A stretch of 47,376 nt of DNA from Roseburia sp. (GTDB taxonomy: Bacteria; Bacillota; Clostridia; Lachnospirales; Lachnospiraceae), in NCBI GenBank assembly GCA_023667765.1, contig JAMOZS010000017.1:1-47376 (forward strand), given 5' to 3'. The notes under the pieces are model-generated. The model saw only the letters and a program-made list of their open reading frames with translations, searched no databases and was not told the origin of the DNA. Positions 1-47,376 of the stretch are shown piece after piece. A program made the translations under genes and the position numbers. How positions within the stretch are numbered: the stretch's first letter is position 1; each line of letters starts with the position of its first letter.

Positions 1-409
1 TCCTCTTTGTGGATTATTCGAGATACTTTTGGCGTTTATTCGTGAGACACGCTCAAGCAGGCTCGATGAATTACAAATATAGTTTAGCATACCCTGCAAG
101 CATTTGCAATACTTATTTCGGGAAAATATTAAAAAATTTATTGAATGTGAGTGAATTGAATAACTTTAATGTCTGTAGCGACATCAAACATCATTGCTGT
201 TAGAAAGTAGGCCACATAGCATTGGTGGTGCATGCAAGACCAGCAGTTAACAAAACATCAATCTGCATCATGGCGAAAGAGAGGTTGTGTCGTCCTCCGT
301 GCTTTTTAATTTATTCTTGTCCTCTCTGCGTTTGCCCAATCGCTATAATATCAGACAAATCAGCAAAGGTTGTTGATTTGGGAACAAAAAAAACAGGAGG
401 AGTTCATTT
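1..409. other. leading stretch without a confident gene
   Basis: No open frame here has a ribosome binding site or recognisable composition. The only regulatory-looking element is a TATAAT hexamer at 344-349 on the plus strand, which could be the -10 box for the gene at 410. No good -35 lies 16-18 bp upstream, so this promoter is tentative. The RBS of the gene at 410 is AGGAGG just before 400. Confidence 0.4.
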
Positions 410-949
410 ATGAACGAGAAGATTAACGGGTCCGAAAAAATCAAGGAGAAGGTGCAGGAGTTGTTCCTTCCGGAATGCATTCGGCCCACTTCCAGCGTCG
501 TGGATGTGCTGCACGAAAGCCGCGAAATGGCGATTGCTTTGACGAATGAGGTCGTTTTGAAGCCTGCTGGGGCCATCGCCAAATATTTCGGCATCCCAGT
601 CTCTGAGCTTGTTCTTGAAGCCTTGGCTGACTATGAGGCCGATGAGGATGAACCACTCGAAGTCAATGGTGTAAGAGAGATGGCTGCGGCCACTGCATAC
701 TGGGATATGCGCGGCGGTATGAGTCTCCATGAGGTTGCTAAAGGGATGCATGCATCGCCTGTCGTCGCACTTCGATTTGCAGCGCAGGAATATATCCGGC
801 GCGGTCGTGTCCAGGAGCTGGCCAATAGCTATGCAAAGCAGACGGGTGAAGAAAAGCAGGATGGCACAGAGATGGGTTCGGATGAAGGCAAGGAGGACGA
901 ACCGGCAACTGAAGAGAACAGCAATGATAAAGATGATGGAGAAAACTGA
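410..949 (+). CDS. hypothetical protein with acidic tail
   Basis: Encodes 179 residues that I do not recognise. The ATG follows an AGGAGG ribosome binding site at normal spacing. Residues 1-140 look helical and soluble, with several short motifs that could form helix-turn-helix-like helices (around residues 55-75 and 100-130). The last 35 residues are almost only Glu, Asp, Lys, Asn and Gly and should be disordered. There is no signal peptide or membrane segment. The 3' end overlaps the next gene by 26 bases, so the two are probably co-transcribed and coupled in translation. The pairing suggests that the protein regulates or accompanies the nuclease-like neighbour; that role is inference only. 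Confidence 0.7.
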   Translation: MNEKINGSEKIKEKVQELFLPECIRPTSSVVDVLHESREMAIALTNEVVLKPAGAIAKYFGIPVSELVLEALADYEADEDEPLEVNGVREMAAATAYWDMRGGMSLHEVAKGMHASPVVALRFAAQEYIRRGRVQELANSYAKQTGEEKQDGTEMGSDEGKEDEPATEENSNDKDDGEN

Positions 950-1502
950 TTTTGCCGAGGTCCTACGGCAGCCGGACTATGTTTATCAGCTTTATAAGGC
1001 ATTGCACCCTGATGATGCCGATGTTGTTGCTGAAGACTGCGAGCTGGTTCTGCTTGGAAGTAATTCCCACAACGACCTTTACATTCAGGTTAAAGGGAGG
1101 CTGCTGATATTGCTGGTGGAAAGCCAGCAACTGGCTCCGCAACAGTTAGCTATGCGGCTACTATTGCACCAGGGCGAGGCGTACTGGCGCTATATAGTGC
1201 AGCAGAAACTCGACCTGAATGAAGAAGCAATGCTTTCAATTCCAAAACCTGAGCTCTACATTGTATACACAGGGAAGAGCGGCGAAGTTCAAGACAATGT
1301 TTTGGAATTTGACCTGGGATGTGTTAAAATGCAGGCAACGGTGTTATGTGATGACGGGAGTGGCGATATCTTGGCTCAGCACACCAGGTTCTGCAAAATT
1401 GCGAATAGGCAGCATGTGCTTTGCGATGACCCGAGCCAAGCTGTCGACTGGCTTCGGGAATGCTGCCGGGAGGAGGGAGTGCTTATCGACTATTTGACCT
1501 GA
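924..1502 (+). CDS. Rpn/PD-(D/E)XK nuclease-family protein
   Basis: Encodes about 192 residues. The stretch NDLYIQVKGRLLILLVESQQ, followed by QQLAMRLLLH, matches the core of the Rpn / PD-(D/E)XK transposase-like nuclease family. That family has an N-D pair, a strand ending in E-x-Q, then a conserved M-x-L-R-x-L helix. These are the expected metal-binding Asp and Glu/Gln. Family members are small DNA endonucleases linked to RecA-independent recombination or anti-phage defence. The start at 924 lies inside the preceding gene and has a weak GAAGAG site; 933 and 936 are alternatives. A long upstream extension in this frame to 729 is only the shadow of the first gene. A strong hairpin follows 106 bases downstream. 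Confidence 0.7.
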   Translation: MIKMMEKTDFAEVLRQPDYVYQLYKALHPDDADVVAEDCELVLLGSNSHNDLYIQVKGRLLILLVESQQLAPQQLAMRLLLHQGEAYWRYIVQQKLDLNEEAMLSIPKPELYIVYTGKSGEVQDNVLEFDLGCVKMQATVLCDDGSGDILAQHTRFCKIANRQHVLCDDPSQAVDWLRECCREEGVLIDYLT

Positions 1503-1608
1503 GCAAGGCAAAGACGGCAAATCTTTGCTGAGTCTCGATTGATTTGCGGTTGCGAAATTAAGCTGTTAGGTTATCGTATTCATTAAAAATCCTCATTCTG
1601 TTCAATAT

Positions 1609-1636
1609 AAGACCGGATACATCAGTATCCGGTCTT
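1609..1636 (+). terminator. intrinsic terminator-like hairpin
   Basis: A perfect 12-bp inverted repeat (AAGACCGGATAC and GTATCCGGTCTT) with loop ATCA, followed by TTGCT. The stem ends in AA/TT, so it may work in both directions. It closes the two-gene unit 410-1502. Confidence 0.7.
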
Positions 1637-1664
1637 TGCTATTGGGCTACAAGGAACTGTGCTA

Positions 1665-1693
1665 TTGTGGTAAACAGTGATATATGGTATACT
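1665..1693 (+). promoter_or_regulatory. sigma-A promoter for the 1716-2012 gene
   Basis: TTGTGG at 1665-1670, a 17-bp spacer, and TATACT at 1688-1693. The predicted transcript starts near 1700. This excludes the GTG at 1677 as a translation start, because it lies between the -35 and -10 boxes. Confidence 0.55.
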
Positions 1694-1715
1694 TAATTCA
1701 TTCACAATATGGGAG

Positions 1716-2012
1716 GTGGTCGAAACGATACAAATAATTGCGGAAGAAAAGCTACAGGAAATGCTTGACGCTTGGGAGAAAGCAAAGGGGACGTCTGAGT
1801 ATGGGAAGTACGCACTGGAATCATATGTGCAATATAAGAAGGGCGAGAAATGGTCCCGCTGGGTATTTGTTGGTTATGGCGTTCCTGCATTGAGAGAGGC
1901 TGCCATAAAGAGATATAAGGACATTGTATACCTCGTTCAAGAAAACAATGAAAAAACCGAAAGAATGCGATATGTTTTATCCGACTCCGTCAAAAACATT
2001 CTTAATATTTGA
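1716..2012 (+). CDS. small hypothetical protein, start uncertain
   Basis: Encodes about 95-99 residues, helical and charged, with two Trp residues in a KWSRW stretch. No family is recognised. The frame stays open back to a GTG at 1677, but the promoter lies over that codon. A strong GGGAGGTGG site at 1711-1719 should direct a start near 1726-1730. The in-frame codon there is ATA (1728), and ATT follows at 1737. The GTG at 1716 is inside the ribosome binding site itself, and the first in-frame ATG is at 1761 with a weaker AGGAA site. The gene therefore either uses a rare start codon or starts at 1761. It converges on an XRE regulator gene, with a terminator between them. Confidence 0.5.
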   Translation: MVETIQIIAEEKLQEMLDAWEKAKGTSEYGKYALESYVQYKKGEKWSRWVFVGYGVPALREAAIKRYKDIVYLVQENNEKTERMRYVLSDSVKNILNI

Positions 2013-2016
2013 TTGG

Positions 2017-2054
2017 AAGAGTGTTCTCCTGTACCCGTGGAGAGCGCTCTTTTT
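2017..2054 (+). terminator. intrinsic terminator between convergent genes
   Basis: A 13-bp stem (2017-2029 with 2039-2051, two G-T pairs) around a 9-base loop, followed by TTT. It ends the small gene upstream. The opposite strand also has A/T at the stem base, so it may serve the XRE gene as well. Confidence 0.7.
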
Positions 2055-2060
2055 GTGTAG

Positions 2061-2489
2061 CTATGAAAATTTCCGAGATTTTATTTTGGCGATTTCGATA
2101 AGCTCGTGCTTGTCATCATCGGACATCCGTTCAAAATAATAAATGAGTTCTTTTTCCAGATTGTCGAAAAGCTGAAACTTTTTCTTATTTTGAGGGCTAT
2201 TAAAATATTCCAAATACTTTGCCAACTCTTCACTGGATTTGGTTGGTTGTGGCGCATCGAAGTTAATATCACGGTCCACATCTACAATTAACTGCATCAA
2301 ATCATCAACAGAAACATGATACAATCCTGCAAGCTTGAAAAGAACTGTGTGGTCTGGGGTACGCTTCCCTGTCTCATAATGGCTGTACGTTTGACGGACT
2401 ACCCCCAAAGCAGCGGCAACATCGTCTTGCCTATAACCATGTGCCTTTCGCAATTCACGCAATTTTGAGGCCAAGAGCTGGTTTTCCAT
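2061..2489 (-). CDS. XRE-family HTH transcriptional regulator
   Basis: Encodes about 142 residues. Residues 5-60 form a classic XRE/Cro-CI helix-turn-helix (LRKAHGYRQDDVAAALGVVR, then QTYSHYETGKRTP). The C-terminal half is charged and helical and is probably used for dimerisation or signal sensing. The ATG at 2489 has AGGAGG ten bases upstream; a TTG two codons earlier is possible. The protein should act as a cytoplasmic DNA-binding repressor, probably of its own gene or of nearby cargo. A second XRE gene follows on the same strand after about 200 bases, which is typical of mobile-element control regions. Confidence 0.85.
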   Translation of the reverse strand: MENQLLASKLRELRKAHGYRQDDVAAALGVVRQTYSHYETGKRTPDHTVLFKLAGLYHVSVDDLMQLIVDVDRDINFDAPQPTKSSEELAKYLEYFNSPQNKKKFQLFDNLEKELIYYFERMSDDDKHELIEIAKIKSRKFS

Positions 2490-2685
2490 GGGCAATCATC
2501 CTCCTATTGAGGATTTTACCCGGTAATATTCAAAGAGATGCAACTTTGTGTTGCTTTACTGATGTATAAATGTTAAAATATGTGTAGCCAATCTAAGGCG
2601 AAAGATACAGTTCGTAGCGACTCTGCATTATAGAAATTCGAGCGTGAGTTATCGTAAAGGCATTCTGACTTGGAACCGTAATAAA

Positions 2686-3042
2686 CTATTTAATATTTTG
2701 GCTATTTGAGTCCAGAGCAAAGGCTGCCAGCAAATTTTTGAAGACCTTTTTGGCAATGTCAAGCTGGGCTGGGGAGAGTCGCTCCATGCGCCCCATTAAA
2801 TCGCTGATGTCGTTATCAGGCTGTCTGCCAAATATCAGAGCGTCGCTGGGAATGGAGAGAACTTGGCAGATTTTTCGCAATGATGTCAGGGAAAGGCCAA
2901 CGACTCCTCGCTCTGCGGCAGACAAGCTTTTGGTACCTAAACCAATCAACTCAGAGAATTCATCCTGTGTGTAGCCAGCATTTTCACGCTCACGTTTAAT
3001 ATTTGCTCCGATTTCTACATTTATTGACTTCTTTTTTTGCAT
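2686..3042 (-). CDS. XRE-family HTH transcriptional regulator
   Basis: Encodes 118 residues. The HTH covers about residues 10-68 (IKRERENAGYTQDEFSELIG, then SLSAAERGVVGLSLTSLRKI). A short tail (SDLMGRMERLSPAQLDIAKK) resembles the C-terminal helix of many short XRE repressors. The start is the ATG at 3042, after an AGGTGG site; a longer open frame to 3198 lacks a ribosome site and crosses the divergent promoter. The gene is transcribed away from the YpsA-like gene, and the 120-bp space between them carries a good promoter for the other strand. Repression of that promoter is a reasonable inference. Confidence 0.85.
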   Translation of the reverse strand: MQKKKSINVEIGANIKRERENAGYTQDEFSELIGLGTKSLSAAERGVVGLSLTSLRKICQVLSIPSDALIFGRQPDNDISDLMGRMERLSPAQLDIAKKVFKNLLAAFALDSNSQNIK

Positions 3043-3083
3043 ATCAACACCACCTAACAATAGTATTTTATGTAATGCTGGTG

Positions 3084-3113
3084 TTGACTGGAACGCATTA
3101 AATAGAGTACAAT
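3084..3113 (+). promoter_or_regulatory. sigma-A promoter for the YpsA-like operon
   Basis: TTGACT at 3084-3089, an 18-bp spacer, and TACAAT at 3108-3113, with the coding start 52 bases downstream. It sits in the divergent space next to the XRE gene and is a likely target of that regulator. Confidence 0.65.
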
Positions 3114-3165
3114 AAATCGTATTGATAAAGCGATGACTGTTAATAAGTATGAGGGGGGCGGCGGA

Positions 3166-3696
3166 ATGGAATCTGATGCTTGTGCATTTACTGGGCACCG
3201 TCCCTCTAAACTGCCATGGAAGGACAACGAAGATGATACAGGTTGCGTACAGCTTAAGCAGTTGCTCAGGACAGAGATTTCTGGACTCATTGAAGCTGGT
3301 ACAACAAATTTTTTATCGGGTATGGCGCTGGGAACAGACATCTGGTGCGCGGAGCTGGTGCTGACCTTTCGTGAAATAAATTCTAAGGTAAAGCTGCACT
3401 GTATTCTTCCGTGTCGAGAACAACCTGATAAATGGGCGACTGAGGACCAGCTCAGATATTTGGATGTGTTGCAGCAGGCCGATTCAATCGTGTATGTCAA
3501 TAGAGAGTTTAAGAAAAACTGCATGCTTGAACGTAACCGCTTTCTTGTTGAGCATAGCTCCAAACTCTTAGCTGTGTATAATGGTGAGTATCGTGGAGGA
3601 ACTGCGGCCACGGTACGCTATGCAGAGAAATTAAGGCGAGAAATATCTATAATAAATCCACGGACATTACAATTGTCTCGAAGCGTATTGAGGTGA
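3166..3696 (+). CDS. YpsA/DUF1273-like SLOG-family protein
   Basis: Encodes about 176 residues. The N-terminal FTGHRP motif, the glycine-rich FLSGMALGTDIWCAELVL stretch and the strand KLHCILPCREQPDKW are the signature of the YpsA (DUF1273) family. That family has a Rossmann-like SLOG fold related to LOG/TIR-type nucleotide-binding proteins. SLOG domains bind or process nucleotide-derived ligands, and YpsA affects cell division in Bacillus. The later RNRFLVEHSSKLLAVYNGEY stretch matches the family's second half. The start at 3166 has GGGGGGCGGCGG before it; an upstream GTG/ATG at 3133 lacks a site. The gene forms an operon with the next gene (7-base gap). Confidence 0.8.
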   Translation: MESDACAFTGHRPSKLPWKDNEDDTGCVQLKQLLRTEISGLIEAGTTNFLSGMALGTDIWCAELVLTFREINSKVKLHCILPCREQPDKWATEDQLRYLDVLQQADSIVYVNREFKKNCMLERNRFLVEHSSKLLAVYNGEYRGGTAATVRYAEKLRREISIINPRTLQLSRSVLR

Positions 3697-3703
3697 ATGG
3701 AGG

Positions 3704-4471
3704 ATGAAAACTAATAAATTGGATGAAATCTTTGCGGACTTAAAAGATATTCTTGGAGATGAGCGGATTGGTGAGGACCGATTCTTTGAACGGGTCTCAT
3801 TGATGGACACCTGGCCAGAGGGGAAAGAGAATCAAATTGATGTTAGATTGCTTTTGCGCATTATTTTGATGTTTAACCAAGATTTATACCCGGTTCGAGA
3901 ATCAGGGCTGATGTATCCTGGCAGTATGCCAGTCGATGTATGTACCCGACCTGATGAAGTCCTTGAACTTTGGTTAAAACCAAACGAAGGCGGGACGAAA
4001 GAACAGAGGGTAACGCTACGCCGAATGGCACCCATTATTGCAGACGTTTTAAGACTCTGGGATATTATAGAACGAGAACTGCCTCTGGTACGGAAATGGC
4101 GTTATAAAAGGCTGCCATTTGCACATTCCGAGGGAAATACAAGGGCACTTTTCTCAAATTGCCCCCTCGAATTGGCGGTTCCGCAGTCTATTCTATTCTC
4201 TTTTACGTCCGCCTTTATTGTCCTGGTGGAGGTTGATGCCGGCGGGAATTACCATTGGATGTTTGACCCATTTGAAGCATGGTCAGAAGTAAAAAAGGAA
4301 ATGTTATCTGAGCTCATTCGGATGCTGAAAGAGAATCACATGAAGCTTGACTCATTCATTTTTTCGGATGATTTTTGGAGGTACCTGAGCCAGCGAGTGT
4401 TTTTGCACCGCTTTGGCCTTGAACTTGGGGGGCAAGATGTGAAAACGGATATCGTTCTTTTTGATTGGTAA
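3704..4471 (+). CDS. hypothetical protein downstream of the YpsA-like gene
   Basis: Encodes 255 residues that I do not recognise. It begins 7 bases after the YpsA-like gene, behind a GGAGG site, so the two are co-expressed. The protein looks soluble and mixed alpha/beta, with many Trp residues and an even charge distribution. There is no signal peptide, membrane helix or nucleotide-binding motif. An RMAPIIADVLRLWDIIEREL helix near residue 107 and an SFTSAFIVLVEVDAGGNYHW strand pair near residue 165 are its most ordered-looking parts. It may be the partner of the SLOG protein, but no function can be read from the sequence. Confidence 0.7.
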   Translation: MKTNKLDEIFADLKDILGDERIGEDRFFERVSLMDTWPEGKENQIDVRLLLRIILMFNQDLYPVRESGLMYPGSMPVDVCTRPDEVLELWLKPNEGGTKEQRVTLRRMAPIIADVLRLWDIIERELPLVRKWRYKRLPFAHSEGNTRALFSNCPLELAVPQSILFSFTSAFIVLVEVDAGGNYHWMFDPFEAWSEVKKEMLSELIRMLKENHMKLDSFIFSDDFWRYLSQRVFLHRFGLELGGQDVKTDIVLFDW

Positions 4472-4554
4472 GCGAGAATTGACTATTTTTTACCGCTATT
4501 GAATATGTTTCCCCGTCCCGGTGGGACAAAAAATATGTGAAGGAGCTGCATAAT

Positions 4555-7263
4555 ATGAAGAAACGTTTGCTATCAATGCTGCTTGCGCTGGCTATGCTGC
4601 TGACGCTGGCACCCTCGGCTTGGGCGGCATCTGCCGACGAAAGCAAATTTGACGGGTTATATCGGCCTGACCCTAAAGGCAGTGCGGTCTATCTCGGGAA
4701 GGGCCCTGATGGGGTTATGGAGTTTGAACGCACAATTCCTGTGGGGGGTAATGGGCGAAACCCATTGACAGATGATAGTGCAGTCCATTTCAGCAACAAC
4801 AGCAGTGATGAAAGTGTTGTCTATTTCCCCAATCCCAAGCAGTACATAGGGAAAGCTCCGGGGACTGCCGTTTTGAGCTTTTATGGCTACATCAACGACA
4901 CCAGCGCTAATAAGCTATGGGCTCGGCTGACGGTTACGGTATTGTCGAAGGAGGATTACAGGACCTATCAGGATGCGGCGTCTGTCTCAGTGGATGGGCA
5001 TAGTCACGTTTGGAGGAAGCAGAGCACATTGCCCACCTGTGGACAAACTGGTCAGCTGGTGAACAGATGTGCAGTCTGCGGGCAGGAGGAGTTTCTCAAG
5101 ACATTGGAAAAACTCCCGCACAGCTATAGCTACAGCTACGACAAGAGTAATAATCAAAATGTTTATTCGTGCCCATATTGCGGCGACCGCTATACAGTCC
5201 CGGTTAACAGCCAGAATCCCACAGCCACTACCAATCCTATCAATCCAGGCACTTCCACGCCAACCAATCCCCAGCCGAGCACTCCGGTTGAATCACAGAA
5301 GCCGCATACTCACGATTACAGCAGCGAGGTCACAAAAGCGGCGACAGCGAGCCAAACGGGAATTCGTACTTACAAATGTAAGGTCTGTGGGGACACCTAT
5401 ACCGAAACAATTCCGGCAACAGGAAACTCTATTGCGAACAACTTACCCAAAACGATTCATCCTACCATGGCTAACACAGTGACTAAACTTACCGGGGCCA
5501 CACCTGCTAAAAGCTATGAATTTCATAGCATGGACTCGAATGGGGGAGAGATACGCCCATATCTTTATGTCAATGAAAATGGCCAATTGACGAGGGTTGA
5601 GTATATTGCGGGTAAAAATAGTGCCGTCATTGTGGAGGAGTACGACTCCTCATTTAAACTTCAGTCGAGCCTGAGCATTAAGCCGGAGCTTTCCCTTTGG
5701 GGAGGCTTCTATGCTGGAAAGGACTATAATTATCTGATATTTGGTCAGCTTAACTATGAAGAAGATGACTCAAAAGAGGTCATTCGAGTGGTAAAGTATT
5801 CCAAAGACTGGGAGCGGTTAGGTGCTGTTGGCATATTAGGGGCCAACACCAGAAGTCCATTCAATGCTGGAACATTGCGCTGTGCTGAGTATGGCGGTTA
5901 TCTTTATGTTCGTACATGTCACAAGATTTATAGAGGCTCGGATGGCATCGTGCACCAGACCAGCATGATGTTCGCAGTGCGTGAGAGTGACATGACACTA
6001 ACCGAATGCCAGTATGAGGTTCAGGGTAATGGAACAGGTTATGTAAGCCATTCGTTTGACGAACATATTCTTATCGGCCAGGACGGAACGATTGTGACTG
6101 TTGACCTTGGCGATGCGTTTCCTCGAGGAGTAGCGTTCGCAAAGTACCATTCCAATGCAGCAACTGGCAGATTTGGTAAAGATGACGGATGGGACTGGTG
6201 TGATTTTCAGGTTCTCCAAAAGTTCCCTGGTGAGATAGGAGACAATTCTACTGGGTGCTATATTGGTGGTGTAGTTGAGACCTCAAAAGGATATATTGTT
6301 CCTTTTGATTTTGACCAAAAGGGTGGAAGAGGTAGTACCCGATACATGTATTTAGCCTATGTCGATAAGCAAAGCGGTCAAGCGCAGGTTCGTCAATTGG
6401 AGACATCGGGCGGTGTGAGTGTCCCCAAAATCGTTTCGACAGGAATGGATAGTGGATATATCCTCTGGTTGGTAGGGAGCACATATGAAACAGCGGGCAC
6501 ACTCCACTATTGCACTTACCGCGCCGATGGAAGCACAGGGCCGATTCAGACCGCAAACAATGCAGCCTTCTCAAGATGTCAGCCTATTGTATACAATGGT
6601 GATGTTGTGTGGTATGTGACAGATAATCGTAGTGAACCGGTCTTTTATATCCTGAATGCGACAGGAATTACGTCGGTTAATACGGGACCCGAAAAGGTGG
6701 AAGTTCCTGGAAATGGAAAACCTGTATTTTCTGATGTGCCCGACGAGGCGTTCTTTGCGGAACCCGTTGCTTGGGCCGTTGAGAGAGGTATCACAAATGG
6801 CACCTCGACAACCACATTCTCCCCGTACCAGCAATGCACCCAAGTCCAGATTCTGACCTTCCTCTGGCGCGCCGCAGGTGAGCCCGCCTCCAGCAATGCT
6901 CTCCCCATTAGCATCACTGGAAAGAACATAGACTACGCTGAGACTGCCTTGCGCTGGGCCTCAGAAAACAACATGATTGACAGTGGCTTTGTACCCAATA
7001 AGCCTTGCACAAGGGCATCTGCGGTGAAGTTCATCTGGCAAGCCTTTGGTAGTCCCACCACAATGACCTGGACCGCCTCTGGCGGATATCAGACGAGCAG
7101 CAGTAGCTTTAGTGATGTCTCTGCGAATTCCGAGTATGCCGATGCGGTCAGTTGGGCTGTGGATGAAGGGGTAACCACGGGCACTTCGAATACCACGTTT
7201 TCCCCCAATGACATCTGCAATCGCGGACAAATTGTGACGTTCCTTTACCGGGCGTATCACTGA
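4555..7263 (+). CDS. secreted SLH-domain cell-wall protein
   Basis: Encodes 902 residues. Residues 1-25 are a typical signal peptide (MKKR, hydrophobic core, AWA-A cleavage). Residues 150-290 carry His/Cys modules: C162, C172xxC175, C206xxC209 and C275xxC278, with HSH and HTH pairs, as in many clostridial surface proteins. A Pro/Thr/Asn/Ser linker lies between them. Residues 300-720 form a large beta-rich region, possibly a propeller. Three SLH repeats close the protein (about 724-775, 790-835, 852-902) with the usual FSDV...A..W....G.. pattern; the second is degenerate. SLH domains bind pyruvylated wall polymers, so the protein should be on the cell surface. The start at 4555 follows AAGGAG; a GTG six codons earlier is less likely. 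Substrate unknown. Confidence 0.9.
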   Translation: MKKRLLSMLLALAMLLTLAPSAWAASADESKFDGLYRPDPKGSAVYLGKGPDGVMEFERTIPVGGNGRNPLTDDSAVHFSNNSSDESVVYFPNPKQYIGKAPGTAVLSFYGYINDTSANKLWARLTVTVLSKEDYRTYQDAASVSVDGHSHVWRKQSTLPTCGQTGQLVNRCAVCGQEEFLKTLEKLPHSYSYSYDKSNNQNVYSCPYCGDRYTVPVNSQNPTATTNPINPGTSTPTNPQPSTPVESQKPHTHDYSSEVTKAATASQTGIRTYKCKVCGDTYTETIPATGNSIANNLPKTIHPTMANTVTKLTGATPAKSYEFHSMDSNGGEIRPYLYVNENGQLTRVEYIAGKNSAVIVEEYDSSFKLQSSLSIKPELSLWGGFYAGKDYNYLIFGQLNYEEDDSKEVIRVVKYSKDWERLGAVGILGANTRSPFNAGTLRCAEYGGYLYVRTCHKIYRGSDGIVHQTSMMFAVRESDMTLTECQYEVQGNGTGYVSHSFDEHILIGQDGTIVTVDLGDAFPRGVAFAKYHSNAATGRFGKDDGWDWCDFQVLQKFPGEIGDNSTGCYIGGVVETSKGYIVPFDFDQKGGRGSTRYMYLAYVDKQSGQAQVRQLETSGGVSVPKIVSTGMDSGYILWLVGSTYETAGTLHYCTYRADGSTGPIQTANNAAFSRCQPIVYNGDVVWYVTDNRSEPVFYILNATGITSVNTGPEKVEVPGNGKPVFSDVPDEAFFAEPVAWAVERGITNGTSTTTFSPYQQCTQVQILTFLWRAAGEPASSNALPISITGKNIDYAETALRWASENNMIDSGFVPNKPCTRASAVKFIWQAFGSPTTMTWTASGGYQTSSSSFSDVSANSEYADAVSWAVDEGVTTGTSNTTFSPNDICNRGQIVTFLYRAYH

Positions 7264-7268
7264 TGCAG

Positions 7269-7302
7269 AAAGGGCCCACTCCACTCTTGGAGCGGGCCCT
7301 TT
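7269..7302 (+). terminator. strong terminator after the SLH gene
   Basis: A 15-bp stem with one mismatch (7269-7283 with 7288-7302) and loop CTCT, starting six bases after the stop codon. It contains GGGCCC in each arm and ends in TTT. Confidence 0.8.
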
Positions 7303-7372
7303 AGCGCACAGTTGACGTTTAACAAAGTGAGCAACCATCACAGTTATCGGGCATTGAGGAGGAGAAGATTAT

Positions 7373-7729
7373 ATGGAAAAATCTGCAATCGATGGCTATG
7401 TTGAGAAATTGGCGGTAATGATTTCGGGTTGCATTGATGTTCACACGGTTTTCAGTAGCGATATCAAACCCCGCAATACAGAAAATCCTATGCAGAGTAT
7501 GTTCTGGCTGCAGGGAGCTCAAAACGGTGTTTTGATTTACTTTTTTCGGACGCTGTCGGCAGATGAACAGGAGATTAACATGCTTGTACTAAATGAAGCA
7601 ACGCATATAATTGGTGGAACGGAGAAGCCGCTGGATGTTATGGATTATATTGATGCGGCTGTTACAGTGCTGGGTAGGCTGGGCATACGCATAGCTTTAC
7701 CGGAGGACAAGCTGCCTCCCAGGCGCTAA
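7373..7729 (+). CDS. hypothetical protein
   Basis: Encodes 118 residues with no family I can name. The ATG follows GAGGAGG, so translation is well supported. The chain looks like a small soluble alpha/beta protein, without signal peptide or membrane helix. The next gene starts 37 bases after the stop and is probably in the same transcript. That neighbour resembles a membrane-anchored M78-type protein, so this gene could encode its partner; nothing in the sequence proves it. Confidence 0.65.
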   Translation: MEKSAIDGYVEKLAVMISGCIDVHTVFSSDIKPRNTENPMQSMFWLQGAQNGVLIYFFRTLSADEQEINMLVLNEATHIIGGTEKPLDVMDYIDAAVTVLGRLGIRIALPEDKLPPRR

Positions 7730-7766
7730 AGAATTTACCAAACGAGTGCGATTGGAGAAACTAAAA

Positions 7767-8405
7767 ATGAATCCAGAATTCTATCTGATTTCAGCTGTGC
7801 TGTTGGGAGTCATTACTCTGATGGTGTCAATGGTGATAAACCAGAGGTGGATAAAGGAGGATATTGCACGTGCCATTAAGCAAGATATTTCGAGTGCTCA
7901 AATGAGGGATATTGAAAATGAAGTATCTAAATTCTTGCAGGAGCGTGGCATACAGTCTGGGGCAAATATTTACACCATTGGAAGAGTGTTAAATATTGCT
8001 GAAGGGGGAGAAGCGGACAATATTCCGGATTTGACACGTTTATATGGTCCCGATGCAAGTGGCACTATTCGTGTGTTTTTCCAGCATGGGTTACCTCAAT
8101 ATGAAAAAGACTATGCATTCGCATATGAATGTGGAAACAGATTCTATGAAGAGATTTTAGCCATCACGAAAAAACTGAGCTATCCGACTGAGCAAATTGT
8201 ACGCTATATCGCTGATGCATTGCTTTTGCCGATTGAAGCTGTTTATACCTATTTGGAAGAACAAGGCTTTCGTTCCGCTTCCGCGAAAACCCGCATTAAG
8301 ATAGTTAATAAACTGTCAAAAATTTATGGAGCAGAAAAGACAATTATTCTTCGACGGATTCATGAAGTATATATGGCGAAAAATGCCTTGCTGCTTGACA
8401 ATTGA
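7767..8405 (+). CDS. membrane-anchored, degenerate ImmA/IrrE-like protein
   Basis: Encodes 212 residues. Residues 6-25 are one transmembrane helix, followed by a positive WIKEDIARAIK stretch, so the rest is probably cytoplasmic. Residues 115-168 read like the core of ImmA/IrrE (M78) metallopeptidases, with YAFAYECGNRFYEE in place of the usual FTLAHELGHHL. After this comes TEQIVRYIADALLLP, the counterpart of EEEANxFAxxLLMP. The zinc ligands are changed (H to Y120, H to N124), whereas E121 and E142 remain, so peptidase activity is unlikely. M78 proteins normally cleave XRE repressors in mobile elements. This one might instead bind a repressor or sense a signal at the membrane. The start at 7767 follows TTGGAG; a GTG at 7746 is possible. 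The M78 assignment is by pattern only. Confidence 0.6.
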   Translation: MNPEFYLISAVLLGVITLMVSMVINQRWIKEDIARAIKQDISSAQMRDIENEVSKFLQERGIQSGANIYTIGRVLNIAEGGEADNIPDLTRLYGPDASGTIRVFFQHGLPQYEKDYAFAYECGNRFYEEILAITKKLSYPTEQIVRYIADALLLPIEAVYTYLEEQGFRSASAKTRIKIVNKLSKIYGAEKTIILRRIHEVYMAKNALLLDN

Positions 8406-8489
8406 GTTTACGTGTGATACCATGTGCCTACAACAAGGTCGGCATCTTGAAAAGATGTCTGATGTTCTCTGCAAATCGCAACTATTACG

Positions 8490-8513
8490 AAGGAGGGTGC
8501 TTGCACCCTCCTT
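8490..8513 (+). terminator. terminator hairpin
   Basis: Inverted repeat AAGGAGGGTGC / GCACCCTCCTT separated by TT, followed by TCAT. It lies about 85 bases after the M78-like gene. Confidence 0.65.
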
Positions 8514-8571
8514 TCATGTTATTGTGATGGGAGAGTTATTAAGCACCTGCCCTAAACGATAAGGCTGCTGT

Positions 8572-8640
8572 CAATGTTTCTAACTCGAACAGAAAATATA
8601 TGTAACCATCATATTGACACTATGTCCGGGTGGATACAAG
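8572..8640 (-). repeat. relic copy of the 344-residue gene's leader and promoter
   Basis: Bases 8572-8593 match 10522-10543 (the 5' leader of the minus-strand gene 9471-10505) at all but one position. The ATGTCCGG at about 8621 matches the base block just upstream of that gene's -35 box near 10594. The gene that should lie to the left is gone. This is best read as the remains of a second copy of the cassette. Confidence 0.6.
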
Positions 8641-8657
8641 TTTGCCGTCACGGCAAA
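8641..8657. repeat. 17-bp palindrome, copy 1
   Basis: TTTGCCGTCACGGCAAA, with G...C at the seventh arm position. One of ten intergenic copies; it lies next to the relic leader at 8572-8640. Confidence 0.8.
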
Positions 8658-8802
8658 CTCACCATAGGCCCCTGTTCATAGTGAACACCTTCTGTGGCCG
8701 AATGAGGCTTGTCTGGCGTCATAGATACCTGAGCTATAAATCATGACTATTCTCACAACGAAATATTGGCAGCTCTACAGAGTTTCTCCCCAGCTTCGAA
8801 TG

Positions 8803-8975
8803 TTTGCCGATACGGAAAAATATGACAGCACAAATAAGTAATCCCCATAAAGCACAGGCACTCTCAAATGCCCCAGAACGCTCCAGGTCGTATGCGGCGT
8901 ACCATGGCGATAAATTTATGCTCCCATTGAAGAATGCTCCTGAGCAGTGGTTGAGGGGGAGAGAAAGGGCAACGC
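8803..8975 (-). repeat. left copy of a duplicated downstream block
   Basis: On the minus strand this block matches about 11000-11165: the terminator, then TTTGTTTATCCCTGGCG, the CATGGGAG/AATGGGAG segment and CTGGAG..TTCTGGG. It ends in a decayed palindrome at 8803-8819. Short translated pieces such as FIPGVALxLPL are shared, so the block probably descends from a coding sequence. No intact frame is left. A third, more decayed copy lies at 10620-10790. Confidence 0.6.
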
Positions 8976-9130
8976 CAGGGATAAACAAAAAGGAACCCTC
9001 CCTGAGATAGTGGGAGAGTTCTTTGAGGGGGCTATTGCCAATTGATTGTGAGCAATGAATTCAATACTTGATGTGTATCTAATCCGGTTTGCACTGAAGA
9101 AAATAATCCAAACAGCAATAGTATACTTAT
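8976..9130 (-). pseudogene. remnant of a paralogue of the 154-residue membrane protein
   Basis: Read on the minus strand, this stretch aligns with the last ~35 codons and the terminator of the membrane-protein gene at 11209-11673. It reads KYTIAVWIIFFSANRI where the intact gene reads IYTAAWVILFIASWI, and the terminator sequence (AAAGAxCTCTCCCACTATC) is kept in both. The original stop codon, the start and the first three quarters of the gene are missing. It is therefore a truncated duplicate, and only its terminator may still work. Confidence 0.65.
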
Positions 9131-9326
9131 TTGGGTGTGCAGCTACAAAATAAGAAGAACCCCACCCATCGCAGTAGGTGGAGTTCTCGCTGCCTCTTGG
9201 CACTTGCATCAACGACTCGCCATATTGATTATACCGATGAATACGGCCTCTGTCAAGGCTTAGCATTCAAGACTTTTTCAACCAAAGGTTCTCCTTTAGG
9301 TTCATTTGACCCTTTAGAACCTTGTT

Positions 9327-9360
9327 AAAGGAGCAGGCAGGTTAATCTGTCTGCTCCTTT
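9327..9360. terminator. bidirectional terminator hairpin
   Basis: A 14-bp stem with one G-T pair (9327-9340 with 9347-9360) and loop GTTAAT; AAA on one side and TTT on the other. Just upstream, 9283-9324 forms a second, looser inverted repeat (AAAGGTTCT and AGAACCTT ends). Confidence 0.7.
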
Positions 9361-9406
9361 GCTAATATTGATTCACTGGTGGCAATTTTATCTTCCGGGA
9401 AAAGAG

Positions 9407-9423
9407 TTTGCCGTCACGGCAAA
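9407..9423. repeat. 17-bp palindrome, copy 2
   Basis: TTTGCCGTCACGGCAAA, 48 bases after the stop codon of the minus-strand gene 9471-10505. The flanks AGAG and CTTT extend the stem slightly. Confidence 0.8.
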
Positions 9424-9470
9424 CTTTTTCTTGCACTGGGTTTCTGAACGACCTCCAACTGAAAACTTGG

Positions 9471-10505
9471 TTATGAATCGCTATGCCCAAAATATTGTTT
9501 AAATCCGTCACGTTCCCATGATTCATCGCCTTTAATCCAGAGACTTTTGTCTTCTTGGCACAGGAATGTCTTCTGTAGGACAGCGCATTTTCCCTCAAGA
9601 CGCCAAGGGATAATGCAGGCGGTGTCATAGAACTTGTCCGACAGAACAAAAGAGTCTGCTTTCGAATACAAGATTGGCGCATGAGAATCCATGGGCACAG
9701 GGCTGCCATTTAGTAAAAGAGTATAAGCCTTGAATTCGGTTCCATCGGAGATGCCGGCGAAAGGATTTGAATCGATTTGTGCGGGGGTGAGCATAGGGCG
9801 GTCTCCCAATTCGATTTCTGTTGCAGCTTGGCTGAGTTTAAATTGGGTGTTGTCCAGTTCGAAAATGGTATCCAGCCAAGAAGGCTTGAGCTTGACCGGA
9901 ATAAGTACGGGGCGAAAACCTACATCGTCGCCGTCATAGGTTGATAGTTGTTCTCCCCATAGCCTGTCTTTGGCCCCACCTATTAAGGCTCTTTTGTCTG
10001 AGCTATGGCTTGAAACATTGATTCCCCATGATGCAACGTCTTCAAAATCTGGGAGGGCAAAGAAGGTATCACCGATAGCGCTGACAATACTTCCCCATTC
10101 ATCAGATAAAGATTCATCTGAACCGATATCCAAGAGCCTGCAAATAAATTTTTGTCCGTGAAGAGTGACTGGCCGTCCCTTGACATAGCCACTTTCTTTG
10201 AGCGTCTGCCAGCTGATGCAATTAAGCAGGACACGGTTTGAAATCAAAATATTCCGCTTATGCGGCTGAATCCAGATGAGTGGATAATCATTTGGAGATG
10301 TTTTTCCTATGCGGATAGACCGTTCACCAAAGAACCCCTGAATGCCGTCAATGTCATGGGGGTACTCACAAACATCACCGTCTAAATAGAGAGTACCCAT
10401 GCGAATTCTACGAAAACGGTCTTTGACATCACCGTCAAACTCTTCATTCCATTCATATGTACGGGCAAGAATGTATAGGGGGTCATGTTCATCAAAAGTA
10501 GTCAT
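9471..10505 (-). CDS. hypothetical protein with GFRPVL motif
   Basis: Encodes 344 residues; function not recognised. The GFRPVLIP motif at 196-203, preceded by a Gly/Asp-rich loop (SWGINVSS, ALIGGAKDRLWG), resembles the C-terminal core of formylglycine-generating/C-type-lectin-like folds, where G-F-R ends the domain. This is weak similarity, and catalytic residues cannot be assigned. Residues 210-344 form a second, more acidic part. No signal peptide or membrane helix is seen. The ATG follows GAGGTGAG. A strong promoter lies 60 bases upstream. The gene stands alone between decayed repeats, and a relic of its leader occurs at 8572, so it belonged to a duplicated cassette. Confidence 0.7.
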   Translation of the reverse strand: MTTFDEHDPLYILARTYEWNEEFDGDVKDRFRRIRMGTLYLDGDVCEYPHDIDGIQGFFGERSIRIGKTSPNDYPLIWIQPHKRNILISNRVLLNCISWQTLKESGYVKGRPVTLHGQKFICRLLDIGSDESLSDEWGSIVSAIGDTFFALPDFEDVASWGINVSSHSSDKRALIGGAKDRLWGEQLSTYDGDDVGFRPVLIPVKLKPSWLDTIFELDNTQFKLSQAATEIELGDRPMLTPAQIDSNPFAGISDGTEFKAYTLLLNGSPVPMDSHAPILYSKADSFVLSDKFYDTACIIPWRLEGKCAVLQKTFLCQEDKSLWIKGDESWERDGFKQYFGHSDS

Positions 10506-10563
10506 TTGCTCACCTCATAATCAATGTTTCTAAATCGAACAGAGGCACACCTGTTATTGTTGA

Positions 10564-10592
10564 AGTATAGCATTATTCGACACTTCTTGCAA
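10564..10592 (-). promoter_or_regulatory. sigma-A promoter of the 344-residue gene
   Basis: On the minus strand, TTGCAA (10592-10587), a 17-bp spacer, and TATACT (10569-10564). A half palindrome (TACGGCAAA, about 10612-10619) lies just upstream, where the duplicate at 8641 has a complete one. Confidence 0.7.
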
Positions 10593-10619
10593 CTATGTCC
10601 GGAGGGACAACTACGGCAA

Positions 10620-10790
10620 AGAAAGGGCAACACAAACAGGCAACCGTTATAAAGCTCAAAATCCCTTCAAACGCCCTCAGAATGCCACAGGCCGCGCATA
10701 AGATGTCGTGATGATACTTTATACTTCTGATGCCTGGGTGCTCCTGAAGGGTGGCTGATAGGGCGTAGTGGTGAGGAAAATCCTAAAACA
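10620..10790 (-). repeat. middle copy of the duplicated downstream block
   Basis: The most diverged of three related blocks (with 8803-8975 and 11000-11165). Recognisable pieces are the CAGAATGCCACAGGCCGC segment (CAGAACGCTCCAGGTCG and CAGAATACTCCAGGCCGC in the others) and the GTGCTCCTGAAGGGTGGCTG segment. No intact reading frame. Confidence 0.5.
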
Positions 10791-10842
10791 CGTCAAAAGA
10801 AGAAAAGTATTTTGCTGAAAGGCTAAGAGTGGGAGGAAAATG

Positions 10843-10859
10843 TTTGCCGTGTCGGCAAA
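10843..10859. repeat. 17-bp palindrome, copy 3
   Basis: TTTGCCGTGTCGGCAAA, with one unpaired arm position. Confidence 0.75.
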
Positions 10860-10910
10860 GAGGTCGGGTTTGTTATACGTCGCTGAATGGTCTAATCAAG
10901 CGAGACCAAG

Positions 10911-10927
10911 TTTGCCATCATGGCAAA
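10911..10927. repeat. 17-bp palindrome, copy 4
   Basis: TTTGCCATCATGGCAAA, a perfect palindrome around a central C. Confidence 0.8.
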
Positions 10928-10977
10928 GCTATTGCAACATCTGGTTCGGTCTCGGTACTTTGGCAAATATCTGTATG

Positions 10978-10994
10978 TTTGCCATCATGGCAAT
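10978..10994. repeat. 17-bp palindrome, copy 5
   Basis: TTTGCCATCATGGCAAT, with one end mismatch. It lies at the far end of the right-hand duplicated block, at the position of the decayed palindrome in the left block (8803). Confidence 0.75.
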
Positions 10995-11164
10995 GACAGT
11001 GGCCTCATGTGAAATCAATTCAGTGCAAGATGGCCGCCCCCTAAATGCTCCCAGAATACTCCAGGCCGCATGAGGCATATCAGTTGATAATTTATACTCC
11101 CATGGTAAGAGTGCTTCTGAGCGGCGGCTAAGGGGAGAAAAAGGGCAACGCCAGGGATAAACAA
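10995..11164 (-). repeat. right copy of the duplicated downstream block
   Basis: Matches the block at 8820-8975 in the same order. It follows the terminator of the membrane-protein gene on the minus strand. Broken frames still read PHAAWSILGAF where the left copy reads PHTTWSVLGHL. This suggests a lost small protein gene whose last codons ran into the palindrome. Confidence 0.6.
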
Positions 11165-11199
11165 AAAGAGCCCTCCCTGGGATAGTGGGAGAGCTCTTT
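11165..11199 (-). terminator. intrinsic terminator of the membrane-protein gene
   Basis: A 13-bp stem with one mismatch (11165-11177 with 11187-11199). On the minus strand it is followed by TTTTTG, a good U-tract, ten bases after the stop codon of the gene at 11209. Confidence 0.8.
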
Positions 11200-11208
11200 G
11201 AGGAAAGA

Positions 11209-11673
11209 TTATTTGTCGCTTGATTTTGAACGCTGAGTTTGGCTCTTGACAGCGCATCCAATCCAGCTTGCAATAAATAGAATAACCCAGGCAGCAGTAT
11301 ATATAGGCCACAGCTTTATGGGGCCAGTCAAGGGGAAAATAGATGTGGCGATGCTGTAGCCCAATGGAAGCCAAGGCAGGAAAAATATTTGTGTAGCGGC
11401 CCCAATCCAATTCTGCCAATACCCGCCAATGGTGAATTCTTGATAGAGGGCGAGCAGCAGCACAAACAGGCCAAAGGTACACAAAGACAATGCTTGCAGC
11501 CCTGAATTATGGGCCGGATTTGTCAGTTTGAATGCCATGAAGCCCCATGCAGCTAAAAGTAGGATGGCAAGAACATAACCGGGAATTGACAGAAATGGCA
11601 TGATAAAGTTAAGCAGTGCCCCAAGGGCAAGTGGTAGCGCTCCGACGCCAAGCAGGCGAAGTACGAATTTCAT
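11209..11673 (-). CDS. small four-helix membrane protein
   Basis: Encodes 154 residues, almost all hydrophobic. There are four predicted transmembrane helices (about residues 4-24, 28-46, 60-80 and 112-135) and a short basic tail (KSQTQRSKSSDK). No family is recognised. The start at 11673 is set by AGGAGGTG eight bases upstream. The gene lies 156 bases after the large anti-sigma-like gene on the same strand, so it may be the last gene of that operon. The truncated paralogue at 8976-9130 shows that it has been duplicated. It could be a self-protection or transporter subunit, which is speculation. Confidence 0.7.
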   Translation of the reverse strand: MKFVLRLLGVGALPLALGALLNFIMPFLSIPGYVLAILLLAAWGFMAFKLTNPAHNSGLQALSLCTFGLFVLLLALYQEFTIGGYWQNWIGAATQIFFLPWLPLGYSIATSIFPLTGPIKLWPIYTAAWVILFIASWIGCAVKSQTQRSKSSDK

Positions 11674-11829
11674 AGTGGACACCTCCTGCATCATTTTTTG
11701 CCCATGCAGATAAATAGACTGCAGATGCTATCAATGAGCTTGCGGAGACAAGAAACAATAGTATCCCCTTCAAGATGCTGCCGCCAGTCAGACGGACCAA
11801 GAAAAGTTGGGCGCAGGGCGGGAAAAACT

Positions 11830-13092
11830 TTAGTCATCGGTGTACCGAAAAGTTATCCCGCTACCGTCAATAAAGTTGATGAACGCATCAACCCCAAATT
11901 CCTCATAAACAAGGTCTGCAACAGCGTTTTTAGATTTGCCTGAAAAATCTTTGAGCATAATATCCAGGTGACAAGTCAGTTCATTTGCATCCAGTAGCAT
12001 AATGCCGTACTCGTTCATGAAGGGGAACAGATAATCCTTAATTTCTTCCAGAAGCTGAATCGGATATTGCTGGGGTGTCAGTAATTCCTGAAGGCGGTTT
12101 CGTACAGCCCCCATCGAATAGGAAACATATGTGTATGGAGGGCTGGCCACACTGCCTTGCAGAACAAAAAGGGCTGAGTCATCGTTGGGGACATTGAGAA
12201 ATTTTTGCTCAATCGGGAATACTCCTTGCTCCGGAGAAACGGGACTGAACGGCATATTCAATCCATCCATTCGGCAATCTTCCAGGAACAACAAATAGTT
12301 TTCCTCGCTTGATTTACTCAGCGCTCCATTACCAGCCATGAGTTTGACTTGAATTTCCTCACTAACAGTCAAATCCCCGCTGAGAACATTGGTAACGAGG
12401 ATGGTATATACATCAAAATCAAAAAGCGATGGTGTTCCATTGAGAGTAGTGTAGAGGCTGACACCATAGTCCACGTTGGTGACGGTGCCTTCCACGATAA
12501 CATCTGCGGCCCTGACTATGGAGTCCAACCTGGTGTAGTGGGGGTACTCAACAGGTGCCGGAGTTGCTGGGGTTTTAGGCGGCGAACCGTCTGGGTAGAG
12601 GAGGAGGATTGGTTCAGGACCATCAACTGAGGTATCCCAATTTTTCCAGCAAAAATATATAAGGCTATCATCTGTTGGACGGATATAAATAAAACCATCT
12701 TCGTTTGCATCCAAATCATCAGCCCCATCCGGTACCAGCATCCCGACATTGTTGGTCTCTCCAAGCGGTACGACGTCATCTGGCAGTTCATAGATACAGT
12801 ATCCGCGATAGAAATAGGTGTTTCCTTGGTAATAAACGTGGAGAGGTGCGCAGCCGGGGCCAGGAGCTTCTGTGGGTGGAGTGCTGGCCTGCTCCTGGGC
12901 TTCGCTGGGGGGATTGATGGGGTCGTTTGGGGCGAGGGCTGGGATGCATACCACAATGAGCAGCAAGGCAGCGGCAACCGTGGCAGCCAACGCCCACCAC
13001 TTTTTCGGGGTGCGTCGATTTCCGGGGGCGGCCTCCTGGATGAAGTGCTCATCGATATCGCCCAAGTAGTCAACAAGTTGTTCTGGATTCAT
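11830..13092 (-). CDS. anti-sigma-like membrane protein with two fused extracellular domains
   Basis: Encodes about 420 residues. The N-terminal YLGDIDEHFIQEAAP motif is shared with the 237- and 159-residue proteins of the neighbouring genes and probably binds the ECF sigma factor. One transmembrane helix follows (about residues 32-52), then a Pro/Ala linker. Residues 70-155 (GETNNVG...DGFIYIRPTDDSLIYF) match the outer domain of the 159-residue protein. Residues 185-300 (DVIVEGTVTNV..., LFLED) match the outer domain of the 237-residue protein. So this gene fuses both partner types. The 3' third is unique. The start at 13092 follows GAAGGTG. The likely role is to hold the sigma factor until an outside signal arrives (inference from position and architecture). 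Confidence 0.7.
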   Translation of the reverse strand: MNPEQLVDYLGDIDEHFIQEAAPGNRRTPKKWWALAATVAAALLLIVVCIPALAPNDPINPPSEAQEQASTPPTEAPGPGCAPLHVYYQGNTYFYRGYCIYELPDDVVPLGETNNVGMLVPDGADDLDANEDGFIYIRPTDDSLIYFCWKNWDTSVDGPEPILLLYPDGSPPKTPATPAPVEYPHYTRLDSIVRAADVIVEGTVTNVDYGVSLYTTLNGTPSLFDFDVYTILVTNVLSGDLTVSEEIQVKLMAGNGALSKSSEENYLLFLEDCRMDGLNMPFSPVSPEQGVFPIEQKFLNVPNDDSALFVLQGSVASPPYTYVSYSMGAVRNRLQELLTPQQYPIQLLEEIKDYLFPFMNEYGIMLLDANELTCHLDIMLKDFSGKSKNAVADLVYEEFGVDAFINFIDGSGITFRYTDD

Positions 13093-13115
13093 CAAAACAC
13101 CTTCTTTTTTGTGAA

Positions 13116-13382
13116 CTATTTGCGGTGACAACATTTTACAGCATGGACAATCCAAGCTATTGCACACCCAATAAGTCCATTAACGCCAATGGGAGCGAAG
13201 ACCAGGTAGATACAGAAATGGAGTCCAAGAATATGGTCAATATAGGAGTAAATGAGGAGGAGCAGGCAAGCTAATGGGGGCAAAAGCTTCCAAAGGAGAC
13301 GGTTGGTGTGGAGGCACAGCAAAAACTGGACTATGAATAGAAGCAAAGGCGGGGCACAGTAGCAACACAGAATATAGCTCAT
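13116..13382 (-). CDS. small hydrophobic membrane protein
   Basis: Encodes 88 residues with three closely packed hydrophobic stretches (about residues 3-22, 30-47 and 52-78), rich in Leu, Cys and Ile, ending in KCCHRK. A GGGGG site lies eight bases upstream. It sits between two anti-sigma-like genes with short gaps on both sides (14 and 23 bases), as expected for a true operon member. Function unknown. Confidence 0.55.
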   Translation of the reverse strand: MSYILCCYCAPPLLLFIVQFLLCLHTNRLLWKLLPPLACLLLLIYSYIDHILGLHFCIYLVFAPIGVNGLIGCAIAWIVHAVKCCHRK

Positions 13383-13396
13383 ACAAGTCCCCCGAT

Positions 13397-14110
13397 TCAG
13401 TATAGAATTGGCATCTCGTAAATCGACGTATACCTGTCCCGCTCAAAGATGATTTCATGCTCATACGCATCTACATAGTTTTCGTAAATGGCCTGATATG
13501 TCGCATTATCCATCAAAATGTTGGAATTTGGACCGGAAATTAACAGAGAACCATCTTGCTGAGCAAAGGCCAAGAAAATGTACGTGCCGTCTTCAGCTGG
13601 CAGACAGTCATCCTCATACACCCAAACCTCGGAATGGTCTTGACTTATACCACCGTGCTTTACTATGCTAAAAGGTTCATCTAAACGCAAATTTCCTTTG
13701 ATGTTTGACAACACCTGCACAGTGTAGAGAGTATATGGGATTCCAACCATTCTTGTGGTTCCGTCTTCGCTTTCCATGGGGATAGGACGTCGATATTCTG
13801 TACCATCATTGCTCACGACCTGGCCAACAAAAACATAATCAACGAGGCCAACGGATTCATTGATGTCCCAAGGGTCACACACGAACGATGCTTGAATAGT
13901 TTGTATCGGAAGCACACTTACATCTACCGGAGCAGAAACATTGCTCCACATTGCGCCCACAGCAGCCACCACCAAGACTAAGGCGGCGGCGATGGCGATG
14001 ATGCCTCTCCATGCTCGGCCTTGTTTAGAGCGGTGTTTTTCCGGGGCGGCTTCCTTTACAAGCCCCTCGTCGATTTCGCTCAGGACATCAACCAGTAATT
14101 CAGCATTCAT
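13397..14110 (-). CDS. anti-sigma-like membrane protein
   Basis: Encodes 237 residues. The N-terminus has the LSEIDEGLVKEAAPEK motif, like the two related proteins nearby. Residues 35-54 form one transmembrane helix, and about 180 residues lie outside. The outer domain (DYVFVGQVVSN..., YTLYTVQVLSNIKG, GTYIFLAFA) occurs again in the 420-residue protein. The start codon overlaps the end of the sigma gene by four bases (ATG within the sigma stop region), so the two are made together. This arrangement (ECF sigma, then a one-helix protein) is the standard anti-sigma layout, but the sequence is unlike the common zinc-binding anti-sigma domain. Confidence 0.75.
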   Translation of the reverse strand: MNAELLVDVLSEIDEGLVKEAAPEKHRSKQGRAWRGIIAIAAALVLVVAAVGAMWSNVSAPVDVSVLPIQTIQASFVCDPWDINESVGLVDYVFVGQVVSNDGTEYRRPIPMESEDGTTRMVGIPYTLYTVQVLSNIKGNLRLDEPFSIVKHGGISQDHSEVWVYEDDCLPAEDGTYIFLAFAQQDGSLLISGPNSNILMDNATYQAIYENYVDAYEHEIIFERDRYTSIYEMPILY

Positions 14111-14667
14111 ACCATCACTCCTACCTGTTTCAGCGCGGTTTTTAGCTTAGCTCGGGTGCGGGACAATATTGTTTTCACATTGCTTTGGCTCAGCCCATAC
14201 TCTTTGGCGATTTCCTCAATGGATGAGAAATACCAATACCGCCGCACGAACACTTTCCGATGCTGCTTAGGAAGTGCGAGCAGAAATTTATTCAGGGTGC
14301 CTACGATGAGTTCCCGGTCTTCCAGCTGTTCCATGTCCGACTGTCCACAGGCGCACTCGTCCAATTCCTCCAAGGCCAACGGAAGCTGTCCGCCGCCTCG
14401 CTTTGCGGCAGTGTTTTGTTTATAGCGGTTGAGCGAGAGATTCCGAGTGATTTTTCCGAGAAAGGTGGACAGGCAGTTGGGACGGCTGGGCGGCATAGCT
14501 CCCCACGCTTTCCAATAAGTTTCGTTCACACATTCCTCGCAGTCCTGGATGTTCTGCAGGATGTTAAATGCGATGTAACTGCAATAGGCACCGTGCTTTT
14601 TTGATGCTTCGGATATGGCATCTTCCGAGCGTTGCCAAAATAACTCGACAATTTCTCTATCTTCCAC
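14107..14667 (-). CDS. ECF-type RNA polymerase sigma factor
   Basis: Encodes about 186 residues. Region 2 covers residues 25-90 (YIAFNILQNIQDCEECVNET, then WKAW, FLGKITRNLSLNRYK). Region 4 covers about 128-180 (LPKQHRKVFVRRYWYFSSIE, EIAKEYGLSQSNVKTILSRT). There is no region 3, as in ECF sigmas. The GTG at 14667 is chosen because GGGAGGAG lies eight bases upstream and the paralogue at 18589 starts at the same residue (V/M-EDxxIxELFW). The gene leads an operon with anti-sigma-like genes. An ECF-like promoter 42 bases upstream is shared with the paralogue. Confidence 0.9.
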   Translation of the reverse strand: MEDREIVELFWQRSEDAISEASKKHGAYCSYIAFNILQNIQDCEECVNETYWKAWGAMPPSRPNCLSTFLGKITRNLSLNRYKQNTAAKRGGGQLPLALEELDECACGQSDMEQLEDRELIVGTLNKFLLALPKQHRKVFVRRYWYFSSIEEIAKEYGLSQSNVKTILSRTRAKLKTALKQVGVMV

Positions 14668-14708
14668 GAAGCACACTCCTCCCATTCTCAAATTAGGTCT
14701 TCTATATA

Positions 14709-14741
14709 AATACACAGCAACGGCGGCGCGTTGGTTGCAGG
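14709..14741 (-). promoter_or_regulatory. ECF-like promoter of sigma operon 1
   Basis: On the minus strand, CCTGCAACC, a 13-base spacer, and TGCTGTGTATT. The same blocks, at the same distance, precede the paralogous sigma gene (19191-19223). Known ECF promoters have an AAC-type -35 and a CGT-type -10 about 16-17 bases apart; ACC-N16-TGTGTA fits that layout. Confidence 0.65.
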
Positions 14742-14930
14742 ATTTAAATAATTTTATGATACTTCTCTCTTATCTCCCGCATCAGGTAGCTCTTGTAAAT
14801 TGCTCTCAGGTGTGGGTTGCTCCATCCTCACGAATCTTACAGTGGTTTTAATGATAATTTCCGTTCGGCACCCACGCAAACTCGAACTAAGTTAGTGAGT
14901 AATAGTAGTAAGTTCTAAGAAGATTGATAT

Positions 14931-15410
14931 TTATGTATCGCGGGTAAAGACGACGTATCTTGCTTTTCCGACAATTGACGAATCCCAATATTTGGGCCAA
15001 ACATACATTATGCCATCATCATTTGGGTCGATATAAATAAATCCATCGTCATTTCCTTCAAAGTCTTCTCCGGTATATTTGTCAAAATCGTTGCCAATGT
15101 TATTTATTTCCCCTAATAACGTAGTGCCTTCTGGTATGTCTTCTATAAGTCTTTTTTCGCTATACATATATCCATTATAGTAGAAAAATGATTGTGACGC
15201 TCCTGGGCCTGGACTAAGGGAATAAGAAGACGGGTAATCTACAGGTGTACTGCGAGCGGCTGCATAAATGCCGATTACCACAAAAAGCAGTGCTGCTACA
15301 ACAACATAGGTACCAATTAACTTTGGCTTGGCGTTCCTTTTGGGAGCAGCCTCCATGATGTATTTATCATCAATTTCTCCAAATAGCTCAATCAATATTT
15401 CTTCCTTCAC
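14931..15410 (-). CDS. anti-sigma-like membrane protein
   Basis: Encodes 159 residues. It opens with the LFGEIDDKYIMEAAPKR motif shared by the two related proteins at 11830 and 13397. One transmembrane helix is at about residues 33-52. The outer part (GEINNIG..., GNDDGFIYIDPNDDGIMYVW) is the same domain found in the middle of the 420-residue protein. The GTG at 15410 follows AAGGAGGAAGG. It is the last gene of the second sigma operon, behind the ABC transporter genes (44-base gap). It probably restrains the sigma factor of that operon or senses the transporter's substrate (inference). Confidence 0.7.
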   Translation of the reverse strand: MKEEILIELFGEIDDKYIMEAAPKRNAKPKLIGTYVVVAALLFVVIGIYAAARSTPVDYPSSYSLSPGPGASQSFFYYNGYMYSEKRLIEDIPEGTTLLGEINNIGNDFDKYTGEDFEGNDDGFIYIDPNDDGIMYVWPKYWDSSIVGKARYVVFTRDT

Positions 15411-15454
15411 ACGGACACACCTTCCTCCTTTAAATTAGAGTGCGTTCATTTCTA

Positions 15455-16120
15455 TTACAGCAGCTGTCCGTCTCCAATTGTAAGAACCGTGTCGGCCTTT
15501 TCAGCAATCTCGGAATTATGCGTCACAACAATCAAGGTCTGGCTGTTCTGTGCGGCACATTTGACCAACAGAGACAGAGTGTGCTCCCCAGTCTGCTTGT
15601 CCAGGTTCCCGGTGGGCTCATCTGCGATGATGAGCTCGGGTTTTGCCAGAACAGACCTGGCGATGGCGACCCGTTGCTGCTCTCCGCCAGACAGCTCGCT
15701 GGGATATCTTTTCAGCTTGTCTGTGAGGTCAAGGGTGTGGATGATTTCATCAAAGAATGCGGAATCCACCTTTTTCTTATCCAATTTTAAGGGCATACAG
15801 ATATTGTTCCTGACGTTGAACTCGTCAATCAGATTGTAGTGCTGGAACACAAACCCCATATGCCTCCTGCGGAACGCAGACATCTGCTCATCGCCCATAG
15901 AATAGATGCTCTGACCATGCAGGAGCACATCTCCGCTTGTGGGTCGGTCGAGTCCGCCCAGGATATGGAGCAGTGTCGATTTACCTGAGCCGCTGCGGCC
16001 GATGATGGCATAGAACCGACCCTCTTCAAAGTCATAGCTGAAATCCTTTAAGGCGGTTACATTGCCAGACTTGGCTTTATACACCCGGGAGAGATTCCTG
16101 GCAGATAACAAAACGCTCAT
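15455..16120 (-). CDS. ABC transporter ATPase, MacB/LolD type
   Basis: Encodes 221 residues, the usual length for this family. Walker A is GRSGSGKST (41-49), the Q-loop is FVFQHYN (about 90-96), the signature is LSGGEQQR (143-150), Walker B is LIIADE (163-168), and the D-loop and H-switch (VVTHN) follow. All catalytic residues are present. These ATPases drive FtsX-like permeases that move lipids, lipoproteins or peptide antibiotics, or that act as mechanical switches, and do not transport across the membrane in the classic way. The gene overlaps the permease gene by four bases, so they form one complex at the inner face of the membrane. Confidence 0.92.
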   Translation of the reverse strand: MSVLLSARNLSRVYKAKSGNVTALKDFSYDFEEGRFYAIIGRSGSGKSTLLHILGGLDRPTSGDVLLHGQSIYSMGDEQMSAFRRRHMGFVFQHYNLIDEFNVRNNICMPLKLDKKKVDSAFFDEIIHTLDLTDKLKRYPSELSGGEQQRVAIARSVLAKPELIIADEPTGNLDKQTGEHTLSLLVKCAAQNSQTLIVVTHNSEIAEKADTVLTIGDGQLL

Positions 16121-18540
16121 TTTATATCACGCCCTTCTTTTGCAGCCCATATTTTCGTGAGGAAAGAAATTACAAAGGGGGTAAGCACACATATTGCCCC
16201 AAAGAGAAACAGCTTCGGCAGGGTGTAGCCATAGTAGCTGAATGTGTAAATAACATCCACCCATGCTTGTGCCATATCCTTGCCATCCTGCATTTGATGG
16301 AACACAGCGAAAACGCCATAGCCGAGCGCTCCAAACAGGATGGCGAAGAAGCTCCGCACAAATGATTGCCAGAGGATTCTTAGCCACAACTGCCGCTTAG
16401 ACATCCCAATAGCCCTCAAGATTGCATACGACCTTTTCTCATGCTCCGCCTCTAACTGCATCAGATTGACCATCAGCAGCAGCGATATTGCGGCGATACA
16501 GCCGCCGGCGGATAGCAGCATAATCAGCGTCTGAAGATTCTCCTGCTGGCGGGACAAGAATTCCTGGCGCCGGTTGTCTAACAGCAGACCATTTTTGGAG
16601 CAAAACTCAGCCAAAGTGATGTCAGTGGATAAGTAGCCGGAGTTTAAATCCGCACACGCATACACCCGGTTGTATCCGAATTCATCCCCAGCGATGTACC
16701 TATCCCAATGCTGGCCTGGTTCCATTTGGGTGAGCGCATCTTTCAAGAACTGCTCTGAGCAGATGACAGTATACTGGTCGGATATATGTGCAAGCCCCCG
16801 ATTCATGATATCGGTGGATATGATTCGTGTTGATACCGGAGTGGATTTCGCTAACACACAGTCACCACCGGATTTGAACCGCAGTTCTACCACACCATCC
16901 GGTGGCAGCGGATGAGAGACGCCATCGTCAATCAGGGTAAGCAGAACAAGGTCTCCATTATGGAACGCTTCTTTGTCACTGCCGAAATCAAATGTTTCCG
17001 CCCAGCCTTCTTCGTCAACAGAATACAGCCACACCTCGGTTTCTTCTACACCAGGGAGCGAGATGTATACCTGTGACTCTCCGATACCATCTACCCGGCC
17101 AAGTCCCGGAACACGTTCAATCAGGCGCTTATCCCGCTCACTGACGGTGTTCCGGCCATTTGAACTGCTATAGACGGTGTAGGATGGGAACAGCGTCCAG
17201 TATTGGAACCGATACATGGGGGCTATGCACTGCATGCGGGTGAAAAATGCCGATGCCCCAAACAGCACCACAATGATAGAAATAGCAAACCCGGTCAGAC
17301 GGTGAAGCTTTTTTGAGGTGTGGCCACCTATCTGAAATTCACCGGTGAGTGGGGCGTGCGATGCGATGAAAAACAGAACCAGCCTGCACAGCACAGTGCA
17401 TACCACCCATAGAAGGATAGCGATGATAAGTGGCTTCATCGGAATGCTCACCTGAATGGGTGCGCTGCCGGAGTACATCAGGAGCCGGAGTGAGAGGAAC
17501 GTGAGTCCAGCCCCCAAAGCAGTACCGAGCAGCACCGCAGGCACGACAAGGAATAGTGTCTCGATGGACAACAACATACTCAGTTGCTTTTTCGTCATGC
17601 CAATGCTCCTGCAAATAGCATAGGTGTGAAAGGAGTCTTTCATTTGCAGAAAGAACACGCTGAAAACGGCCACCAATGAGGTTATCGCCATCAGGGCGAT
17701 GTAGAGGGTGTCTGGCGACTCACTCTGTGTGCTGTCTGGGTATGCGGCGGTGTTCCGGAAGAAGGCGTTTTGCCGCATCGAAACACTTTTGCCGGAGAAG
17801 AGGCTCCAGGCAGCATCCCGATTTTCTTCAGCTACATTGAGGAACAGCTGGGAGTAGGATGTGATTGTACCTGTGTCGCAGTTTGCCTGGGCATCTGCGG
17901 TGAGCTGTTCAGCGGCAGCTGGCGTGATAAAGGCACTGACGAGTAGCTGTTGCTCATTTTGGGCGGGGATGGCCCATAGATTGCTGAATTCCCGAATGAC
18001 CCCGCAAAGGGTGAACGTCTTTGCTATGTAGCAGACGGCGTTTTCCGTGCTCGAACTGTCTGCTGATGCAATCACAGGGACGTCAATGTATAGCGTGATT
18101 TCCTGCCCCAATGTGTAATTGGTCCCCAGGGCACTTAGAGCATCGGCTTCCATGGCGATTTCAGAGTCACGGGAGGGGAGACGGCCATCTTCCAGTGCAA
18201 TCCTGCCCATTTGGAGAAACTGAGCGTCCACTGTACCGACGCCAATATCTCCATGGCCTGTATGCATTGTCCCATAGCAGGTGGCTTTTCCGATGCTTTC
18301 CACAAAATCCTGGTGCTCAGCCCATGACTCCTGGCCATTTGCCGGGAGCATGGCGAAAGCCCACTCGCCGTAGGTGTTCAGACGGTATTCTTCATTGGTG
18401 CTACTGATGCTGCCCACAATGGACATCACCACAATGGTGAAGGCAAAGGATATCAGCAACACCAGAAAAGACAGCACACTGCTTCTCTTTTTACGTGAAA
18501 TGCCCTGTAGGGCTAATTGTGAGAAATATCCTAACATCAT
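16117..18540 (-). CDS. ABC transporter permease with FtsX/MacB-like repeats
   Basis: Encodes about 807 residues. A first transmembrane helix lies at residues 20-45, then a large outer domain (about 50-270). Three helices follow near 280-410 (TSLVAVFSVFFLQMKDSF is the FtsX-type core), and another helix is at about 425-445. A second outer domain runs to about 655, and a second three-helix FtsX core ends the protein (MLLSAGGCIAAISLLLMVNL onward). Two FtsX units with long outer domains are typical of peptide-sensing or detoxifying transporters of the BceB/MacB kind. Three ATG codons lie at the start; 18540 and 18537 have better spacing to AGAGG than 18543. It follows the sigma gene closely. Confidence 0.85.
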   Translation of the reverse strand: MMLGYFSQLALQGISRKKRSSVLSFLVLLISFAFTIVVMSIVGSISSTNEEYRLNTYGEWAFAMLPANGQESWAEHQDFVESIGKATCYGTMHTGHGDIGVGTVDAQFLQMGRIALEDGRLPSRDSEIAMEADALSALGTNYTLGQEITLYIDVPVIASADSSSTENAVCYIAKTFTLCGVIREFSNLWAIPAQNEQQLLVSAFITPAAAEQLTADAQANCDTGTITSYSQLFLNVAEENRDAAWSLFSGKSVSMRQNAFFRNTAAYPDSTQSESPDTLYIALMAITSLVAVFSVFFLQMKDSFHTYAICRSIGMTKKQLSMLLSIETLFLVVPAVLLGTALGAGLTFLSLRLLMYSGSAPIQVSIPMKPLIIAILLWVVCTVLCRLVLFFIASHAPLTGEFQIGGHTSKKLHRLTGFAISIIVVLFGASAFFTRMQCIAPMYRFQYWTLFPSYTVYSSSNGRNTVSERDKRLIERVPGLGRVDGIGESQVYISLPGVEETEVWLYSVDEEGWAETFDFGSDKEAFHNGDLVLLTLIDDGVSHPLPPDGVVELRFKSGGDCVLAKSTPVSTRIISTDIMNRGLAHISDQYTVICSEQFLKDALTQMEPGQHWDRYIAGDEFGYNRVYACADLNSGYLSTDITLAEFCSKNGLLLDNRRQEFLSRQQENLQTLIMLLSAGGCIAAISLLLMVNLMQLEAEHEKRSYAILRAIGMSKRQLWLRILWQSFVRSFFAILFGALGYGVFAVFHQMQDGKDMAQAWVDVIYTFSYYGYTLPKLFLFGAICVLTPFVISFLTKIWAAKEGRDIK

Positions 18541-18588
18541 CATAGACCTCTTTTATATTCAGCGGCAATAGCTGTGGAGCTCAGTGCC

Positions 18589-19149
18589 TTATAGAATAAT
18601 CCCTTCCTGTTCCAGCGCAGCTTTTAGCTTGGCCCGGGTTCTGGACAAAATCATTTTCGCATTGCTCCGGCTCAATCCGTATTCTCTGGCAATTTCATCG
18701 ACAGGGGAGAAGTACCAGTAGCGCCGCACGAAAACCTGGCGGTCCCGCTTTGAGAGGGCGGCCAGAAACTTGTTGAGCACCGCAACGATGAGCTCTCGCT
18801 CTTCCAGGTGCTCCATATCCTGGTTACCTCGGACACATTCACTCAACTCTTCATAGGCCAGCGTGAGCTGCCCGCCTCCTCGTTTATCAGCGGTATTCGC
18901 CTTGTAGCGGTTCAAGGATAAATTGCGCGTTATTTTTCCCAAGAATGCCGGAAGTCTGCTGGGACGGCGAGGAGGCATAGACTGCCACGCCTTGAGCCAT
19001 GTGTCGTTTACGCATTCTTCGCTGTCCTGGATATTTTGCAGGATGTTAAATGCGATATAAGTGCAATAAGCGCCATGTTTCTTGGAAGTTTCTGTTATTG
19101 CATTCTCTGACCGTCTCCAAAATAATTCGATAATCTGCTCGTCTTCCAC
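18589..19149 (-). CDS. ECF-type RNA polymerase sigma factor
   Basis: Encodes 186 residues, a close paralogue of the sigma at 14107. Region 2 (YIAFNILQNIQDSEECVNDT, FLGKITRNLSLNRYK) and region 4 (LSKRDRQVFVRRYWYFSPVD, EIAREYGLSRSNAKMILSRT) are both complete. The GTG start has AAGGAG upstream. It heads an operon with the FtsX-like permease, ATPase and an anti-sigma-like gene, which suggests that it switches on the transporter in response to a membrane-active compound. The same ECF-like promoter as in the sister operon lies 42 bases upstream, so both sigmas may read each other's promoters. Confidence 0.9.
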   Translation of the reverse strand: MEDEQIIELFWRRSENAITETSKKHGAYCTYIAFNILQNIQDSEECVNDTWLKAWQSMPPRRPSRLPAFLGKITRNLSLNRYKANTADKRGGGQLTLAYEELSECVRGNQDMEHLEERELIVAVLNKFLAALSKRDRQVFVRRYWYFSPVDEIAREYGLSRSNAKMILSRTRAKLKAALEQEGIIL

Positions 19150-19190
19150 AGGAACACGCTCCTTTCGTCCTCATGGTTCCCTTATTATAT

Positions 19191-19223
19191 AATACACAGC
19201 ATTTGGCATGCTGAGGTCACAGG
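19191..19223 (-). promoter_or_regulatory. ECF-like promoter of sigma operon 2
   Basis: On the minus strand, CCTGTGACC, a 13-base spacer, and TGCTGTGTATT, matching 14709-14741 in both blocks and in spacing, whereas the spacer itself differs. An overlapping TATAAT follows and could also give basal sigma-A activity. Confidence 0.65.
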
Positions 19224-19332
19224 AAATTGAAAAATATTGGGGGCTTTGAGGCGATTTTTTAGAGAGTCTTATTTGGTTCGAATAAGGAAGAAAAATGCTA
19301 TGTAGGAGATTTAGAGCAGAGGAACAAAAATG

Positions 19333-19349
19333 TTTGCCATGATGGCAAA
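19333..19349. repeat. 17-bp palindrome, copy 6
   Basis: TTTGCCATGATGGCAAA, upstream of the second sigma operon. It lies in the 345-base gap 19150-19494, which holds no gene. Confidence 0.8.
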
Positions 19350-19387
19350 CAGGTAGAAAAGTTATGTGGCATAAATTTCATCTAAAA

Positions 19388-19426
19388 AAACATCAGAGTT
19401 TGCCATGATGGCAAACTCTGATGTTT
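19388..19426. repeat. 39-bp perfect palindrome around copy 7
   Basis: The core TTTGCCATGATGGCAAA (19399-19415) is extended on both sides by AAACATCAGAG and CTCTGATGTTT to a perfect 19-bp-arm inverted repeat with a single central base. It is followed by GATTTTTTC on the plus strand and preceded by seven A residues, so it could act as a terminator in both directions. It lies about 70 bases after the stop of the minus-strand gene at 19495. Confidence 0.8.
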
Positions 19427-19494
19427 GATTTTTTCGTCGACCAGTTTGCTCAGCATCACTCAGAAGTACACAACGCATAAAATTAAAGGGGATA

Positions 19495-19908
19495 TCATTC
19501 GTGCAAGTCCTTGTAAAAGTCCACAGTCTCTATGTAGCCTACGGCCACAGGCTCCCACAATGCACGATTTTTGTCATCCATGCGGGAGAGCGCTGCGTTT
19601 ATAGTTTGCATACATTCGCTCCTCCGCTTTTCAACATCGTGCGAGACTGCTCTCCGAAAGATGACATCATCACATATTTCGATTAAAAATGCCTCGAGCA
19701 TCTCTTGGGGCGTTCTGAGCCAGCTCATGTCCGTCCAAGATGGATTATCAGTTTGGCTTGGGTTGCAGATGTCTAAATACATCCCGAATTTTTCACTGTA
19801 AACAATATCAAAATATGGCTTGCCATGGACAGCATGCCCATCAAGATAGGGCTTAAATGCCTCCATTATTGCATCGCATTGCGCTTTCTCAACGTCGGAA
19901 TAGGCCAT
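19495..19908 (-). CDS. hypothetical protein
   Basis: Encodes 137 residues that I do not recognise. It looks like a soluble, mostly helical protein with a Tyr/Asp-rich first half (YFDIVYSEKFGMYLDICNPS) and a helical second half. A strong AGGAGGT site sets the ATG at 19908, and a promoter with a 17-bp spacer lies 41 bases upstream. The short distance and strong signals suggest real expression. The flanking palindromes and the unrelated neighbours suggest a cargo gene. No membrane segment. Confidence 0.65.
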   Translation of the reverse strand: MAYSDVEKAQCDAIMEAFKPYLDGHAVHGKPYFDIVYSEKFGMYLDICNPSQTDNPSWTDMSWLRTPQEMLEAFLIEICDDVIFRRAVSHDVEKRRSECMQTINAALSRMDDKNRALWEPVAVGYIETVDFYKDLHE

Positions 19909-19948
19909 TTTGTACCTCCTCGCTTGATGTAACAATTAAGCAAATCCG

Positions 19949-19977
19949 ACTATAACATATTTTTCCACTGTTCGCAA
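19949..19977 (-). promoter_or_regulatory. sigma-A promoter of the 19495-19908 gene
   Basis: On the minus strand, TTGCGA (19977-19972), a 17-bp spacer, TATAGT (19954-19949). Confidence 0.65.
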
Positions 19978-20003
19978 TAGGGAGTAGAGCATCGCTCCCA
20001 AAG

Positions 20004-20258
20004 CTACCTTCCCTTGCCTTGGACGAGTTCGATATATGGTGCGTTGATGCTCCATCGAATTGACAACTCACCGTCTGCGTGCATGGTAGCCTGTGCCGAA
20101 CAAAATCCGCATACGGCCAAAATTGTAGCGGGAACCGCATCGGTTTTTACCAAGAAACTCTCACCGGGCCCCACATGGCCCACCTGCTTTCCATTTGCGA
20201 ATATGCGGACACATTTTGAAGCATACTCATTGTCGAGTTGCGATACAAGAACTGTCAT
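20004..20258 (-). CDS. small beta-rich hypothetical protein
   Basis: Encodes 84 residues. The alternating pattern (CVRIFANGKQVGHVGPGESF) suggests a small beta-sandwich like the PEGA or carbohydrate-binding type, but no family is certain. Two Cys lie close together (CGFC). The ATG at 20258 has GGAGG upstream; an open frame to 20327 overlaps the promoter and can be excluded. It stands alone with its own promoter. Confidence 0.6.
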   Translation of the reverse strand: MTVLVSQLDNEYASKCVRIFANGKQVGHVGPGESFLVKTDAVPATILAVCGFCSAQATMHADGELSIRWSINAPYIELVQGKGR

Positions 20259-20298
20259 GGTATGGCCTCCAATCAAACAGACGTAATCATACAACGCT

Positions 20299-20327
20299 AT
20301 TATAGAACAAATTTTCGAGAATTGCAA
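20299..20327 (-). promoter_or_regulatory. consensus-like promoter of the 20004-20258 gene
   Basis: On the minus strand, TTGCAA (20327-20322), a 17-bp spacer, and a perfect TATAAT (20304-20299). Confidence 0.75.
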
Positions 20328-20371
20328 TAGCGAATTCGTCGTACGAACATATATTTTCCCTACAACTATTT

Positions 20372-20398
20372 AAGAGTTTGCCATGCTGGCAAACTCTT
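20372..20398. repeat. palindrome copy 8, with extended arms
   Basis: Core TTTGCCATGCTGGCAAA (20377-20393), one arm mismatch, extended by AAGAG and CTCTT. It starts ten bases after the stop of the minus-strand gene 20408 and could form its 3' hairpin. Confidence 0.75.
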
Positions 20399-20407
20399 TG
20401 AATTTCA

Positions 20408-20998
20408 TCACTTAGCTGGCTTGCTATTCCAATCAGCAATTGTTGCATACTGGCCATCGGGGAGTCTGAGATGCCGGAGTTCGAACCGGCCTCCGTAACG
20501 CATGCTGAGCTGGTTTTTTATTTCGAGGAAGGGGTGAAAATCATTCCTTTGAAAGTCAGAAACATAGTTCACGATATGATGATTTTTCCTAACAAGCGAA
20601 ACCCTTGTAATTATGATGGGGAAATTATGTTCATCAGCAATTTTTTGTGCTTCACGCTGTAGCCGCCGGAGTTGCTTTTCTTGCGCCAGCTGTTGTTGCT
20701 GATGTGTTTTTTGAGCGTTTTTACGCTTTTCTTTTGATTTGATTTTTTGTGCTGCTTGTTCCGCAACCTTAACCCAATACGGATAAGTTTTAAATCGTTT
20801 AAAATACGGGCAGTTCTTTACGTCGCAGCCTTTAGAGCGCATTAGTGCAATGGTAAGATAACCTGTGTGTAGAGGGTAACGGCAATAACCAACGATGGAA
20901 TTTGTAGAAACAAGGGCATACCCGTTTTGTACGAGATGGACAGTTTGATATTCTAATCTATCTTCGCTACAGCGTTTATCTTTTGCTGTCAACTGCAA
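20408..20998 (-). CDS. hypothetical protein with basic coiled coil
   Basis: Encodes about 196 residues. A Cys-containing N-terminal part (RSKGCDVKNCPYFKR, near residues 70-85) is followed by a very basic Gln/Lys-rich helix (about 95-130), probably a coiled coil. The C-terminal beta-rich part starts near FPIIITRVSLVRKNHHIV. Function unknown; nucleic-acid binding is possible. The frame stays open to an ATG at 21037, but that ATG lies inside a -10-like TATAAT (21041-21036), and the predicted transcript begins within palindrome copy 9. An AGAGAGGAG site at 21005-21013 points to the TTG at 20998 as the true start. Confidence 0.6.
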   Translation of the reverse strand: MQLTAKDKRCSEDRLEYQTVHLVQNGYALVSTNSIVGYCRYPLHTGYLTIALMRSKGCDVKNCPYFKRFKTYPYWVKVAEQAAQKIKSKEKRKNAQKTHQQQQLAQEKQLRRLQREAQKIADEHNFPIIITRVSLVRKNHHIVNYVSDFQRNDFHPFLEIKNQLSMRYGGRFELRHLRLPDGQYATIADWNSKPAK

Positions 20999-21014
20999 AT
21001 TCAACTCCTCTCTG

Positions 21015-21037
21015 ATGTTTGCCATGATGGCAAACAT
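21015..21037. repeat. palindrome copy 9, overlapping a transcription start
   Basis: Core TTTGCCATGATGGCAAA at 21018-21034, extended by ATG and CAT to 23 bp. It lies directly downstream of a TATAAT at 21041-21036 on the minus strand, which puts it over the predicted first transcribed bases of the gene at 20408. This is the position expected of an operator. Confidence 0.75.
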
Positions 21038-21222
21038 TATAGCCGAGCAGCTAAATGCTCATGTGCCATAGCAGACCATATAGAGTGCGCTGTGTCGACA
21101 AACTTAAAAGCGGGTCTTTTCAAATATACTGGGAAACTATTTGATACCATAATGTTCAGGTGAAATGGGTAGGCCGCAATGTTGAAATTATATCATACTG
21201 TCCATAGCTTGTGAATCAAAAA

Positions 21223-21245
21223 ATGTTTGCCATGATGGCAAACAT
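21223..21245. repeat. palindrome copy 10
   Basis: Core TTTGCCATGATGGCAAA at 21226-21242, extended by ATG and CAT. No gene starts next to it. A 44-codon plus-strand frame opening in the palindrome (to 21358) lacks a ribosome site. Confidence 0.75.
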
Positions 21246-22079
21246 CAAAATTGCAGCGGAGATATTACGTAGAAGAAGTTTGGATGTTTGTCAATTAGCA
21301 AAGAACTGTATGCACTTATTCTTGAGTCAAGAGGTGAGCCCATTATTTTGTGCTTGAAATATTGTAGTAGATATAGAGCGAGCCATTTAGCACGGCAGAA
21401 TTGTCCAGGTATCACCTGAGGTAATATAGGAGCGATAGAAAATCATCGCTGTTACAGCACTGTTATTCCCTGAGATTTCCCAGGGAGACTTATACTTAGG
21501 GAGACGTCTGATTTAGCAAGGGATTGGCCAGATAAAAAGCATTTCGCCAACCTATGTGCAAAGGGGTTGGAAGAGAAACTCTTGATGACGATTGAGTAGC
21601 GGTCCAAAAGGGAAAAGTGCAGAAATGTGATTGGGGTTTTAAGAGGTATGTGTGAGCTCTAAAAGGGCAAAATATGAAAACAAAGAGGATTAAAATTTGA
21701 CCACAAACAATCACAAAATTGAACAGCGAAAATCCAGTGTTTTCAATGGGTTGACCGCATTTCTTCGTTAATACATCGTGCTTAGTTTATCAATACATCG
21801 TCACTACTTTGTTTACTATTCGTTATCATATTGTTGTTCCATTGTTAACACATCGTGCTTGCCTCGACTATGAGTTGAAAATCAGAGATTTTTAATGATG
21901 AGTGAGGCGGATTGATGTGTCTAATGTCTTTAAGAGAGAGAAGATTTTCATGGCGCTTTGTTGGAAACTGTATACCTTTGATGTAGCAAAGTGCATGAGT
22001 GGGCAACTGCGGTGCAAGGAAAGGGAGTAGAGAGGGGGGCGTCAGAGATAAAAGGGTACTGCTATTTTTCAATGACTAC
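21246..22079. other. gene-poor stretch with short direct repeats
   Basis: About 830 bases without a supportable gene. Three copies of AA(T/C)ACATCGT lie at about 21770, 21791 and 21847, the outer two inside the longer TAAxACATCGTGCTT. The sequence is AT-rich and looks like decayed DNA. A 75-codon minus-strand frame (21845-22072) has no ribosome site. Confidence 0.45.
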
Positions 22080-22108
22080 TTGTTTCATTATTCGGATTTT
22101 GATATGAT
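22080..22108 (+). promoter_or_regulatory. promoter of the Uma2 gene cluster
   Basis: TTGTTT at 22080-22085, a 17-bp spacer, TATGAT at 22103-22108, with the first start codon 42 bases downstream. Confidence 0.6.
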
Positions 22109-22149
22109 AAGAAAAATAACATATGAAATTGAAGGAGGGACGCATTGGG

Positions 22150-22737
22150 ATGCTTGAACCGGGAAAAGAGCGATATACTTTTGCGGACATGATGGCCAGT
22201 CCAGATACAGAGTGGGTCGAGATAATTCACGGCAAATTATATCCAATGACACCACTTGGCACTGTGCATCAAACTATACTTATGGCACTGATGGTTCAAA
22301 TAGCAAATCAATTAAAAGGACAAAATGCAGAAGCCATCCAGTTAATAGCCGTTCGACCTTTTGAGGGACCTAATGATACCCCAGAGTTAGTCGATACAGT
22401 TTTGTTGCCAGACATTTCTATTTTATGTGCGCCACGAAAATTTGAGGAGTATGGTTGTAAAGGAGTTCCGAATTTTATTGCTGAAATAATTTCCCCAACC
22501 TCTCGATATATGGATACAGTGCTTAAACTTGATATATATCAGAATGCAGGTGTGAGAGAATATTGGGTTATTGACCCAGAAAGCAAAAGTATTAACATCT
22601 ATGTCCGGGATTACGATTCAAAAGGGCTTCGCTTATTAAATGAAAAGATTTGCAGCGGTACAATAGAACTATCAGTGCTGGAGGGAGTTTCAGTTAACGT
22701 TGATGAATTGTTTGTAGCCAAGATAAATAGCGTTTAA
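22150..22737 (+). CDS. Uma2-family endonuclease (first of three)
   Basis: Encodes about 195 residues, normal for Uma2 (DUF820) proteins, which have a PD-(D/E)XK nuclease fold. The core is D88 in VLLPDISI, E112 in NFIAEIISP, and K126 in the helix DTVLKLDIYQ, followed by the family signature GVREYWVIDP. All three catalytic positions are present. Uma2 proteins occur in multiple copies in cyanobacteria and some Firmicutes; their true substrate is unknown. The start at 22150 is chosen because the two paralogues begin M-L-x-x-G-K at the same place; AGGAGG lies 11 bases upstream. The other two copies follow on the same strand. Confidence 0.88.
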   Translation: MLEPGKERYTFADMMASPDTEWVEIIHGKLYPMTPLGTVHQTILMALMVQIANQLKGQNAEAIQLIAVRPFEGPNDTPELVDTVLLPDISILCAPRKFEEYGCKGVPNFIAEIISPTSRYMDTVLKLDIYQNAGVREYWVIDPESKSINIYVRDYDSKGLRLLNEKICSGTIELSVLEGVSVNVDELFVAKINSV

Positions 22738-22803
22738 CAGTAGATACACATTCTATGAAAGCATAAATCAAGTATTTTAAGGCCGATTAGAGGAGGTTCA
22801 ATA

Positions 22804-23373
22804 GTGCTCAATCTTGGAAAAGAACATCTTACCTTTGCAGATATCATGGCCAGTCCAGACACAGAATGGGTGGAGATTATTCATGGAAAGCTTTATCCGC
22901 TGATACCGCTTGGAGACGCTCATCAACGTGTTTTAATGAGTCTCAGTGCGCAGCTATGGAATCAGCTGCGTGGGAGTAGCGCCCAGATGAGTTCTTTATT
23001 AGCAGTCCGTCCCTATGAACGGCTTAATGATAAGCCTCATATGGTTGATACAGTTTTACTCCCGGATGTTTCCATTCTGCTTGCACCAAGAAAATTTGAA
23101 GAGTATGGCTGCCGAGGAGTCCCAAATTATGTGGCCGAAGTTATTTCTCCATCATCACGGTATCTGGATACAGTTACAAAGTTCGAAATATACCAGGGTG
23201 CAGGGGTGAAGGAATATTGGATTGTTGACCCGGAAAAAAAGAATGTTAAAGTCTATATATTGGATGCAAACTCCGGGAAATTTCAGTTGGCTAATGACAC
23301 AAATGATGAGGGAATGATTCCTGTATCTTTGCTGAGCGGAATTTTTGTGGATGTGAGAGAAATGTTTGATTAG
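22804..23373 (+). CDS. Uma2-family endonuclease (second of three)
   Basis: Encodes 189 residues with a GTG start after GGAGG. It shares FADIMASPDTEWVEIIHGKL with the first copy almost unchanged, which shows a fairly recent duplication. The PD (VLLPDVSI), E (NYVAEVISP) and K (TVTKFEIYQ) positions are intact, and GVKEYWIVDP is present. The 66-base gap from the first copy has no terminator, so one transcript may carry all three. Confidence 0.88.
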   Translation: MLNLGKEHLTFADIMASPDTEWVEIIHGKLYPLIPLGDAHQRVLMSLSAQLWNQLRGSSAQMSSLLAVRPYERLNDKPHMVDTVLLPDVSILLAPRKFEEYGCRGVPNYVAEVISPSSRYLDTVTKFEIYQGAGVKEYWIVDPEKKNVKVYILDANSGKFQLANDTNDEGMIPVSLLSGIFVDVREMFD

Positions 23374-23430
23374 GGTACCAGTTACAGATATCGGATTCAG
23401 ATTGCTACACAGCGGGGGGAGGCTTGAGAG

Positions 23431-24018
23431 ATGTTGATACCAGGCAAGGATAGGTACACATTTGCGGATATTCTGGAAAGTCCAGACGAAGAATGGATTG
23501 AAATTATTGATGGAGCATTATATCCGATGGCGTCACCTGGACGTATTCATCAAGAAATTTTTGGAAATCTTCTATGCCAATTAAGACTTCAGCTAAAGAG
23601 CGAGACATCGAAGATTTTGCACTCTATTGGGGTTCGCCCGTTTGAGAAGCCTAATGATAAACCAAGCAATGTTGATACGTTTGTTTTGCCTGACATTACG
23701 GCCGTATTTGAGCCCAAGAAATTTGATGAATTTGGCTTTAAGGGGGCGCCTGACCTCATCGCAGAGATAATTTCCCCAGCATCTCGATACCTGGACACGG
23801 TCACAAAGTTTGAACTCTATGAGAAGGCCGGTGTCCAAGAATACTGGATTGCGGACCCGGATGATAAAAGCATCAAAACGTATGTTCTGGATAGGAATGC
23901 AGGAAAACTTCGTTTGGCGCATGAAGTTCGGGAACATGGAATGATAGAGTTGACGCTGCGAAAAGGTGTCCTTGTTGATGTTGGCGAAGCATTTGCTGAT
24001 GAGATTTATCGACTGTAG
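23431..24018 (+). CDS. Uma2-family endonuclease (third of three)
   Basis: Encodes 195 residues, the most diverged of the three. PD is FVLPDITA, E is DLIAEIISP, K is TVTKFELYE, and GVQEYWIADP follows, so the nuclease core is intact. The ATG is preceded by GGGGGGAGG. A strong terminator stands 30 bases downstream and ends the cluster. Differences are mainly in the first 80 residues and the C-terminus, where target recognition may lie (inference). Confidence 0.88.
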   Translation: MLIPGKDRYTFADILESPDEEWIEIIDGALYPMASPGRIHQEIFGNLLCQLRLQLKSETSKILHSIGVRPFEKPNDKPSNVDTFVLPDITAVFEPKKFDEFGFKGAPDLIAEIISPASRYLDTVTKFELYEKAGVQEYWIADPDDKSIKTYVLDRNAGKLRLAHEVREHGMIELTLRKGVLVDVGEAFADEIYRL

Positions 24019-24047
24019 GTATACGCCGGAGTTGTGGGACGATTGGC

Positions 24048-24082
24048 AAAAGGGGGTCATCCGCATTGGATGACCCCCTTTT
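24048..24082. terminator. strong bidirectional terminator
   Basis: A perfect 15-bp stem (24048-24062 with 24068-24082) and loop GCATT; AAAA on one side, TTTT on the other. It closes the Uma2 cluster (plus) and the frameshifted nuclease gene (minus). Confidence 0.9.
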
Positions 24083-24090
24083 AACATGTC

Positions 24091-24692
24091 TTAAATGTTT
24101 GTAATATCAAAATCCAGCGCTTTTGCAGTTCCCAATAGTCCGATATCTACATAATCCTGCATTTCCAGGACAGATAACAAAGTATCAATGGTCGGTGTGT
24201 CCCACCATCGTCCAACGACGAATAAATCTGAACCACTTCGGATTGGCTATCATTCTCATCACTATGAACTTTGTTTTCAATGAGAATTAGGATGTGCGAG
24301 AGGGTTCCTCCTACATCCAGCATGGCATCGATATAAATATCTGCCCGCCGTTTTGCGGTCAAAATATGCTCCCGGGCGACCCCGCATGAGGCAATGCGGT
24401 AATCTCCGAGCATAAGTGCATCTCGCAGCTTCTCTTGCTCCTTAGAAGGTGATGGGCCTTGGAAGAAAAGCAGTTTGCTGTCAGCGGCCTTCTGCCGCAC
24501 CGTGTCTCGCTTGCAATACTCTTGGTAGGACGGATTTTTGGCAGATAGGTATTCTGCTCCATATTTCATATAAGCGAAACAGACAGTTTCCAGGAAACGC
24601 CGCATTGGGAAGTCTCCCATGCCGTGGCTCTCCCTGGGGGTAAGCTGCCAGCTCAGGAAGCTGCTATGGGCTCCATCATTTTGCTCCTCCAT
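24091..24692 (-). pseudogene. frameshifted PD-(D/E)XK nuclease-family gene
   Basis: The first frame gives about 180 residues. KRRADIYIDAMLD, followed by LILIENKVHSDENDSQ, is the D...(I)ENK core of PD-(D/E)XK nucleases found in phage and defence contexts. Just after this, near 24200-24225, the frame drifts into low-complexity residues and stops at 24147. Another frame across the same point reads GRWWDTPTIDTLLSVLEMQD and then a plausible C-terminus to a TAA at 24091, next to the terminator. One indel is the simplest explanation. The start at 24692 is one base after the stop of the PHP gene, so the two were an operon. If the indel is a sequencing error, the gene is intact. Confidence 0.6.
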
Positions 24693-24693
24693 T

Positions 24694-25536
24694 CTAAAAT
24701 AAAGCACTCAGAATGGTCAATCGCTCTGGATGCATCTCAATATCCTCCGCATTCAAGGTGCCAAGGGCGATGTTTTTGTTTGCTCCGTGATAATCGCTGC
24801 CACCAGAAACCAGCAGATTATGCGCTTGGGCAATCTCAGCAAGCTCTTCACATCGCTTCAGCGGATACTTGGAGTAAAAGCACTCCATCCCCGCCAACCC
24901 GTATTCGATGAGCTCGTCCAGCATGGTCTCAAACTGCTTCCGGCCAACCTCAGGTTCACCTTCGCCTCCAAGGGGATGCGCCCAGACCGGGATGCCTCCG
25001 GCCGCAACGATGGCCTGGACGGCTGTTTTTGCCGGGATGCGGCTGGAGCCGGTGTGGCAAAGGTTGAGGACATTGTTGATAGCGTCTTCTTTTGTGCGGG
25101 CGTACCCATACTCCACCATAAGATTTCCCAGATGAGGTTTCCCAACGCCCGGTATTCGATGCAGTCGTTCCAGCTCTTCATGTGGGAATTGGATGCCTCG
25201 TTCTTGGAGAAAAGCAAGCCGCTTGTCCAGCTTCGCATGCCTGCGAGCAGCGCCTTCCTCCAATGCGGCTTGGAATACAGGATGGGCAGCGTTGTAGCTG
25301 TAACCGAGAATATGGCATTTGCCAGAAGGCATCCAGCAGGAAAACTCGATGCCAGGGATAAAGGTGAGGTCACCCGGGATTTGGTGTAGTATCTGCGCCA
25401 CACCCCTGATAGTGTCATGGTCGGTGAGAGCAAAGGTGTGAATACCTTTAGCCCTCATCTGTTCCGCAAGTTGGATGGGAGTATCGGTGCCGTCCGATGT
25501 GGCAGAGTGCATATGGAGGTCGACACAGCTTGGCAT
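24694..25536 (-). CDS. PHP-domain phosphoesterase
   Basis: Encodes 280 residues, the usual length of YciV/TrpH-like PHP proteins. Metal-binding motifs are complete: DLHMHSATSDG (6-16), LTDHDT (37-42), GIEFSC (about 62-67), H in HRIPGVGKPH, VWAHPLGG and SGGSDYHG. Relatives remove the 3' phosphate from 3',5'-nucleoside bisphosphates or trim RNA 5' ends. The start has AAGGAG nine bases upstream. A promoter lies about 175 bases upstream, with a stem-loop in the leader. The gene is coupled to the broken nuclease gene downstream. Confidence 0.88.
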   Translation of the reverse strand: MPSCVDLHMHSATSDGTDTPIQLAEQMRAKGIHTFALTDHDTIRGVAQILHQIPGDLTFIPGIEFSCWMPSGKCHILGYSYNAAHPVFQAALEEGAARRHAKLDKRLAFLQERGIQFPHEELERLHRIPGVGKPHLGNLMVEYGYARTKEDAINNVLNLCHTGSSRIPAKTAVQAIVAAGGIPVWAHPLGGEGEPEVGRKQFETMLDELIEYGLAGMECFYSKYPLKRCEELAEIAQAHNLLVSGGSDYHGANKNIALGTLNAEDIEMHPERLTILSALF

Positions 25537-25566
25537 AGGTTACGGCTCCTTTGCTATGTTATGGAA

Positions 25567-25589
25567 TGACTATCAGTTTGAGTGATAGT
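25567..25589 (-). promoter_or_regulatory. inverted repeat in the leader of the PHP gene
   Basis: GACTATCA and TGATAGTC around GTTTGAG, 31 bases before the start codon. It could be an RNA hairpin or a binding site that controls the PHP operon. Confidence 0.45.
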
Positions 25590-25708
25590 CAAAGTAGTAT
25601 TTAAGTGCCGCCGCAATTGACGTGATTTGTTTCGGTAAACGCATTTAAAACGAGAAATATCCGGAACTTCGTAAATTCGGTCGGGCTACCATGGCTTTAT
25701 CAATTGTG

Positions 25709-25736
25709 AGTATATCACACTGACACTATTTTGCAA
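25709..25736 (-). promoter_or_regulatory. promoter of the PHP operon
   Basis: On the minus strand, TTGCAA (25736-25731), a 16-bp spacer, TATACT (25714-25709). Confidence 0.6.
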
Positions 25737-25839
25737 GGATAACGCAGGTGGCAAGATGCATATCGACATGGCCTTCCCTTGCCTGCAAAATTCAAGGTAT
25801 CGTCTTAGCGCCGATTAAATGCCTGAATTGCGATAAAAA

Positions 25840-25866
25840 GATACCCTGCGTTTAACGCAGGGTATC
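25840..25866. terminator. terminator-like hairpin
   Basis: A perfect 11-bp stem (GATACCCTGCG and CGCAGGGTATC) with loop TTTAA. Five of the six bases just before it are A, so a minus-strand transcript would end in a T-rich tail. Confidence 0.6.
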
Positions 25867-25904
25867 TCCAGAAATCCAAATGAGAAGGTCTCAACAGCAG
25901 CAGC

Positions 25905-26100
25905 AAGGGTGTGCGTCCAATGCACACCCTTGGCAACGAACAGGAAATGTCTTCAAGTGCTGGTTCCTATCATTCGATGGTAACGATAGGGGCGGTGTTA
26001 AACACCGCCCCCTGGCGGTGAACAGGAAAATGTCCATCGTCAATGAACCGGGACCCTATACCCTGGTGTTAGGCAGCCGCAAACCAGCAGTTATAAAGTG
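25905..26100 (+). ncRNA. candidate structured RNA with repeated hairpin units
   Basis: Two related units follow each other. The first is a hairpin (AAGGGTGTGC/GCACACCCTT, 25905-25931) followed by GGCAACGAACAGGAAATGTC. The second is a GC-rich hairpin (GGGGCGGTGTT/AACACCGCCCC, 25989-26011) followed by GGCGGTGAACAGGAAAATGTC. Between them, CCTATC and GATAGG can pair across ATTCGATGGTAAC. The repeated GAACAGGAAA(A)TGTC after a stem is hard to explain as protein. A 73-codon frame spans it but lacks a ribosome site. An orphan IscB/IsrB-type (HEARO, omega) RNA is one option; I cannot confirm it by eye. Confidence 0.35.
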
Positions 26101-26232
26101 ATGAAGGTGGAGAGCAAGGAAGACCCAGCCCTTCAGATGCTCATTTCTATGCTGGACGACCTGGGTGCTGTCACTGGCCATAAAAGGGCATCTGATGAAC
26201 TGATTCAGGCCGTTAAGCATATTGACGACTGA
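26101..26232 (+). CDS. possible 43-residue protein
   Basis: A short frame, MKVESKEDPALQMLISMLDD and onward to KHIDD, with a natural amphipathic, acidic composition. Its ATG overlaps the TGA of a 23-codon frame (26030-26101) in a TGATG arrangement, so translational coupling is possible. There is no strong ribosome site of its own. It lies directly after the candidate structured RNA. It could equally be chance. Confidence 0.3.
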   Translation: MKVESKEDPALQMLISMLDDLGAVTGHKRASDELIQAVKHIDD

Positions 26233-26245
26233 TGCGCTCCCTTAA

Positions 26246-26635
26246 TTATTGGGTGACCAAGCCTCTAATAAACTCAAGGGTGGTGCGTTGGTCGGCTTCG
26301 GATAACTCGGCCATCAAGCTGGCTGCCTGCATCACGATTTCTGGGATTTTCGGGTGGGCGCTTTCCTCGGGGGCGGGGGCGGAGAAGGCTGGCCGGATAG
26401 GTACTTTGATGCCTGTGGCTTTTTCCTGCTGGCGCTCCCAAGTGACACGGGCCACTTCCTCCACAAAATAGCGGTCTTTTGCATCGGCGCTGTAATAACG
26501 CACGCCGAATTGTTTACACACCTCCAAAAGCAGCTCGGTGAAGGCCCGGTCTTCCTCGCTCATTGGTTTGACGTAGCCCCCGGCTTTGGCAGCGAGAAGG
26601 TCGAGCTCATAGTCTTTATCTAACTCTGTATTCAT
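26246..26635 (-). CDS. hypothetical protein downstream of vapBC
   Basis: Encodes 129 residues, acidic and mostly helical, unrecognised. The first 65 residues read as two or three helices (FTELLLEVCKQFGVRYYSAD). A Pro-rich linker and a final helix pair follow (VMQAASLMAELSEADQRTTL). A GGGAGA site precedes the ATG. It lies 82 bases after vapC on the same strand, with a small hairpin between (26680-26704). It may be a third gene of the toxin-antitoxin unit or a cargo regulator. Confidence 0.6.
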   Translation of the reverse strand: MNTELDKDYELDLLAAKAGGYVKPMSEEDRAFTELLLEVCKQFGVRYYSADAKDRYFVEEVARVTWERQQEKATGIKVPIRPAFSAPAPEESAHPKIPEIVMQAASLMAELSEADQRTTLEFIRGLVTQ

Positions 26636-26679
26636 GACATATTCTCCCTAATTTGAGCTGATTTTTAATACTGACGGGG

Positions 26680-26704
26680 GTTCCATCCGTTTAACGGATA
26701 GAAC
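26680..26704. other. small hairpin after vapC
   Basis: GTTC-c-ATCCG, loop TTTAA, CGGAT-a-GAAC. It could slow or end transcription leaving vapC; no U-tract follows. Confidence 0.4.
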
Positions 26705-26717
26705 TTATAAATGCAAC

Positions 26718-27119
26718 TCACGCAACCCAATTTTCAACACTTAACCCAGGCACTCGAATGAATTCCCTCTCATTATTCGTGACCAGCACCAGCCCAGCCG
26801 CCTTAGCGTGGGCGGCAATGAGGGTGTCGAGGGGGCCAATGGGGGTGCCCTGTTTCTCCAGGAGCGCCCGAATCCGCCCATATTCCGCCGATGCTTGGTC
26901 ATCATACGGCAGCACGTCCAGGGTGAGGAGCAGTTGCATGATGGCCGTCAGGTTCCGTTCCGGGTTGGCGCTCTTCGCTGCTCCATACTGGAGCTCTGAT
27001 AGGGTGATGGCGGAGATGCACAAACCGCTCTCGCGGTTATCTTTCATCCTTAACAGCACCTGCTCCGGCTTGTTTTTTATGGCGTAGATGCAGATATTGG
27101 TGTCCAGCATGTATTTCAT
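26718..27119 (-). CDS. vapC: VapC toxin, PIN-domain ribonuclease
   Basis: Encodes 133 residues, standard for VapC. The acidic catalytic set is visible: D6 in MLDTN, E42 in SELQYG, D98 in GPLDTLIAAHA, plus N115 in LVTNNEREF. PIN toxins cut tRNA or rRNA when released from the antitoxin. The start overlaps the end of the antitoxin gene by four bases, the usual coupled layout. The protein looks full length and active. Confidence 0.92.
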   Translation of the reverse strand: MKYMLDTNICIYAIKNKPEQVLLRMKDNRESGLCISAITLSELQYGAAKSANPERNLTAIMQLLLTLDVLPYDDQASAEYGRIRALLEKQGTPIGPLDTLIAAHAKAAGLVLVTNNEREFIRVPGLSVENWVA

Positions 27120-27346
27120 AGAGTTTCCCTCTCTGGCTGCTCACCCTGATTCCGGCCATCGGCAAAGAAGTCATCGGTGAAGCCGTTGATGCCCTCCATA
27201 AATGCCGCCCAGGCGGAATCCTTTGGTGTTAGCATCACCACATCACCCACGCGCTGCACCAACACCTCACTGGTGTCGAAGCGGAATTTCTTCGGCAGCC
27301 GAACTGCTTGGCTCCTTCCGGTTTCAAAAATCTTAGCTACTTCCAT
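27116..27346 (-). CDS. vapB: VapB antitoxin
   Basis: Encodes 76 residues. The N-terminal FETGRSQAVRLPKKFRF is the typical VapB/AbrB-type swapped-hairpin DNA-binding motif. The C-terminal part (EGINGFTDDFFADGRNQGEQ) should wrap around the toxin. The ATG follows AGGAGGCGAG. A fully consensus promoter and two direct repeats stand just upstream, consistent with autorepression by the VapBC complex. Confidence 0.92.
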   Translation of the reverse strand: MEVAKIFETGRSQAVRLPKKFRFDTSEVLVQRVGDVVMLTPKDSAWAAFMEGINGFTDDFFADGRNQGEQPERETL

Positions 27347-27368
27347 TGTGCTCGCCTCCTATAAGCGG

Positions 27369-27388
27369 TATGTATCATGATATGTATC
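27369..27388 (-). promoter_or_regulatory. candidate VapBC operator
   Basis: Two TATGTATC direct repeats (27369-27376, 27381-27388) 12 bp apart, with the palindrome TATCATGATA between and across them. They lie just downstream of the vapB promoter, where the toxin-antitoxin complex usually binds. Confidence 0.6.
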
Positions 27389-27398
27389 TCCTGTCTCC

Positions 27399-27427
27399 AT
27401 TATACGTGTTCGTTGGTTATGTGTCAA
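27399..27427 (-). promoter_or_regulatory. consensus promoter of vapBC
   Basis: On the minus strand, TTGACA (27427-27422), a 17-bp spacer, TATAAT (27404-27399): a perfect match in all twelve positions. Confidence 0.85.
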
Positions 27428-27433
27428 GAGGGA

Positions 27434-27454
27434 GCCCTCGTTTCAATCGAGGGC
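27434..27454. terminator. hairpin upstream of the vapBC promoter
   Basis: GCCCTCG and CGAGGGC around TTTCAAT. It may insulate vapBC from the 69-residue gene upstream. Confidence 0.5.
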
Positions 27455-27535
27455 TTGAATGGGGCAATAGTGGACGGGCGCAAAAGGCCGCAGCCGTTCC
27501 GCCTGCAAGAGGTGGCTTCGCAAGACAAACCCCGC

Positions 27536-27745
27536 CTACCGTTCGGGCGGCAGGCGGGGAGGTGGATAATTTCCCGTGGAATCGTATTGGCGTATGAAAT
27601 CTTCCAGGTGGTGGATTTCGGACATCAACAACGGGATACCGATGGTGGAGATGATGGACCCTGGCGGGGCCATTTCTTGGAGCGAACGCAGGGTGCGATA
27701 GTAGGAGGCAAGAGCTTGTTGGGCGATGATAAGAGGAGTGCTCAT
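27536..27745 (-). CDS. small hypothetical protein
   Basis: Encodes 69 residues. The first 50 form helices (AQQALASYYRTLRSLQEMAP, LLMSEIHHLEDFIRQYDSTG), and the tail is Pro-rich (YPPPRLPPER). No family is recognised. The ATG follows AAAGGTGGG. A GC-rich inverted repeat (27530-27537 with 27552-27559) covers the last codons and could end transcription. A promoter with a 17-bp spacer stands about 115 bases upstream, so the transcript has a long leader. Confidence 0.55.
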   Translation of the reverse strand: MSTPLIIAQQALASYYRTLRSLQEMAPPGSIISTIGIPLLMSEIHHLEDFIRQYDSTGNYPPPRLPPER

Positions 27746-27859
27746 TGCAAACCCACCTTTCAGGCCGCTACAGCTCAGGCAAAGGAGCGCTTCCGGTGGC
27801 TTTGACACGTCCATGGCATACATGGAGGCCGTTTAAATTGGTGTTTTTCCTCTAAGTCA

Positions 27860-27888
27860 ATAATACCATAAATTGGGATGGCGGTCAA
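27860..27888 (-). promoter_or_regulatory. promoter of the 69-residue gene
   Basis: On the minus strand, TTGACC (27888-27883), a 17-bp spacer, TATTAT (27865-27860). A 7-bp hairpin (27899-27905 with 27915-27921) lies just upstream. Confidence 0.6.
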
Positions 27889-27964
27889 TGTTAATTCACG
27901 CCCTAAGTTCAACATAGGGCGTCCATAATATCGAAACGCATCATATGATTGTGGAACTGCCCAA

Positions 27965-28163
27965 AAGTTGTGTTGCGCTGGATGCGCACAATGTATTGAG
28001 TCTCCAGGCCAACACAGACTGACGTTCGTTACGTCTGTCTGTGGAGATGACCTCCAATATTTTGAGGTATGTTGACTAACCACGATTACTATTGTACTGT
28101 GACGAGAAATTTTTCAATGCGTAATTTTAAGAGCAGGCCAGCACATGGCTTGCTCTTTTTTTG
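27965..28163 (+). ncRNA. candidate small RNA ending in an intrinsic terminator
   Basis: This gene-free stretch contains a series of hairpins: around 27972-27990 (GCGC/GCGC), 28013-28043 (12 bp, one mismatch), and 28050-28068 (ACCTC/GAGGT). Then comes a textbook terminator, 28129-28139 with 28147-28157 (one G-T pair), followed by TTTTTTT. No plus-strand gene lies upstream that needs this terminator, which suggests that a non-coding transcript ends here. No clear promoter was found. The rest of the gap 27746-28607 shows no supportable gene. Confidence 0.4.
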
Positions 28164-28607
28164 GGGAATAAGGTCCTATCGTATAAAGTGTCTCCTTATA
28201 TTTTTGGTATTTACGGGCTATCATCAGCAGATACCTTGCTCTAAGTTCGTCGGCAGCTCTACGCTTGATAAGGCCCAGGTGTTCTGCAATGTCCTTGTTC
28301 CAAACCGTCCTTTTGACAGTTTGGAGTTTTGAGAGCGGAACATTGGCGCTTTTGTGTGCCGCAAATTTAACTATGATAGAAGTCTCTATAGACATCAAAA
28401 AGTTATTGAAGTCGGGAGTGACATTAAAAAAATAGAAAAATTTAAGCGAAAAAATTCAAAAAGTTTTCAAATCTTTTGATATTTTTGGGCGATTTTTCAT
28501 TATTAACAGATGAGCGCAATGATTCTGCCCGTTCGAGAATTTTGCGACATGATTGAGGAGCCAATACGCGGCTCAAATTGAAGCATGATTTAAGGAGTTG
28601 GACACTT

Positions 28608-30632
28608 ATGAGTACATCAGCAAAAAAATCATTCGCTACGGACTTTGTCAATTTGCTTGTAGCGGAAATACCAGAGAAGGAGCAGCTGTTTCTCATCCAA
28701 ATAAACAGCGAATCACAGATTACGCGGCAAGTGGCCTTGCAGCCCAAAGGACTACAGTCATATTTTCATCGCAATTTGCTTGATGCTAAAACTGATTACT
28801 TTGTTACCCCAGCCACTTACAACGGCGAAGAGGGGCGCACAGCAAAAAACATCAATGCACTGTATGCCATAGTCGTGGACGTCGATTGCAGCGAAGACAA
28901 TTTGAATCACAGCGACGGTCGTAAAGTTACACCTGGCCAACTGATGACAATGGTTAGCGGCAAAGATATGTCGGAAGCAATACTGAATCCCAACGCTGTG
29001 GTCAATACCGGTAGAGGTGTTCAGATATGGTGGATGATTCGACGTATGGAAGGCTCAGCTGAAAATCAGCAGCTTTGGCTGGAAGCAGCCAAACATATCA
29101 TAAATCAGGTTGAGGCGTTTGTTAGCCGTCTATATATGAACTGTAAGCCTGAGCTCGGTGGATTTCGTGTTGATTACGAAGCCAGCGAAAGGTTAAACGG
29201 ATGTTTCAGACTTCCTGGCACATTTAATCCCAAAACAGGGACTGAGGTTGAAGCGGCAATTTTTCATAAGAGACTGCACGTAATTGAAGACTTTTGGTTC
29301 GGGAAGGAGGTTTTGCATGGTAGCGTACAGGTTCCCAAAAATTCTCCAACATATATACCCGAGGAAATTATAATCCCGTGGTCTCAGGATATGCTAAAGA
29401 AATTGGAGGATTTAAGAGGACACCGCAACGCGACACCTGGTAATGAATTACGGAGCGAATTTTGCTGTATTTATTTGAGCTTACTCAAAAATCTGCCGTA
29501 CACAGATGATGAAATTGATGCAGCCATAAATAGGTTTAATGATGGGTTTAAGGAGCCATTAACACCCTCGGAATTGAAAAATGCATTAGCTTCGGCGAGG
29601 AAGAAAGGCTACAAATATTCGACGCAGGCAATTATCAAGCATCTGCATATTTTGCCGGAAGAACTGAAAGTGCTGGGGATAAAAAGTGTACGAAAGAATG
29701 TCTCTGCAGCACGTCGAAATCAAGACTTTATCCAGCGGTTTAAAGAAGGTTCTTCTATTCAAGATATAGCAACAGAAACCGGATACAGTTGGCATACGGT
29801 GCAACGGGTGGTAAATGAGTGTGAATTGCCGAAGCGAAAAGAAAAGGTAATTGAATTATTTAAAAATGATGTACCAGTAGCTGATATTGCTGCACAAACC
29901 AATTATACCAGGCGACACGTAAACAGGATTATCAACGAGTACAAAAAAGAACAGGAGGTTGAGCCATCGAGCAGACAGGACATTTTCGTCGATTCCTATA
30001 ATAATGTAGCTAATGCTGAAGACAGTAGAATTATACCTATCTCCCTTGAAGGGGTAGAACAAACTCATTGCCTTGAGGACGACATTGGAAAGGACATTTT
30101 CGTCAAATCCCTAAATAATGTAGCAGAACTTGAAAGCAATACAGTTTTACTTTCTTGCCCTGAAGAGGAAGCCAAAATTCGTAGTCTTGAGGATAGAGAT
30201 AAACAAAATACCTATGCTGATGCATATTATTCCAAAAACAATGATGCTTTACTTTCTGCCTTAAGCGATGAAGGAATCGTCAATGGTCACAAGGGTGTAG
30301 AGGTGAAAGGCCCTATACATGATGGTGTCTCTGAAGGCGAAACGCATAGACCTTTTTCCCCTGATAAGGATGACGACATATGCAGCACAAAATACGCAGC
30401 CTTTGAACGCGCAAAGATGCCATTATCGCCAGCTCTAATTTTAATGCGGGATAAGCTGAAAAAAAGATATGGAACTGGTCTAAGCGAAGAAGAATTTGAT
30501 AAACATTTTACATTGTTATGTGAAAAAATATGTCTTAGCGGTGAACCCAAAAAAGAAGATATCGAAGCCGAATTTTCAGCGCATCCGTCAAAAGAACTTG
30601 ACGAAATGTACTTATATTTACTCGGATTATGA
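28608..30632 (+). CDS. primase-like replication protein with HTH repeats
   Basis: Encodes 674 residues. Residues 60-215 look like an archaeo-eukaryotic-type primase of mobile elements: catalytic D91-V-D93 in YAIVVDVDC, then NTGRGVQIWW (133-142) and FRLPGTFNPKTG (200-211). Residues 297-335 (YTDDEIDAAINRFNDGFKEP, then LTPSEL) resemble the PriCT domain that follows such primases. Two HTH repeats lie at 370-404 and 411-445. Residues 457-532 hold two imperfect ~37-residue repeats, each starting DIFV, that look disordered. The start at 28608 follows AAGGAG. It is four bases from overlapping the helicase gene, so both make one replication module. It may initiate replication of a plasmid-like or integrative element. 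Confidence 0.75.
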   Translation: MSTSAKKSFATDFVNLLVAEIPEKEQLFLIQINSESQITRQVALQPKGLQSYFHRNLLDAKTDYFVTPATYNGEEGRTAKNINALYAIVVDVDCSEDNLNHSDGRKVTPGQLMTMVSGKDMSEAILNPNAVVNTGRGVQIWWMIRRMEGSAENQQLWLEAAKHIINQVEAFVSRLYMNCKPELGGFRVDYEASERLNGCFRLPGTFNPKTGTEVEAAIFHKRLHVIEDFWFGKEVLHGSVQVPKNSPTYIPEEIIIPWSQDMLKKLEDLRGHRNATPGNELRSEFCCIYLSLLKNLPYTDDEIDAAINRFNDGFKEPLTPSELKNALASARKKGYKYSTQAIIKHLHILPEELKVLGIKSVRKNVSAARRNQDFIQRFKEGSSIQDIATETGYSWHTVQRVVNECELPKRKEKVIELFKNDVPVADIAAQTNYTRRHVNRIINEYKKEQEVEPSSRQDIFVDSYNNVANAEDSRIIPISLEGVEQTHCLEDDIGKDIFVKSLNNVAELESNTVLLSCPEEEAKIRSLEDRDKQNTYADAYYSKNNDALLSALSDEGIVNGHKGVEVKGPIHDGVSEGETHRPFSPDKDDDICSTKYAAFERAKMPLSPALILMRDKLKKRYGTGLSEEEFDKHFTLLCEKICLSGEPKKEDIEAEFSAHPSKELDEMYLYLLGL

Positions 30633-30646
30633 AAGGAAAAGTTATT

Positions 30647-32323
30647 ATGAATCCCTTTAATGAGGAAAAAAATCCAAAGCCCCGCAAAGAGGAATTTGCG
30701 CAACCCGAGTCGGCAGGGAACGAAAACCTTGTGCCAGAAGAATCAGATTTAGACGAGCCGGTAGACGGTATAATCCTAAAATATTTAAAGAAATATCGGC
30801 AAAGTACAGGAAGCACATGTATAGAAAAGCAGCATCTGTGTCAGGATGTGCTAAACGAAATATGTGATTCTGGAAGTGTAACAAACCCCAGTATAGATAT
30901 GGTGAACAGCACACTTAGCGAGTTGGTGCTGCGTGAAAGCATCAAAGCATTCGAAATAGGCGGTGAAGAATACTGCTACACTGCTGGTGACTACTATAAC
31001 GAATCCACGCTAATTGAGCAGCTAAAAAGATGCATGATGGCAACAAATACTATAAATCCCACTGATAATGAGGTAGCGGCAGCGCTTGAGGCAGTGCTAA
31101 AAGAAGACTGTATCTCCATGCCTGACGAACAGATTAGAGCAGTAAAGCTCGTTATATGTTCAAATGTATCTATTGTTACAGGGGGCCCTGGTTGTGGGAA
31201 GACCTTTTTAACGAAAGTCATTATTAAGACAATCCAAAAGTTAATGCCAAATGCGAAAATTCGTTTAGCGGCGACAACGGCAAAAGCAGCCCAAAGGCTT
31301 GAAGCGGCCACAGGGATGTTTGCAGAGACAGTCCATAGCATGGTTGATTATAGAAAAATGCGAAATTATAGGGTCATTCCAGATTCCATTTCAGCCGATT
31401 TGGTGGTTGTAGATGAGGTGTCTATGCTGACACTTTACATAGCACAAAGACTATTCAAAATGATTACACCTCAAACAAAGGTCATTTTGGTGGGGGACCC
31501 AAATCAACTGCCGAGTATTGAACCAGGGGATGTTCTTAGCGATTTGTTGAATAGTGGAACGGTAAAAGTGGCAAATCTGTGCACCTGTCATAGACAAATT
31601 TCGACATCAAGAGAGATAGCTTCGCTTGCTAATGCGGTTAAGACAATGCAAAAAATTGCAATATTTCCGTTTCCGCTTAGGAGCACCCTTGATTGTCCTG
31701 TTCACTATGTTCAGGAATTTTTTGTTGGAAAGGTCCATAACGAAGTTATAAATACTGTAAAGAACCTGCACGATGATTTAGGATATTCCTATGATGATAT
31801 TCAGGTCATTTCGCCAACAAATACTGGCTATTTTGGAACTGATGCCTTGAATATAGACTTAAGTAATTTAGTAAACCCTCGTCGAAACAATAAAGCTGAA
31901 TTTTGGCCGGGAGACCGTGTTGTGTGCAATCGGAATATCCTTGACAAAGACAATCGAGCGAAGAAAACTGTTGTTAACGGAGAAGTAGGCGAGGTTGTTT
32001 CCGTATCTGGTAAAGATATAGAAGTTCAGTTTGGTGATAAAAGAATGACATTGACTGCCAGTAGACTTACACTTGCCTATGCAGTTACGGTACACAAGGC
32101 ACAAGGGAGCGAGTACAAGGTCGTAGTGCTGGCCTTGCATCAGGGCATGGGGGCAGTGCTGAGCCGTTCACTACTGTATACGGCCCTGACGAGAGCAAAA
32201 GAAAAAATAGTTGTCGTTGGTACAGTTGATGCGGTAATGAAAGCGATAACAGACAATCGGGATGGTGAGCGAGTTACGCTGCTTTCGCAAAGGTTGAAAA
32301 ATGAGTTAAAAAGTATTGCTTAA
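30647..32323 (+). CDS. RecD-like superfamily 1B helicase
   Basis: Encodes 558 residues. Motif I is GGPGCGKT (179-186), Ia is AATTAKAAQRL, II is VVVDEVSM (253-260), III is VGDPNQLPS (282-290), and motifs V/VI are YAVTVHKAQGSEY and LLYTALTRAKEKI. The N-terminal 120 residues are charged and include a winged-helix-like part, shorter than in RecD2. RecD-type helicases move 5' to 3'. The gene is coupled to the primase gene, so a primase-helicase pair for element replication is likely. The start at 30647 follows AAGGAAAAG; an ATG at 30629 overlaps the primase stop. Confidence 0.88.
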   Translation: MNPFNEEKNPKPRKEEFAQPESAGNENLVPEESDLDEPVDGIILKYLKKYRQSTGSTCIEKQHLCQDVLNEICDSGSVTNPSIDMVNSTLSELVLRESIKAFEIGGEEYCYTAGDYYNESTLIEQLKRCMMATNTINPTDNEVAAALEAVLKEDCISMPDEQIRAVKLVICSNVSIVTGGPGCGKTFLTKVIIKTIQKLMPNAKIRLAATTAKAAQRLEAATGMFAETVHSMVDYRKMRNYRVIPDSISADLVVVDEVSMLTLYIAQRLFKMITPQTKVILVGDPNQLPSIEPGDVLSDLLNSGTVKVANLCTCHRQISTSREIASLANAVKTMQKIAIFPFPLRSTLDCPVHYVQEFFVGKVHNEVINTVKNLHDDLGYSYDDIQVISPTNTGYFGTDALNIDLSNLVNPRRNNKAEFWPGDRVVCNRNILDKDNRAKKTVVNGEVGEVVSVSGKDIEVQFGDKRMTLTASRLTLAYAVTVHKAQGSEYKVVVLALHQGMGAVLSRSLLYTALTRAKEKIVVVGTVDAVMKAITDNRDGERVTLLSQRLKNELKSIA

Positions 32324-32324
32324 C

Positions 32325-32362
32325 AAAAAGGCAGAGACCTCATATTAGAGGTCCCTGCTTTT
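32325..32362 (+). terminator. intrinsic terminator of the primase-helicase operon
   Basis: Stem GCAGAGACCTC/GAGGTCCCTGC with one mismatch and six-base loop, flanked by AAAAA and TTTT, directly after the helicase stop codon. Both strands carry a T-rich tail, so it may also end the convergent defence operon. Confidence 0.9.
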
Positions 32363-32397
32363 AAGTATTTTTGTTCTGCTATCAGAGCTTCAAAAAA

Positions 32398-33069
32398 TCA
32401 CGACTGCTTAGAAATAGTGGCTATGATGCCTTTGTGGTCTGACAGCCGCTTATCGCAGTTCCATTCGCTAATCTGTATAGCTGTATTAGAAACAAATGAT
32501 TTAGAAATGGCAATGTGGTCTATGCACTCTGGGATGTCCCGAGTCAGAAGTTCAATTTGATTTTGGGCGAATGATTGGAGAAGGGAAGTGCGGGCAAAAT
32601 TTGTGAAGTAGTAGTTGCCTGCAAAGCTACAATTGAAATCTCCGCACATGCAAAGATTTGAGCCGGAAGCAGCCAATCGTTCGATATCTGCGAGTTGCGA
32701 CAGCAGGTCGGGTTTAAAAGATGAATCTCTATTGCCATAAATTCCAATAATGGTTCCATAGACAATTAGACTGCCTCGCTCTGTTCCCAACTCAACACAC
32801 AGCGAAGTATACTGGTCATACGTTGGATACTGCTTGATGCAAGGGAAGTTCGTGTAGATAGAGACTCGATTTTCAGAGGGTATATATAACTCAGGCTGTA
32901 TGTTAGCGGGCGGTGGAGTTTGAAAGCAGTAGCGAAAAATAGGGCGGAGGCGACTATCAGTCTCGGTCAAAACGAGGATGTCGGGTGCCGCTTGTTCACA
33001 GGCCAACAGGATTTCATCGATGGCGTTCTTGTGTTTTAGACGTTCGACATTCCAGGTAGCGATTTTCAT
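32398..33069 (-). CDS. endonuclease/exonuclease/phosphatase-fold protein
   Basis: Encodes 223 residues. EEP-fold motifs are complete: MKIATWNVERL (start), VLTETD (metal-binding Glu, about 34-39), CGDFNCS (catalytic Asp-x-Asn, about 143-149), IDHIAIS, and LSDHKGI (catalytic His, about 210-216). The family includes DNA-repair exonuclease III and various RNA and nucleotide phosphatases, so the substrate cannot be told from sequence. It is the last gene of the ART-HD/HEPN operon, 23 bases behind the HEPN gene, without a clear ribosome site of its own. It may process nucleic acid or the product of the ADP-ribosyltransferase. Confidence 0.88.
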   Translation of the reverse strand: MKIATWNVERLKHKNAIDEILLACEQAAPDILVLTETDSRLRPIFRYCFQTPPPANIQPELYIPSENRVSIYTNFPCIKQYPTYDQYTSLCVELGTERGSLIVYGTIIGIYGNRDSSFKPDLLSQLADIERLAASGSNLCMCGDFNCSFAGNYYFTNFARTSLLQSFAQNQIELLTRDIPECIDHIAISKSFVSNTAIQISEWNCDKRLSDHKGIIATISKQS

Positions 33070-33092
33070 AGCGTATACCCGTCACCCAGCCT

Positions 33093-34238
33093 CTAAGGTT
33101 TTTCCTGAATGTTCCCATTATCTGAATCGGACTCAAGACACTCCAAATTTACCAGAAAATCGGTAAAAAGAAGGGCATTTAGAGCTGCCTTTTTTGAAGG
33201 ATAGCGCGTAAACAAGCCATGCGCGGCAACGTGACGTCCTGGGACATCAGGTATGGCTTCTTCTGGCTTAGTGCAATGGTACATGATGCATGTGTCATAA
33301 AAGGCGGATATTATTGCGGAACGTTCGTTAGGCTCTATCAGCTTAGCAAAAGCCTCGCGTAGTTTCTTACTGCTGATTTGCTCTGTAATGTGCGCCTTCT
33401 CTTTGATGAGACCTTCCCAGAGGGTGGGGAGCACCGACACTACGATGCCATATTCTTTTCGACGATAGGCATACAGGGTCTCTTTCAGGAGCCTGCGGAT
33501 ATGGGTAGGGAGGGGAAGCTCCTTCCATTCCTCCAACAACCAATCGGTGTACCTCATCCCAAGATGACGAAAGATAAACTGGTCGAGAGCATCATTCTTT
33601 TTATCAGCTGGGTCATTTGCATCGACAAGGCTACATAAAGGCTTGAGTTTGCTGAGCGGGAGTGAGAGAATTGCAGAGGGACACCAGTGGGCATCAAGGA
33701 GGACTTGGGAGCATTTGCGTTGGCAGGAGATAATAAAATCATGGAACGACTGCCTGGGCTCCTCCGTTATGATGCGGTTCAGCTGCGAGAGATAGGATTG
33801 CGAGGCAAAAGAAGAGACAATTGTTTGAATCGGGGCAAGGTTGTTTTGGACAAAGACACTCTCTTCGATGTTTTCAGGCAAGGATTGCCGGTATAAATCA
33901 TACGTGCGCTGAACTTCGGCAGCATCAATTTGAGCTTGCAGCAGATATGGAGGGGGTGCCATATATGGTGGCTTGGCACCAAGGGCAGCCATTTCATGCT
34001 TAAAATGGTCGATTTCTGGCCGCAAGGCATTAAAAGCCTCTTGGTCTTGAATGGCTTGCTGTATGGCAGGAGCGAGAGCGCCGTACTCCTCGGCCATCTG
34101 AACCTGCTTTTTTATATTTTCCCGGTTTTGCATGATACGCTCAATGGCGGGTTGTGAAGCCACCTTTGAGGCTGTGTTCATGGCTTGTGTCATCTTATCT
34201 GATTGGAGCCAGGGCATCGATGGAGGGTTCCAAGGCAT
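33093..34238 (-). CDS. HEPN-type ribonuclease candidate
   Basis: Encodes 381 residues. The C-terminal part carries RHVAAHG at about 335-341, an RxxxxH motif followed by a helix with aligned hydrophobics (KKAALNALLFTDFLVNL). This is the active-site signature of HEPN RNases found in toxins, Abi proteins and CRISPR effectors. The family version usually reads N-R-H-x-x-x-H-G, which fits. Residues 45-110 are coiled-coil-like. The middle part is helical and uncharacterised. The start at 34238 has AAGGAA at eight bases. Second gene of the operon, 50 bases after ART-HD. The likely role is RNA cleavage on a signal; the HEPN call rests on the motif. Confidence 0.72.
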   Translation of the reverse strand: MPWNPPSMPWLQSDKMTQAMNTASKVASQPAIERIMQNRENIKKQVQMAEEYGALAPAIQQAIQDQEAFNALRPEIDHFKHEMAALGAKPPYMAPPPYLLQAQIDAAEVQRTYDLYRQSLPENIEESVFVQNNLAPIQTIVSSFASQSYLSQLNRIITEEPRQSFHDFIISCQRKCSQVLLDAHWCPSAILSLPLSKLKPLCSLVDANDPADKKNDALDQFIFRHLGMRYTDWLLEEWKELPLPTHIRRLLKETLYAYRRKEYGIVVSVLPTLWEGLIKEKAHITEQISSKKLREAFAKLIEPNERSAIISAFYDTCIMYHCTKPEEAIPDVPGRHVAAHGLFTRYPSKKAALNALLFTDFLVNLECLESDSDNGNIQEKP

Positions 34239-34294
34239 AGACACACTTCCTTCCTCCGGTTAGGGCGTAGGCTATAGGGGCTTTATCTCATGAT

Positions 34295-35686
34295 TTAGTG
34301 TTCATAGCGAACCTGTTCTAAATAGATTTTTGAAATATTGAGTAGCGTTTTAGAAACTGGGAGCCGGAGCCGGGTGAAGTCCAAGTCATGGAAGCCAAAG
34401 CGTATCCTGTCCAGAGCATCAGCATCTTTAAACACATCAAACAGGAGCTTTGAGCGTGTCCGATTTTTGCTCAGGGCACGGTCAGACTGGATGCGGGCGT
34501 AGCCATCCTCATCGGGTCGGCAGTGGTACTCAATGATAAATGCCACTAACGGGTCTATACGCTCCTCATTGCTTTTGTAATAATCTGCGGCATAATAGCC
34601 ATGTTGAGCATCTTCGCCATCATTGTCTCTCATGGTATCATGATAAATAGCGGCCATGGCCAGCACCCGCTGGTCGGACTTTGGCAATTTCAGGTAGTAT
34701 GCGATGGTAAGTGCCAACAGCATGACCCGGGCCTCATGAGAGCCACCATGGATATCGGATTCCATTTTGAACTCAAGCTCATCGAGGAGGTCAAGGTGTT
34801 CCAGATATATTTTTTGAACCGCCGGAATGATATCTGAGCAATCTTTCTGGCCCTTTAGCTGGATGATTTCTTCAATTTTTGCGTTATGGGGAACCACGAT
34901 AACCTCTTTTTCGCGGCCATCCAAGCAACAGTTGATGATGTCCTTTTTAAGAACTGCTGCCTTGGCAATGTAGGCACCATCATTCCCAAGCCGACAGGCA
35001 AAGAAACTTGCTGTTTTGGCATCAATCGTCCAGGAATATGCTTCGCTCGGAGAAGTAGAGACATCATTGCTTCCGCCTCGGTAAACAGTCAGTGTTTCTG
35101 GGAGATTTCCAAGCTGTTTGTCTATTTCAGCCTGGTCTTCGGGCCTTTTGGACGCAAGGATTTTTTCCATTGTAGTGCTGGATAATTTGTTGAATCCATA
35201 GTCTGAGATGAAGTAATATGAAAAGAATAACCTAAACAAATCCGGAACTTTCTCGGAAATATTCGGATACCGCTCAAAGAGTAGCTCAAAATACTCCATC
35301 CGCATGGTGTCAGTCAAGGCAGATAGGGAGGATGCAAATTTCCACTGAGCCACATCGGTCTCGCATACATTGATGGCCTTCAGTAGGGTGGGAATTCGAT
35401 TTTTGCCAGCGTGCACATCAAGCATCAGAAAAGGAATGTTAAACGAGCAGACTGCCAGAGTTTTAGGATTAAAGTAGATTGAGTCTACTGAAAGCGAGGA
35501 TGTGTAGTAGATATTTGTCGGGTCAATACCAGGGAAATGTTGTTTGAATTCGCCATTAGTAATGACGAAAGCGTAGCCTTGTGCACGGTATTCCTCCACA
35601 TCTGCTTCGGTCTGAATGGAGGATTGGGGGACAAGCTTATCGAAACCAACGTTTTTTGCTCTGAGCAAGACCTTTTCTGGATTCAT
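34295..35686 (-). CDS. ADP-ribosyltransferase-HD domain fusion
   Basis: Encodes 463 residues. Residues 198-265 look like an R-S-E type mono-ADP-ribosyltransferase: R203 in TVYRGG, the S-W-T strand at 218-220 (AYSWTIDAKTASFFA), and E259-K-E261 before VIVVP. Residues 311-430 form an HD domain: HGGSHEARV (H313, H317), AAIYHDT (H349-D350) and FKDADALDRIR (D421-D423). Residues 1-195 are not recognised. HD domains are metal phosphohydrolases. One protein thus seems to join transfer of ADP-ribose with a hydrolase, which could be self-limiting, or the HD could act on another nucleotide. The start follows GAGGTG. First gene of the operon. Confidence 0.8.
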   Translation of the reverse strand: MNPEKVLLRAKNVGFDKLVPQSSIQTEADVEEYRAQGYAFVITNGEFKQHFPGIDPTNIYYTSSLSVDSIYFNPKTLAVCSFNIPFLMLDVHAGKNRIPTLLKAINVCETDVAQWKFASSLSALTDTMRMEYFELLFERYPNISEKVPDLFRLFFSYYFISDYGFNKLSSTTMEKILASKRPEDQAEIDKQLGNLPETLTVYRGGSNDVSTSPSEAYSWTIDAKTASFFACRLGNDGAYIAKAAVLKKDIINCCLDGREKEVIVVPHNAKIEEIIQLKGQKDCSDIIPAVQKIYLEHLDLLDELEFKMESDIHGGSHEARVMLLALTIAYYLKLPKSDQRVLAMAAIYHDTMRDNDGEDAQHGYYAADYYKSNEERIDPLVAFIIEYHCRPDEDGYARIQSDRALSKNRTRSKLLFDVFKDADALDRIRFGFHDLDFTRLRLPVSKTLLNISKIYLEQVRYEH

Positions 35687-35727
35687 TCGGACACCTCACA
35701 GACCGTCGTGGTTGATTTTTCCTTGCT

Positions 35728-35947
35728 ATACAGAAGGGAGGACTGCGACACCGTAGTGCCACTCGCCCTCCCTTTAAATGGTTGGTTTTTCCGTCGCTCG
35801 CCGACCCTCAGCTCCATCTGAGATTACACTCATTCTGCTGCACACATTTCGGGAGTTACCGTCGCCCGCCGACCCTCCGGCCCAATGTCCGGCATACATT
35901 TCGAGTTTTGCGTGCCAACCCACGGACGAGATGACGCTCGTCGACCT
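35728..35947 (-). ncRNA. tandem small RNA gene, copy A
   Basis: About 220 nt, read on the minus strand from just after its own promoter. The 5' hairpin is GACGAG/CTCGTC (35937-35942 with 35925-35930), loop CGTCAT. A long-range helix GGTTGG/CCAACC (35920-35915 with 35785-35780) encloses smaller hairpins and two copies of the 13-base GTCGGCGRGCGAC. The last stem is GGGAGG/CCTCCC (35772-35767 with 35741-35736); inside it GGCAC and GTGTC pair around TACG, a C(UNCG)G tetraloop. After the stem comes TTCTGTAT, a weak U-tract, 40 bases before the ART-HD gene. See copy B for covariation. Confidence 0.75.
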
Positions 35948-35953
35948 ATCGTA

Positions 35954-35982
35954 AGTTTACAGCATGGCACCAATTATGTCAA
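35954..35982 (-). promoter_or_regulatory. promoter of small RNA copy A
   Basis: On the minus strand, TTGACA (35982-35977), a 17-bp spacer, TAAACT (35959-35954). The same boxes and spacing occur in copy B; the spacers differ. Confidence 0.85.
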
Positions 35983-36022
35983 GTCCAAGGGCGCATTCGA
36001 TTGTTCCTAAGTCGCATATGAA

Positions 36023-36244
36023 CAAAAAGAAAGGGGAGGACTGCAACGCCGCAGCGCTACTCGTCCTCACCCTTTGTGGTTGGTTTTTCTGTCGTCCGCC
36101 GACTTTCAGCTCCTTCTGGTGTTAAACCATTCTGCTGCAGGAATTTCGGGTTTTTCTGTCGCCCGCCGACTTTCCGGCCCAGAGTCCGGCAGCCATTTCG
36201 GATTTTATGTGCCAACCCACAGGTGAGATGACGCCCACCGACCT
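36023..36244 (-). ncRNA. tandem small RNA gene, copy B
   Basis: About 222 nt, the same design as copy A at a period of about 298 bp. The 5' hairpin is GGTGGG/CTCACC, where copy A has GACGAG/CTCGTC: two pairs change on both sides and one becomes G-U, loop CGTCAT unchanged. The inner terminal stem is AGCGC/GCGTT around TGCG (copy A GGCAC/GTGTC around TACG), again with two compensated pairs. GGTTGG/CCAACC is kept. The terminator stem GAGGAC/GTCCTC is followed by CCCTTTCTTTTTG, a strong U-tract. Covariation and the UNCG loop place the RNA on the minus strand. No known class recognised. Confidence 0.78.
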
Positions 36245-36250
36245 GAGTAC

Positions 36251-36279
36251 AGTTTACGCTAAAATACGTTTCCTGTCAA
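36251..36279 (-). promoter_or_regulatory. promoter of small RNA copy B
   Basis: On the minus strand, TTGACA (36279-36274), a 17-bp spacer, TAAACT (36256-36251). The -35 box overlaps the stop codon of the phosphodiesterase gene upstream. Confidence 0.85.
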
Positions 36280-36761
36280 GATGATTTTGGCAGTTCCTTC
36301 AACTCTGTGCTCACTGTATTGTTTCCAATACTGATGACGCCATATCTTGGGCGCTCAACGTTCCCGATTGTTCCTGGGTTGAGGATTTCCATGCCCAAGC
36401 TTCGGTCTTTAAAGGGGAGATGCGTGTGTCCAAATAGTACGATATCTGCGTCAGCCTCCATGGCGGCACAGCGTAAATCCCAGAATGTAGAATCAGATTT
36501 TACGTTATACATGTGCCCATGGGCGGCAAATATCCGCTTCCCCTCAATTTCTATCTTCTGAACGAGTGGCAACGCAGAGTGAAGGTCGCAGTTTCCTCGG
36601 ACGCAATAGGCTGTGATTTCGGGGAATTCTTTCTTAACGGGATGCATATCCGATTCGCCATCGCCAAGATGGATGATATAATCTGGGGTTTCCAGGGATA
36701 TGGCTCGCATCATATTGACAACACAATGATGAGAATCAGAAAACACACATACTTTTTCCAT
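36276..36761 (-). CDS. YfcE/MJ0936-type metallophosphodiesterase
   Basis: Encodes 161 residues, normal for this family. The five metallophosphoesterase blocks are present: SDSH (8-11), LGDGESD (about 32-38), RGNCD (about 55-59), AAHGH (about 79-83), and FGHTH (about 109-113). Relatives hydrolyse phosphodiesters with two metal ions; the natural substrate is often unknown. The start follows GGAGG. It follows the gene at 36792 with a 30-base gap and precedes the small RNA genes, so it may be part of the defence island or a bystander. Confidence 0.88.
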   Translation of the reverse strand: MEKVCVFSDSHHCVVNMMRAISLETPDYIIHLGDGESDMHPVKKEFPEITAYCVRGNCDLHSALPLVQKIEIEGKRIFAAHGHMYNVKSDSTFWDLRCAAMEADADIVLFGHTHLPFKDRSLGMEILNPGTIGNVERPRYGVISIGNNTVSTELKELPKSS

Positions 36762-36791
36762 GGATAACCTCCAAAATTTCTGCCACGTAGT

Positions 36792-37229
36792 CTATTTATT
36801 TGAACTATAATCGTCCTTCAGTTCGAGCAACGCTCCATCTTCTGGGAAAGCGTCTGCTGGAATTTCGCCTGTGACGTTAAAAAGTTTCCCGTCCCAGGTA
36901 ACAAACAGGAGGGAGCTGGAATGTCTTTCGAATACCTCACGGATGCTAATTTCATCATTAACGAGAGATAAAAGTACCGCGTCAGAGACATCGCACACCA
37001 ACCACTCCGAATACATCATGCAACATGAGCACAGATATTTTTGGCCCTTTCCGTCTACACACACAAATAAAATCGGTTGTCCATCAAGTTTATAAAAGGT
37101 CCAAACCCGAAACAGCTCTCCGAGTTGTGGTAGCTCAAAATACTTTTTCAGCGGCAGAGTATTGGTTGCCTCAAAAAGCGGGCGCACCCACTGGGGGATG
37201 CTCGCTTTGCTTATTTCTGTTTTTCCCAT
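36792..37229 (-). CDS. hypothetical protein
   Basis: Encodes 145 residues, a compact alpha/beta protein with a CSCC cluster (about residues 67-70) in a strand rich in Trp and Tyr. It resembles small uncharacterised proteins that often sit next to nucleases in defence islands, but I cannot give a family with certainty. The ATG follows GGAGG. It is transcribed before the YfcE-like gene in the same direction. Confidence 0.6.
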   Translation of the reverse strand: MGKTEISKASIPQWVRPLFEATNTLPLKKYFELPQLGELFRVWTFYKLDGQPILFVCVDGKGQKYLCSCCMMYSEWLVCDVSDAVLLSLVNDEISIREVFERHSSSLLFVTWDGKLFNVTGEIPADAFPEDGALLELKDDYSSNK

Positions 37230-37414
37230 AAACAGACCTCCAAAAGGCGATGCAATCTCATCGACAATAAAAAAGGCAGGAGGTTATAGAAGTTTTGAAA
37301 AATACCCTAACCTAATTTAAGATTATAGCACATGATTGATTATAAGACAAGGCTCAGGTCCCACCACGGCGTTATCCTTTTACGGATAAGCAGTGGTAGA
37401 AGGCTATTTTCTTA

Positions 37415-37443
37415 TTGTCCGTAGAGACTTCATATGGTAAAAT
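37415..37443 (+). promoter_or_regulatory. promoter of the mcrBC operon
   Basis: TTGTCC at 37415-37420, a 17-bp spacer, TAAAAT at 37438-37443, 41 bases before mcrB. Confidence 0.65.
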
Positions 37444-37483
37444 AGATTTAATGTGATTATTGTAGGCACAGGGGGGGCAAGCC

Positions 37484-40342
37484 ATGATAAATTGTGAAAA
37501 ATTAAAGCGTGTTCTTGATGGATACAAGCAATATTTTCCCAGCCACTGGGAAGATGAAAAATATAAATGGGAGGCCATTAAGCACTTCCAGGACAATTGG
37601 GACATCAAAGCCGAAAACTTTGGTGAGATGTTTAAGCAAGCCACAGAGAAGACCTACAATTTGCTGGCCTCTGGCTATGCCTATCCTCGCACCATGATAA
37701 TGAACTTTGCCAAAGCAGATGATGAAGCTGTTCGGCAGATGTTTCGCAACCTCTTCGATGAATCCCGCGACCTTGGGGAACGAGTGGCAGCATTTCAGGC
37801 AGCGGCAGAAGAAATTCGGGCTACACATGATGACGGTACATGGCGAAACCATTACCAGAACACGAACGCAATCAGTACATACCTATGGTTGATGTTTCCC
37901 CAAAAATATTACATTTATAAATATGAGCTATTCCGGGATGTAGCAGAGGAATTGTCCTCAGACTACAAAGCAAAACGCAATGGTTCCGTTGAGACGATGA
38001 TTGGCGGCTTTGTAATGTACGATGAAATTTGTGCCGTGATACAGCAGGACGCAGAAATCAAGAAACTGCTGTCCAGCGTGCTGACAGATTCCTGCTATCC
38101 AGACCCGGAACTCAAAACTGTGACCATAGATGTGGGCTTTTATCTCAGCCGGTTCTATTTGGAGGAGGCAAGAGCGGCCCAGGAGGAAGCAGGTTGGTTC
38201 CCGAAGAATTACACGCCAGGGCTGACTTCCGATGAGTGGGAGGAGCTTCTGGGAGATACTTCGATTTTTACCATGAACGCCTTGCAAATCATGAAACGTA
38301 TGAAGGATTACGGTGGGCAGGCAACCTGCAAACAGCTATCCATCAAGTACGGAGAGACACCTAATTTCTACAATGCCGGTTCTACCGCTTTGGCTCGGAG
38401 GATTGCGGAGAAAACCGACTGTCCACTCATGTCCACGGATGCAGATGCTCAGCAATGGTGGCCTGTTCTATATATAGGTAAGGCGCTCCAAAACAGTGAT
38501 GAAGGAACGTATGTTTGGAAACTTCGCCCGGAGTTAAATGAGGCGTTGGATAGGATAGATATGTCTGACGTCCCGTTATACCTGGACAACTCTCCCGCCA
38601 TCTGGAAAATCAGCCATGGTACTGAGTCTACAGGTATTTCTGATGAGAATAAGGCAATATTTGAAGCACGTAATGTTGTGGTTGTTCGTAGGAAAACGAA
38701 AGCAAAGGCAATGTCGAAGATTACCCAGGGGCAAGCATTCATGGATGGCATCCATAAGGGTGATTACTTCTACCTTTGCTACGGCAGCAGCATCCAACTT
38801 CTCGGGCAATTCACTGGTGACAAGCCTGTACTTAACACAGAGTTGGAGGATGGGTGGTACGAACGGAAGTACCGCCTCATTGCGAAAGCAGTGTGTTCCG
38901 AGCCATATACAGGAACGAAAAAGTGGTGGACTCCAAATGACAATTCTACCTGCATCAAGGTGGAGAAATCTGACAGTGGTTTATTCGAGGAATTGATTCT
39001 GGCACCTTATTTTGGCATGAGTCTGGGTGAACTGTTTGGAGATGCGGCTCCATCGCACGGCTATTGGTGGCTTAACGCCAATCCTGCGATTTGGAGTTTC
39101 TCGGATATCAAGGTCGGCGAGGAGGAGGGCTATACCCTCTATAATGATAATGGGAACAAACGTAAGGTATTTCAAAACTTCCTTGATGCCAAAGTCGGGG
39201 ATATGGTTATTGGCTATGAATCGCTTCCCAGCAAAAAGGTTGTGGCCATCTGCCGCATTAGCCAAGCGAACGATGGCGAGGCAATCTACTTTGAGAAGGT
39301 AGAAGGGCTTTCGACACCTATCGAATATCAAACCTTGCGGGAATGCCCTGAGTTGGCCAAGATGGAATTCTTCATTCAGCCTCAAGGAAGCCTGTTTAAA
39401 CTCAGCCAGGGTGAGTTTGATTTCATCATGGACATTATCCGAGAGTCCAACCCCATTAGGCAGCCAGACACAACGCTTCCCAAGTATAGCAAGGATGACT
39501 TTTTGAAAGCTGTCTATATGGAGAGGGAGCGTTATGATGTACTGGAAGCACTTCTTCGCAACAAGATGAACGTCATCCTCCAAGGAGCACCCGGCGTGGG
39601 TAAGACGTTTACGGCCAAGAAATTGGCCTATGCCATGATGGGAGTGCAGGATGATTCCTGCATTGAAATTGTCCAGTTCCACCAGAATTATTCGTATGAG
39701 GACTTTATTATGGGTTATCGCCCGGATGGGGCAGGCTTTAAACTCACGGAGGGCGTCTTCTACCGATTCTGCCAGCTGGCCGCCAATCACCCGGATAAAC
39801 CATACTTTTTCATCATTGATGAAATCAATCGCGGGAATATGAGCAAGATTTTTGGGGAGCTTTTGATGCTGATTGAGAGGGATTACAGGGGCACGAAAGC
39901 TACGTTGGCATATAGTGGGATGCCGTTCTCTGTGCCTGAGAACCTTTATATTATCGGCATGATGAATACAGCGGACCGCAGCCTTGCCATGATTGATTAT
40001 GCCCTTCGTCGGCGGTTTAGCTTTTTCGAGATGCTGCCAGGATTTGGCTCTGAGGGCTTCATGCAGTATCAGAGCAGTTTCGCAAGCGAGACCTTCGACG
40101 CTCTGATTGAGCAAATCAAAGCGCTGAACAGGGAAATCGCGGAGGATAGGTCCCTGGGCAAGGGTTTTCAGATTGGCCACAGCTATTTCTGTGGGCGGAA
40201 GCCAGGAGAATGCACCACAGATTGGATGCGGTCGGTAGTGGAGTTTGATATTCTGCCAATGTTGGCAGAGTATTGGTTTGATGAGCCAGCCAGGGTGCAG
40301 CGGTGGGAAAAGAATTTGCGTGGGGTGTTCGATGACCAGTGA
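37484..40342 (+). CDS. mcrB: McrB-type AAA+ GTPase with EVE domain
   Basis: Encodes 952 residues. The motor is at 680-935: Walker A GAPGVGKT (701-708), QFHQNYSYEDFIMG (731-744), Walker B FFIIDEINRGN (775-785), and MNTADRS (827-833), the hallmark of McrB GTPases. Residues 524-645 are an EVE domain (HGYWWLNANPAIWSF, VGDMVIGYES), a PUA-like reader of modified bases. A second, weaker PUA-like part may lie at about 375-510 (KGDYFYLCYGSSIQLLGQF). The first 370 residues are helical. McrBC cuts DNA with modified cytosine, and the EVE part probably sets the target. The GGGGGG site precedes the ATG. The stop overlaps mcrC. Confidence 0.92.
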   Translation: MINCEKLKRVLDGYKQYFPSHWEDEKYKWEAIKHFQDNWDIKAENFGEMFKQATEKTYNLLASGYAYPRTMIMNFAKADDEAVRQMFRNLFDESRDLGERVAAFQAAAEEIRATHDDGTWRNHYQNTNAISTYLWLMFPQKYYIYKYELFRDVAEELSSDYKAKRNGSVETMIGGFVMYDEICAVIQQDAEIKKLLSSVLTDSCYPDPELKTVTIDVGFYLSRFYLEEARAAQEEAGWFPKNYTPGLTSDEWEELLGDTSIFTMNALQIMKRMKDYGGQATCKQLSIKYGETPNFYNAGSTALARRIAEKTDCPLMSTDADAQQWWPVLYIGKALQNSDEGTYVWKLRPELNEALDRIDMSDVPLYLDNSPAIWKISHGTESTGISDENKAIFEARNVVVVRRKTKAKAMSKITQGQAFMDGIHKGDYFYLCYGSSIQLLGQFTGDKPVLNTELEDGWYERKYRLIAKAVCSEPYTGTKKWWTPNDNSTCIKVEKSDSGLFEELILAPYFGMSLGELFGDAAPSHGYWWLNANPAIWSFSDIKVGEEEGYTLYNDNGNKRKVFQNFLDAKVGDMVIGYESLPSKKVVAICRISQANDGEAIYFEKVEGLSTPIEYQTLRECPELAKMEFFIQPQGSLFKLSQGEFDFIMDIIRESNPIRQPDTTLPKYSKDDFLKAVYMERERYDVLEALLRNKMNVILQGAPGVGKTFTAKKLAYAMMGVQDDSCIEIVQFHQNYSYEDFIMGYRPDGAGFKLTEGVFYRFCQLAANHPDKPYFFIIDEINRGNMSKIFGELLMLIERDYRGTKATLAYSGMPFSVPENLYIIGMMNTADRSLAMIDYALRRRFSFFEMLPGFGSEGFMQYQSSFASETFDALIEQIKALNREIAEDRSLGKGFQIGHSYFCGRKPGECTTDWMRSVVEFDILPMLAEYWFDEPARVQRWEKNLRGVFDDQ

Positions 40343-41399
40343 CAAAGGAATATTCATCAAAAATATTTATTATATGCTGTCCTATGCCTTCCAAGTTCTG
40401 AAGCAGTCTAACTATGAAGATATTGCGGCTGAGGATTTTGAAATGGTGCAGGACCTGTTTGCGGCGATACTGGCTAAGGGTGTGGCGCAGCAGCTGAAGC
40501 AGGGCCTGTACCGGGAGTACATCACCAAGCATGAGACAATGGCGGTCCTGCGAGGTAAACTGGATATGCCGGAGACCATCCGTAACCGAATCCAGCGGAA
40601 GCAGAAGCTGGCCTGCGAATTTGACGAACTTTCGGAAAACAACCGATATAATCAGATTTTAAAAACCACGATGCACTATTTAGTGCGGGATAGTGGGGTC
40701 AAGCCAGACCGCAAGGTGCAGTTGAGTAAAGTGCTGGTGTTTTTTGACGGTGTTGCGCTCCTGGACCCGGCAGGTATTCAATGGGGCAGGCTCCATTACC
40801 AGCGCAGCAACAAGAACTATGAAATGCTGCTCAATGTTTGCTATTTTGTGCTGGAAGGGATGCTCCAAACTACGGAGAAAGGCGAGTATCGAATGGCTTC
40901 TTTCTCTGATGAACATATGTCCAGGCTTTATGAGAAGTTTATCCTGGAATACTACCGATATCACCACGGCTATCTGACAACGGCAAAGGCTGCTCAAGTC
41001 AAATGGGATTTGGTTGGGGAACAGGATGAGTCGATGGTACGGTTCCTGCCGGCGATGCAGACTGATATCTACCTGCAAAAGGGCGAGAAAATTCTTATCA
41101 TTGACGCCAAGTATTATGGCCGGACACTTCAGCAGCAATTTGATAAATACACGCTGCACTCAGGGAATATCTACCAAATCTTTACATATGTGAAAAATCA
41201 GGATAAGGACAATACTGGGAACGTATCTGGACTCTTGCTGTATGCCAAAACTGAGGAGGCCATTACGCCGGATTGCTCATTCAACATCGGAGGAAATCAA
41301 ATTGGGGCAAAAACGCTGGATTTGAATACAGATTTCCGAGTGATAGCGGCTCAACTGGATAAGATTGCAGAGCAGCACTTTGGAAAGGCATCGGAATAA
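40332..41399 (+). CDS. mcrC: McrC-type nuclease subunit
   Basis: Encodes 355 residues. The C-terminal part has a PD-(D/E)XK core, D in MQTDIYL and D-A-K in ILIIDAKYYG, which supplies the cleavage activity. The N-terminal half (IKNIYYMLSYAFQVL onward, GKLDMPETI) matches the McrC/LlaMI-type arm that contacts the McrB ring. The start at 40332 overlaps mcrB by 11 bases, as usual for this pair. A longer frame to 40245 is a shadow of mcrB. Confidence 0.9.
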   Translation: MTSDKGIFIKNIYYMLSYAFQVLKQSNYEDIAAEDFEMVQDLFAAILAKGVAQQLKQGLYREYITKHETMAVLRGKLDMPETIRNRIQRKQKLACEFDELSENNRYNQILKTTMHYLVRDSGVKPDRKVQLSKVLVFFDGVALLDPAGIQWGRLHYQRSNKNYEMLLNVCYFVLEGMLQTTEKGEYRMASFSDEHMSRLYEKFILEYYRYHHGYLTTAKAAQVKWDLVGEQDESMVRFLPAMQTDIYLQKGEKILIIDAKYYGRTLQQQFDKYTLHSGNIYQIFTYVKNQDKDNTGNVSGLLLYAKTEEAITPDCSFNIGGNQIGAKTLDLNTDFRVIAAQLDKIAEQHFGKASE

Positions 41400-41584
41400 A
41401 GAGTCGCTCCCAAATGCCTATGAAGGAAATGTGCTATTTTGGGCGTGGATTACTCATCTGATATGCAGTTTCAGATTTTGTGGTCATGCTTATTCGACAG
41501 GGAGTAACCAAAACGGTCAGCCCTTCTATCATACACATCGGAACATCTTGACCGGAAGCCACAGAGAGAAGGGAGGGCTCGCAT

Positions 41585-43735
41585 TTGAACTTGTTACAAG
41601 GGCTCAATGATGCTCAGCGAGAGGCCGTTACCACGACAGAGGGCTTTGTGCGGGTGATTGCCGGGGCAGGCTCCGGCAAGACCCGGGCGCTCACCCGTCG
41701 ATTCGCCTTCCTGGTCAATGAGCTGGGCATTCTGCCCGGGAACATTCTCTGCGTTACGTTCACAAACAAGTCTGCAAACGAAATGCGGCAGCGCATCCAT
41801 CAGCTCACAGGGGACAACGATACCGGATATATCAACACCTTCCATGGCTTTTGTGTGTCTATCTTACAGGAGGATAGCCACGCCTTTCAATATCCGAAAA
41901 GCTTTCTGGTGCTGGATAATTCGGATATCGATGCTATGCTACAAATCATCTATGATGAGCGGGGGCTGACGCTGCGGGATATGACCTTCTCGGCAGCCCG
42001 GGATATGATTGAGATTCGCAAGCTGTTCAAGGAGCCGAAATACTATGAGGACATGATAGCCATGTCCCTGGAGACTTTAAAAGAAAAGTATGACCGGGCA
42101 ACTGCATCGGAGGATATCATTTTCTACGGCTACCTATACCAGGAAAAGAAGTGCTTCGGCCTGGATTACAATGACCTCATAAAATTCTCACTCTACATCT
42201 TCCAAGAGCGCCCTGATATCAAACTCAAATGGCAGCAACGTCTTGAATACATAATGATTGATGAATTTCAGGACATCGACCAGCTCCAATATGAGTTGAT
42301 GGAGGTGCTGTGTGGATACCACAAAAACCTGTTCATCGTTGGGGACCCAGACCAGACCATCTACACTTGGCGGGGTGCCAATGTGAAATATCTGCTGGAC
42401 TTTGACAAGGAGTTTCCCGGAACACAGACCGTTATGATGATGGACAACTACCGCTCCACTCCGGAAATCCTGGCTGTGGCGAACTCTCTCATTGAGCACA
42501 ATAAAAATCGCATGGAGAAGGAGCTGGTGCCTGTCCTGCCTTCCGGGGCACCGGTGCTGTGCCACTTTGCCGACAGCCAGGAAGGGGAAGCGCAGTGGAT
42601 TGTCGGGGAAATGGTCAAGCTCCATGAGGAGGGTGTGCCATATAAGAACATGGCGGTGCTGTACCGGGCACATTACGTTACCAGGGCAGTGGAACAGGTG
42701 CTGTTGAAGGAGAAGATTCCCTACACACTATACAGCGGAACACAGTTTTACAACCGAATGGAGATTAAGGACGCTCATAGCTACCTGCGTATGATTGCCT
42801 ATAAGGACGATTTGTCCTTCCAGCGCATCGTCAACAACCCGAAGCGGAATATGGGTAAGCGACGCATGGCCTTCCTTCAGGAATATGTGGACAAGCATGG
42901 ATGTTCCTTATACCAAGCGCTGTTGGACACTCTGGATGACCCAATATTCAAAGGCACGAAGGCGCAGCAGTTCATTTCCTTGGTAGAGGTATTTGCTGGG
43001 GGTTATGATGGCCGGCCTGTATCGGAAGTGTTGTCAGCAATCCTTAACGAGAGCGGCTACGAAAAGATGCTCCGAACCAAAGGTGACCAGGAGCGGCTGG
43101 ACAACCTGGCAGAGCTGAAGCAGGCGGTTTATGAGTTTGAAACCACCTGCGGCGAGGAGGTGACGTTGCCACACTACCTGAACCATGTGGCCCTGTTCAC
43201 CAACGCTGACACCGCAGAGCAGGGGGAGAAGGCGCGGTTGATGACCATCCATGCCTCCAAGGGCCTGGAGTTTCCGTATGTGTTTCTGTGTGGCATGAAC
43301 GAGGGGATTTTCCCCTCCAGAAAGGTGCGAACCATTCAGGGTATGGAGGAGGAGCGGCGGCTGGCCTTTGTGGCGATGACCAGGGCAGAGAAGGGGCTGT
43401 ACCTGTCTGAGTCTGATGGGAGAAACTATGAGGGTGCTCCCCGATACCCCTCCCGCTTCCTGCTGGACATCAATCAGTCTCTGCTAACATTCACGCTGCC
43501 ACCGCAGGAAGGTCTTATCCAGGCGGCAAAAGATTACATCGACCATGCTCAAATCGACCTGCGGGATGAGGATAGCAACTCATTGATGGAAGCGGGGCAG
43601 CGGGTGAAGCACTCCACATTTGGTTTGGGAACAGTACAGGCAGTGGATATCGACAAAGGTGCCTATTTAGTCCAGTTCGATGAGTTGCAGACACCCAGAA
43701 AGATTTCCTTCCGAGCCAGGTTGGAGCCCGTATAG
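41585..43735 (+). CDS. UvrD/PcrA-type superfamily 1A helicase
   Basis: Encodes 716 residues. Motif I is GAGSGKT (27-33), Ia is VTFTNKSANEMRQRI, II is DEFQDID, III is GDPDQTIYTWRGA, IV is NYRST, V is TIHASKGLEFPYVFL, and VI is VAMTRAEKGLYL. The C-terminal HSTFGLGTVQAVD part is the Tudor-like domain of PcrA. It should unwind DNA 3' to 5'. It starts with TTG after GGGAGGG. It stands in the same direction as mcrBC, 185 bases away, without a terminator between, so it may work with it. A housekeeping pcrA usually lies elsewhere; this may be an extra copy linked to defence. Confidence 0.9.
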   Translation: MNLLQGLNDAQREAVTTTEGFVRVIAGAGSGKTRALTRRFAFLVNELGILPGNILCVTFTNKSANEMRQRIHQLTGDNDTGYINTFHGFCVSILQEDSHAFQYPKSFLVLDNSDIDAMLQIIYDERGLTLRDMTFSAARDMIEIRKLFKEPKYYEDMIAMSLETLKEKYDRATASEDIIFYGYLYQEKKCFGLDYNDLIKFSLYIFQERPDIKLKWQQRLEYIMIDEFQDIDQLQYELMEVLCGYHKNLFIVGDPDQTIYTWRGANVKYLLDFDKEFPGTQTVMMMDNYRSTPEILAVANSLIEHNKNRMEKELVPVLPSGAPVLCHFADSQEGEAQWIVGEMVKLHEEGVPYKNMAVLYRAHYVTRAVEQVLLKEKIPYTLYSGTQFYNRMEIKDAHSYLRMIAYKDDLSFQRIVNNPKRNMGKRRMAFLQEYVDKHGCSLYQALLDTLDDPIFKGTKAQQFISLVEVFAGGYDGRPVSEVLSAILNESGYEKMLRTKGDQERLDNLAELKQAVYEFETTCGEEVTLPHYLNHVALFTNADTAEQGEKARLMTIHASKGLEFPYVFLCGMNEGIFPSRKVRTIQGMEEERRLAFVAMTRAEKGLYLSESDGRNYEGAPRYPSRFLLDINQSLLTFTLPPQEGLIQAAKDYIDHAQIDLRDEDSNSLMEAGQRVKHSTFGLGTVQAVDIDKGAYLVQFDELQTPRKISFRARLEPV

Positions 43736-43830
43736 CGTCTGAGCGAGGGTTAGAAGGTAAGGGAATAGCGCAGTGGGGGACACGCCGTCAGCCCACGTTC
43801 CAGAGAAAAGATTTTTAAGGGGGTACAATC

Positions 43831-44490
43831 GTGTCGAGAACCATCACGGTCAAGGGAATCGGAAGGGCAACGGCAAAGCCAGATACAGTCGTGCTGTCTA
43901 TGTCCTTGGATTCACGCGCAGCCGAATATAGCAAGGCTATGGAGATTGCCGCTGGCAGTATAAGCGACATAACTCAAACGCTCATGGATGCAGGGTTTGA
44001 GAAGGACTCGGTTAAGACGACAAATTTTAACGTGCGGACGGATTATGAAAACGTGAAAGATAACCGGAGCGGCCAATATCATCGTGAATTTCGGGGTTAT
44101 GTGGTAGCTCACAATCTCAAACTGGAATTTGACTTTGATATGAAGCAATTGTCTCGGGCGTTATCAGCGATAGCCGGATGCCCCGCACATCCGCAGCTTT
44201 CTATCTCGTTTGTTGTGAAAGAAACCACGGTGGTCAACGAAGAAATGCTTCGGTCTGCAACGGAAAACGCGAGAAGAAAAGCCGAGGTGCTCTGCGATGC
44301 GGCTGGTGTGGTTTTGGGGAAGCTGCTTTCCATCAACTATAATTGGGGTGAGCTGAACATCTGTTCCCCCACGCAATATGGAGTAGCGGAGGAGTGCTTG
44401 GTTGCACCAATGATGGCAAGGTCCATTGACATTGTGCCGGACGATATAGATGTGAGCGATACAGCCACATTTATATGGGAAATTGAATAG
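43831..44490 (+). CDS. SIMPL-domain (DUF541) protein
   Basis: Encodes 219 residues. ITVKGIGRATAKPDTVVLSM is the start of SIMPL/DUF541 domains, and YVVAHNLKLEFDFDMKQL and ENARRKAEVLCDAAGV follow the family order. These proteins are usually periplasmic or outer-envelope and have an unclear role in stress. This copy lacks a signal peptide, so it is probably cytoplasmic. The GTG at 43831 has AAGGGGG upstream. The next gene, hsdM, starts 13 bases after the stop, so both may be on one transcript. Confidence 0.82.
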   Translation: MSRTITVKGIGRATAKPDTVVLSMSLDSRAAEYSKAMEIAAGSISDITQTLMDAGFEKDSVKTTNFNVRTDYENVKDNRSGQYHREFRGYVVAHNLKLEFDFDMKQLSRALSAIAGCPAHPQLSISFVVKETTVVNEEMLRSATENARRKAEVLCDAAGVVLGKLLSINYNWGELNICSPTQYGVAEECLVAPMMARSIDIVPDDIDVSDTATFIWEIE

Positions 44491-44503
44491 GAGCGACTGT
44501 GGT

Positions 44504-46068
44504 ATGGCTGACAACAAAAAAGAGATGGAGCGTGAGGAACTCCACCGGGCAATTTGGGCTATTGCGGATGAACTTCGGGGTGCCGTTGATGGATGGGACT
44601 TCAAAAACTATGTGCTTGGCACCATGTTCTACCGATATATTTCAGAGAATCTATGCAGCTACATAAACAGTGGAGAGGCCGAGGCCGGTAACACAGATTT
44701 CGACTACGCAGTTATGCCCGATGAAGAAGCGGAAGAAGCGAGAGAAGGGTTGGTCCAGGAAAAAGGGTTCTTTATTTTGCCCAGTGAACTGTTCTGCAAT
44801 GTCTGTGCAAGGGCTGCGCAGGATGACAATCTGAACGAAACATTGGAGCGGGTTTTCAGGCATATCGAGGAATCAGCAAAGGGCAGTTCCTCAGAGAGCA
44901 GCTTCGATGGGCTATTTGATGACTACGATGTGAACAGCAACAAACTGGGCTCCACCGTTGCCAAACGCAATGAGAAACTGGTCAAGCTTCTAAATGGTGT
45001 GGCGGCGATGAACCTTGGTGAAGTGAAAGACCATGACATTGACGCTTTCGGAGATGCCTATGAATACCTGATGACCATGTACGCCAGCAACGCAGGAAAA
45101 TCAGGAGGTGAGTTCTTCACACCCGCCGATGTTTCCGAGCTGCTGACCCGACTCGGCACAGTAGGCAAGACGGAAATTAACAAGGTTTATGACCCAGCCT
45201 GCGGCTCGGGTTCCTTACTGTTGAAGGCAGAGAAGGTCTTAGGCCGCCATGCGATACGCAACGGTTTCTTCGGTCAGGAAATCAACATCACCACCTACAA
45301 CCTATGCCGCATCAACATGTTCCTCCACGATGTGGGCTTCGATATGTTCAATATCGCCTGTGAGGATACACTCCTTTTCCCCCAGCATTGGGATGATGAA
45401 CCCTTTGAGCTGATAGTTTCCAATCCGCCCTATTCCATCAAGTGGGCAGGAGATGACAACCCTCTTTTGATTAACGACCCCCGGTTTTCCCCGGCAGGTG
45501 TGCTGGCCCCAAAAAGCAAAGCGGATTTGGCCTTCATCATGCACAGCCTATCCTGGCTGGCAGCGAACGGAACAGCAGCCATCGTTTGCTTCCCTGGCAT
45601 CATGTACCGGGGTGGGGCAGAGCAAAAAATCCGCAAATATCTCATCGACAACAACTACGTTGACTGTGTGATTCAGATGCCGGCCAACCTGTTCTTCGGC
45701 ACCAGCATCGCTACCTGCATCATGGTTCTGAAGAAGAACAAGCCGGATAACCGGACGCTCTTCATTGACGCCACGAATGAATGCATCAAGGTCACCAATA
45801 ATAACAAGCTGACCGAAGAGAACATCGCCCGCATTGTTGATGTGTTTGCCCGTCGGGCGGAGGAAGCGCATTTTGCCCACCTGGCGGACTATGATGAGGT
45901 TGTTGGCAATAACTACAACCTGTCGGTCAGCATTTATGTGGAGCAGCAGGACAAGCGTGAGAAAATCGACATCGTGAAGCTGAACGCTGAGATTGAGGAA
46001 ATCGTTGCCCGGGAACAGGTGCTGCGCAATGAGATTGCACGGATAATCGCAGAAATTGAGGTGGGCTA

Positions 46069-46069
<1 letters not shown>
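44504..46069 (+). CDS. hsdM: type I restriction-modification methyltransferase HsdM
   Basis: Encodes 521 residues, the usual length. The N-terminal helical domain (LHRAIWAIADELRGAVDGWD) is typical. Motif I is DPACGSG (230-236), preceded by GGEFFTPADV, and the catalytic motif is NPPY (307-310), which indicates N6-adenine methylation. The ATG at 44504 has AGGAG eleven bases upstream. The stop overlaps the hsdS start (TAATG), so the subunits are made together. hsdR is not in the window and may follow beyond the right end. Confidence 0.95.

Positions 46070-47376
<1,307 letters not shown>

Follow-up and report, generated by a model that had tools for sequence, protein, structure and literature searches.

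Tandem ring-closed pseudoknot RNAs in a Roseburia genome belong to a family often followed by predicted PBECR4 nuclease genes

Two tandem small RNA genes on the minus strand of a 47,376-nucleotide stretch of Roseburia sp. DNA (contig JAMOZS010000017.1; hereafter the window, meaning this whole stretch) belong to a newly found family of structured RNAs, unusual in its ring of pseudoknots, for which a likely partner and a likely job can now be named. In other genomes, the gene directly after this RNA is often that of PBECR4 (PF18813), a predicted endoribonuclease of the BECR fold (E 7.5e-33 for the protein at locus L003). Judging from sequence, the ring RNA is there probably the upstream half of a two-gene system, serving as an antitoxin-like RNA inhibitor of the nuclease. 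Within the literature searched, PBECR4 is best read as a nuclease family without a previously known RNA inhibitor.

In the window, the RNA copies are flanked on one side by a metallophosphoesterase gene (36761-36276) and on the other by a run of three genes on the strand of the RNAs. An earlier note, made from the DNA letters alone, had placed two RNA blocks here on the minus strand, each preceded by TTGACA-N17-TAAACT; both blocks are present at that place, 297 nt apart with cores of about 165 nt each, and so are both promoter-like sites. The features, all on the minus strand, are as follows.

36251..36279, minus strand: promoter-like site of copy A, TTGACA-N17-TAAACT, 10 of 12 consensus bases
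36075..36239, minus strand: RNA copy A, two-module core; covariance model R1, 185.3 bits; 40/40 pairs
36217-36212 (GGTTGG) with 36078..36083 (3' strand, CCAACC), minus strand: copy A PK1, the closing pseudoknot
36199..36202 (strand UCCG, module 1) with 36098-36095 (loop CGGA, module 2), minus strand: copy A PK2
36162..36165 (loop CGGG, module 1) with 36150-36147 (strand CCCG, module 2), minus strand: copy A PK3
36030..36075, minus strand: terminal hairpin of copy A, UGCG loop, -30.5 kcal/mol, z -6.2; T tract to 36024
35954..35982, minus strand: promoter-like site of copy B, TTGACA-N17-TAAACT, 10 of 12 consensus bases
35777..35942, minus strand: RNA copy B, two-module core; model R1, 177.6 bits; 40/40 pairs
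35902..35905 (strand CUCG) with 35800-35797 (loop CGAG), minus strand: copy B PK2, two pairs double-changed relative to copy A
35850..35853 (strand CCCG) with 35868-35865 (loop CGGG), minus strand: copy B PK3
35734..35774, minus strand: terminal hairpin of copy B, UACG loop, weak T tract, -29.9 kcal/mol, z -5.6
34295..35686, minus strand: HD-domain gene in the PBECR4 slot (PF01966, E 6.8e-7), starting 91 nt after the core of copy B
33093..34244, minus strand: 383-aa protein, no family found
32398..33069, minus strand: endonuclease/exonuclease/phosphatase family protein (PF03372, E 1.4e-8)

The bit scores of the two copies are not independent, since both were among the five sequences from which R1 was built. 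Two promoter-like sites were found against 0.3 per shuffle. A terminator hairpin had also been described for each copy. Both terminal hairpins are stable, with loops of the UNCG type; the T tract is good after the copy A hairpin (TTTCTTTTT) and poor after that of copy B (TTCTGTAT), and neither appeared in a strict scan for terminators, which found 0 against 1.3 expected.

The two copies are identical at 131 of 165 aligned positions and differ at 34. Among their 40 base pairs, five are changed on both sides (two of these in PK2), one on one side and 34 not at all, with none broken; these compensated changes indicate that selection has acted on the fold along both lineages. The compensated 5' hairpin and the GGTTGG/CCAACC long-range helix are as the earlier note described them, the helix being a pseudoknot (PK1), and two further pseudoknots, PK2 and PK3, had been overlooked.

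Each RNA molecule consists of one to three modules, about 50 nt long, that pseudoknots close into a ring. A module comprises a strand, a hairpin, a second hairpin whose stem is 4 bp long and whose loop consists of a single G and four further bases, and an A-rich linker. Loop 1 forms pairs with the module 2 strand, loop 2 reaches far upstream to the module 1 strand, and the circle is closed by an additional long-range helix between the P2 loop and the 3' end (PK1). Both loop pairings are strictly Watson-Crick in 62 of 67 distinct two-module RNAs (67 of 76 rows; duplicates, the second L169 match and any row gapped in the loop or strand columns were excluded). Where the two modules differ (n = 64), 59 RNAs pair perfectly in the ring register and none does so in the swapped one. 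The loop/strand sorts include CAGG/CCUG, CGGA/UCCG, GGAG/CUCC, AGAG/CUCU and CGAG/CUCG. Tandem modules are alike in plan and not near-identical; by eye, most rows have two, L048 has three, and L061, L070 and L071 have one. The loci L046 and L061 share flanks around two modules and one, respectively, an instance of module gain or loss. At L074 and L075, two RNAs face one another across about 2 kb; both have an altered, longer module 1, and one precedes PBECR4.

Single-sequence folding gave weak signals for both copies (z -1.6 and -1.3) and would alone miss the structure; the evidence for the fold is comparative. A five-sequence alignment (A5), fitted to R1, has 40 pairs in nine helices, three of them pseudoknots, with 200 of 200 cells paired and double changes in 18 of 40 pairs, compared with 24-47% pairing in slid controls. 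Because R1 was built without P2, PK2 and PK3, support for these three helices is independent of the fit. In a larger alignment of 69 distinct homologues (of 76, identical rows being counted once), 97.4% of 2662 cells are paired and double changes occur in 29 of 40 pairs; the weakest helix is P2, at 79-85% paired. None of 500 shuffles matched the larger alignment on four of five measures, the fifth (further pair types) being unremarkable (reached by 424/500 shuffles for the five sequences and 67/500 for the 69 homologues). Chance pairing was rejected on the shuffled and slid controls, and the earlier claim of a structured minus-strand RNA with its own promoters is supported.

That the RNA fits no known class is likewise sustained, as neither window copy matched any Rfam family at the gathering cut-off or at E values up to 10. 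CRISPR-DR25, mir-207 and viral xrRNA scored far below their Rfam cut-offs and were rejected, and the models for abiF RNA (RF03085) and drum (RF02958) gave no match to the window RNAs. A sequence search of the PDB returned 0 matches, as did a search of viral contigs with two exact DNA patterns. BLAST against 200 genomes of the same family recovered three homologues besides those in the own genome, and R1 located the RNA in 35 of 397 same-family genomes, the own included, with 42 matches in the window and the fetched neighbourhoods. A third match within the own genome is weak (17.1 bits, E 0.6). When the draw was widened to 398 genomes from across the phylum, model R2 found the own genome and one other (L227). 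The named relatives are mostly Lachnospiraceae and other Clostridia, many of them metagenome assemblies.

The association with PBECR4 is observed from both directions. Starting from the RNA in the 397 genomes, 20 of 41 matches are followed on their own strand by a PBECR4 hit at a distance of 87-202 nt, and no profile hit in any other orientation was found within 1.5 kb of these 41 matches, broken pieces aside. When broken PBECR4 pieces are included, the figures are 25 of 42 on the same strand and 2 of 42 on the opposite strand only. The remaining 15 of 42, the two window copies among them, have no nearby PBECR4, which counts against the pairing, and the L227 RNA from the wider Bacillota draw has no PBECR4 in the available 760 nt downstream. 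In the opposite direction, with the protein as query, a same-strand RNA was found at 75 of 80 named loci, 57-208 nt ahead of the protein match, a figure that describes one clade only because the query PBECR4 genes were chosen for following the RNA; the five clade loci without it (L194-L196, L198, L199) all belong to the six poorest protein matches. The pairing extends to mobile elements, with the RNA preceding PBECR4 in 6 of 6 viral contigs, in Erysipelothrix phage phi1605 (73.1 bits) and on a Macrococcoides bohemicum plasmid (57.6 bits); at a Eubacterium eligens plasmid PBECR4 locus (L221), neither ring RNA nor drum was found within reach.

Around the RNAs, a promoter-like site precedes 45 of 71, compared with 3 of 71 in a control stretch, and a hairpin with a T run follows 66 of 76 (controls 7/71 and 7/75) and, in a second set, 36 of 42 (controls 7/39 and 8/41). 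About ten relatives keep the RNA beside a PBECR4 gene that is broken, split or severed by an insertion. Broken, split or truncated PBECR4 was observed after the RNA at L042, L047, L048, L053, L056, L060, L062, L065, L067 and L070; at L060, it appears by eye to be separated by an opposite-strand transposase-like gene. The 17 RNAs without a same-strand PBECR4 retain 556 of 595 scored pairs and the other 25 retain 885 of 917, showing that most of the fold is preserved, slightly less well, even where the partner is missing. By eye, the RNA follows directly after a purD-like gene at L046, L047 and L061, with PBECR4 pieces at one of these loci and DUF3791-type genes at two, perhaps representing a shared site with exchanged genes.

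PBECR domains have been predicted to be RNases (PMC5512222), PBECR4 not being named in the available sections of that paper. No paper naming PBECR4 was found in a literature search that covered few subscription papers and, among preprints, those in PubMed Central; within the same coverage, none of the matches listed linked PBECR4 or drum to an RNA-inhibited toxin, and in PMC8632094 the terms toxin, PBECR and drum each have 0 occurrences. Against Pfam, with E values up to 1, the PBECR4 protein matches PBECR4 and no ToxN family. PADLOC gave no match above noise (four proteins, best E 0.031), and no named family was returned by NCBIfam, PHROGs or PADLOC, the best PHROG (function unknown) having an E of 3.7e-5.

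Drum, an RNA reportedly first described in a 2017 paper, often fills the same slot before PBECR4 genes of other clades. Of 30 PBECR4 loci, 18 lack the ring RNA; R1 gave these a best score of 14.3 bits (E 0.018), and that match lay on the wrong strand. With L107 left out as lying at a contig edge, all 17 that were scanned with Rfam carry drum. Starting from drum in the 397 genomes, 30 of 44 matches (3 of the 44 below the Rfam cut-off) are followed by PBECR4 at 14-142 nt. Altogether, 94 PBECR4 rows, pieces included, divide into 21 with the ring RNA, 32 with drum and 41 with neither within reach; among 18 of these 41 that were inspected, two (L204 and L206) turned out to carry divergent ring-family RNAs. 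By eye, other hairpin or tandem-pseudoknot-like RNAs precede PBECR4 at L202, L203, L208, L209, L211, L213, L214 and L215, with tandem hairpins at L211 and L213 whose loops match a strand just downstream; such RNAs are possible third and fourth types. The own genome also holds a drum RNA above the cut-off (54.3 bits, contig C18 13494-13618, L200:1995-2119) without PBECR4. This orphan lies, by eye, downstream of a resolvase-like gene, and a second, sub-threshold drum match was seen at C18:33586-33693. The consulted parts of PMC8191799 (a k-turn study) and PMC7657543 treat drum as a structure without a stated function.

In the proposed inhibitor system, the RNA would be made in excess over the PBECR4 nuclease because, as proposed, its terminator is leaky; the modules would bind the nuclease and hold it inactive, as type III antitoxin RNAs do; and if the RNA disappeared, as might happen when a phage halts host transcription, the nuclease would be freed. 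Retention of the RNA beside disrupted nuclease genes suits a toxin that loses its gene first. An alternative is that the RNA forms a working part of the nuclease, as scaffold, guide or activator, in an effector particle rather than a toxin held by an inhibitor. A strongly kept, ring-closed fold that needs no cutting to monomers is compatible with such a particle, as are the kept loops and A-rich linkers of the modules; however, a terminator-like hairpin before the enzyme gene fits type III inhibitors, and persistence of the RNA in several relatives with PBECR4 broken or missing is easier to explain for an inhibitor. This alternative appears unlikely.

It seems still less plausible that the RNA is a cis-acting leader only, which controls read-through into whichever gene comes next. 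The distance from core to gene is similar for ten intact PBECR4 genes (57-88 nt) and the HD gene in the window (91 nt), and AbiF RNA, according to the part of PMC12373285 consulted, lowers the expression of its own gene too. Against a leader stand the two complete window copies with separate promoters, the stand-alone RNA at L043, which lies between genes on the opposite strand and keeps 40/40 pairs, and the strong link to one protein family.

The window RNAs had been described as lying upstream of a defence operon, which is unproven: downstream are the HD protein, the family-less 383-aa protein and the endonuclease/exonuclease/phosphatase, and PADLOC reported nothing on these three genes. On the plus strand, at 37484-43735, a McrB-like AAA/EVE gene, a McrBC component and a UvrD-type helicase with GajB-like PADLOC matches were observed. 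A 145-aa protein at 36792-37229 weakly matches PD-T4-10_B (E 0.0011). An alignment of four HD proteins, read by eye, contains invariant YRG / S-W / E-x-E residues that resemble an ADP-ribosyltransferase motif and suggest an ADP-ribosyltransferase-like protein, a call unconfirmed by Pfam. Four scanned HD homologues (L006, L007, L223, L224; a fifth, L011, was left out) gave no ring RNA (best 7.2 bits, E 0.98), and the usual partner elsewhere is PBECR4. The HD operon was accordingly rejected as general partner. Re-use of the RNAs in this genome as regulators or inhibitors of the HD protein is improbable. The HD gene does occupy the nuclease slot and the L046 orphan RNA is followed by DUF3791 and DUF3990 genes, the latter with a weak, below-cut-off ART-PolyVal match (E 0.0032), but the scanned HD homologues lack the RNA and the ADP-ribosyltransferase call is one of motif resemblance that Pfam does not confirm. 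At L061, a DUF3791-like gene follows the RNA by eye, and no DUF3990 was identified.

Returning to the inhibitor system, the window would hold an orphan pair, with intact RNAs, PBECR4 not found and the HD gene in its slot. The own genome gave 0 PBECR4 matches (the assembly, in 101 contigs, is 93.7% complete, so that about 6% may be missing), and no PBECR4 pieces were found within 4 kb downstream or 3 kb upstream of the window RNAs; because no PBECR4 was found in this genome, the partner was invisible to the earlier note. Most simply, the window RNAs are retained or still useful antitoxin RNAs. More tentatively, and with the odds somewhat against it, PBECR4 may be the core of a large, so far unrecognised family of RNA-inhibited toxins with several unlike pseudoknot RNAs (ring, drum and more) occupying one slot. 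The ring would then be the cyclic toxin-antitoxin assembly in a form that closes on itself, and orphans would act as stand-alone guards when PBECR4 elements arrive or would now serve ADP-ribosyltransferase-like effectors that have taken them over. The orphan Rfam RNA drum gains a testable function, and if the inhibitor system is real, a BECR-fold nuclease family present in gut bacteria, phage, plasmid and viral contigs would be added to the RNA-inhibited toxins.

Among known systems, type III toxin-antitoxin loci (ToxIN, CptIN, TenpIN) share the order of promoter, repeated pseudoknot RNA, terminator and nuclease gene on one strand, as described in the part of PMC5086642 consulted, and the module pseudoknot with its one-base first loop resembles that of CptI in the section consulted of PMC4627078. 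A terminator, tandem units and a pseudoknot fold are all found in the ring system; a promoter and RNA directly upstream of a same-strand toxin gene are found in the relatives and not in the window, which has no PBECR4. In contrast to type III systems, the nuclease is PBECR4 and belongs to no ToxN, CptN or TenpN family by Pfam and PADLOC, and the RNA is self-closed by long-range pairing, has one to three modules of about 50 nt and gives no sign of cutting to monomers. Drum has a separate Rfam model, which the window RNAs do not match, and occupies the same slot before other PBECR4 genes. AbiF / RCd22 (RF03085) differs in its Abi_2/AbiD/F protein and in an RNA motif unmatched in the window, and is alike in that a toxic protein is preceded by a small RNA, equipped with promoter and terminator, which binds and neutralises the protein (PMC12373285, as far as consulted). 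AvcID, in the portions of PMC10511110 available, involves a deaminase and its authors predicted no terminator between the genes; as proposed for the ring system, its RNA inhibits an enzyme that is not ToxN, and it has been classed as type III.
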